From Thermoplasmata archaeon (GTDB lineage: Archaea > Thermoplasmatota > Thermoplasmata > Lutacidiplasmatales > UBA184): a stretch of 41,010 bases of DNA. Location: contig JAKATE010000002.1 in NCBI GenBank assembly GCA_021828085.1, positions 1 to 41,010 on the forward strand, written 5' to 3'. Positions 1-41,010 of the stretch are shown one piece after another; within the stretch, counting starts at the first letter, position 1; each line of letters begins with the position of its first letter. The notes under the pieces were generated by a model, which was not told the DNA's origin, did not search any database, and was given only the letters and a program-made list of their open reading frames with translations. The position numbers and the translations under genes are program-made.

Positions 1-600
1 GGGGGTCCGTCCCGCATCATGCTCTCGGTTCAACAACCGGGCTTCGGTCCTCCCCTCGTGGGGTTCCGGGCCTGTCGCTTCCCTGCATCGATGGAAAGGC
101 CCGAGTTGATTCGCGTCGCGTTCAATCCTCTGGGTTCTGGCGTCCAAGAACCCCAGCTACCTCGGACTCTGGCTTCGTTTCCCATCCCGGAGATTCAAGG
201 GACCTTGGCCCTCGTTCAGCATAGCCTGCCGAGAGATTTGGGCCCCTCGACGGTTCTGGTGGGTGAGGCTGGTATGACGCCTCCTATCAGGGAACGGCGT
301 GGGGTTCCCCCGGCAACCTGTCCATCGCATCGATGACTCCGCTTCCTCTCTCACGCTATCCGGCGGAGTCGTTCCCGGCCTTCGTCACCCCTCCTTCCCT
401 CTCGATGCTCGTTTGGGGATTTCGATCGGTCCTCCCCGGAGGTAGCCCGATCCACGAAGGCACTCTTCCGATGAAGCGTTGAACGAAGGGAAATGTCCCT
501 ATGAGGGGCCTCCAAGGGAGCGGATGGGCCGAGGCGGCGATCCCTTTGGCCCCTTCGGGCAGACGGCATCGCTTTCTCACACCTGTGGACCAGATAGAGT

Positions 601-2118
601 TCACCGGAACGAGGCAGGCCCCACCCCCAGGCGGCCGAGCAGCGCGGGGTCGGGCCCACCGTCCCTGGGCTCGGGGAGCTCCAGTCCCAGTGTTCGCGAG
701 AGCGTCGGGGCGAAGGAGAGAAGGCTCACGGGGGAGCCGAGCGGCCCGGGAGAGACCCCCGGTCCCACGACGGCGAGGAGCCCGGTCCTCCGGTGCGTCC
801 CCTTGCGACGGAAGTAGCTGGGACGCCGGGCCAGCAGCGTCCGGCTGTAGTTGAAATCCCCCCGGGTCTCCCAGGCGTAACCGTGCGAGACGAGGAGGAG
901 CAAGGGAGCGCGCGGGCCAAGAGGGCCTGAGTAGAGCTCCTCCGGGCGCAACCCGCGGAGCTCGGCGCGGGGCTCCCGACCGAGAGCGTCCAGGATCTCC
1001 CCTGCCAGCCGGTCCCGATCCTCCGCGGGGCCGCTCCGGTAGCGGTTCTCGAAGATCGCCTCGGGCGTCGGGAAGCTGAAGGCGCGCGTCCTCTCCCAGT
1101 CGATGTGGGGGGCGAACTCCCCGAAGGTCAGGTCCGTGCCACCGGCCACCGGAGGTCGCGAGGTCGGCGAAGCCCGACGGCCGCGCTCCACCCAGGCCAG
1201 CGGAGCCCGGAGCGGCACCAACCGGTCCGCCTGGGAGAGCATGCCGGTGAGCCGGGAGCGTCCGCGAGGGGCTCCGACCTTCAGAGCGAGGAACCCCTCC
1301 CGTTCGAGGAACCGGTTGGTGAAGAAGTAACCCTCCGCCGGCCCGAAGCCGTGGTCGGACAGGATCCAGGCCCAGCCTTCGCCCCGTCCCGAGTCGCGAA
1401 GGGCGATCAGGCGGGAGACCGTCCGGTCCAATCCCTCCCAGTACCGGTCCCACGGTGGCCCAGCGGCCACCACGGAAGCGAGCAGGTCCGGGTACCACTC
1501 GTGCTGGACGCGGTCGGTCTCGCTCAGGAGGACGAAGAGGAACTCCGGGTCCTCCCTGTCCGCGAGGAGCTCGGCGGCGGAGGCCTTCTGCGTGAGGGAG
1601 GAGACAGCCAGTCCCAGCCAGTCCTCCAGGGAGGAGCCGCCCCGCCCGGGGAGATCGAAGGCCCAGGGCCCCACCTCCTTCTCCAGCCGGGGGAGCAGCC
1701 CCGAGGGGGAGGCGACCGGCCGTCCTCCGGGAAACTCGAGCATCCCGGGAACAAAAACGCCGTGAACGACGGGGGGGGGAAGGACCGGGGCGTTGACGAC
1801 CGCCACCCGCGAACCGCGCCGGCTGAGGCGGTCCCAGATCGCCTCCCACGGCCGGTAATCCGTCACGCTCTCGAAGCGTCCGGGGGTGCTCGAGGGGGTG
1901 GTGAACCCCCAGCAGTCCAGCCGAGCCGGCGAGGCCCCGGTGAAGGCGCAGTACCAGGCGGGGAGGGTCACGGGGGGGTCGACGCTCTCCAGGCGCGCGG
2001 TCACAGCCCCCTCCAGGGCCTTCCGTGTCCGCGGGAGCCGGCCGTGCTCGAGCGCCGGGGAGAGGAGCTCCCACGTCCCCCCGTCCAGGCCGATGACCAC
2101 GGTCCGGGGTCGGGGCAT
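601..2118 (-). CDS. Alkaline phosphatase superfamily / type I phosphodiesterase-nucleotide pyrophosphatase-like protein
   Basis: 505 aa; N-terminal VVIGLDGGTWELLSP, internal ILSDHGFGP and VSHGYAWE metal-site-like motifs typical of the AP superfamily; start abuts the stop of the upstream gene (TAGATG). Confidence 0.8.
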   Translation of the reverse strand: MPRPRTVVIGLDGGTWELLSPALEHGRLPRTRKALEGAVTARLESVDPPVTLPAWYCAFTGASPARLDCWGFTTPSSTPGRFESVTDYRPWEAIWDRLSRRGSRVAVVNAPVLPPPVVHGVFVPGMLEFPGGRPVASPSGLLPRLEKEVGPWAFDLPGRGGSSLEDWLGLAVSSLTQKASAAELLADREDPEFLFVLLSETDRVQHEWYPDLLASVVAAGPPWDRYWEGLDRTVSRLIALRDSGRGEGWAWILSDHGFGPAEGYFFTNRFLEREGFLALKVGAPRGRSRLTGMLSQADRLVPLRAPLAWVERGRRASPTSRPPVAGGTDLTFGEFAPHIDWERTRAFSFPTPEAIFENRYRSGPAEDRDRLAGEILDALGREPRAELRGLRPEELYSGPLGPRAPLLLLVSHGYAWETRGDFNYSRTLLARRPSYFRRKGTHRRTGLLAVVGPGVSPGPLGSPVSLLSFAPTLSRTLGLELPEPRDGGPDPALLGRLGVGPASFR

Positions 2119-4023
2119 CTAGATCAGCCGGACCGTCTCCAGGTTGTACGGCGCCCGGGTCTCCACGTTGAAGCGCTTGTGGAGGCTCGAGGCGAGGTCG
2201 AGCGCCTTCTGCTCCTCGCCGTGGCAGACCATCACCCGCTGCGGCCTCGGCTCCACGGTGGCGAGGAAGTTCATCAGCTGGACCCGGTCGGAGTGGCCGG
2301 AGAAGCCCTCGCAGGTGCCCACCTCGAAGCGGACCGGGACCGTGGTGGTCCGTCCGCCGTCCATGACCGTGGCCTCCCTGAGGCCCCGCTGAAGCCGCCG
2401 TCCGAAGGTCCCCTCGGCCTGGTAGCCCGCGAAGGCCATGGCGTTCTTCTCGTCGGGGGCCCAGCCCTTGAAGTACTCCATGACCGGGCCGCCGCTCATC
2501 ATCCCGCTCGTCGCGAGCACGATGGAGGGAGAGCGGTCGTCGATGACGCTCATGCGTTTCTGGGAGGAGTCCACGCGCTGGAAGATGTCCGAGAGGAAGG
2601 GGTTGTCCCCCTGCTGGAAGATCTGCGTGCGCAGCTGGCTGTTGAGGTACTCCGGGTAAGCCGTGTGGATGCTCGTGGCCTCGAAGATCATCCCGTCGAG
2701 GTACACCGGCACCTTCGGGATCTTCCCGGCGCGCATGCGCTCCTCGAGCACCAGCATGACCTCCTGGCTTCTCCCCACGGCGAAGACGGGGATGAGCAGG
2801 TGCCCGCCGCGCTTGATGACCTTGTCCGCGAGCCGGTTCAGCCCCTCGGCGGCCTCCTGCCGGCTCGGCTGGACATCGCGGAACCCGCCGTAGGTGGACT
2901 CCATGACGAGGGTCTCCAGGCGGGGGAAGCGGTTCGTCGCCGGGTTGAACAGCCAGGTCCGCTCGAACTTCATGTCCCCCGAGTAGGCCATGTTGTAGTC
3001 GCCGTCCCCCAGGTGGAAGTGGACCATGGAGCTCCCGAGGATGTGGCCGGCGTTGTGGAGCGTGAGACGGACGTCGGGGGCGATGTCCGTGGTCTCCCCG
3101 TAGCGCAAGGGGATGCAGCGGCTGACCATCTCCCGCACGTGGCCGCTGTCGTAGAGGCTCCGCCGCGCCTCGGCGGCGGTGACCTTGATGGCGTCGAGCA
3201 AGAGCAGCGTCATCAGGTCCCTCGTGGGGGCGGTGCTGTAGATGGGACCGGTGTAGCCGTACTTGATGAGGGTCGGGATGAGGCCGCAGTGGTCGAGGTG
3301 GGCGTGGGTCACCACCACCGCGTCCAGGGCGTCGAGCGGCTGGATCTCGGGAGCGTTGAAGTAGGGGGTCCGGTCCGAGCCCGGGTCGATGCCGCAGTCG
3401 ATGAGGATGCGCGAGTTCTGCGTGGTGAGCAGGTGGGCGGAGCGCCCCACCTCCCGGTAGCCCCCGAGGGCCGTGCTGCGCGCCCAGATCTTCTCGGGGA
3501 GCCGGTCCCGGGCGATGCGCGTCCCCACGCGCTTGAGGAACTTGCGCCGGTCGTCGAAGACGTTGCGCATGTGGATGCGCACCTCCTCCACCGTCTTCGA
3601 GGGGATGGGAGGGGTGCGGACGACGGTGGGGACCCAGCCGATCTTCCGCTTGAGCTCGTTGAGCACGGCCGCCTGGCGGCCGATGGCCGCTCCGGGGTTG
3701 GCCGCCTCGATGGTGACCTCGCCGGTCTCCGGCTCGAAGAAGATCTGGTTGATCTCCGCGTCCACGGGGACGAGCTCCCGGATGGCCTTCTCGGCCTCCT
3801 TGGGGTCCACCAGGGCCGCCGGGTCCGAGCGCACCAGCACCCGCCGGTGCAGCCGCTGGGCCACCTGCCGGAGGAGCTCCCCGCCGGAGAGGAAGGCGTC
3901 CAACTGCTTGGTGTAGACCACCACGTGAGGGCCCTCCAGCTCGATGGAGGTGACCTCGATGCCTTCCGGTAGGACCTCGCGGAGGGCTTCTCGCGTCTGC
4001 TGTAACAGGCTCTCTACGCTCAT
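2119..4023 (-). CDS. Archaeal CPSF-like beta-CASP ribonuclease with N-terminal KH domains (aCPSF1)
   Basis: 634 aa; KH-like N-terminus, metallo-beta-lactamase THAHLDHCG motif, beta-CASP motifs, C-terminal CEGFSGHSDR and VMVCHGEE. Confidence 0.95.
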   Translation of the reverse strand: MSVESLLQQTREALREVLPEGIEVTSIELEGPHVVVYTKQLDAFLSGGELLRQVAQRLHRRVLVRSDPAALVDPKEAEKAIRELVPVDAEINQIFFEPETGEVTIEAANPGAAIGRQAAVLNELKRKIGWVPTVVRTPPIPSKTVEEVRIHMRNVFDDRRKFLKRVGTRIARDRLPEKIWARSTALGGYREVGRSAHLLTTQNSRILIDCGIDPGSDRTPYFNAPEIQPLDALDAVVVTHAHLDHCGLIPTLIKYGYTGPIYSTAPTRDLMTLLLLDAIKVTAAEARRSLYDSGHVREMVSRCIPLRYGETTDIAPDVRLTLHNAGHILGSSMVHFHLGDGDYNMAYSGDMKFERTWLFNPATNRFPRLETLVMESTYGGFRDVQPSRQEAAEGLNRLADKVIKRGGHLLIPVFAVGRSQEVMLVLEERMRAGKIPKVPVYLDGMIFEATSIHTAYPEYLNSQLRTQIFQQGDNPFLSDIFQRVDSSQKRMSVIDDRSPSIVLATSGMMSGGPVMEYFKGWAPDEKNAMAFAGYQAEGTFGRRLQRGLREATVMDGGRTTTVPVRFEVGTCEGFSGHSDRVQLMNFLATVEPRPQRVMVCHGEEQKALDLASSLHKRFNVETRAPYNLETVRLI

Positions 4024-4091
4024 GGACGAGAGGAATCGGCTTTGGGTCCGGCGCCCGGGGGCGCGGACCGCTCAGGAAGGGGTTCGGAAGT

Positions 4092-4763
4092 TCAGGCGAT
4101 CTTGAGCTTGGTGAGGCGCTTGCGGATCTCTTCCTCGGTGAGATCGTGGTACTCCTTCTCGGAGATCATCGCCACGAGGTAGCCGTCGCCGCTGTTGGAG
4201 TCGCGGCGCATGGCGCTGGTGAGCCCGCGGATGGCGAGGTCGGCCCCCTCGCTCAGGGAGAGCCCCTCCTCGAAGGCCTCCTCCAGCACCCCGTAGGCGA
4301 GGGCCTGCCCGCTCCCCACCGAGACGTACTTGTCCTCGATGTTCCCGCCGGCGGGGTCCACCGAGAAGATGTGGTTGCCCTTGGCGTCCACCCCGCCGAG
4401 GATGACCCAGGCGAGGTAGGGGTAGAGGCGGTTCCCGTTGAGGATGTTGGCGAGGAGCGTGCTGGCCCCCTCCACGCTGATGGGGGAGCCGCGACGGAGG
4501 CGGTAGAGGTTCACCTCGGCGCGAAGGTAGCGCACCAGCGTCTGCGCGTCGCCGACATAGCCGGCGATGGTCATGCCGATGTGCTCGTCGATCTTGAACA
4601 GCTTCTGGGTCTGCTTGTTGGCGATGAACCCACCGCCCAGGGTGGCCCGTCGCTCCGTCGCCAGGACAACGCCGTCCTTGCAGGCGATCCCCACGGTGGT
4701 GGTGCCCTTGAAGAGCTGTTCGGTCCCCGCGTGACCCAGCGGTCGGGGCTCTGCGCTGAACAT
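4092..4763 (-). CDS. psmB: Proteasome beta subunit
   Basis: 223 aa; propeptide followed by autocatalytic site G-TTTVGIACKDGVVLATERRAT; conserved GSGQALAYGVLEE. Confidence 0.95.
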   Translation of the reverse strand: MFSAEPRPLGHAGTEQLFKGTTTVGIACKDGVVLATERRATLGGGFIANKQTQKLFKIDEHIGMTIAGYVGDAQTLVRYLRAEVNLYRLRRGSPISVEGASTLLANILNGNRLYPYLAWVILGGVDAKGNHIFSVDPAGGNIEDKYVSVGSGQALAYGVLEEAFEEGLSLSEGADLAIRGLTSAMRRDSNSGDGYLVAMISEKEYHDLTEEEIRKRLTKLKIA

Positions 4764-4790
4764 GTGAACGCCCGGCGCGAGTTGAGCCCG

Positions 4791-4800
4791 CTATAAAACC
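4791..4800 (-). promoter_or_regulatory. TATA box for psmB
   Basis: Minus-strand GGTTTTATAG lies about 30 nt upstream of the psmB ATG (4763). Confidence 0.6.
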
Positions 4801-4933
4801 CTTCTTTGGGGTGCTCTCTCGGGGGAAACCCCCCCCGGACATTCCCTCCGCGGCCGCCTCACCGGTACTTCTGAACCGCTATAATCCCCGTCCCCTCCCC
4901 CCGAGCCGGGGAACGAAGACGCAGCGGTTCGAG

Positions 4934-6595
4934 GTGCTGGTAATCGGGGCGGGACTTGCCGGACAGCGTGCGGCGCTGGAGGCGGCCCGCGCGGGGCGCT
5001 CGGTGGGGCTGCTCTCCAAGCTCCACCCGCTGCGCTCGCACTCGTGCGCGGCCCAAGGCGGGATCAATGCCGCCATGGGGCCGAACGACTCGGTCCACGA
5101 CCACATCTACGACACGGTGAAGGGCTCCGACTATCTCGCCGACCAGGACGCCGTGGAGGTCCTCTGCCGCGAGGCCGGGCCGACGGTGATCGAGATGGAG
5201 CACTTCGGCACGGTGTTCAACCGGGCCCCGGACGGCTCGCTGGACCGCCGCGCGTTCGGGGGCGCCTCCTACAATCGGACCATCTTCGCCGCGGACCGGA
5301 CGGGGCTCGCCCTCCTCCAGGCGCTCTTCGAGGAGCTCGCCCGCGAGCACGGGGTCCGGGTCTTCGAGGAGTACTTCGCCCTCGAACTGGTCACCCGGGA
5401 CGGCCGCGCCCAGGGCGTGGTCGCGCTCGACCGGAAGACCGGCGCCCTCGAGAGCTTCTCCGCCGCTGCCGTGGTCATGGCGACCGGCCCCTTCGGCCGG
5501 ATGTACCCGAGGACCACGAACTCCTACGCGTCCACCGGCGACGGGTGCGCGCTCGCCTACCGCGCCGGCGCCGCCCTCAAGGACATGGAGATGGTGCAGT
5601 TCCACCCCACAGCCCTTCCCGGTTCCGGCATCCTCATCACGGAGGGGGCGCGCGGGGAGGGGGGCATACTGCGCAACGCCCGGGGGGAACGGTTCATGGA
5701 GCGCTACGCCCCCCATGCCAAGGACCTTGCCTCCCGGGACGTCGTCTCCCGGGCCATCGTGACCGAGGTCGCCGAGGGCCGGGGGTTCCCGGACGGCACC
5801 TGCCACTTAGAGCTCATGCACCTCGGCCGGGAGAAGGTCGAGACGAAGCTCCAGGAGATCGTCGACTTCTGCCGCAGCTTCGCCGGTGTGGATCCGGTGA
5901 CGGAACCGATCCCGGTCTACCCGGCGCAGCACTACATGATGGGCGGTATCTCCACCGATATCCGCGCCCAGACGACCCTTCCCGGGCTCTTCGCCGCGGG
6001 GGAGGCCGCGTGCGTCAGTGTGCACGGGGCGAACCGCCTGGGGGCGAACTCGCTGCTCGAGACGCTCGTCTTCGGGAAGATCGCCGGCCGCGAGGCGGCG
6101 GCGCAGGCCGCGAAGTCCCCCTCCGGGGGAGTGACCGCGGCCGATGAGGAGAGGGCGCGACAGCGGCTCCACGCGCTCTGGGACCGAAAGGAGGGAGAGG
6201 CCCCCGCCCGGATCCGTTCCGATCTCCAGACGACGATGGAGAGGAACGTGGGGATCTACCGCACCCCGGAGGCCCTCGCGACCGCCCTCCAGGACGTGCG
6301 CACCCTCCGGCAGCGCTACCAGCGCTGCTACGTCGCCGACAAATCCTCCGTCTACAACGTGAACCTCTTGGACGCCCTCGAGCTCGAGAACCTGCTCGAC
6401 CTGGCGGAGACCATCGTGACCGGTGCCCTCGACCGGACCGAGTCGCGCGGGGCCCACGTGCGCCGGGACTTCCCCCAGCGCAACGACGCCCAGTGGCTCA
6501 AGCACATCCTCCAGACCCGGGGCCCGGACGGCCCCGTGCGGAGCTACCTCCCGGTGACCATCACGAGCTACACCCCGAAAGAGAGGAGCTACTGA
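4934..6595 (+). CDS. sdhA: Succinate dehydrogenase/fumarate reductase flavoprotein subunit
   Basis: ORF 4811-6595; FAD motif VLVIGAGLAGQRAALEAARAG, HSCAAQGGINAA, YPAQHYMMGGI, GANRLGANSLLE. GTG start at 4934 preferred because a TATA-like box (CTATAATCC, about 4879) lies inside the longer ORF. Confidence 0.9.
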   Translation: MLVIGAGLAGQRAALEAARAGRSVGLLSKLHPLRSHSCAAQGGINAAMGPNDSVHDHIYDTVKGSDYLADQDAVEVLCREAGPTVIEMEHFGTVFNRAPDGSLDRRAFGGASYNRTIFAADRTGLALLQALFEELAREHGVRVFEEYFALELVTRDGRAQGVVALDRKTGALESFSAAAVVMATGPFGRMYPRTTNSYASTGDGCALAYRAGAALKDMEMVQFHPTALPGSGILITEGARGEGGILRNARGERFMERYAPHAKDLASRDVVSRAIVTEVAEGRGFPDGTCHLELMHLGREKVETKLQEIVDFCRSFAGVDPVTEPIPVYPAQHYMMGGISTDIRAQTTLPGLFAAGEAACVSVHGANRLGANSLLETLVFGKIAGREAAAQAAKSPSGGVTAADEERARQRLHALWDRKEGEAPARIRSDLQTTMERNVGIYRTPEALATALQDVRTLRQRYQRCYVADKSSVYNVNLLDALELENLLDLAETIVTGALDRTESRGAHVRRDFPQRNDAQWLKHILQTRGPDGPVRSYLPVTITSYTPKERSY

Positions 6596-6596
6596 A

Positions 6597-7661
6597 ATGG
6601 TGAGGATACCCCTGGAGGTCTTCCGCTACGCCCCCGGCAACGCTTCCTCGCGCTACGACCGCTTCGAGCTCGAGGCCGAGGAGCACACCCCCATCCTGAC
6701 CCTGCTGCTCAAGGTGCGCGACGAGATCGATCCCTCCCTCGCCGTGCGCTACTCCTGCCGCCAGGCGATCTGCGGCTCCTGCGCCGTCCGCATCAACGGA
6801 AAGAGCCGCCTGGCCTGCCGGACCCCCGTCGGTCCCGAGCTCGCGCGCCGCTCGAAGGTGGTCATCGACCCCATGGCCAACCAGCCGGTCCTCCGCGACC
6901 TGGTCGTGGACCAGAAGCCGTTCTGGGACCGCTACCACGCCATCCGGCCCCACCTGATCCCGGACCCGGCCCATCCGCTTCCCGAGGGACGGGAGAGCCC
7001 GATGACCCCGGAGCAGGTCTCCCAGTTCAAGGAGACGCCGCGCTGCATCGCCTGCGCCTCCTGCTACAGCGCCTGCCCGGCGGTCGGCAGCGACGAGGCT
7101 TTCCTCGGACCCATGGCCCTGGCCAAGCTCTACCGCTTCGCGGTGGACCCCCGCGACGGGGGCCTCCGCTCCCGTCTCGAGCAGGTGCAGAACCAGTCGC
7201 TCTGGCTCTGCCTGCGCTGCAACCTCTGCGTGGAAGCCTGCCCGAAGGACGTCCGCCCCGGCGAACGCATCGTCGACCTCAAACGGATGGCCAACCAGAC
7301 GCTGGGAGAACGTGAGGCGGGCAGCCGCCACGCGATCCGCTTCTCCTCGAACCTCCAGGCCTCGGGGCTGCTCAACGAACGCCGGCTGGCCATGGACTCG
7401 CTCGGGATGGGAGGCGTGATCCGGCAGCTCCCCAAGGCCATCACCATGATGCGCCACGGCCGCTCTCTCCGGGCGCCGTCGCCGATCGCGGGCCTCTCGG
7501 AGGTGCAAGCGATCTACCGGGCCCTGGACCGGCCGGAGGACCTCATGCACCGGGAGCGTCCCCCCTCCGGGGAGATCAAGGGACCCCGCGCCCCCACCCT
7601 TGCTCCCCACGCCCCGAAGGCCGAGCCGGAGGCAGCGGCCGCGGGAGGAGGGAAGCCATGA
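6597..7661 (+). CDS. sdhB: Succinate dehydrogenase/fumarate reductase iron-sulfur subunit
   Basis: 354 aa; [2Fe-2S] motif CRQAICGSCAVRING, ferredoxin motifs CIACASCYSACP and CLRCNLCVEACP. Confidence 0.93.
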   Translation: MVRIPLEVFRYAPGNASSRYDRFELEAEEHTPILTLLLKVRDEIDPSLAVRYSCRQAICGSCAVRINGKSRLACRTPVGPELARRSKVVIDPMANQPVLRDLVVDQKPFWDRYHAIRPHLIPDPAHPLPEGRESPMTPEQVSQFKETPRCIACASCYSACPAVGSDEAFLGPMALAKLYRFAVDPRDGGLRSRLEQVQNQSLWLCLRCNLCVEACPKDVRPGERIVDLKRMANQTLGEREAGSRHAIRFSSNLQASGLLNERRLAMDSLGMGGVIRQLPKAITMMRHGRSLRAPSPIAGLSEVQAIYRALDRPEDLMHRERPPSGEIKGPRAPTLAPHAPKAEPEAAAAGGGKP

Positions 7662-8554
7662 AGGTCGCCTACTACCCGGGCTGTGTCGCCCAGGAGTCGG
7701 GCAAGGAGCTCGACCTGGCGACCCGGCTCGTGGCCCCCCGCCTCGGGATCGAGCTCGTCGACTTCCCCAACTTCTCCTGCTGCGGGAGCGGCTTCGTCGA
7801 CGAGTCGAACCTGACGCTCAACGTGGCGCTCAACGCGCGCAACCTGGCCATCGCCGAGCGCGCCGGGCTCGAGCGGATCATGACCGTCTGTTCCACCTGC
7901 CAGGGGATGCTCGGACTGGCCCGGGGGACGCTCGCCTCGGACCCGGTCGTGCGCGGCCGGGTGGAGGGGGTGCTCGGTCCGCTGGGGCTGCGCTACGAGG
8001 GAAAGGCCGAGCCCAAGCACATGCTCCAGATGATCGTCGAGGACCTCGGGGGAGCCTCCCGCCTGACCAGCCTGGTCAAACGCCCCCTGCGCGGCCTCAA
8101 GGTGGGCGCCTTCTACGGCTGCCATCTCCTCCGACCGCACGACCACACCCGCTTCGACGACCCCGAGGACCCCACCTCCTTCGAGGAGGTCATCACCGCG
8201 CTGGGGGCCGAGCCGGTCGACTACCGCGGCCGCGTGATGTGCTGCGGGTTCCCCATCCAGTTCGTCAAACCCGCCACCGCCGAGCGCATCGCCGGGCGGC
8301 AGATCCTGGACGCCAAGCAGCACGGGGCCCACGCCATGGCCACCCCCTGCCCGCTCTGCCACATCTCCCTGGACACCTACCAGAAGGAGGCGGGCAGAGC
8401 GGTGGGCCAGGAGCTCTCCATGCCGGTGCTCCACTTCCCGCAGCTCCTGGGGCTCGCCTTCGGGTTCGACCCTGTCGCCCTGGGGCTCCCGCGGCACCTG
8501 GTGAGCACCGAGGGGCTGCTACGCCAGCTCGGCTCGGTCGCCGTGCCGGCCTGA
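7658..8554 (+). CDS. CCG-domain (HdrB-like) succinate dehydrogenase-associated subunit
   Basis: 298 aa; MKVAYYPGCVAQESGKELD, NFSCCGSGF and VMCCGFP CCG motifs, CSTCQGM, CPLCHISLD; ATGA overlap with sdhB. Confidence 0.88.
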   Translation: MKVAYYPGCVAQESGKELDLATRLVAPRLGIELVDFPNFSCCGSGFVDESNLTLNVALNARNLAIAERAGLERIMTVCSTCQGMLGLARGTLASDPVVRGRVEGVLGPLGLRYEGKAEPKHMLQMIVEDLGGASRLTSLVKRPLRGLKVGAFYGCHLLRPHDHTRFDDPEDPTSFEEVITALGAEPVDYRGRVMCCGFPIQFVKPATAERIAGRQILDAKQHGAHAMATPCPLCHISLDTYQKEAGRAVGQELSMPVLHFPQLLGLAFGFDPVALGLPRHLVSTEGLLRQLGSVAVPA

Positions 8555-8827
8555 GCCCTCCGGCACGGCCGGCGGCTCGGTCTTGCGGAGCACGTAGTAG
8601 TGGAGCCGGTCGCACTGGCGCTGGAAGTAGCCGCGCCCCTGCTCCCCGTAGGACTCCCGGAGCACCCGGGCGAGCTCCTGCGCGGAGAGCCCCGGGTCCA
8701 CCACGGGGGAGAACATGCAGGAGAAGACCAGGACGAGACGGCCCTCCATCTCGATACGGTCGGTCTCCGGTGCGCCGCAGAACGGGCAGCGGAGCGGCCC
8801 TTCGCCCGATACGGACCCGGCGGACAT
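8519..8827 (-). CDS. Small zinc-ribbon protein, conserved hypothetical
   Basis: ATG at 8827; MSAGSVSGEGPLRCPFCGAPETDRIEMEGRLVLVFSCMFSPVVDPG...; 102 aa; 3' end overlaps the convergent CCG gene by 36 nt. Confidence 0.7.
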   Translation of the reverse strand: MSAGSVSGEGPLRCPFCGAPETDRIEMEGRLVLVFSCMFSPVVDPGLSAQELARVLRESYGEQGRGYFQRQCDRLHYYVLRKTEPPAVPEGSGRHGDRAELA

Positions 8828-8963
8828 GAGGGGGGACGAGCCCGCGGCGCCCTTATCCCCTTCGCTCTGGGCACCCGAAGCCACCGAGGGGAAACGGGGA
8901 GGGCACCACGGGCCCCGCCCGGGCTCGGCAGGCTTATCAGCGTCCAGAGGGACCTTGGGAACT

Positions 8964-11900
8964 ATGGCTCCGGGAGGCCCCTCCCCGCGCCCCGACCCTC
9001 CCCTTCGTCCCGCGGGGGTCGCCCTCGCCCTCCTCGTGGTCCTCCTTCTCTCCTCCTTCGCCGGGGCTCGCCCTGCCGTCCTTCCCTCCCTCCTTGGGAG
9101 CCCTGCCCCACCCTCCACCGTGTCCGGTGCGGAGGTGAGCGGCCCGCTCGAGACCGTCACGCAGTCTCCCACCGCTCCCCTCCCAGGGGCGAAGGTCGTC
9201 GCGGACCCGGTGCCGCTCGCCGAGCGACTCCCGGTCCTGGTCACCCTGCGCTACCGGGACACTTCCGGCCTCACGACCCTGCTCGCCGGTCTCTCGAACC
9301 CCCTCTCCCCCCTCTACCATCACTACCTCACCGCGGCGGAGTTCGACGCAGAGTATTCCCCCTCCGCCACCTCCTACGCGTCCCTCCGGTCGTACCTCGC
9401 CGGCTTCGGGGCGACGGACTTCACCCCCTTCTCTGACCGGACCTCCCTCGGCTTCGTGGCTACGGCCTCGAGCCTGGAGGCGATGTTCCACGTCTCCTTC
9501 GTCGTCTACACGCGCGGGAGCGGAGACTTCCTCGCGACGTCGGGCCCGCCCCGGCTCCCCGCCTCGCTCGCCGCCGGGATCCTCCAGGTGGAGGGGCTGG
9601 ACACCGATCCGGCCCTGGGGGGAGAGGTGGTCTCGGGCCTGGCGCCCGGGCCCGCCGGTACGTCGTCCGCCCGCCCCGGGCTCTCCGGCTACCTCCCCCC
9701 GGTCACCGCCGGCGCCGTGCAGTACGAGTACGCCCCCGACTTCCAGGTGGCGTACGACGAGCTCGGTCTCTTCCAGCAGTCGGGCTTCCCCCGCAACGCC
9801 GTCATCGCCACCATCCTCTGGGCCGGGCAGTACACCGGACCGGGGGCCTCCAGCCCCTACGGGAACCTCACCAACGGGGAGGTCCTGCCGCCGTTCGTTC
9901 CCAGCGACGTGAGCAGCTTCTACAACGAGACGCTTCCACCGGGAGAGCCCGTCCCCATCGCCCGGGGCGTCCCCATCAACGGGGCCCCCGAGCCGGGTCC
10001 GCTCGCCTCGTGGGACGGGATCGGTGCCGCCTTCGAGAACACCCTCGACCTGGAGATGGCCGGCTCCACCGCCCCCGGGGCGAGGCTGTACAACGTCTAC
10101 GGCCCGACGAACAGCTTCCTCAACCTGGACGAGGCCTTCGCCACGGCGCTGAGCCCCCCTTCCAACGAGAGCGGGCTGCTCAACGTGAGCGTGATCTCGA
10201 ACTCCTGGGTGGGACAGGACGTCAACGACAGTTCCTGGTACAGCAGCCTCGAGCAGGCGCAGGCGCGGGGGATCACCGTCCTGGGCTGCTCGGGGGACTC
10301 GGGGGACAACGTGGCCAGCCCCAAGTGGTACGGCTCCCAGGTCTCCTACCCCGCGACGATGGCCTACAACGACTTTGGTACGGTGGCCGTCGGCGGCACG
10401 ACCGTCGGGCTGAGCCCGGCCCTCACGGTCGCCCAGAACATCGTCTGGAACATCTCCGCCGTGGGGGGGGCGGGGGAAGGACCCGCGGGCTCGGTGGGGG
10501 GCATCAGCCTCGCCATCCCCGAGCCTTCCTGGCAGCTCAACTCCTCCGCCAACGTCCTGCTCCAAGGGCGGGGCCGGGGGTGCCGGACCTCTCGGCGCTG
10601 GCGAACAACACCCTGATCACCCTGAGCCTCGAGGGCCACCAGTACCGGGCCACCAACGCCTCCTCGGGGCTGCCGTTCTACTACGCGTGGGGGACGAGCA
10701 TCGCCACCCCTCTCGTGGCCGGGCTCCTGGCCGACATCGACCACGTGCTCGCTTCACAAGCGCAGCCGGCGCTGGGGTTCATCGACCCGGCGCTCTACGC
10801 GCTGGCGGACGAGCAGTATGCCCCGCTGGAGAACTACTCCAGCAACGGCTACACCGTCACGGGGGCCTACAACAGCTCCCTTCCTACCCGGCCCCTCCTG
10901 CCCGTGGTCCAGGGACAGAATCTCGTCTACTCGGCCCGCTACGGCTACAGCCTGGTGGCCGGCTGGGGCTCGTTGCAGGCGTACAACTTCACCATGTACG
11001 AGATCGCCACCGGCGACCTCCCGGGCTCGCGCGGGGTCTTCGGGGTGGAGAACGTCCTCGACCTGAACGCCCTCAACGTCACCACCACCCTGCCCGGCTC
11101 GCGCGGGGGAGGGGTCAACCAGCAGTTCAACGCCTCCGTCCAGCAGAATCTCTTCCTGGCGGATCCCTTCGGTGCGCCGGTCTACTGGGTGCAGAACGTG
11201 ATCTACGTCACCTGGGTGCCCGGGGCGCCGGACGAGTTCGGCCTCACCTTCACCGGTTGGGTCGTCTACCCGTTCTACGGCCTCTACCCCACCGAGACCG
11301 TCTATGAGTACGCCGTCGGGGCCACCTACGTCCAGCGCCTCCCCGCGACGTTCGACGTGAGCACCAATCTCCTCCCGGGGACGGTCCCGGCGGTCGAGTT
11401 CTCGGTCGGCTCGAACTCGCTCACGCTGCCGGTACCGGGAGCGGCCTCGATCATCGGGAGCCTCATCTACCCGTACTCCTGGGACGGGCAGAACTACACC
11501 AACGGCCCGACGCCGAACAACCCGGGCCTGGGGGGCCTCGCCCCGCAGTTCAGCCTGGTGGGGGGACCGAGCTACGGGATCGGGAACTTCCGGAGCCCGA
11601 CCGCGGGGAGCGTGACCTCGCGCCTCCGCCCGTTCGACTCGAACACCTTCGTCAATGCCTCGGTCGCGACCTTCGGGACGAACGTCGACCAGACCGGCGA
11701 GCGCGCCTCGAACCTGAGCTGGACCGCGGGGGCCGGTGGTGCCTGGGACCTCAGCGCGTCCCCCGGTAGCACCCTCCAGGGCATCCTCTCCTACCTGCCC
11801 CCGTCGGCGATCTTCCCGGTGACCTTCCGGGAGACCGGCCTTCCCGCCGGCGCCCCCTGGTGGGTCAACATCACCGGGGTGGGCTCGTTCCAGGGCAGCG

Positions 11901-12721
11901 GCGCGGCGGTGGAGCTCTACATGCCCAATGGGACCTTCACCTACAGCGTCGCCATGGGCTCCTCGAGCTACCGGCCGGCCCCGGGGACCGGCAGCTTCAC
12001 CGTGGACGGTTCCCCGTTCGAGGCGGCCGTCGACTTCTCCCCCCAGACCTACCAGATCCGTTTCCTCGCGGTCGGCCTGCCCGCCACCGTGGGCTGGTGG
12101 CTGAACGGGACCGGCCCCCCGGTGCTCGTCCAGGGGGGATCGGTGACGCTGGACCTCAGGAACGGCACCTACCTCTACACCGCCGTTCCGGAGAACCGCT
12201 CCTGGAGGGCCTCGCCGAGCCAGGGGTACGTCGGGGTCCTGGGCGCCGATGTGAACGTCTCCGTCCCGTTCGTGCCGGTGCTCTTCCCCACCGTGTTCAC
12301 GGAGCGGGGGCTTCCCACGGGCTCGCTCTGGTCGGTGAACGTCTCGGGGACCTACGAGGCCCGGGGGAACACGACCGCCCTCACGATCGACCTCTCCAAC
12401 GGTAGCTATCGCTACCTCATCGCGGCGCCCTCGGGCTACACCCCCGCCCCGGTCAACGGCTCCCTCCGGATCGAGGGGGCGCCGGCGAACGTCAGCGTGA
12501 ACATGACGAAGAACCCGTCGGGGCCTTCCTTCCTCGGGAGGGCGCTGACCGACGTTCTCCTGGGGACCGGCGTTGCGCTGCTCCTCGTTCTCCTCGTGGT
12601 GGGAATGAGCCGGCGGCGTCGCCGTCGCCCGCCTCCCTCCCGACCGTGGTCCCCGCCCGGCCCGGGGATGCCCGAGCCGACCACGTCCTCTCCCGGGGAT
12701 CCCCCGGGGGGGACCGGTTGA
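8964..12721 (+). CDS. Secreted S53 (sedolisin/kumamolisin-type) serine-carboxyl peptidase with C-terminal beta-repeat domains and TM anchor; apparent frameshift at about 10576-10580
   Basis: Frame 1 (8964-10616): signal peptide, activation domain, ENTLD LEMAGSTAPGA, SGDSGDN. Frame 2 (about 10580-12721): PDLSALANN, catalytic YAWGTSIATPLVAG, AGWGSLQAYNF, three tandem repeats, C-terminal TM helix plus RRRRRR. One extra G gives a continuous 1252-aa protein. Confidence 0.88.
11810..12515 (+). repeat. Three tandem ~75-aa beta-rich repeats in the S53 protein
   Basis: Repeat units: VTFRETGLPAGAPWWVNI...LYMPNGTFTYSV; IRFLAVGLPATVGWWLNG...LDLRNGTYLYTA; TVFTERGLPTGSLWSVNV...IDLSNGSYRYLI. Confidence 0.85.
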
Positions 12722-12772
12722 GCTACCCTTCTCCTGACGGAGCGGGGCCCGTGCCGGCTCGTCCGGCGAGCG

Positions 12773-13006
12773 TCAGGCGAGGTCTCCGATCTCCCACGCC
12801 CAGCAGAGCGGGAGCTCCGGGCGTATCTCGATGCGTGGGGGGGCGCGTCCGGTCCCCCCGCAGGTGAGGCAGAGCGCCATCGTCTCCGACAGGCTCCGGG
12901 CCCCGCTATCATACTCCCAACGGCGTTCCACGCCCTCTCCCCGACAGAGGGGACAGGGGTCCGGCTCGTGGGTTTCGGTCTTCAGGTCCCTTCGAGGGGC
13001 GGCCAT
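12773..13006 (-). CDS. Small DnaJ-type CxxCxGxG zinc-finger protein
   Basis: 77 aa with CPLCRGEG and CLTCGGTG; minus-strand TATA-like TTAAATAG at about 13050-13057. Confidence 0.75.
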   Translation of the reverse strand: MAAPRRDLKTETHEPDPCPLCRGEGVERRWEYDSGARSLSETMALCLTCGGTGRAPPRIEIRPELPLCWAWEIGDLA

Positions 13007-13101
13007 GGCTGGTTTCCTCCGTGCTCTGCTAACACTAGGCGCGGGAGTGCTATTTAACGACCGCTTCCGAAGTAGCGGGAAGGGCCTGCTCGGAGACGGC
13101 T

Positions 13102-13344
13102 TCAGTCCAGGTAGCCGAGCGTCCGCAACCGCTGGGCGATCCGCTGCTCGTCCTCGGCGCTGAAAGGCTCGCCCGGGGCCGAGGTCCCCTCGACGAGGCG
13201 GGCCAGGACGAACTCGACGAACTCGTCGATGCTCCGGAACTCGCTCCCCCGGAGGCGCTCCTCGAGACGCCGGTAGAGCCCCTCCGGGAGGGTGAGCTTC
13301 CTGCGGGGGGTAGGGGGCCCTGGGGCCTGCTCCGCGGCGCTCAC
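13102..13344 (-). CDS. Small RHH-like/CopG-like conserved protein
   Basis: 80 aa; KLTLPEGLYRRLEERLRGSEFRSIDEFVEFVLARLVE...RLRTLGYLD; GTG start overlaps the TFB stop (GTGA). Confidence 0.65.
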   Translation of the reverse strand: MSAAEQAPGPPTPRRKLTLPEGLYRRLEERLRGSEFRSIDEFVEFVLARLVEGTSAPGEPFSAEDEQRIAQRLRTLGYLD

Positions 13345-14294
13345 GGTCGGTTCGACAGGATCCGGCCGATGCGGCGGAAAGCGTGGCGCAGGGTCACGTC
13401 GGTCACCTGGGCCACCCGTGCGATGTCGCTCTGCCGGAGCGGCTCGCCGAGCTCCTGGCTGGCCAGATAGAGCGCGGCGCCGGCCAGCCCGTTCGGGGAG
13501 ACGCCCGACGTGTCCGGATCATCGGTCACCCGATCGAGCAGGTTGAGCGCCCGCGCCACGGTGCGGGAGGAGAGCTTGAGCTCCTCGGAGAAGCGGCGCA
13601 CGTAGGTGGTGAGGCCGACCGGCGGAAGGTCGAGGTTGAGCCCGCGCCTCAACGCCATGTAGGCCCGTCCGAACTCGGCCCGGGTGATCCCGGCGGCCTG
13701 GGAGACCTCGGACCACGTGCGGGGGAGCGAGTAGCGACGGCAGGCCGCGTAGACGCTGGCCGCGGCCGCCGAGGCGGCAGAGCGGCCTCGGAAGAGCTTC
13801 GCCGCCATTCCTTTGCCGAGTACCATGAGACCCGCCTGCTGGATGAGCGGAGGGAGGCCGAGCTGGAGGGAGATGCGGCGGAGGATCTCCTCCCCCTTGG
13901 CACTCCCCCCGGCGCCCGCGCGGAGCCGGCTCCCTTCCCGGGCCCTCCGACGGAGAAGACGGAAGGCCCGCTGCGCCGAGGGGGCGAGCAGCCGGCCCTG
14001 GGCGTCCCGATTGCCCGGGAACTGCGTCTCGGCCGATCGTCGGGGGGAGAAGGGGAGCTGGGCGGGGCCGTGGCCGGTCACCAGGATCCCCTTCGCGCTC
14101 TCCTTGACGGGAGCGGGGCCGAGATCGATCCGAGCGACCTCCAGGACGAGCCCGCAGACGCTGCAGACGACCTCGCCGGTCTGTACATCCTCGACGGGAC
14201 GGGGGCTGCCGCACGAGGAACAAACTCGCCCCGGCTCTTTCGGCTCCAATGGACCTACTGGGCCCGGGAAGGCCGCTTCGGGGAGGGGGCTCAT
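13341..14294 (-). CDS. tfb: Transcription initiation factor TFB (divergent)
   Basis: 317 aa; zinc ribbon CSSCGSPRPVEDVQTGEVVCSVCG, two cyclin-like repeats (SAASAAAASVYAACRRYSLPRTWSEVSQAAGI; LAGAALYLASQELGEPLRQSDIARVAQVTDVTLRHAFRRIG). Confidence 0.9.
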   Translation of the reverse strand: MSPLPEAAFPGPVGPLEPKEPGRVCSSCGSPRPVEDVQTGEVVCSVCGLVLEVARIDLGPAPVKESAKGILVTGHGPAQLPFSPRRSAETQFPGNRDAQGRLLAPSAQRAFRLLRRRAREGSRLRAGAGGSAKGEEILRRISLQLGLPPLIQQAGLMVLGKGMAAKLFRGRSAASAAAASVYAACRRYSLPRTWSEVSQAAGITRAEFGRAYMALRRGLNLDLPPVGLTTYVRRFSEELKLSSRTVARALNLLDRVTDDPDTSGVSPNGLAGAALYLASQELGEPLRQSDIARVAQVTDVTLRHAFRRIGRILSNRP

Positions 14295-14299
14295 CCCCC

Positions 14300-14839
14300 T
14301 TAAGACTTGGTGCGAACCGGTCGATCCCCCGGGGAGGGCGATACCCCGCGTCCCCGCCTCTCAGGGCCCTTCGGGTTCGGAGCAAGGGCAACCCGGCCCT
14401 GGGCCGGGCCCTGCTGCCAGGCGAGGAGCACGTACCGGAGGGAACTGAGCTCCCGGGACCTGGTGTACGCGAGCCAGTAGAGCGCGATCCCGAGCGCCGC
14501 GAGGAGCGTGACACCTCCGAAGACCAAGCCCCCCAGGCCAGGGGAGCCGGTCGCCCAACCGCTCAAGAGGAGGGCCAACGACCCGCTCACGGTGATGACC
14601 CCCAGGCCGAGGACCCGCCGGTGGAGCTGCGCCCGCGTGGCCCTCTCGATCTGGCGGGCGAGCTCGCCCCACAAGCGCGCTCCCGGGCCGTAGGAGCCGG
14701 GAAGTGCGGTCCCGCAGGCCCGGCACCGCTCGGCGGTCGCGGGGTTGCGGGAGAGGCAGTCCGCGCAGGGATTGCCCTGACCGCGGAGGGCCCTCTGCAC
14801 GCTCTCCAGCGAGGGGGAGGGACCGTCGGTCGCCGTCAT
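14300..14839 (-). CDS. Zinc-ribbon membrane protein, hypothetical
   Basis: ATG at 14839; CADCLSRNPATAERCRACGTALPG then two hydrophobic segments (VLGLGVITVSGSLALLLSGW; GLVFGGVTLLAALGIALYWLAY). Confidence 0.65.
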   Translation of the reverse strand: MTATDGPSPSLESVQRALRGQGNPCADCLSRNPATAERCRACGTALPGSYGPGARLWGELARQIERATRAQLHRRVLGLGVITVSGSLALLLSGWATGSPGLGGLVFGGVTLLAALGIALYWLAYTRSRELSSLRYVLLAWQQGPAQGRVALAPNPKGPERRGRGVSPSPGDRPVRTKS

Positions 14840-14885
14840 GCCGGACCCAAGGGTCCCTTCGGTACTTCCGGTCTCGCCCGTCCGG

Positions 14886-15839
14886 TCACTCCCACTCGAT
14901 CGTCGCCGGTGGCTTGTCGGTGAGGTCGAGCAGGACCCGGGTGATCCCACCGTGCGAGGCCCGGGTGATCCTCTCCGCGATCCGGCGCGCGATCTCGGGG
15001 GGGAGCGCCATGGCCGTCGCCGTCATGGCGTCCGTGGACTCCACGACGCGCACACTCGCCGCCAGCCCGTAGGTCCTCACATCCCCCTCGACACCGACGG
15101 TGCGGATCGGAAGGAGCGTGGCGAAGTACTGCCAGGGCCGCGCCAGCCGCCCCTCGTGGACCGCCTGGTCGATCTCCGCCTCCACCTCCGCGCAGGCGAC
15201 GCGGGCGAGCTCGACCCTTTCCGGCGTCACCTCCCCCACCACCCGGACCGCGAGCCCGGGGCCCGGGAAGGGTTGGCGCTCCCACTGCGGGATGCCCAGG
15301 TGACGGGCGACCTGGCGCACCTCGTCCTTGTAGAGGTCGCGTAACGGCTCGACGACGGAGAGCTTGAGGTCCTTGGGGAGCCCCCCCACGTTGTGATGGG
15401 TCTTGATCGTGTCGCGCAAGCTGCCTCCGCTCTCGATCCAGTCCGGGGCGATGGTCCCCTGGACGAGATGAGAGGCCCCGACCCTCCCCGCCTCCTCCTC
15501 GAAGAGTCGCACGAACGTCGCTCCGATCCGGCGGCGCTTCTCCTCGGGGTCGCTGACCCCCCGGAGCACGGAGAAGAACCGCTCCGCGCCCTTGAGGACG
15601 TGGAGTTCCACCCCTACCGAGGAGAGCAGGGCCTCGGTACGCTCGACCTCCCCCGCCCGGAGGAGCCCGGTGTCCACGAAGACGGCGCGCGCTCGATCCC
15701 CGAGGGCCCGCTGGGCGAGCACGGCCGCCACGGTGCTGTCGATCCCCCCCGAGGCCGCCACCACCGCCCGGTGGGGAGCGGGGAGCTGCTGACGGAGGTT
15801 CGCCAGCGCCTCCTTCTCGAAGGCGGCAGGGTCCTGCAC
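14886..15839 (-). CDS. guaA: GMP synthase ATP-pyrophosphatase subunit
   Basis: 317 aa; PP-loop ASGGIDSTVAAVLA, GTIAPDWIESGG, KTHHNVGGLP, QPFPGPGLAVRVVGE, C-terminal KPPATIEWE; no amidotransferase domain. Confidence 0.95.
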   Translation of the reverse strand: MQDPAAFEKEALANLRQQLPAPHRAVVAASGGIDSTVAAVLAQRALGDRARAVFVDTGLLRAGEVERTEALLSSVGVELHVLKGAERFFSVLRGVSDPEEKRRRIGATFVRLFEEEAGRVGASHLVQGTIAPDWIESGGSLRDTIKTHHNVGGLPKDLKLSVVEPLRDLYKDEVRQVARHLGIPQWERQPFPGPGLAVRVVGEVTPERVELARVACAEVEAEIDQAVHEGRLARPWQYFATLLPIRTVGVEGDVRTYGLAASVRVVESTDAMTATAMALPPEIARRIAERITRASHGGITRVLLDLTDKPPATIEWE

Positions 15840-15976
15840 GCGTCGGGCGAGGGAGTGGCTCGGTTAAGCCCTTCGCCCCGGTGACCGGGGCGGAGTCCTC
15901 GACGCCCGCAGGGTCTCCGCCGGGGGGCCGTCGCCTTTCTCCTTATGTCCCGGCCCCTTCCTTCCCGGCCCCGACC

Positions 15977-16702
15977 ATGCGATCCCCCTCCCCAACGGAC
16001 GGACCGTTGTCCATGCTCGGCATCACGGTCCGTCGGTCGTGGGTCACGGGGAGGTTCTTCCTGATCTACGCGTCCGGCATGTCCGCCTTCCTGGGGATCC
16101 TCCTCGCGATCTCCTCCGCCGCGAGCTTCGCGGCGAGCTATCCGCTGCTCCTCCCGATCTTCGGGGCGGTCGGTTCCATGGGGGCGCTCGCGGTCTTCTC
16201 CAGTGACCGGATCAAGGGGGTGCTCGAGTACCTCCTCGCCTACGGGGTCACGCCCCGGCGCCTCTTCGCGGACGTGCTCCTCTCCGGACTGGTGCTGGCC
16301 GCGGTCACGGTGGGGGTGGGAACGGGAGCCGGGCTCGGCGTCTACCTCGCCGAGGGGAACGCGCCCAATCTCTCCCTCGCCCTCCTCCTCGGCGGATACG
16401 GGATCCCGATGAGCTTCGCTTGCTCCGCCTTCGCGGCGACGATCGGGATGTACTGGACAGCGCTCTCCTCGCCGCGGCAGGGGATCAACAGCCCCGTCGG
16501 CCTCGCCCCCTTCCTGGGCATCCTCCCCTCGGTGGGGGTCCTGGTGGTGATCACCGCCCTCGCGGCTGCCGGAGCGCTCAGCTCGTTCGTCTTCCTCCTC
16601 GTCGTGGGGAGCGCCGTCGGGTTCGTGGCCGTCCTGGTGGGGGTCCTCCTCGGGCTGAGCTCGCGCCTGCTCCGCGAGGAGCGGCTGCTCTCCCCGGCCT
16701 AG
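15977..16702 (+). CDS. ABC-2-type transporter permease
   Basis: ORF 15881-16702 with about six hydrophobic segments; ATG at 15977 preferred, preceded by TATA-like CCTTATGTCC. Confidence 0.75.
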   Translation: MRSPSPTDGPLSMLGITVRRSWVTGRFFLIYASGMSAFLGILLAISSAASFAASYPLLLPIFGAVGSMGALAVFSSDRIKGVLEYLLAYGVTPRRLFADVLLSGLVLAAVTVGVGTGAGLGVYLAEGNAPNLSLALLLGGYGIPMSFACSAFAATIGMYWTALSSPRQGINSPVGLAPFLGILPSVGVLVVITALAAAGALSSFVFLLVVGSAVGFVAVLVGVLLGLSSRLLREERLLSPA

Positions 16703-16711
16703 GAGCGGAAG

Positions 16712-17602
16712 GTGGCGGCCAACCCCCTTCCCCCACACCCCGCGTCGAACAACGGCAGGAGCGCCATCGACTGCCGCTCGCTGAGCTCGGGCTACCAGGA
16801 CCATCCGGTCCTTCAGGACATCACCTTCTCCATCGACCGGCCGGCCGTCTACGTGGTCCTGGGACCCAACGGGGCCGGCAAGACCACGCTCTTCCGGACC
16901 CTTTCCGGCATCCTCCCGCCCACCCGGGGGGAGGTCCGGATCGACGGGGAACCGGTCCGCCGGCAGAGCTCGCGCAACCGCCTCCACTACCTCTCCCACC
17001 TCGACGGGATGCCGGACGGCCTCAAGGTGGGGGAAGCGCTCCACTTCTACGCCCGCGCCGAGCGGGCGGGGCCTGCGGACGTGGAGCGGGTGCTCGATCT
17101 CCTGGAGATCCGCCCGCTCCGGGACCAGTACCTCTCCCGGCTGAGCGCCGGGCAGCGCAAGCGCGTCTCCATCGCGCGGGTCTTCCTGCGCGAGCGGGAG
17201 ATCTACCTCCTCGACGAGCCGACGAGCAACCTCGACGCCAAGGCGGCGCGGGAGATCCGCGGCCGGATCCTCGAGCTCAGCCACGAGAAGATCGTGCTCT
17301 ACTCCTCCCACAACCTCTTCGAGGCGAGGGAGATCGGGGAGTACGTCCTCGCCCTGCGGGACGGTCGGCTCGCCCGCTTCGACCGGATCGAGAACCTGCG
17401 CACGAGCCGGTTCGTGGTGGGGCTGAAGCTCCTCGAGCCTTCGGCGCTCCTCGAAGGGTACCCCCGCGAGGGGGAGTACTATCTCCGCGAGCTCCCGGGC
17501 CCGGAGGAGGTGCCGACCCTGCTCCACTGGCTCGATACCCACGGGGTCCGCGTGCGCGAGGTCCGGGAGATGGGCAACCCTCTCGAGGACCTCTTCACCT
17601 AG
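16712..17602 (+). CDS. ABC transporter ATP-binding protein
   Basis: Walker A GPNGAGKTTLFRTL, signature LSAGQRKRVSIARVF, Walker B IYLLDEPTSNLD. Confidence 0.95.
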   Translation: MAANPLPPHPASNNGRSAIDCRSLSSGYQDHPVLQDITFSIDRPAVYVVLGPNGAGKTTLFRTLSGILPPTRGEVRIDGEPVRRQSSRNRLHYLSHLDGMPDGLKVGEALHFYARAERAGPADVERVLDLLEIRPLRDQYLSRLSAGQRKRVSIARVFLREREIYLLDEPTSNLDAKAAREIRGRILELSHEKIVLYSSHNLFEAREIGEYVLALRDGRLARFDRIENLRTSRFVVGLKLLEPSALLEGYPREGEYYLRELPGPEEVPTLLHWLDTHGVRVREVREMGNPLEDLFT

Positions 17603-17644
17603 GGGACCGGCCGGTCCCACGGCAACGGGAGGCTCCGGGCCGGC

Positions 17645-19198
17645 TCAGACCATCGGGATGAGACGGACCTGGGGAGGGCCCTTCTCCGGGTCCTCGACGA
17701 TGGCGTAGAGCATCGTCCGGGGCCTCACCCCATAGAGGCACGGGGTGTTGTCGATGCTCACCAGCCGGAAGTACGTCTCCATCATGTTCACGATCTCCGC
17801 CGTGGAGGAGAGGCCCGGCTTGAGCAGCCCCAACCCCACGTCCCCCATGAGATTGGTCCTCTCCACCCCCATGAAGAGCGTCCGGATGGCGAGCTGGTCC
17901 CCCTGGAGGTACTCCAGGGTGTCGAAGCCCGTGTACTCCAGGTACGGCTGGGGGTCCTCCTCCCCCCGGACGGCGCGCTCGGCGCTCTGGAGGGCGCGCT
18001 GGGCGTCCTCCCGGCCGGCGCGGAGCATGGGGAGGATGTACGGGGCCTTGGGCTCGGCAGCGAAGTAATCCGTGATCCGGACCCGGTCGTCGAAAATCCG
18101 TGCCGGCACGTAGCGGATGAGCTGCTCTCGCAGCGATTCCGGGGCCTCGCCGCCGGAAAGGACCCCCAGGATCCCCCGCCCCTGGGCGAGGAAGTTCAGG
18201 AAGACCGGGGCGAAGAGGCGGTAGTAGTCCTCGATGGAGACGTTCACGTCGAGCTCGAAGCCGTTGTACGAGCCGCGCCGGAAGCCTCCCCCCAGCAGCG
18301 CATCGAAGTCCGGTATCCCCGTGGAGAAGTGCGTCGGGCTGTCACGGAGCGGCGTCCACGGCCGCGAGGGGGGCGCCAGGGCATCCCGTCGGGCCAGGGC
18401 CCCGAGGCCCAGCGCCCGGAAGCGACCGCCGGCGAGCGTGAGGGCGTAGCGGGGGCGGGGGATCGCCGTGGCCCGGAGCTTCTCCAGGCGCAGGTGGCGG
18501 ATCCGCCGCTCGTCGACCTCCTCCCGCGAGAGCGAGACCAGGCCGTCCACCAGGTACTCGATCCCGCCGGCCTCGGGCTTCTCCAGCACCATGACCACGT
18601 TCGTGTTGGAGTTCTCCGCCAGGTCCTTCTGCAGGGCCATGACCAGCTCCTCCATCTCGAGTCCGTACTTGTGCGTCACCCCCTCGAGGGAGTCGACGAC
18701 GAGGAGCGCCTTCTCGGGAAGGACGCGCTCGATGCGCTCGTACATGTGCTCGAGCTCGGGCATCCTCGAGCGCTGCAGCAGCGAGCCCAGCTGCGTCCGG
18801 TCCACGTGCCGGGGGCGGGTGCTCTCCTCCCCCAGGCTCCGGAGCAGGCTCCGCGCCTGGGCGACCTTCTCGCGCGCCTGGGGCGAGGCGGGGGGCGTGC
18901 CCTCGCGCTCCCCCTGGGCGAGGGACTCGAGGAAGATCTTCCCGGCGTCGTAGAGCCGGTTGCGCGACTCCACGGTCTTGAGCCAGGGGAACTGCCGTAG
19001 GAGCGCGTCGTCGGAGACCCGGGTGGAGAGGTAGAAGCTCCGCTCCTCCATCCCGAGCTTCTCGAGGATCTCGAGGCCGAGGGTGGTCTTGCCGGTCCCC
19101 GCCCCTCCCTTGATGATGACGCTCCGCCCCCCCGGTTGACCGAGGAAGCTCACCAGCTCGGGAGGGATCCCTGAGCCCTCCGATGTGGCCAGAACCAT
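17645..19198 (-). CDS. GvpD/KaiC-like RecA-superfamily ATPase
   Basis: 517 aa; Walker A IIKGGAGTGKTTLGLEIL, Walker B ALLVVDSLEG, second RecA-like half FSTGIPDFDALLGGGFRRGSYNGFELD. Confidence 0.8.
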   Translation of the reverse strand: MVLATSEGSGIPPELVSFLGQPGGRSVIIKGGAGTGKTTLGLEILEKLGMEERSFYLSTRVSDDALLRQFPWLKTVESRNRLYDAGKIFLESLAQGEREGTPPASPQAREKVAQARSLLRSLGEESTRPRHVDRTQLGSLLQRSRMPELEHMYERIERVLPEKALLVVDSLEGVTHKYGLEMEELVMALQKDLAENSNTNVVMVLEKPEAGGIEYLVDGLVSLSREEVDERRIRHLRLEKLRATAIPRPRYALTLAGGRFRALGLGALARRDALAPPSRPWTPLRDSPTHFSTGIPDFDALLGGGFRRGSYNGFELDVNVSIEDYYRLFAPVFLNFLAQGRGILGVLSGGEAPESLREQLIRYVPARIFDDRVRITDYFAAEPKAPYILPMLRAGREDAQRALQSAERAVRGEEDPQPYLEYTGFDTLEYLQGDQLAIRTLFMGVERTNLMGDVGLGLLKPGLSSTAEIVNMMETYFRLVSIDNTPCLYGVRPRTMLYAIVEDPEKGPPQVRLIPMV

Positions 19199-19244
19199 CC
19201 GCGTCCGCGCTCCCGATGCTCTCCGAGGAAAGCAGGCGAAACCC

Positions 19245-19255
19245 GGCTTATATAA
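19245..19255 (-). promoter_or_regulatory. TATA box for the GvpD/KaiC-like gene
   Basis: Minus-strand CATTATATAAG about 45 nt upstream of the start at 19198. Confidence 0.6.
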
Positions 19256-19280
19256 TGACCGGAAAGTCGGTCCTTCCGCC

Positions 19281-21878
19281 TCAGCGCGTCGCCCGCGCTC
19301 GCTCTTCGAGGAGATCGCGGGCGGAGCTCAGCGCGTCCCGGAGCGCCTTTCCCGAGGGGCCCGAGCCGGTCGCCGCGCTCTCGCTCCCCCCTCCCTTCCC
19401 GCCCCACGCGGGAAGGACGGCGGCCAGCAGTTCCCGCGCGGGAAAGCGGTCCGGCGCGGAGGAGGCGATGAAGAGCCGCCCCGGGGCGCCCTCGGACTCC
19501 GCAGAGAGGATCGCCACCGTGTCGGGGGTGCGGGTGAGCTCCCGCGCGAGCTCCTGGAGCCGGGCGGCGTCGAGGGAGGTCTCTCCGCTGATGAGATGGA
19601 GCCCGCCGGGAGGACCCTCCAGGTCCCGGGCCCCCTCGCGCCGCAGGCGCTGGGCGATCTCGCGAACGTCCGCCCGGTCGCCGGCCCGGGCCCCCTTCTC
19701 GAGCGCGTGGAGGCGCTCCTTGAGCCGCTCCACCGCGGGGGGGATGCCCTCCACGGGGGCAGCGAGCAGACGGGAGGTCTCCTCGAGCACGCGGCCCTGC
19801 TCCTGCATGACCGTGAGGGAGCGCTCCCCGGAGACGAAGTTGAGCCGCACCATCCCGTCCTGGATCCGCTCGGAACCCAGGATCTTCACGAACCCCACCT
19901 CGCTCGTGTGGGTGCAGTGCGTCCCCCCGCAGGCCTCCACGTCGAAGCCGTCGATGTCCACGATGCGAAGCTCGCGGCCGGGAACCGCCCCGCCCTGGTA
20001 GAGGCCGAACCCCCAGCGCTCCTCGGCCCGGTTGCGCGCCTCGAAGAAGCTCAGGACGGGCCGGTCCTCCGCGACGAGCCGGTTGACCAACCGCTCGACG
20101 CGGGAGAGCTCCTCCGGCGAGAGCGAGGACCAGTGGGTGACGTCGAGCCGGGCCCCTTCGACCCCCTTGTACGCCCCGGCCTGCCAGACGTGCGGTCCGA
20201 GGATCTTGCGCAGCGCCCCGTTGATCAGATGCGTCGCCGTGTGGTGCTGCATCAGCTGGCGGCGCCGGGGACCGTCGACCCGGCCTTCCACGATGTCGCC
20301 GATGCCGAAGGGTGCGGGGGAGGTCAGGCGATGGAGGACGTGGGGACCGACGCGCGTCACCTCGGGAACGGCGATCCCCGCGATCTCCCCCCGGTCGGTG
20401 ACCTGGCCGCCCCCCGTCGGATAGAAGTACGTCCGGTCCAGCACGACCCAGGGGCCCTCGCTGAAGACCACCCGGGCGCTGAAGCGCAGCCGGTACGGGT
20501 CGAGCGGGTAGAGGACCTCGGTGGCCGGGATGCTGGAGGGGACCTTGGGAGCCTCCGCCCCTCCCTCCTCCCCGGTCGCGCCCCCTTCCGCGGGGATCGC
20601 TCGCTCATGGAGAGCGCTCACCCGGGAGAGGAAGTCCGCCGGGACCTCGAGCGGGGTCCCCAGCTCCTCCTGCACCATGTCCGGCGGGATGCCGAAGCTG
20701 TCGTAGAGGCCGATGAGGTCCTCGAGGCCGAGGCTCCGACCCTCCGAGCCCCGGCGGGAGGCCAGCCGGCGCACCTGCTGGCGTCCGCGTCCGAGCGCCT
20801 CCTCGAACCGCCGCTCCTCGAGCTCCAGGATCGTCTGGAGGCCCGCGACGTCCCCTTCCACCTCCGGGAAGCTCACGCGAAGCTCCCGGACGAGGACCTG
20901 GAAGAGCGAGGGGAGGGAGAGCTCCCCCGGATGGCGGCGGAGGACGCGGAGCATCCGGCGCAGGAGCATGCGCGCGAGGTACCCCTCGCGCACGTTCGAG
21001 GGGACCACCCCGTCGGTGAAGAGGAACAGGAAGTTCTTGCCGTGGTCGAGGAGGATGGCGCGCTCGGGGTCGGAGAAGGCCCCCGGGAGCTCGGCGATCA
21101 TGCGCGGGAAGATCGCCTCGTAGATCGTCGGCGTCCCCTTCGACATCCAGACGCCCCGCTCGAGCCCGTAGCCGGTGTCGACCACGGTCATGGGCATCCG
21201 CCGCCAGTCCCCCTCGCGCCCCTCGTACTCCATGAAGACGAGCGTCGCCACCTCGAGCCCGCGGATCCCCACCGAGAGGGACGGGCCCCGGTTGCCGCCC
21301 CCCTCCCAGGCCTCCTCCTTGTAGGTGATCTCCCCGTCGGGGACCCCCAGGTCCTCGTGGTAGAACTCCTGGCAGAGCTCCACGGTCCGGTCCTTGAAGT
21401 AGACCGGCTGGTCGGGGAGATTGAAGGCGTGGTGGGCCATCATCTCGAAGAAGGTCAGGTGCCGCCCGGTGACGCCCACGTTGTCGATGTCCACCATCCG
21501 CAGGCACGGCTGCGAGATGGTCAGCGGGTTCGCCGGGGGCGGGATCGCCCCCGAGGTGACCCACGGCTGGAAGTCGTAGATGGAGGCCTGCACCAGCAGC
21601 ACGTCGTTGCGCCAGCGCGGCACCACCGGGTAGCGCCTCAGCCGCTTGTGCCCGCGCTTCTCGAAGAAGCCAAGGAAGTGCTCCCGGAACTCGTCGAGCT
21701 CGAAGGGGCGGCGGAAAGGGGAGCTCCCCTGGAAGGAGTACGGCGTGCACGGCGTCTCGCCGCAGCGGGTGCGGTCCCCCCGGGACCAGAACGCCTCCCC
21801 GCAGGAGCTGCAGACCCGCCGCCTAAAGCCGAGCCGGGCCGGGAAGGCCTCCTCGTATTCGCGCGGGTCGAGCGTCAT
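19281..21878 (-). CDS. alaS: Alanyl-tRNA synthetase (archaeal type)
   Basis: 865 aa; archaeal N-terminal C-SSCGEAFWSRGDRTRCG zinc segment, class II motifs, editing-domain HHTATHLINGALRKILG and CGGTHCTHTSEVG. Confidence 0.97.
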   Translation of the reverse strand: MTLDPREYEEAFPARLGFRRRVCSSCGEAFWSRGDRTRCGETPCTPYSFQGSSPFRRPFELDEFREHFLGFFEKRGHKRLRRYPVVPRWRNDVLLVQASIYDFQPWVTSGAIPPPANPLTISQPCLRMVDIDNVGVTGRHLTFFEMMAHHAFNLPDQPVYFKDRTVELCQEFYHEDLGVPDGEITYKEEAWEGGGNRGPSLSVGIRGLEVATLVFMEYEGREGDWRRMPMTVVDTGYGLERGVWMSKGTPTIYEAIFPRMIAELPGAFSDPERAILLDHGKNFLFLFTDGVVPSNVREGYLARMLLRRMLRVLRRHPGELSLPSLFQVLVRELRVSFPEVEGDVAGLQTILELEERRFEEALGRGRQQVRRLASRRGSEGRSLGLEDLIGLYDSFGIPPDMVQEELGTPLEVPADFLSRVSALHERAIPAEGGATGEEGGAEAPKVPSSIPATEVLYPLDPYRLRFSARVVFSEGPWVVLDRTYFYPTGGGQVTDRGEIAGIAVPEVTRVGPHVLHRLTSPAPFGIGDIVEGRVDGPRRRQLMQHHTATHLINGALRKILGPHVWQAGAYKGVEGARLDVTHWSSLSPEELSRVERLVNRLVAEDRPVLSFFEARNRAEERWGFGLYQGGAVPGRELRIVDIDGFDVEACGGTHCTHTSEVGFVKILGSERIQDGMVRLNFVSGERSLTVMQEQGRVLEETSRLLAAPVEGIPPAVERLKERLHALEKGARAGDRADVREIAQRLRREGARDLEGPPGGLHLISGETSLDAARLQELARELTRTPDTVAILSAESEGAPGRLFIASSAPDRFPARELLAAVLPAWGGKGGGSESAATGSGPSGKALRDALSSARDLLEERARATR

Positions 21879-21906
21879 GGGGCCGAGGGGCTACCCTCCC
21901 AGCGAG

Positions 21907-22665
21907 TTAAGCGTTCGCGCCCGGCGAGGCGGGCCGCTCCGGGGCCCGACGGCCCCCGGTCTCACAGAGGTCGACCACCGGGCATTCCCCGCACCGGGGG
22001 CGACGCGGCTGGCAGATGTTCTGCCCGTGCTGGACGAGGAGCGGGTTGAGCGGCACCCAGAGCTCCCGGGGGACGATCCTCTCCAGGGCGGCCTCGGTCT
22101 CCCCGGGGGTCTCGGTGCGCACCGCCCCCAGGCGGTTGGCCAGGCGGTGCACGTGGGTATCGACCGGGATCGCCGGGATGCCGAAGCCGAAGACCAGCGT
22201 GCAATTGGCGGTCTTCGGGCCGACGCGGGGGAGGGCGAGGAGCGCCTCCCGCTCCCGCGGCACCTCCCCCGCGTGCCGCCGGACCAGGATCCGGGAGAGC
22301 TCCCGGAGGTCGCGGGCCTTGCTGGCGTAGAAGCCGATGGGGCGGAGGATCCGGCGCAGGCGGGGGAGCGGGGCCCTGGCCAGCCGAGCCGGGTCCGGGT
22401 ACTCGGAGAAGAGGGCTTCGGCCACGCGGTCCGTGGTCTCGTCGCGGGTGCGCTGGGAGAGGACGGTCGCCACCAGCACCTGGAAGGGCTCCTCGGCGTG
22501 GGCGTGGAGGTACGGGACCCTCCAGATCCCCACGCGGTAGAACTCCGCCAGCCGACGGAAGAGCTCGGCCCAAGGGATCGCCCGGGGAGGGTCCTGGGGG
22601 GGCCGGGGGCCCTTCCCTCCCCGGCTCCGGGGCGCAGCGCCTCTCCTCCTCCGGGGCGGGCTCAA
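21907..22665 (-). CDS. nth: Endonuclease III
   Basis: HhH LPRVGPKTANCTLVFGFGIPAIPVDTHVHRLANRLG, Fe-S Cys cluster CQPRRPRCGECPVVDLC. TTG start at 22665 overlaps the folC stop (TTGA). Confidence 0.88.
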   Translation of the reverse strand: MSPPRRRRGAAPRSRGGKGPRPPQDPPRAIPWAELFRRLAEFYRVGIWRVPYLHAHAEEPFQVLVATVLSQRTRDETTDRVAEALFSEYPDPARLARAPLPRLRRILRPIGFYASKARDLRELSRILVRRHAGEVPREREALLALPRVGPKTANCTLVFGFGIPAIPVDTHVHRLANRLGAVRTETPGETEAALERIVPRELWVPLNPLLVQHGQNICQPRRPRCGECPVVDLCETGGRRAPERPASPGANA

Positions 22666-24074
22666 GGGACCCTCCGCCGGGAACGGGGCCGGGGGGAGGA
22701 GATCGGGTCGGTGAGGTCGGGGCCCTCGTGGGGCACGCCCCGCACGACCTCGAGGACGGCCCCGGCGAGATAGACGCCGCCCGCGGCGAGGAGGAGCCCC
22801 CGCGGCCCCACGAGGCCGCGCCCCCAACGGACCGCCTCGGCGACGGAGGGGAGCGCGAAGACCCGGGGGAAATGCGCTCGGGCCTCGCGGCGAAGCAGCT
22901 CGGGATCGGCCGCCCGCTCGGAGGCGAGGGGGAAGACCGCCACGGTCTCCGCCACGGGCCGGAGGGCTGCCAGGTTCTCCCCCACCCGCTTGTCGCTCAG
23001 GGAGGAATAGAGCAGGACCGAGGAGGCGGCCTCCCGGTCCGGATGCAGCTCCCGGAGCGACGCGGCGACCTCCTTCGCGCTCTCGGGGGTGTGCGTGGCG
23101 TCGAGGTAGAAGAGCGGCGCGGAGGAGAGCCGCTCCAGCCGCCCCGGCCAGCGCACAGCTCCGAACCCCTCCTGATAGGCGCGCTCGGGAAGGGTGCGGC
23201 CGGTGACCTTCTGGAAGAGATCGAGGGCGGCCACCGCCACCGCCGCGTTCCTCGCCTGGAAGGTGCCGAGGAGGGGGAGCGAGAGCCCCCGGTGCGTCGC
23301 CTCGGGGGTCACGACATCGAGCGTCTGGCCTTCGAGGGCGCTCTCCCGGTGCTCGACCCGGACCTCCTTCCCCAGGACCCAGAGCGGGACCCCCAGCTTC
23401 GCCGCCTGGCGGCGCACCTCCTCCAATCCCTCCCCCTCCGTGACCCCCGTGACCGCCCAGGCGTCGCGGTGGAAGATCCCGGACTTCTCCCGGGCGATCT
23501 CCCGGAGGGTGGAGCCGAGGAGCTCGGTGTGCTCGAGCTCGAGGCTCGTGATCACGGTCACGGGCGCCTGAAGCACGTTCGTCGCGTCGAGCCTCCCGCC
23601 GATGCCCACCTCGATGGCCGCGGAGTCGGCGTGCCGGCGGGCGAAGTGGTCGAAGGCCCAGGCGGTCGTGACCTCGAAGTAGGTGGCCTCACGGAAGAGT
23701 TCCGATCCACGTTCCAGGGCGTCCATCGCCCGGCGGACGCGCGCGATCCCGCGCACCACCTCCGCCGGCGTCGCCGGCCTCCCGTCCACCTGGGCCCGTT
23801 CCCGGTAGCTGAGGAGATGCGGGGAGGTGTAGAGCCCGGTCCTCCTCCCCGCCGCCTGGAAGACCGAGGCGATGAGGGCGGAGACCGAGCCCTTCCCCTT
23901 GCTGCCGGTGACGTGGACGCTGGAGAAGCTCCGGTGCGGGTCCCCCAGCTCGCGGAGGAGGAGCGCGGTGAGCTCCGGCCCGGGCCGGGTCCCGAGGCGC
24001 TTGAGGCCCCAGAGGTAACGAAGCGTCGAGGCGTACTCGGGGGAGGGCCCGGGACGTCGGGGGGGCTCGGGCAC
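22662..24074 (-). CDS. folC: Folylpolyglutamate synthase/dihydrofolate synthase family (Mur ligase fold)
   Basis: 470 aa; HVTGSKGKGSVSALIASVFQAAGRRTGLYTSPHLLSYRERAQVDG, GIGGRLDATNV, ARNAAVAVAAL. Confidence 0.92.
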   Translation of the reverse strand: MPEPPRRPGPSPEYASTLRYLWGLKRLGTRPGPELTALLLRELGDPHRSFSSVHVTGSKGKGSVSALIASVFQAAGRRTGLYTSPHLLSYRERAQVDGRPATPAEVVRGIARVRRAMDALERGSELFREATYFEVTTAWAFDHFARRHADSAAIEVGIGGRLDATNVLQAPVTVITSLELEHTELLGSTLREIAREKSGIFHRDAWAVTGVTEGEGLEEVRRQAAKLGVPLWVLGKEVRVEHRESALEGQTLDVVTPEATHRGLSLPLLGTFQARNAAVAVAALDLFQKVTGRTLPERAYQEGFGAVRWPGRLERLSSAPLFYLDATHTPESAKEVAASLRELHPDREAASSVLLYSSLSDKRVGENLAALRPVAETVAVFPLASERAADPELLRREARAHFPRVFALPSVAEAVRWGRGLVGPRGLLLAAGGVYLAGAVLEVVRGVPHEGPDLTDPISSPRPRSRRRVP

Positions 24075-24086
24075 GTTCGGACCGTC

Positions 24087-25814
<1,728 letters not shown>

Positions 25815-25910
25815 GGGAACGCTGAGCGACAGGCACCTATAGAACCTCTCCCGGGGGCGGGCGGGGTTCCCGCTCCTCCTGCGACAGCAACCTCGGAAGC
25901 GCCCGACCGC

Positions 25911-26636
25911 TCAGGGTCCTGAGGGCCCCGGCGCGGGGCCCCGCGGCGCAGGCTTCGGGACGAGCTTCGCTCGCGTGATCGCCCAGCGGTGCGAGGCGCC
26001 CCGGGACTCCCGCCGGCTCTCCTCCACCTCGATCCTCTCTCGGAACGCTGGCGCGTCGGTCACGAAGGTCTCGTACTCCCCCCCCTCCCCGGCAACGTGG
26101 AAGGGGGTGGGGCCCTTTGCCCGGCGTTCGAACTCCTCGAGCAGGGGGAGGTCCAGGGTGTGTCCCGCGAGTTCGGCTTCGAGCGGCTCGCTGGCCACCT
26201 GAACGATCCGGATCTCGAGACCGCTCTGGATCTCCTCGCGCACGGCGCGGGCACCGTCCATCCGCCAGAGCGGGGCGAAGACCTCGAGCCCGAGCTCCTC
26301 TCCCACCCGCTGCAGGCGCGACCACTGGTAGGAAGAGCCGATGGCCCCCACCGTGACCCCGTCGAGACCCCTCGACCGCAGTGGGGCGAGGGCGCCCCGG
26401 AGCCCCTCGAGCTCCGCCTCCGGCCCCCGGCCCGCCACCGACACCGCGCGATGCGGTTTCCTCCATGCCTGTGCCTGGAGAGCGACCCAGGCGAGGTTGG
26501 GAGTGTGGAAGAGCCAGGCGTCCTCCTCCTGCGGTACCAGCGTCAGCGCCTCTTCGATGGTGAACCCGGTCGATTCGAGCAGGAGGGCGGCATGGAGGGA
26601 GTCCTTCCCTCCGGAGAGCAGGGCCGAGAGCCTCAC
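25911..26636 (-). CDS. dph6: Diphthine-ammonia ligase-like PP-loop ATPase (Dph6 family)
   Basis: GTG start at 26636 (GTGA overlap with purL); RLSALLSGGKDSLHAALL, VGAIGSSYQWSRLQRV, GEGGEYETFVTDAPAF. Confidence 0.85.
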   Translation of the reverse strand: MRLSALLSGGKDSLHAALLLESTGFTIEEALTLVPQEEDAWLFHTPNLAWVALQAQAWRKPHRAVSVAGRGPEAELEGLRGALAPLRSRGLDGVTVGAIGSSYQWSRLQRVGEELGLEVFAPLWRMDGARAVREEIQSGLEIRIVQVASEPLEAELAGHTLDLPLLEEFERRAKGPTPFHVAGEGGEYETFVTDAPAFRERIEVEESRRESRGASHRWAITRAKLVPKPAPRGPAPGPSGP

Positions 26637-28984
26637 GGTCGGGCCGCGGGGAGAGGGCGCGGGTAGAAGCCCGCCTGCCAGCGGGGATAGAGACGCTCGA
26701 GGTCGAGCTCGGCCAGGCGGCGATCCCCCTCGGTCCAAAGCCCTCCCGCCTCCTCGACCCGCCCGATCCGGCGGAAGGGGAGCCCGCGGAGGACCCCGCG
26801 TAGCGCCTCCTCGTGGTCGGGGCGGACCTCCACCACCCATCGCGGACCCCCTTCCGCGAAGAGCTTCACCCAGCTCGGGATCCCTTCGCCACTGACCTGC
26901 TCCAGGTCGACGGAGAAGCCGAGCTTCCCCCCGAACGCCATCTCCACCAGCGTCTGGGAGAGCCCTCCCTCGGAGACGTCGTGCACCGCTTCGACGAGCC
27001 GCTCCTCGGAGGCTCGGAGGAGCCCCTCTCCGCAAGCCGGGAACGTCGCCCCGGGGAAGGCCGCGAAGCCTCCCCCCGGTCCGCCGAACCTCCTCTGGTA
27101 GCTCGAGCCGGTGAGCCCCCGCACCTCCGGCCCGAGGAGATAGAGGGCGTTCCCCGAACTCTTGAGGTCGCTACTCATCATCCGGGAGATGTCGGGAACC
27201 ACCCCTACCGTCAGGACGACGGGGGTGGGGGGGATGCTCGCACCGAGCCCTCCGTTGTAGAAGCTCACGTTCCCGGAGGGGACGCTGATCCCGAGAGAGG
27301 CACACGCACGGGCGATCCCCGCCACCCCCCGGTCGAAGTCCCCCAGGACCGTGGGGTCGTTGGGATTGCCGAAATTGAGGCAGTCCGTCAGCGAGTCCGG
27401 ACGGGCCCCCACGGCGTAGAGATTGGCGGCCGCCTCCTCCACGGAGGCGGAGCCGCCCCGCTCGGCGTCATAGGCACAGAGGAATGGCTGGCTCCCCACG
27501 GCCAGGGCGATCCCGAGGGCCTTGTTCGCGGAGACCTGGAGCACGGCCGCGTCGGCGTGGGTGGGGTGGTCCGGTCGGCCGGTGAGGGGCTTCCCTACGG
27601 TCCGCCCCTGGACCTCGTGGTCGTAGAGGCGCACGACGCCTTCCCGGCTCCAGCCGTTCTCGCTCAGGAGGAGCTCTTCGAGCGTCGCAGAGAGGTCGGA
27701 GGGAGCCGGCGGGAGGGGGTCCGGCGCACGGGGGGACGGGGGGGCCATGTCGAGCCGGGGAGGGGGGGGCTCCAGCCGGAAGGAGAGCGGGAGGTCGCCG
27801 AGCCTCTTGCCGCGGTAGAAGATCCGTTCCCGGTCCCCCTCGGTGACGGTCCCCACCACCGCCAGGGGGACCTCCCATCGCTTGAAGATGGCGCGAAGCC
27901 GAGGGAGGTTCGGAGGTTCCACGGCGAGGATCATCCTCTCCTGGCTCTCGGAGACCCAGATCTCCCAGGGCGCGAGCCCCGTCTCCCGGAGCGGCACACG
28001 CTCCAGATGGATCTCGGAGCCGAAGCCCCCGGCGTGCACGAGCTCCCCGGAAGCGCTGGAGAGCCCCCCTCCCCCGAGGTCCTTCATCCCGGCGATGAGC
28101 TTCTCGTCGGCCGCCTCGAGGCAGGCGTGGATGAGCGGTTCCTTCAGGATGGGGTTTCCCAACTGGACGGCCCCGCGCGACTCTTCCTCGCTCTTCGAGG
28201 AAAGCTCACGCGAGGCGAAGGCGACCCCGCCGATGCCATCGCGCCCGGTCAGGCCCCCGACGAGGACCAGATGCTGCCCCGCCCGGGACGCCCGGTTGGG
28301 CAGGAGACGGGAGCGCGGGAGGAGGCCGACGCAGGCGACGTTCACCAGCGGGTTCACGCGGTAGGCGCTGTCGAAGGTGAGGCTGCCCGCCACCGTGGGG
28401 ACCCCTACGCGGTTGCCGTAGTCGCGGATGCCCGCGACGACGTTCTGGAAGAGGTAGCGCGAGGGCTTGATGCCCGGGAGGGGCCGGGCCCGCCCGGGAT
28501 CGAGCGGGCCGAAGAAGAGCGGGTCGGCGAGGGCCACCGGCTTCCCTCCCATGGCGAGGACGTCACGCAGGATCCCCCCGATCCCGGTGGCGGCCCCCCC
28601 GTACGGTTCGATGGCGCTGGGGTGGTTGTGCGACTCGATCCTAAGGGCGTAGGCCCACTCCTCGTCGAGCGCGACGACCCCGGCATCGCCGCGGGCGAGC
28701 ACCCGGGGAGGGACCGGGAGGGGGCCGAAGTGACGGCTCAGGATCGGGCGCGACGACTTGTAGGAGCAGTGCTCGCTCCAGGACTGGGCGATCCCCGCGA
28801 GCTCGAGATCGCTGGGATCTCGCCCCTCGGCCCGGAAGTGTTCGGAGAGGGCCGCGAGCTCCTCGCCCGAGAATCCCAGGGAGCGCTCCTGGCTGAAGCG
28901 CGAGAGCTCCTCGGGGGAGAGGGAGCGGAAGCCCCCCGGCCGGGTCCGGCGGGTGCGGGGGACGGTGCTAGCGCCCCGAGCCAT
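26633..28984 (-). CDS. purL: Phosphoribosylformylglycinamidine synthase subunit II
   Basis: 783 aa; IAQSWSEHCSYKSSRPIL, RIESHNHPSAIEPYGGAATGIGGILRD, VHDVSEGGLSQTLVEMAFGG. Confidence 0.96.
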   Translation of the reverse strand: MARGASTVPRTRRTRPGGFRSLSPEELSRFSQERSLGFSGEELAALSEHFRAEGRDPSDLELAGIAQSWSEHCSYKSSRPILSRHFGPLPVPPRVLARGDAGVVALDEEWAYALRIESHNHPSAIEPYGGAATGIGGILRDVLAMGGKPVALADPLFFGPLDPGRARPLPGIKPSRYLFQNVVAGIRDYGNRVGVPTVAGSLTFDSAYRVNPLVNVACVGLLPRSRLLPNRASRAGQHLVLVGGLTGRDGIGGVAFASRELSSKSEEESRGAVQLGNPILKEPLIHACLEAADEKLIAGMKDLGGGGLSSASGELVHAGGFGSEIHLERVPLRETGLAPWEIWVSESQERMILAVEPPNLPRLRAIFKRWEVPLAVVGTVTEGDRERIFYRGKRLGDLPLSFRLEPPPPRLDMAPPSPRAPDPLPPAPSDLSATLEELLLSENGWSREGVVRLYDHEVQGRTVGKPLTGRPDHPTHADAAVLQVSANKALGIALAVGSQPFLCAYDAERGGSASVEEAAANLYAVGARPDSLTDCLNFGNPNDPTVLGDFDRGVAGIARACASLGISVPSGNVSFYNGGLGASIPPTPVVLTVGVVPDISRMMSSDLKSSGNALYLLGPEVRGLTGSSYQRRFGGPGGGFAAFPGATFPACGEGLLRASEERLVEAVHDVSEGGLSQTLVEMAFGGKLGFSVDLEQVSGEGIPSWVKLFAEGGPRWVVEVRPDHEEALRGVLRGLPFRRIGRVEEAGGLWTEGDRRLAELDLERLYPRWQAGFYPRPLPAARP

Positions 28985-29264
28985 GCGCGCGCGGCCCCTT
29001 CCGCGGGCTTCCGATCGTCACCTGGTGGATCACGGGGTTCGCGAGGAGCTGCTCCACGGCCCGCTCGGCCTGCCGCCGGGCCTCCTGGGGAGTGAGGCCG
29101 GAATAGCGCAGGGTGTACCCCTTGGAGATCCCCACGCCCACGAGCCCACGGACCTTAAGGAGCCGGAGCGCCTTGAGCACCTCTCCGGCCTCGGCGTCGA
29201 CGACCCCCGGCTTCAACCTCACTCGGACCTCAAGGGAGAGGACGGGGGCTTCGCTTCGGACCAA
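28968..29264 (-). CDS. purS: Phosphoribosylformylglycinamidine synthase subunit PurS
   Basis: MVRSEAPVLSLEVRVRLKPGVVDAEAGEVLKALRLLKVRGLVGVGISKGYTLRY; TTG start at 29264 with GGAGG upstream; a TATA-like TTTTAAA lies inside the longer ORF (29315). Confidence 0.85.
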   Translation of the reverse strand: MVRSEAPVLSLEVRVRLKPGVVDAEAGEVLKALRLLKVRGLVGVGISKGYTLRYSGLTPQEARRQAERAVEQLLANPVIHQVTIGSPRKGPRAHGSGR

Positions 29265-29296
29265 GGGCCTCCTGGGGGCGTCGGCACGAGGGAGGG

Positions 29297-29341
29297 GTTT
29301 AAAAGGGCGGAGCACGGAGATTTGGCAAAAGATTTAATAGT
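29297..29341. promoter_or_regulatory. Divergent promoter region purS / small archaeal protein
   Basis: TTTTAAA on the minus strand (about 29298-29304) and GATTTAATAG on the plus strand (29331-29340). Confidence 0.55.
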
Positions 29342-29349
29342 GACCCTGG

Positions 29350-29556
29350 TTGGCTCGCCCGCCTCCGGGGGGGTCCCTGACGGTGGAAGAACTCATTCTG
29401 AGCGTCGAATTCCTGCGTTCCCGGGAGAAGGTCACGGCCCGGGTGGTCAGCGAGGCCGGCGGGGTCCGGGAGTACAGCTCCTCCCGCTCGGCGGACGTGA
29501 TCGAGCAGGTCGTCGACGATCTCCGGGAAGAGTTCGAGTCCGCGCCGCCGAGCTAG
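29350..29556 (+). CDS. Small conserved archaeal protein, function unknown
   Basis: EELILSVEFLRSREKVTARVVSEAGGVREYSSSRSADVIEQVVDDLREEFES; an in-frame GTG at 29383 is an alternative start. Confidence 0.65.
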   Translation: MARPPPGGSLTVEELILSVEFLRSREKVTARVVSEAGGVREYSSSRSADVIEQVVDDLREEFESAPPS

Positions 29557-29592
29557 GCCGTACCCGGGACGACCGGCCAAGATCGAAGTGCC

Positions 29593-29937
29593 ATGGGGAG
29601 GACGAGCGGGGGGAACCCGCCAGTGAGCGCCGCTGTGGAAGGGGCCTTCACGAAGGTTTGGGGAGAGGATGCCGTGGTGGCGCTCATCGCCCTCAAGGTG
29701 GAGACGGCAGAGGCCGACCACGTGGCCAGCGAGACCAGCAAGTTCTCCGAGGTCGAGGACGTCTTCCTGGTCACCGGGGACACCGACATCTTTCTCAAGG
29801 TCCGCTTCCCGCACTACGGGGAGCTCAAGGACTTCGTGCTCCACCGGCTCCCCGAGGTGAAGGGGATCCGGGAGAGCAAGACGCTCCTCGTCGTCACCGC
29901 CTACAAGGAGGCCGGCGAGCGCCGGGGGACCCCGTGA
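29593..29937 (+). CDS. Stand-alone Lrp/AsnC effector-binding (RAM-like) domain protein
   Basis: 114 aa; AVVALIALKVETAEADHVASETSKFSEVEDVFLVTGDTDIFLKVRFPHYGELKDFVLHRLPEVKGIRESKTLLVV; no HTH. Confidence 0.8.
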   Translation: MGRTSGGNPPVSAAVEGAFTKVWGEDAVVALIALKVETAEADHVASETSKFSEVEDVFLVTGDTDIFLKVRFPHYGELKDFVLHRLPEVKGIRESKTLLVVTAYKEAGERRGTP

Positions 29938-30254
29938 GCAGCCCGAGCGCCTCCGGGGAGAGGGAGGGCGCGCTGGAGGCCTCCTTCGCCGGCCTTCCCC
30001 CGCTCGTGGAGAGCGCGCTTCACCGCGTCGCGCTCCTGCTCCATCAGCTCACCGAGGACGCCTCGCTCCCGCGGAACATCCGTCGCGGCGCGCAGGGGGC
30101 CCTCACCGAGCTGACGCGTCGGGGCGTGGCGGTGGACATGAAGGTCGCCGGCACCGTGGGGCTCCTCGACGAGCTCGCCAATGACGTGAACCTCCCCCAG
30201 CACGGGCGGACGGCCATCTGGGGGATCATCAGCCAGCTGGAGAGCCTGCGGTGA
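29934..30254 (+). CDS. UPF0147 family protein
   Basis: GTG start overlapping the previous stop (GTGA); LLHQLTEDASLPRNIRRGAQGALTELTRRGVAVDMKVAGTVGLLDELANDVNLPQHGRTAIWGIISQLESL. Confidence 0.85.
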   Translation: MSSPSASGEREGALEASFAGLPPLVESALHRVALLLHQLTEDASLPRNIRRGAQGALTELTRRGVAVDMKVAGTVGLLDELANDVNLPQHGRTAIWGIISQLESLR

Positions 30255-30331
30255 GCGGACTCCCTATGCTCCGGGCCCCCCGCGGGCACGGAGGATCCCC
30301 CTGTTCCCATGGGCCCGTAGCTCAGGCCGGT

Positions 30332-30362
30332 AGGTCGGAGGAGCGATCCTCCGGCCCGGTGA
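30332..30362 (+). other. tRNA intron 1 (D-loop, position 20/21), 31 nt
   Basis: Near-strict BHB: central 4-bp helix GCCG/CGGU, 3-nt bulges GTA and GAA, 10-bp intron helix capped by GCGA. Confidence 0.88.
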
Positions 30363-30401
30363 AGAGCACCCGGCTTTTAACCGGATGGTCCGGGGTTCGA
30401 A

Positions 30402-30442
30402 TGGCCGCAAGCCTCCCGAGGGGGAGCGAGGCGGCCCGAAGC
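30402..30442 (+). other. tRNA intron 2 (T-loop, position 59/60), 41 nt
   Basis: Strict BHB: T-stem CGGGG/CCCCG, central helix TTCG/CGAA, 3-nt bulges AAT and GCT, intron helix GGCCGC/GCGGCC. Confidence 0.92.
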
Positions 30443-30489
30443 TCCCCGCGGGCCCGTCTGCTGCGGCCCGCCGGGAAAGGGGGGACTCC

Positions 30490-30846
30490 GTGAGCCCCGC
30501 GAAGAGCCCCCCCGCGCGGCGTCGCGCGGCGAAGCCCAAGGCGGCCCCTCCGGAGCCGGCCAAGCCCTCCGGCCCCACCGCGCGGCACCAGCTGGTGCCG
30601 GCCCACGAGCTCCTGAGCGCCGAGGAGGGGGCCCGGGTGCTCGCCGACCTGGGGGTCCCGGTCGAGCGGCTCCCCAAGATCCTCCTCGACGATGCCGGTC
30701 TTCGCACCGATCCGAAGTTCTCCGAGCACGTGGAGAAGGACGGGCTCACGGGCCTCGTCGGCCGCCTCGTGCGCATCCATCGTCCCAGCCCTACCGCCGG
30801 CAGCTCGGTGGCCTACCGGGTCATCGTGGCCAGCGCGGAGGAATGA
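30490..30846 (+). CDS. rpoH: DNA-directed RNA polymerase subunit H with N-terminal extension
   Basis: GTG start; RHQLVPAHELLSAEEGARVLADLGVPVERLPKILLDD...GRLVRIHRPSPTAGSSVAYRVIV; extra ~30-aa Lys/Arg/Pro/Ala-rich N-terminus. Confidence 0.9.
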   Translation: MSPAKSPPARRRAAKPKAAPPEPAKPSGPTARHQLVPAHELLSAEEGARVLADLGVPVERLPKILLDDAGLRTDPKFSEHVEKDGLTGLVGRLVRIHRPSPTAGSSVAYRVIVASAEE

Positions 30847-30852
30847 AGGTCC

Positions 30853-33800
30853 ATGAGAGAGATCGTCGACGCTTTCTTCCGCGAGCGCTCCATCGTGAAC
30901 CACCACCTCGCCAGCTTCAACGACTTCTTGCCCTCGGACGACAACCGCAACTCGCGCATGCAGCGCATCGTCGACGAGGCGCGGGTGAGCGAGGACTCCT
31001 CCGAGCGGGGGATCATCCGCCTGGACGTCCAGAAGACCAAGAGCTCCATCTTCGTGCGCGTCGGGCGCCGGCGCGACAAGAACGGCCAGGTCGACCCCCA
31101 CGAGCCGGGGACCATCAGCGTCGGGAGCCCCTTCGTGAAGGAGGCGGTGGGGAGCAAGCCCTCGGTGACGCCCATGGAGGCGCGCCTGAGGAACCTGACC
31201 TACCTCGCCCCCATCGAGCTCACCATCACCGTGGTGGAGAACGGCGTCGAGCGGGCCCCCGAGACCGTGCACATCGGCGACATCCCCGTGATGGTGAAGA
31301 GCCGGTTGTGCAGCCTGCACCGGGCCAACATCGAGAAGGCGAGCCAGTTCACCCTCTCCCCCGAGGAGTACCGGGCGAAGCTCGTGGAGTACGGGGAGGA
31401 CCCGCTGGACCCCGGCGGCTACTTCATCATCGGCGGCACCGAGCGGGTCATCATCTCCCTGGAGGACCTCGCCCCCAACCGGATCTTCGCCGAGTTCAAC
31501 GAGCGCTACGGCACCCCCGTGGAGAGCGCCAAGGTCTTCTCCCAGCGCGGCGGCTATCGGAGCCTCACGGTGGTGGAGAAGAAGAAGGACGGGATCCTGC
31601 AGGTCTCGGTCCCCTCGGCGAGCGGACAGATCCCCCTGGTCGTCCTGATGAAGGCGCTGGGGATGAAGAACGACGAGGAGATCTACCAGGCCGTCCTCGG
31701 CGAGCTCCTCCCGCTCAACGAGGCCTTCGTGGAGACCATGAAGCACCTCCTCAACGTGAACCTGGAGGAGTGCACGAGCAAGAAGACCTACCCTCCGGAG
31801 GGGATCCTCACCACGGAGGACGCCCTGCTCTACCTGGAGAAGAAGTTCGCCACGGGCCAGGCCAAGGAGTACCGGCAGCGCAAGGTCGACGGGATCCTCG
31901 ACCACTCGCTCCTTCCGCACCTGGGCGACACCGCCCAGGACCGCCTGAAGAAGGCCCTCTACCTGGGCCGGATCGCCCGGACGGTCCTCGAGCTCTACCT
32001 CGGCCAGCGCGGCGAGGATGACAAGGACCACTACGCGAACAAGCGCCTGAAGCTCGCCGGGGACCTCATGGAGGACCTTTTCCGGGTGGCCTTCACCCTC
32101 CTCCTGAAGGACCTGAAGTACCAGCTGGAGCGCTCCTTCACGCGCAAGAAGGACCTTCGGATCTCCTCGGCCATCCGGCCGGACCTGCTCACGCAGAGGC
32201 TCGTCCACGCCCTCGCCACCGGTAACTGGGTCGGAGGACGGGCCGGGGTGAGCCAGCTGCTCGACCGGACGAGCCACATGTCCACCATCTCCCACCTGCG
32301 CCGGGTGACGAGCCCGCTCACCCGGAGCCAGCCGCACTTCGAGGCGCGCGACCTGCACCCGACGCAGTTCGGGCGGCTCTGCCCGAACGAGACCCCCGAG
32401 GGGCAGAACTGCGGGCTCGTGAAGAACTACGCCCTCGCCGTGGACGTCAGCGAGGGGGCCGACGAGGAGGAGGTGGCCCTCCTCCTGCGCGACCTCAACA
32501 CCCGCGAGATCGGGCCGGAGGTCTTCCAGGAGGCGCCCAGCGGCAAGGGACGCCGCGCGGCCCGGGTCTTCGTCAACGGCAACCTGGTCGGTCTCCACTC
32601 GAACCCCGAGGAGCTCGTCCGCGAGCTGCGCGAGCGGCGCCGGAGCGGCACGCTCTCGCCCACCCTGGGGGACCGAATCTACGAGATCAACACCCGCTAC
32701 GACGCCGAGATGAACGAGGTCATCGTCAACTGCGACAGCGGTCGGCTGCGCCGCCCGCTCCTGGTGGTGCGCCAGGCCGCCCCCCGGGTGAGCCGGGAGG
32801 ACCTCGACGAGCTCTCCCGGGGGACGCTCTCCTTCGCCGACCTCATCCGGGGCGGCAAGGTGGAGTGGGTCGACGCCGAGGAGGAGGAGGATTCCCTCGT
32901 GGCCGTGGCCCCGTACGTCATCCCCGAACGCTGCCCGAAGTGCCACCGCTCGATCTCGCGGGGCGATCAGCGCTGGACGAACGTCGGGGACCGGGCCCCG
33001 GAGGCGAAGCTCTCCTGCCTGCGCTGCGGGGAGGACTACTCGGTCCCGCTCTCGCTCGGGAAGGATCACACCCATCTCGAGATCGACCCCAACCTGATGC
33101 TGGGGGTCTGCACGGGCCTCATCCCGTACCCGGAGCACAACTCCACCCCTCGCAACACCATGGGCTCGGGGATGGCCAAGCAGTCCCTGGGGGTGGAGTC
33201 GGTGAACTACCGGCGCCGCCCGGACACCCGAGGGCACCTGCTGCACTATCCCCAGGCCCCGCTGCTGCGCACCCAGACCATGCGCTACGTGCACTTCACC
33301 GAGAGGCCGGCCGGGCAGAACTTCGTCGTGGCCGTCATCTCCTACGAGGGGTACAACATGCAGGATGCGCTCATCCTGAACCGCTCGGCGGTGGACCGGG
33401 GGCTCGGGCGCTCCTCGTTCTTCAGGACCTACCGCTCGGAGGAGCGCAAGTACCCGGGAGGACAGGAGGACCGCTTCGAGATCCCCCGGCCCGACGTCGC
33501 TGGGGCGCGCGTCGACACCGCCTACCGGAGCCTGGGGGAGGATGGGCTCATCTTCCCCGAGATGCAGGTCGCCGAGGGGGACGTGCTCATCGGCAAGACC
33601 TCCCCCCCGCGCTTCCTGGAGGAGAAGACCGACCTGCTCACCCCCCAGAAGCGCCGGGAGACCTCCGTCACGGTCCGGGCCGGGGAGAGCGGCTGGGTCG
33701 ACTCCGTGGTCCTCACCGAGGGGGAGAACATCTCCAAGCTGGTCAAGGTCAAGGTGCGCAACGAGCGCATCCCCGAGCTGGGAGACAAGTTCGCCTCGCG

Positions 33801-34524
33801 CCACGGGCAGAAGGGGGTGGTGGGGCTCGTGGTCGCCCAGGAGGACATGCCCTTCAACCGGCACGGCATCTGTCCGGACCTCATCATCAACCCCCACGCC
33901 ATCCCCTCCCGGATGACGGTGGCCCACGTCCTCGAGATGCTCGGGGGCAAGGTGGGCTCGCTGGAGGGCCGGTTCATCGATGGGACCGCCTTCTCCGGGG
34001 AGCGGGAGGAGGCGCTGCGGGAGTCCCTCAAGGACCTCGGCCTCGCCCCCTCGGGGCGGGAGATCCTCTACGACGGCCGGACCGGCCGGCGGATGGAGGC
34101 GGAGATCTTCATGGGCGTGATCTACTACCAGAAGCTCCACCACATGGTGGCCGGGAAGCTCCACATGCGCTCCCGCGGCCCCGTGCAGATCCTCACCCGG
34201 CAGCCCACCGAGGGGCGGAGCCGGCAGGGGGGTCTTAGGTTCGGAGAGATGGAGCGCGACACGCTCATCGGGCACGGGGTGGCCATGGTCATCAAGGACC
34301 GGCTGCTCGACCAGTCCGACGGGACCACGCAGTACGTCTGCGGCAACCCGGCCTGCGGGCACATCGCCATCCCCGACCATCGGGCCGGGACGCTGCGCTG
34401 CCCGACGTGCGGGAACACCTCGTCCATCTACCAGGTGGAGATGAGCTACTCGTTCAAGCTCCTGCTGGACGAGCTCATGAGCCTCGGCGTGGTCATGCGG
34501 CTCAACCTCGAGGACATGAAGTAG
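30853..34524 (+). CDS. rpoB: DNA-directed RNA polymerase subunit B (unsplit)
   Basis: 1223 aa; [74 protein letters not shown]-terminal Cys4 zinc motif. Confidence 0.98.
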
Positions 34525-34532
34525 GAGGGTCC

Positions 34533-37319
34533 ATGCCGAGCGGTCTCAGCAAGCGCATCAAGAGCCTCCAGTTCGCCTTCCTCTCCCCGGACGAGATCCG
34601 GAGGATGAGCGCGGTGAAGGTCATCACCGCGGACACCTACGACGACGACGGCTACCCCATCGAGATGGGCCTGATGGACCTCCACATGGGGGTCATCGAG
34701 CCGAACCTGCGCTGCCGCACCTGCGGCGGGCGCGTCAACGAGTGCCCCGGGCACTTCGGGATCATCGAGCTGGCCATGCCCGTGATCCACGTCGGCTACG
34801 CCAAGGAGATCAAGCGTCTCCTCCAGGTGACCTGCCGGGCCTGCGGCCGGAAGCTCCCCGAGTCGGGGAGCTCGCGGACGCCCGCGCTGGGGACCGAGGG
34901 GGAGCCCTTCGCCCCGAGCCGCCCCTCGCGGGAGGAGCGCGCCTGCCCGTTCTGCGGGGAGGTCCAGCAGAAGATCATCCTCGACAAGCCCACCACCTTC
35001 CGGGAGAACGGCCACAAGATCACCCCCAAGGAGGTCCGCGCGCGTCTCGAGCGGATCCCCGACGCGGACGTCATCGAGCTGGGGCTCGACCCCAAGTTCG
35101 GCCGGCCGGAGTGGCTGGTGCTCACCGTGCTGCCCGTCCCGCCGGTGGCGGTCCGGCCTTCCATCACCCTGGAGAGCGGGGAGCGATCCGAGGACGACCT
35201 CACCCACAAGCTCGTGGACGTGCTGAGGATCAACCAGCGTCTGCGCGAGAACCGCGACATGGGGGCCCCGCAGCTGGTGGTGGAGGACCTCTGGGAGCTC
35301 CTCCAGTACCACGTCACCACCTACTTCGACAACCAGACCAGCGGCATCCCGCCGGCGCGCCACCGCTCCGGCCGCCCGCTCAAGACCCTGGTCCAGCGGC
35401 TCAAGGGGAAGGATGGCCGCTTCCGCTCGAACCTTTCGGGAAAGCGCGTGAACTTCTCCGCCCGCACCGTCATCAGCCCGGACCCGCTGCTCTCCATCAA
35501 CGAGGTGGGCATCCCCGTGGAGGTGGCCCGGGCCCTCACGGTCCCGCTGGAGGTCACCCCCTTCAACCTGGAGGTGGCCCGGCAGCTGGTCGCCCACGGC
35601 CCCGCGCCCGCCCCGGTGAACGGTCGCTACGCGCCCGGGGTGAACTACCTGGTGCGCGAGGACGGACAGCGCATCAAGGTCATGGAGAAGAACGCCGAGA
35701 TGTGCTCGACGATGGTGAACCCCGGCTGCGTGGTCGAGCGCCAGCTCATCGACGGGGACATCGTGCTGTTCAACCGGCAGCCCTCGCTGCACCGGATGAG
35801 CATGATGGCCCACTTCGTCCGGATCCTGCCGTACAAGACGTTCCGGTTCAATCTCTGCGACTGCACGCCGTACAACGCCGACTTCGACGGCGACGAGATG
35901 AACCTGCACGTCCTGCAGAGCCAGGAGGCGCGCGCCGAGGCCAAGGTGATCATGCAGGTCCAGGAGCACGTGCTCTCCCCCCGTTTCGGGGGCCCCATCA
36001 TCGGGATGATCCACGACCACATCACGGCGTCCTTCCTGCTCACGCACCTCAACCCCCGCTTCGACCGCGGCGAGACGACCTACCTGCTCAGCAAGGTGGA
36101 CCTGCCGCTCCCGCCGCCCGCCGGGAAGGACAAGTCCGGGGAGTACTGGACGGGGAAGCAGCTGTTCAGCCTCACGCTCCCGAAGGACCTCTCGGTGGAG
36201 TTCCGCAGCTCCATCTGCAGCCACGGCTCCAACGCCGAGCCCAAGGCCCACGAGGGGGACGACTGCCTCGTGGTGGTGGAGAAGGGCGTGCTGGAGAGGG
36301 GGACCATCGACGCGAAGGCGATCTCGGCGGGCAAGGGGGTCATCCTGGACGCCATCGCCCGCAACGATGGGCCGGACGCGGCCCGGCGCTTCCTCGACCT
36401 GATGAGCCGGCTGTGCATCACCGCGATCAGCCTCAAAGGGCTCTCCACGGGGATCGACGACGAGGACGTCCCCGAGGAGGCGCGCCGGCAGATCGCCCGG
36501 GTCATGACCACGGCCCGGGAGGAGGTCGCCCGGCTCGTCGACTCCTACCACCGGGGCGAGATGGAGCAGATGCCCGGGCGGACGCTGGAAGAGACCCTCG
36601 AGGTGAACATCCGCTCGACGCTCTCGAAGGCCCGGGACCAGGCCGGCGACATCGCCGGGAAGTACCTGGGGCTCGACAACCCCGCCGTGATCCTCGCGAA
36701 GAGCGGGGCGCGGGGGACCATGCTGAACCTGACCCAGATGGCCGGGGCCGTGGGACAGCAGTCGGTGCGGGGGGAGCGGCTGCTCCGCGGCTACTACGAC
36801 CGGACGCTTCCGCACTTCCCCCGGGGCGACCTGGGGGCCGAGGCGCGCGGGTTCGTCTCGTCGAGCTACAAGAAGGGACTCTCCCCCACGGAGTACTTCT
36901 TCCACAGCATGGGAGGGCGCGAGGGGCTTGTCGACACGGCCGTGCGGACGAGCCGCTCCGGCTACATGCAGCGGCGGCTCATCAACGCCCTCGAGGACCT
37001 CCGGGTGGAGGAGGACGCCACCGTCCGCAACACGGCCGGGACCGTCATCCAGTACCGCTACGGCGAGGACAGCGTCGACCCCTCGCGCTCCGTGCAGGGG
37101 AAGGCGGTCATCGTCGACGAGGTGCTCCGGGAGGCGCTCGGGAAGCGCTACCGGCCCGAGGAGCTCCTGCGCGGCGAGGGGCTCGAGGGTACCACTCCCG
37201 TGGGGGAGGAGGAGCTCGACCTGCTCGCCGAGGCCCAGCTCGAGGAAGAGGCGGAGGAAGAGGAGATGGAGGAAGGCGGCGGCGAGGGCTCCGAGGGTCC
37301 CGAGACGGGGGGCGATTGA
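34533..37319 (+). CDS. rpoA1: DNA-directed RNA polymerase subunit A'
   Basis: ATG at 34533; [30 protein letters not shown] active site, bridge-helix region; acidic C-terminal tail. Confidence 0.97.
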
Positions 37320-37321
37320 GC

Positions 37322-38641
37322 ATGCCCGAGACGAAGGCCCGCGCGGATCGCATCTGGGAGACGCTGGACAAGCACGCGCGCCAGGCCGGGGTGGAGCTGC
37401 CCGTGGGCGTCGCCCGCGAGATCACCCGGAAGCTCTCCCGGATGCGCGACCTCTCCCCCGAGGAGACGCGCAAGGTCGCCCAGGAGCTCATCCGCCGCGT
37501 GAAGCGCGTGCGCGTCGACCCCCACGAGTCCGTGGGGATCGTGGCGGCGCAGAGCATCGGCGAGCCGGGCACGCAGATGACCCTGAGGACCTTCCACTAC
37601 GCCGGCGTGGCGGAGATGAACGTGACGCTGGGGCTCCCCCGGCTCATCGAGCTGGTGGACGCCCGACGCGTCCCCTCCACGCCCATGATGACCGTCTACG
37701 TGAAGCCCGGGGTCCACAAGGAGCTCTCCCGCGTGGAGGTCATCGCCCTGGGGATCGAGGTCACCATGGCCCCCGACGTGGCCAGCATCGGGACCGTGGT
37801 GGAGGAGCTCAAGGTCGTGGTGAGCCCGAAGGCGGGGCTCCTGCAGGGCCGGCGGCTCAAGCGCGCGAACCTGGAGGATGCGCTCCGGGGGAACCTGGAC
37901 CAGAAGCGCTTCGTCCTCTCGGACGGCTCCGGGGCCGGCGAGTCGCGCACCTTCGAGATCCACCTGGCCGACCTCCCCCCGCCCAAGGGAGGGAAGGAGC
38001 CCGAGGAGGACATGCCCTTCAAGCGCCTCCTGGAGGCGGCCGAGACGGTCCGGCAGATCCGCGTGACGGGGATCCCGGGGATCAAGCGCGCGCTCATCAA
38101 GAAGGAGAAGGACGAGTACGTGATCTACACCGAGGGGTCGAACCTCTCCGAGGTGCTCAAGGTGGAGGGGGTCGACGCGACCCGGACCACCACGAACAGC
38201 ATCTTCGAGATCTACCGCACCCTGGGGGTGGAGGCGGCGCGGACGGCGCTCGTGCAGGAGGCCTCGCGGACGCTCGGCGAGCAGGGGCTCACGGTGGACA
38301 TCCGCCACATCATGCTCGTCTCCGACCTCATGACCAACGAGGGGGACATCCGGGCCATCGGGCGGCACGGGATCTCGGGGAAGAAGACCTCGGTCCTGGC
38401 CCGCGCGGCCTTCGAGATCACCGCGGCGCATCTGCTCAAGGCGGCCATCACCGGCGAGGTGGACGAGCTCAAGGGGGTCGCCGAGAACATCATCGTGGGC
38501 CAGCCCATCACCCTGGGGACGGGGGCCGTCAACCTCATCTACCGTCAGCCCCCGCCGGGGGTGAAACCGGCCCAGCCGCCGGCCCCGCCGAGCCCTCCGC
38601 CGGTCGCCGCGGTGGAGAGCGAGGGGACCCCGGCGGCCTAG
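37322..38641 (+). CDS. rpoA2: DNA-directed RNA polymerase subunit A''
   Basis: ATG at 37322; [45 protein letters not shown]; Pro/Ala-rich C-terminal tail. Confidence 0.97.
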
Positions 38642-38653
38642 GCGGGAGGGAAG

Positions 38654-38944
38654 ATGGACATCGCACACGCGCTCAAGGTCGCGCTCACCAGCGGAAAGGT
38701 CCGGGTCGGTCTCGCGGAGACCCTGGAGAGCCTGAAGGAGAAGCAGGCGAAGATCCTGATCGTCTCGAAGACCTGCCCGCATCCGACGTTGAGGGACTCC
38801 AAGCGGGTGGACGGCGTCCCCGTCTACCACTACGAGGGGAGTGCGCAGGAGCTCGGGGCGGCCTGCGGGAAGCCCTTCCCCATCTCCACGCTGGCCGTGG
38901 TGGACCCCGGCAGCAGCGCCATCCTCTCCCTCGAGACCGGCTGA
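38654..38944 (+). CDS. rpl30e: Ribosomal protein L30e family
   Basis: 96 aa; DIAHALKVALTSGKVRVGLAETLESLKEKQAKILIVSKTCP, position after rpoA2. Confidence 0.85.
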   Translation: MDIAHALKVALTSGKVRVGLAETLESLKEKQAKILIVSKTCPHPTLRDSKRVDGVPVYHYEGSAQELGAACGKPFPISTLAVVDPGSSAILSLETG

Positions 38945-38978
38945 GCCCCGCGTCCGCCGAGCGAGCAACCCCTTCCCG

Positions 38979-39404
38979 ATGCCCGAGATCTCCTTCGACA
39001 ACACCCAGCTGGGCTACATCCGCCTCTTCGAGGGGCTCACCGGGGCCCGGGTGAAGGACTGCCTCGAGGCCGAGGACAAGATCGTCTTTGTCGTCGACCC
39101 CGGGGAGGTGCACCGGGCGGTGGGCCCGCACGGGGCCCTGATCGACCGGATCAAGACGCTCCTCAAGCGGGAGGTCCAGGTCGTGGAGTACTCCGACAAC
39201 AAGGAGGAGTTCCTGCGCAACCTCTTCTACCCCTTCTCGCCGAACAAGGTGGAGTTCTCCGAGAAGGGCGGGGGGCTCCACGTCACCGTGACGGTGGACC
39301 CCGCGTTCAAGGCGCGCGCCATCGGGACCAAGGGCAAGAACCTCAAGATCGTGCGCGCCGTGCTCCTCCGTCACACCGACGTGGTGTCGGTGAGCGTCGG
39401 ATAG
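38979..39404 (+). CDS. nusA: NusA-like KH-domain transcription factor
   Basis: ATG at 38979; FDNTQLGYIRLFEGLTGARVKDCLEAEDKIVFVVDPGEVHRAVGPHGALIDRIKTLLKREVQVVEY; KH GTKGKNLKIVR. Confidence 0.9.
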   Translation: MPEISFDNTQLGYIRLFEGLTGARVKDCLEAEDKIVFVVDPGEVHRAVGPHGALIDRIKTLLKREVQVVEYSDNKEEFLRNLFYPFSPNKVEFSEKGGGLHVTVTVDPAFKARAIGTKGKNLKIVRAVLLRHTDVVSVSVG

Positions 39405-39438
39405 GCACCGGGGCCGCGGGTTCCGGGCAACCGCTATT

Positions 39439-39469
39439 CCCCGGGAGGGCTCGCCCGTCCCCTCCGGGG
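39439..39469 (+). promoter_or_regulatory. Strong hairpin immediately upstream of ORF 39478
   Basis: CCCCGGGAGGG / CCCCTCCGGGG (one G-U, one mismatch) ending 8 nt before the ATG. Confidence 0.45.
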
Positions 39470-39477
39470 AGCCTCCC

Positions 39478-39984
39478 ATGGAAAGTCTCGAGTTCGACCG
39501 GTTCCCGGCGCGGTCCCTTCTCGGCTGGGTGGTGGTGGGGTACCCGGACGAGGCGCTCGTACGGATCCTCGAGCCCGGTCGCGTCCACGAGTGGGGGGAT
39601 TCCCGGGGCGCGGGTAAGCACCCCGGCCAGAAGGTGCTCTTCCTGCAGACCGGCGGGCCGGTGCCCCGGTGGGTCGGGTGGGGAAGGGTCCTCGAGCCGG
39701 CGGAGAGCTGGAGGGTCCTCGGGACCCGCACGATCTGTGATGGGCGGTTCGACCCCCCGCTACCGGCCTGGGACCCCGTGAACCCTCGGCCCGCCGGAGG
39801 AGAGTGGGAGATCCGCTCTCTGGCGGCCACCCTCGGGCTGAGCTCGTTCCGCGAACGGACGCCCTACCTGGACAACGACGCCCGGGACCATCGGCTGACG
39901 GCGCGGGACTGTCACCGCCTGCTCGAGATGCAGCCGGCGCTCGCGCAGGCGTTCACCGGGAAGGAAGAGGCCGTCCCGGACTGA
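39478..39984 (+). CDS. Hypothetical protein
   Basis: 168 aa ORF with no competing ORF and a Trp/Arg-rich globular composition; no confident family match by eye. Confidence 0.6.
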   Translation: MESLEFDRFPARSLLGWVVVGYPDEALVRILEPGRVHEWGDSRGAGKHPGQKVLFLQTGGPVPRWVGWGRVLEPAESWRVLGTRTICDGRFDPPLPAWDPVNPRPAGGEWEIRSLAATLGLSSFRERTPYLDNDARDHRLTARDCHRLLEMQPALAQAFTGKEEAVPD

Positions 39985-40042
39985 GGCCCGGGGCGGGTCC
40001 CGTTCGCCACAACCGCCTTACCGCCCCGGGGCTCAGTGGGAC

Positions 40043-40423
40043 ATGGCCGAAGGGATCACGGTGGGCCTCCGCCTCACGCCAGGACTGCCGGAGGAAGGGT
40101 TCGTGGCCGAAGCGATCGGCAACCTGGTCGTGTACCGGGTCGAGAAGGAGCGCAAGGAGGGGCTCCAGTGGCAGGTGCTTCGCATCGTGGGATCCGGGGA
40201 CCACCACTACCGGCTGGTCGTGCGCCACCCGGAGCGCTCGCTCGACCTGGGACTGAGCCGCACGGTCGAGAAGGAGATCCTTGAGCTCTCCTCCCTCTCG
40301 CTCGAGCAGCTACGCGAGGAGTTCTCCCGGGCCCAGTCGGAGGGGCTTAAGGCGGTCCCACTCCGTGTCCTGCACGAGACGCCGGACTTCTGGAGCGACA
40401 ACTTCTGGGAATATTTCTACTGA
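40043..40423 (+). CDS. Hypothetical protein
   Basis: 126 aa; MAEGITVGLRLTPGLPEEGFVAEAIGNLVVYRVEKERKEG...PDFWSDNFWEYFY; normal amino-acid composition. Confidence 0.65.
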   Translation: MAEGITVGLRLTPGLPEEGFVAEAIGNLVVYRVEKERKEGLQWQVLRIVGSGDHHYRLVVRHPERSLDLGLSRTVEKEILELSSLSLEQLREEFSRAQSEGLKAVPLRVLHETPDFWSDNFWEYFY

Positions 40424-40742
40424 GGAACTCCGCCTCGCCCGAGGCTCTGTCCGCGGGGGGGTCGCAGAAGGAGAGCGCCGGTAGGAGGGGACCGCGGCGA
40501 AGGCGGGGGGGTCGCGGAGTGCGGGGGAAGGACTTTTTCCGGGAAACGGCGTGCCCTCCGGGAGCGGCCAACCTCCGAGTCCCTCCGACCGTCCGGCGCT
40601 CACCCTGGAGGGCTTCTCTGGCCGGGTCCGCGGGAGTCGCAGACCCTCGTGGGCTGCTCCGGACGTATGGTGGCCCCGGCCCGCGTGCCCGAGCCGCCCC
40701 CCGGTCGTCCCGGGAGGACGTCCACCTGCCGTACGAGAGCCA

Positions 40743-40750
40743 TTAAATAG
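40743..40750 (+). promoter_or_regulatory. TATA-like box in the terminal noncoding region
   Basis: TTAAATAG, AT-rich element in a GC-rich context; no credible CDS follows. Confidence 0.5.
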
Positions 40751-40767
40751 GCAAGCAGATTGGACGG

Positions 40768-41010
40768 CCTTACCTCTGACCCCACCCCTCACGGGGTGGA
40801 GACGGAGGGGACGCCTTACGTTGCGTCGGGGATGCGTGAACCGACGAATCCATTAGGCGTCACAGATGGCCCGAGGGGGCATGGAGCGCCGAGAACCCCC
40901 CCGCGGAGACGCGGGGAGAACTCTCGATGCTGACGGAGAGAACCGACAACCGACGGGCTCCCGGGGCCCAACAGGGCCCCAGAGAGAGCCGATGACTGTA
41001 CGAACCACCC
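40768..41010 (+). ncRNA. Candidate structured noncoding RNA (family unknown, may continue past the window)
   Basis: Series of perfect hairpins: CCACCCC-TCAC-GGGGTGG, GACGCC...GGCGTC enclosing CGTCGG...CCGACG, CCCCGCG-GAGA-CGCGGGG, CTCTC...GAGAG, GGGGCCC-AACA-GGGCCCC. Confidence 0.4.

Follow-up and report, generated by a model that had tools for sequence, protein, structure and literature searches.

Non-canonical tRNA introns are known in archaea mainly from the Crenarchaeota and Nanoarchaeota, and positions 20/21 and 59/60 are both on the published list of their locations (PMC4090602). They have been linked to splicing endonucleases (EndAs) of broad specificity and are described as recent additions (PMC4033280; PMC4090602; PMC6379350). 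According to reviews, canonical BHB motifs are the only ones that alpha'2 enzymes accept (PMC4033280; PMC4090602), the enzymes of A. fulgidus and T. acidophilum being listed as narrow in specificity (PMC6379350), and the intron-bearing tRNA genes of euryarchaea have just one BHB intron each, canonically placed (PMC4090602). Korarchaeum, whose enzyme has a special loop, has been named as the only archaeon in which an alpha2 enzyme occurs together with non-canonical introns, and M. kandleri and Methanothermobacter appear in the same review as archaea with multiple introns (PMC4033280). The EndA of M. kandleri, a euryarchaeal enzyme, has slight activity on a relaxed BHB (PMC6379350). Homodimeric enzymes can cut BHL-like motifs (PMC8707768), and the alpha'2 EndA of A. 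fulgidus cuts BHL at 37/38 in full-length pre-tRNA (PMC6379350). Intron-rich tRNA sets, with more than 90% of tRNA genes interrupted, are found in the Asgard lineages Atabeyarchaeia and Freyarchaeia (PMC11291895). For the Thermoplasmatota, no description of non-canonical introns was found among the papers covered by the literature search.

The gene described here lies in a window of 41,010 nt (the whole stretch of DNA analysed), and all coordinates below are window positions on the + strand. It encodes tRNA-Lys(UUU), spans 30311–30456 and contains two introns. Exon 1 (30311–30331) comprises positions 1–20, with the 5′ strand of the acceptor stem, T8 and A9, the 5′ strand of the D-stem and A14–U20. 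Exon 2 (30363–30401) carries positions 21–59 and the anticodon UUU, and exon 3 (30443–30456) positions 60–73, with CCA not encoded. The D-loop is interrupted at 20/21 by an intron of 31 nt (30332–30362), supported by sequence, fold, covariation and comparison with relatives, and the T-loop at 59/60 by an intron of 41 nt (30402–30442). Both insertions had been noted in the initial annotation, which placed one intron at 20/21 and a second outside the anticodon loop of the same gene. Because the two introns interrupt it, the intact gene has no match by ARAGORN or Rfam cmscan. Only after removal of both introns does ARAGORN read the correct 74-nt tRNA-Lys(ttt), in which the D-loop is the canonical AGGCCGGTA. 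A covariance model matches 30311–30456 at 125.6 bits, the window being one of its 36 training rows.

Downstream lie rpoH (Rpb5; 30490–30846, predicted start codon; PF01191, E = 3.7e-15), a neighbour conserved with the tRNA gene, and an undivided rpoB (30853–34524; PF00562 and six further Rpb2 domains), which was used to place the organism. Its RpoB is 93% identical to that of Thermoplasmata MAG TL1-5.bin109 and 85% identical to that of Ca. Lutacidiplasma silvani. A crenarchaeal origin of the window was considered and is rejected by this placement. The resemblance to Thermoproteales tRNA genes pointed out in the initial annotation thus does not extend to kinship, the RpoB being that of a member of the Thermoplasmata; it reflects the same kind of splicing. 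Neither the crenarchaeal host nor the (alpha-beta)2 EndA of a crenarchaeal-type tRNA gene is found here.

In the predicted precursor, the exon strand GCCG (30326–30329; positions 16, 17, 17a and 18) pairs with the intron strand CGGU (30357–30360) in a central helix of four base pairs, one of them G-U. The predicted splice sites lie in a 5′ bulge, GU^A (30330–30332), and a 3′ bulge, GA^A (30361–30363), and the intron folds into a hairpin (30333–30356) with a 10-bp stem (30333–30342/30347–30356) and a GCGA loop (30343–30346). Helix, bulges, stem, loop and the GCTC/GAGC D-stem all occupy the positions first claimed for them, and cutting after the second nucleotide of each bulge leaves the canonical D-arm that had been foreseen, within a 74-nt product. 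The AG departure reported on the 5′ side is real as well: A14-G15 (30324–30325) and the 3′ bulge form a 2x3 internal loop. The register of the 5′ bulge is identical, and the architecture of the 3′ bulge shared, in 51 distinct intron-bearing genes, in all of which A14-G15 face the 3′ bulge. The 20/21 intron therefore departs from the strict hBHBh′ motif, and it has the features of a bulge-helix-loop, namely a 3-nt bulge and an internal loop with a 4-bp helix between them (definition: PMC8707768). A strict BHB obtained through another register of the D-loop helix was tried and rejected, as no register frees A14-G15 from facing the 3′ bulge. The suggestion of strict BHB substrates outside the anticodon loop thus holds for the 59/60 intron (UUCG/CGAA, bulges AA^U and GC^U), whose bulges sit directly on the T-stem, and fails for the 20/21 intron, which is bulge-helix-loop-like through A14-G15 in every relative recovered.

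Folded in isolation, the D-arm adopts the structure described with an energy of −29.1 kcal/mol (z = −4.6), which none of 200 shuffles equalled; slipping the register by one pair gives a fold of the same energy. Hairpins of the bulge-helix-loop type arise 0–4 times (mean 1.4) per 41-kb strand in Markov-generated sequence, so that the hairpin alone is not significant; it is not counted as evidence, and the case for the D-loop intron rests on comparison. Cuts moved by +1 or +2 on both sides yield an identical mature RNA. Since shifts of 0 to 2 nt leave the product unchanged, the exact bonds given here are those predicted from the motif.

In all, 54 records of the gene were recovered, representing 52 distinct genes at the same place beside rpoB, and removal of the predicted introns leaves exactly 74 nt in every one of them. 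Orthologues naturally without introns occupy the same place upstream of rpoH-rpoB in other families, so the synteny is shared by genes with and without introns. Six of these intronless orthologues, each 74 nt long, are identical to the window's spliced tRNA at 60–64 of 74 positions. The gene also occurs naturally in D-only and T-only forms, and these variants of presence and absence fix the intron boundaries, up to the shift of 0 to 2 nt. Both introns are present in MAGs of the Methanomassiliicoccaceae (L046, L067). From family to family the exons show almost no variation, and the intron bodies are not alignable between distant families. The D-loop intron is exactly 31 nt long in every gene of loci L011–L040 and L063 despite wide variation in sequence; the T-loop intron differs in this respect, its length in relatives lying between 19 and 42 nt, and some relatives (L032, L071) lack it.

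The four exon positions 16, 17, 17a and 18 pair with the four intron nucleotides that immediately precede the NN^A bulge, in exon/intron combinations that include CTAG/CTAG, GTAG/CTAC, GTCG/CGAC, GCAG/CTGC, CCCG/CGGG, CCAG/CTGG and GCCG/CGGT. The exon strand is nearly always CTAG outside family f1, and within f1 it drifts jointly with the intron strand. Both sides have changed at three of the four pairs of this central helix, and 96.5% of its cells in the alignments are paired; all four pairs are formed here and in 42 of the 51 distinct genes, with the outermost pair mismatched in nine. In the intron stem, all six base pairs adjoining the splice sites have changed on both sides among relatives. 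Pairing over the whole structure reaches 94.7%, against 83.3% after shuffling, a test inflated by related sequences, and at most 57% after sliding, where a structure drawn from the window's gene by itself favours the unslid register; in the D-arm alone 94.1% is paired, against 76.8% after shuffling and no more than 46% after sliding. The observed pairing lies above that of every shuffle and every slid register. Changes on both sides at three pairs of the central helix are the firmest part of this evidence. The central helix exists in the precursor only, and its conservation is therefore evidence for splicing. That the insert should instead stay in place, either as a stable extension of the D-arm or within a tRNA-Lys gene that is a pseudogene, is extremely improbable: no other UUU gene was found in the genome, the exons of this one hardly vary across families, the helix that covaries is one that precedes splicing, and the variants that have lost the intron restore exactly the 74-nt tRNA.

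Among 296 genomes of the phylum that were sampled, 45 match an exact pattern for the D-loop intron (reversed-pattern control, 0). These include all 14 sampled members of f1, both of f2, all of f6, f8, f9 and f10, and members of f17, f18, f27, f31, f34 and f38; in family f14, a longer D-loop intron was recognised by eye. In four families (f14, f27, f31 and f38), tRNA-Lys(UUU) carries both a D-loop intron and a canonical 37/38 intron (L182, L183, L184, L186, L187, L190). Within the window's own family, each of 21 genomes has one strong D-arm match, always of 50 nt, corresponding to the 31-nt intron. Other tRNAs of these 21 genomes gave weak matches only (E of 0.26 or worse) with the same D-arm model, which is derived from tRNA-Lys and could miss other D-loop introns.

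On a quick RpoB tree of 43 rows, with the root not inferred, the distribution requires at least seven state changes. This number would suit independent gains in different families at a favoured site, as would the failure of intron bodies to align between distant families and the self-complementarity of the usual D-loop tetranucleotide, CTAG, from which a suitable intron 3′ end is easily acquired. Such gains, which are compatible with the same splicing mechanism, are nevertheless rather unlikely, given that all families share the same gene, the same bond and the same frame of bulges and helix, and that the Lys-derived model finds no comparable match in other tRNAs of the 21 genomes. The presence of the D-loop intron on several deep branches of the tree also speaks against them and is the reason for preferring one early gain followed by repeated loss. 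The intron was thus probably inherited with the gene, ancestral to much of the phylum and lost repeatedly.

The window's genome is a MAG (G000; 2.10 Mb in 263 contigs, 92.8% complete, 6.2% contaminated), and its tRNAs were read from separate stretches. A MAG of this completeness could lack a further UUU gene or a further EndA subunit; the other tRNA-Lys found is CUU. Screening for introns outside 37/38, as the initial annotation had proposed, revealed T-loop 59/60 introns of 30–34 nt in at least eight further isoacceptors, Asn-GUU, Gly-UCC, Arg-UCU, Ala-GGC, Ser-GCU, Ser-GGA, Gln-CUG and Asp-GUC (L132, L145, L159–L163, L166–L168). Canonical 37/38 introns, judged by eye, occur in about four isoacceptors. 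T-loop introns are therefore common in this genome, and the D-loop intron is the rare one. In the other isoacceptors, an A at position 57 usually goes with a mismatch in the fourth central pair at the 59/60 intron. The tRNA set was found to lack His, Trp, Val-UAC, Gly-GCC, two Pro and two Thr tRNAs, which may be hidden by introns or absent from the MAG. The set also contains duplicate Tyr, Cys, Ser-GGA and Ala-GGC genes, which may reflect the 6% contamination.

One EndA gene was found in the genome. Its product of 374 aa matches PF02778 twice and PF01974 twice (two N-domains and two C-domains), with the Tyr/His/Lys catalytic triad conserved in the C-terminal repeat. Foldseek searches with the AlphaFold model (mean pLDDT 90.4) recovered the M. 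kandleri subunit fusion 5x89 (E = 8.9e-32) and the alpha'2 enzymes of A. fulgidus (E = 3.5e-24) and T. acidophilum (E = 2.2e-16). The fold match to the epsilon2 enzyme of ARMAN-2 (4fz2) is weak (TM 0.57 vs 0.73–0.82), and the protein consists of two full repeats; both observations speak against the three-unit alphaN-alpha-betaC protomer of the epsilon2 type, whose ARMAN-2-specific loop (ASL) carries Lys161. The subunit type, singled out at the outset as worth identifying, is thus indicated by domains, triad and the A. fulgidus fold to be the fused two-repeat, alpha'2-like one, presumably homodimeric. Ten columns of the crenarchaea-specific loop (CSL), including Lys44 (A. pernix numbering), are gaps in this EndA, and in 23 EndAs of 23 further families nine or ten of them are gapped and Lys44 is gone.

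The initial annotation had suggested a broad-specificity endonuclease, and the type of enzyme, a single fused EndA without CSL or Lys44, lends this no support. Splicing by a broad-specificity system would call for a missed EndA subunit or for a CSL/ASL-like element elsewhere in the enzyme. The relaxed 3′ site is the kind that reviews tie to broad-specificity enzymes (PMC6379350), and the nearest solved relative in sequence and fold, the EndA of M. kandleri, is rated 'constrained broad' without having a CSL. With one EndA gene only, and with the CSL and Lys44 columns gapped here and across the 23 further families, such a system is distinctly unlikely. Short open frames for EndA were observed in families f4 (286 aa), f5 (318 aa), f13 (260 aa) and f24 (164 aa), all of which lack the D-loop intron (L225, L230, L231, L232); a co-loss is possible.

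As judged from sequence, the segment 30332–30362 is very probably a protein-spliced intron of the BHB family in tRNA-Lys, cut by the fused EndA, joined by RtcB, whose gene is present in the genome, and inherited with the gene. In the precursor, a helix between D-loop nucleotides 16–18 and the intron's 3′ end would separate a 3-nt bulge at the 5′ site from a 2x3 loop at the 3′ site, in which A14-G15 face NN^A21. The fused and presumably homodimeric EndA would cut after the second nucleotide on both sides, and RtcB would join the exon ends; the same EndA would release the T-loop 59/60 intron from its strict BHB. The precursor helices are predicted to occupy nucleotides of the elbow, G18 being held by the D-loop intron and U54–G57 by the T-loop intron, so that the elbow between D-loop and T-loop should form only after both cuts. 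A further and tentative possibility, on balance doubtful, is that alpha'2-like EndAs of the Thermoplasmatota without CSL or ASL have, from an early stage of the phylum, relied on a third and so far undescribed route to cut introns that are relaxed and lie at non-canonical positions. Were this true, non-canonical tRNA introns would be ancient in the phylum, rather than a late consequence of broad-specificity enzymes.

Across many families of a single phylum, a relaxed D-loop intron has been kept alongside a loop-less enzyme, in a tRNA that is apparently essential. Genes with such introns can be missed by ARAGORN and Rfam, as in this window, and because they escape detection, tRNA losses or MAG incompleteness deduced from missing tRNAs in the phylum may be wrong.

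The D-loop intron of tRNA-Lys(UUU) belongs to a known type, and what is unexpected about it is the lineage and the splicing enzyme with which it occurs. It resembles the non-canonical introns of other archaea in the positions used, the 4-bp exon-intron helix and the occurrence of several introns per gene. It differs from them in its Thermoplasmatota host, in its persistence in one orthologous gene across many families and in being accompanied by a loop-less alpha'2-like EndA where they have (alpha-beta)2 or epsilon2 enzymes. Atabeyarchaeia and Freyarchaeia likewise have non-canonical, multiple introns outside the Crenarchaeota, but belong to another phylum. As in relaxed, BHL-like BHB motifs, one 3-nt bulge and one internal loop surround a 4-bp helix; unlike in the usual relaxed BHB, the internal loop is set by A14-G15 of the tRNA itself, and it recurs in every homologue because these are fixed tRNA positions. 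The EndA shares two fused repeats and the triad in the C-terminal repeat with the alpha'2 enzymes of A. fulgidus, in which the CSL is absent as well, and T. acidophilum, although its 374 aa compare with 305 and 289 aa, respectively. Its best match in both sequence and fold, the (alpha-beta)2 EndA of M. kandleri (5x89), is also without a CSL, but naturally consists of two subunits, whereas the present enzyme is fused, and has a C-terminal Trp (..YVMWR) at a position that is not Trp here (..YYHLER). The intron fits the work in which homodimeric and alpha'2 EndAs cut BHL motifs (PMC8707768; PMC6379350), while the deep conservation of non-canonical introns alongside an alpha'2-like enzyme conflicts with reviews that assign single canonical introns to the euryarchaea.

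Follow-up and report, generated by a model that had tools for sequence, protein, structure and literature searches.

According to published reviews, Euryarchaeota have few tRNA introns, with one per gene at position 37/38 (PMC4090602, PMC4033280), and these single introns are tied to the narrow alpha4 and alpha'2 forms of the splicing endonuclease (PMC4090602, PMC4033280, PMC6379350). Introns at positions 20/21 and 59/60, and tRNA genes with several introns, are known chiefly from Crenarchaeota and Nanoarchaea; the tRNA-Pro(UGG) gene of Pyrobaculum islandicum, for example, has three, and intron transposition on a large scale has been described within the Thermoproteales (PMC4090602). Many tRNAs with several non-canonical introns have also been reported from the Asgard lineages Atabeyarchaeia and Freyarchaeia (PMC11291895), and Methanopyrus kandleri and Methanothermobacter thermautotrophicus are the euryarchaeal multi-intron exceptions (PMC4033280). 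The tRNAscan-SE 2.0 study reports 673 non-canonical introns from 217 archaeal genomes, and the portions of that paper relevant here do not discuss Thermoplasmata (PMC8450103). In the open-access literature we found no report of T-loop introns in Thermoplasmata, though an earlier notice in subscription papers or in GtRNAdb is possible; nor did the open-access literature searched describe so wide a taxonomic range, or an alpha'2 enzyme setting, for introns like those presented below.

The DNA analyzed here (the window, 41,010 nucleotides) is contig C252 of a 2.10-Mb metagenome-assembled genome (MAG) of 263 contigs, which is 92.8% complete and 6.2% contaminated. Judged by RpoB, its relatives are MAGs of Thermoplasmata, among them Candidatus Lutacidiplasma silvani at 85%. 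A gene for pre-tRNA-Lys(UUU) lies on the forward strand at 30311-30456, followed on the same strand by the genes for RNA polymerase subunit H (rpoH, 30490-30846), a conserved neighbor, and subunit B (rpoB, 30853-34524), from which the search for relatives and the tree were made. The gene spans 146 nt and carries two introns. Exon 1 (30311-30331) extends from the 5' strand of the acceptor stem to D-loop position 20, and is followed by a 31-nt D-loop intron at 20/21 (30332-30362); exon 2 (30363-30401) extends from position 21 to A59, with the anticodon UUU within it, and is followed by a 41-nt T-loop intron at 59/60 (30402-30442); exon 3 (30443-30456) completes the gene from position 60 to the discriminator. 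Removal of both introns gives a canonical 74-nt product, 72 nt shorter than the precursor, which ARAGORN reads as tRNA-Lys(ttt). Its acceptor stem is GGGCCCG/CGGGCCC with a discriminator G, and the only irregularity in it is the mismatched pair C27-A43, which lies at the end of the anticodon stem. The original prediction had overlooked the D-loop intron and expected a product only 41 nt shorter; when the T-loop intron alone is removed, ARAGORN misreads the remaining gene. There is no intron at 37/38. A split or permuted tRNA was considered and rejected, as the three exons are collinear within the 146 nt.

The T-loop intron itself had been correctly predicted as a strict bulge-helix-bulge (BHB) structure, down to each of its elements. 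In the T-arm (30390-30448), the T-stem CGGGG/CCCCG is followed by a 4-bp central helix, TTCG/CGAA, flanked by two 3-nt bulges on opposite strands, AAT and GCT, and by the inner helix of the intron, GGCCGC/GCGGCC. Cuts after 30401 and 30442, i.e., after the second base of each bulge, restore the canonical T-arm, CGGGG-TTCGAAT-CCCCG, just as had been proposed. The minimum-free-energy (MFE) RNA fold of 30390-30448 is exactly this structure, at -33.7 kcal/mol. The fold energy by itself is only moderate evidence, the DNA being 70% GC; its z-score is -2.15, and 5 of 200 dinucleotide shuffles fold equally well. It is the comparison with related sequences that excludes a chance origin: the central helix has all four pairs in 98 of 104 distinct Lys T-loop introns, and at least three in all 104, while all four pairs form in 4.4% of shuffled introns.

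The second intron interrupts the D-arm as GCTC AGGCCGGT, the intron AGGTCGGAGGAGCGATCCTCCGGCCCGGTGA, and AGAGC. Its central helix is GCCG/CGGT, with bulges GTA and GAA, and its inner helix is GGTCGGAGGA/TCCTCCGGCC, closed by the loop GCGA; the fold has a z-score of -4.57, and none of 200 shuffles was as good. In this intron, as in the T-loop intron and in those of the relatives, the BHB is placed between a helix formed by the two exons and a helix formed by the intron. An alternative register, with the intron at 30333-30361, has near-equal pairing (CCGG/CCGG, with bulges TAG and TGA); the centroid fold favors 30332-30362, and the MFE fold favors 30333-30361. We chose 30332-30362 because the 9-nt loop that it leaves, AGNNNGGTA, matches the intronless orthologues, and rejected the alternative, which leaves an 11-nt D-loop. 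Among 41 D-arms of equal length, exon base 17a in the central helix covaries with its intron partner (A-T in 21, C-G in 20), and two-sided changes are found at nine of the nine pairs of the inner helix. That helix is 86.7% paired, compared with 35-60% when the register is slid.

The original prediction warned that standard searches might miss the gene. This was indeed the case: the unspliced gene was detected neither by ARAGORN, nor by Rfam at its gathering threshold, nor by a genome-wide scan with the Rfam tRNA model. It had also named an intact second tRNA-Lys(UUU) as evidence against itself; none was found in the genome, although in a MAG that is 92.8% complete this absence is no proof. The lysine codons of rpoB (30853-34524) are 53 AAG and 0 AAA. 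By this count AAA codons are apparently very rare, so the demand for tRNA-Lys(UUU) may be low, and the interrupted gene probably serves a rare codon in this genome.

Comparison with relatives, also called for by the original prediction, showed that the feature is widespread beyond this genome, the T-loop intron being present in 104 of 128 distinct tRNA-Lys(UUU) genes of the phylum. D-loop and T-loop introns occur together in 79 of these genes, and with an additional intron at 37/38 in 15; ten have the T-loop intron only, two the D-loop intron only, two the D-loop and 37/38 introns, and 20 have none. Methanomassiliicoccus MAGs (L077, L090, L112) are among those with the D-loop and T-loop pair. 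The suggestion that such an intron is unusual in a Thermoplasmatota-like genome therefore holds only by the standard of the published reviews. It fails within the class Thermoplasmata, where more of the genes seen are in the two-intron state than in any other and where many other tRNAs have T-loop introns as well. As in the window, the relatives' tRNA-Lys(UUU) genes with the same two introns sit upstream of rpoH-rpoB. RpoH is encoded in 66 of 67 named tRNA-Lys loci; in nearly all unnamed ones its gene lies just downstream on the same strand, and this holds for intronless tRNA-Lys genes in other classes of the phylum as well. This shared synteny, intronless genes included, indicates that the tRNA-Lys genes are orthologous. 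The genes with three introns (D-loop, 37/38 and T-loop), which were located through their synteny with rpoB, occupy the same locus in several Thermoplasmata lineages (L085:2502-, L073:2519-, L082:2524-, L087:2465-, L109:2498- and ten more). A search pattern that runs contiguously from the anticodon to the T-arm overlooks genes with a 37/38 intron, and genomes that it fails to match are thus no evidence of a missing gene.

Exons and introns have diverged to different degrees: within the window's own group (40 genes), identity is 92% for exons and about 54% for introns. In a 31-pair structure common to 12 pre-tRNAs of five isotypes, 94.9% of the cells are paired, and there are 83 two-sided changes, compared with 24.5 after shuffling. 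On a FastTree phylogeny of RpoB from 110 loci, whose root was set by the choice of outgroup, the six intron states need 7 changes, against a mean of 43 for shuffled states; families f4, f5 and f6 of the class Thermoplasmata, in which the tRNA-Lys(UUU) genes retrieved are intronless, stand outside this tree since their loci lack rpoB, and further changes must be added for them. These data favor, though they do not prove, a gain of the introns before the ancestor of the class with later losses, and suggest that some loop introns are old, rather than recently transposed. In another class of the phylum, one genome (G235) has a tRNA-Lys(UUU) gene with the T-loop intron alone (L238), which may reflect shared ancestry or a separate gain.

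Other tRNAs carry T-loop introns, too. With a covariance model that combines a tRNA and a T-loop intron (R1), T-loop introns were found in 11 of about 44 detected tRNA genes of the window genome, a minimum count. These are the genes for Lys(UUU), Asn(GUU), Gln(CUG), Ala(GGC) (two), Arg(UCU), Asp(GUC), Ser(GCU), His(GUG) and Ser(GGA) (two). The ten other than Lys (L242-L252 of this genome, G000) lie on contigs C99, C27, C249, C217, C151, C211, C152, C140, C223 and C181; the Rfam tRNA model overlooks six of them and gives only partial matches to the rest. The pattern GGTTCRAA-N{10,40}-CGAANC, applied genome-wide, matched the Lys intron and nothing else; it is blind to the other T-loop introns because of their A57 or GU-closed helix, hence the use of R1. 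Introns at 37/38 are also present in this genome, in genes for tRNA-Met, Tyr, Glu, Leu and Trp. Among the matches listed for 18 other Thermoplasmata genomes, at least 16 genomes have one or more T-loop introns (minimum counts), and the isotypes concerned include Lys, Arg, Met, Asn, Ala, Gln, Glu, Gly and others.

Two further loci of the window genome were noted in passing. One (L038, G000:C133, 93-703) is an Arg(GCG)-like tRNA whose D-arm contains an insertion and which the Rfam tRNA model did not detect. The other (L039, G000:C142, 1752-2362) is a tRNA-Trp(CCA) with a long 37/38 intron that resembles a C/D-box RNA intron; such an intron of tRNA-Trp is known from Euryarchaeota.

Across isotypes, base 57 and its intron partner are strongly associated (57 T-intron genes; Fisher p = 8e-14): the base facing G57 is C in 31 of 32 cases, whereas the base facing A57 is C in 1, G in 15 and T in 8 of 25. 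In the window genome, seven of the eight T-loop introns with A57, one in a Ser(GGA) gene (L251) among them, have an A57-G mismatch in the central helix, and many T-loop introns there therefore have a central helix of three pairs. In the A57 introns of this genome and of the family f1 genomes taken together, the facing base is seldom T and usually G, so that the central helix ends in an A-G mismatch.

The original prediction assigned splicing to EndA, and the genome does encode this enzyme together with the ligase RtcB; by analogy with established archaeal tRNA splicing, cutting by EndA and ligation by RtcB would be the expected route. A single EndA gene is present (L032:1207-2331), encoding 374 amino acids in an N-C-N-C arrangement, in which PF02778 and PF01974 are each matched twice. 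Read by eye, the catalytic Tyr, His and Lys can be recognized in the second unit only. That is, two units are fused and the catalytic residues are in the second, as in alpha'2-type enzymes, an architecture from which we infer that EndA works as a homodimer. Among structures in the PDB, the closest by sequence is M. kandleri EndA (5x89; E = 1e-38), and the alpha'2 enzymes 2gjw and 1r0v are matched as well. Compared with Aeropyrum pernix EndA (3p1z), the protein lacks, at one place in the N domain, about 9 residues, which we take to be the crenarchaea-specific loop near the active site; the loop was thus not found in this protein.

We consider it very probable that the locus represents the only copy of a functional tRNA-Lys(UUU) gene, that its transcript undergoes two splicing events carried out by the fused EndA and RtcB, and that its introns are old and mostly vertically inherited. 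The introns, their BHBs, conservation, covariation and synteny, and the presence of EndA and RtcB, are all observed in the sequence. The 146-nt precursor would fold into two BHBs, one extending the D-arm and the other the T-arm. EndA, as a fused alpha'2-type enzyme, would cut at 30331/30332, 30362/30363, 30401/30402 and 30442/30443, and release of the introns would be followed by RtcB joining the three exons into the canonical 74-nt tRNA. Both introns would have been inherited, for the most part vertically, within the class Thermoplasmata, a third intron, at 37/38, being present in one lineage group and introns having been lost repeatedly in others, and the Lys introns would be one part of a larger collection of T-loop introns spread over many tRNAs of the class.

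One caution is that A57-G mismatches mean that some T-loop introns are not strict BHB substrates, and alpha'2 enzymes are listed as having narrow specificity (PMC6379350). Splicing could thus be real, yet the loop introns, and those with the A57-G mismatch especially, could be cut by an undetected second subunit or by another nuclease, a possibility to which the three-pair central helix of 20 of the 57 sampled T-loop introns lends some weight. However, all 16 T-intron-bearing genomes tested encode both EndA domains within a single open frame, and none of them was found to contain another EndA gene. Moreover, published work reports cleavage of minimal BHB substrates by the homodimeric Ferroplasma EndA, and credits homodimeric forms with accepting BHL-like motifs (PMC8707768). 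We therefore regard the involvement of another nuclease as quite unlikely.

Two other explanations fare worse still. A decaying tRNA pseudogene, or an assembly artifact, with random insertions in the D- and T-loops would fit the failure of standard tools to detect a tRNA at this locus and the origin of the sequence from a MAG, but is highly improbable given that the same two insertion positions recur in dozens of independently assembled genomes, that exons are conserved while introns diverge with compensatory changes, and that no other tRNA-Lys(UUU) was found in the genome. Retention of the T-loop insertion in the mature molecule, as the extended T-arm of an unspliced tRNA-like RNA, would accord with the stable long hairpin that the unspliced T-arm forms, but is scarcely credible when the conserved pattern is a BHB with 3-nt bulges on both sides and no continuous helix, when splicing restores the invariant T-loop, and when the insertion is missing from the orthologous genes of sister lineages.

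If the twice-spliced, vertically inherited gene is what these sequences represent, Thermoplasmata have kept two or three introns in tRNA-Lys across many orders, against the picture of Euryarchaeota given in the reviews. Common T-loop introns beside a fused alpha'2 EndA are also at odds with the accepted coupling of EndA type to intron repertoire, which this combination makes directly testable. In practice, tools that expect only 37/38 introns would give tRNA counts for Thermoplasmata MAGs that are too low. More speculatively, the paired D- and T-loop introns might be kept as a maturation checkpoint. The central helices tie up positions 54-57 and 16-18, whose bases meet in the tRNA elbow; the elbow would form only once both introns are out, and this could gate RNase P, CCA addition and T-loop modification. 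An EndA of broader specificity than that published for alpha'2 enzymes would, on the same supposition, have let such introns spread through Thermoplasmata tRNAs. We think this proposal unlikely as it stands.

The positions of these introns and the chemistry of their splicing were already known; what stands out is their breadth, the number of introns, up to three, in one orthologous gene, and the EndA context. The likeness to the Thermoproteales, other Crenarchaeota and Nanoarchaeum lies in the same insertion positions, the same BHB logic and several introns per gene. By contrast, the host here belongs to the Thermoplasmata, the crenarchaeal insertion is missing from its fused alpha'2-type EndA, and, unlike the transpositions described in the Thermoproteales, the introns of Thermoplasmata tRNA-Lys are kept across many orders. 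The Atabeyarchaeia and Freyarchaeia belong to another phylum, and 92-95% of their tRNA genes have introns, whereas T-loop introns are found in about a quarter of the detected genes here. M. kandleri resembles the present case in that its EndA (5x89) is the closest solved structure by sequence; it differs in that this enzyme is placed in the (alpha-beta)2 class and its specificity described as constrained broad (PMC6379350). The multi-intron tRNAs of M. kandleri and M. thermautotrophicus are listed as isolated exceptions, whereas the multi-intron state of Thermoplasmata is class-wide. Finally, the canonical euryarchaeal BHB intron at 37/38 is absent from the window gene, but occurs elsewhere in the same genome and as the third intron in the tRNA-Lys genes of relatives.
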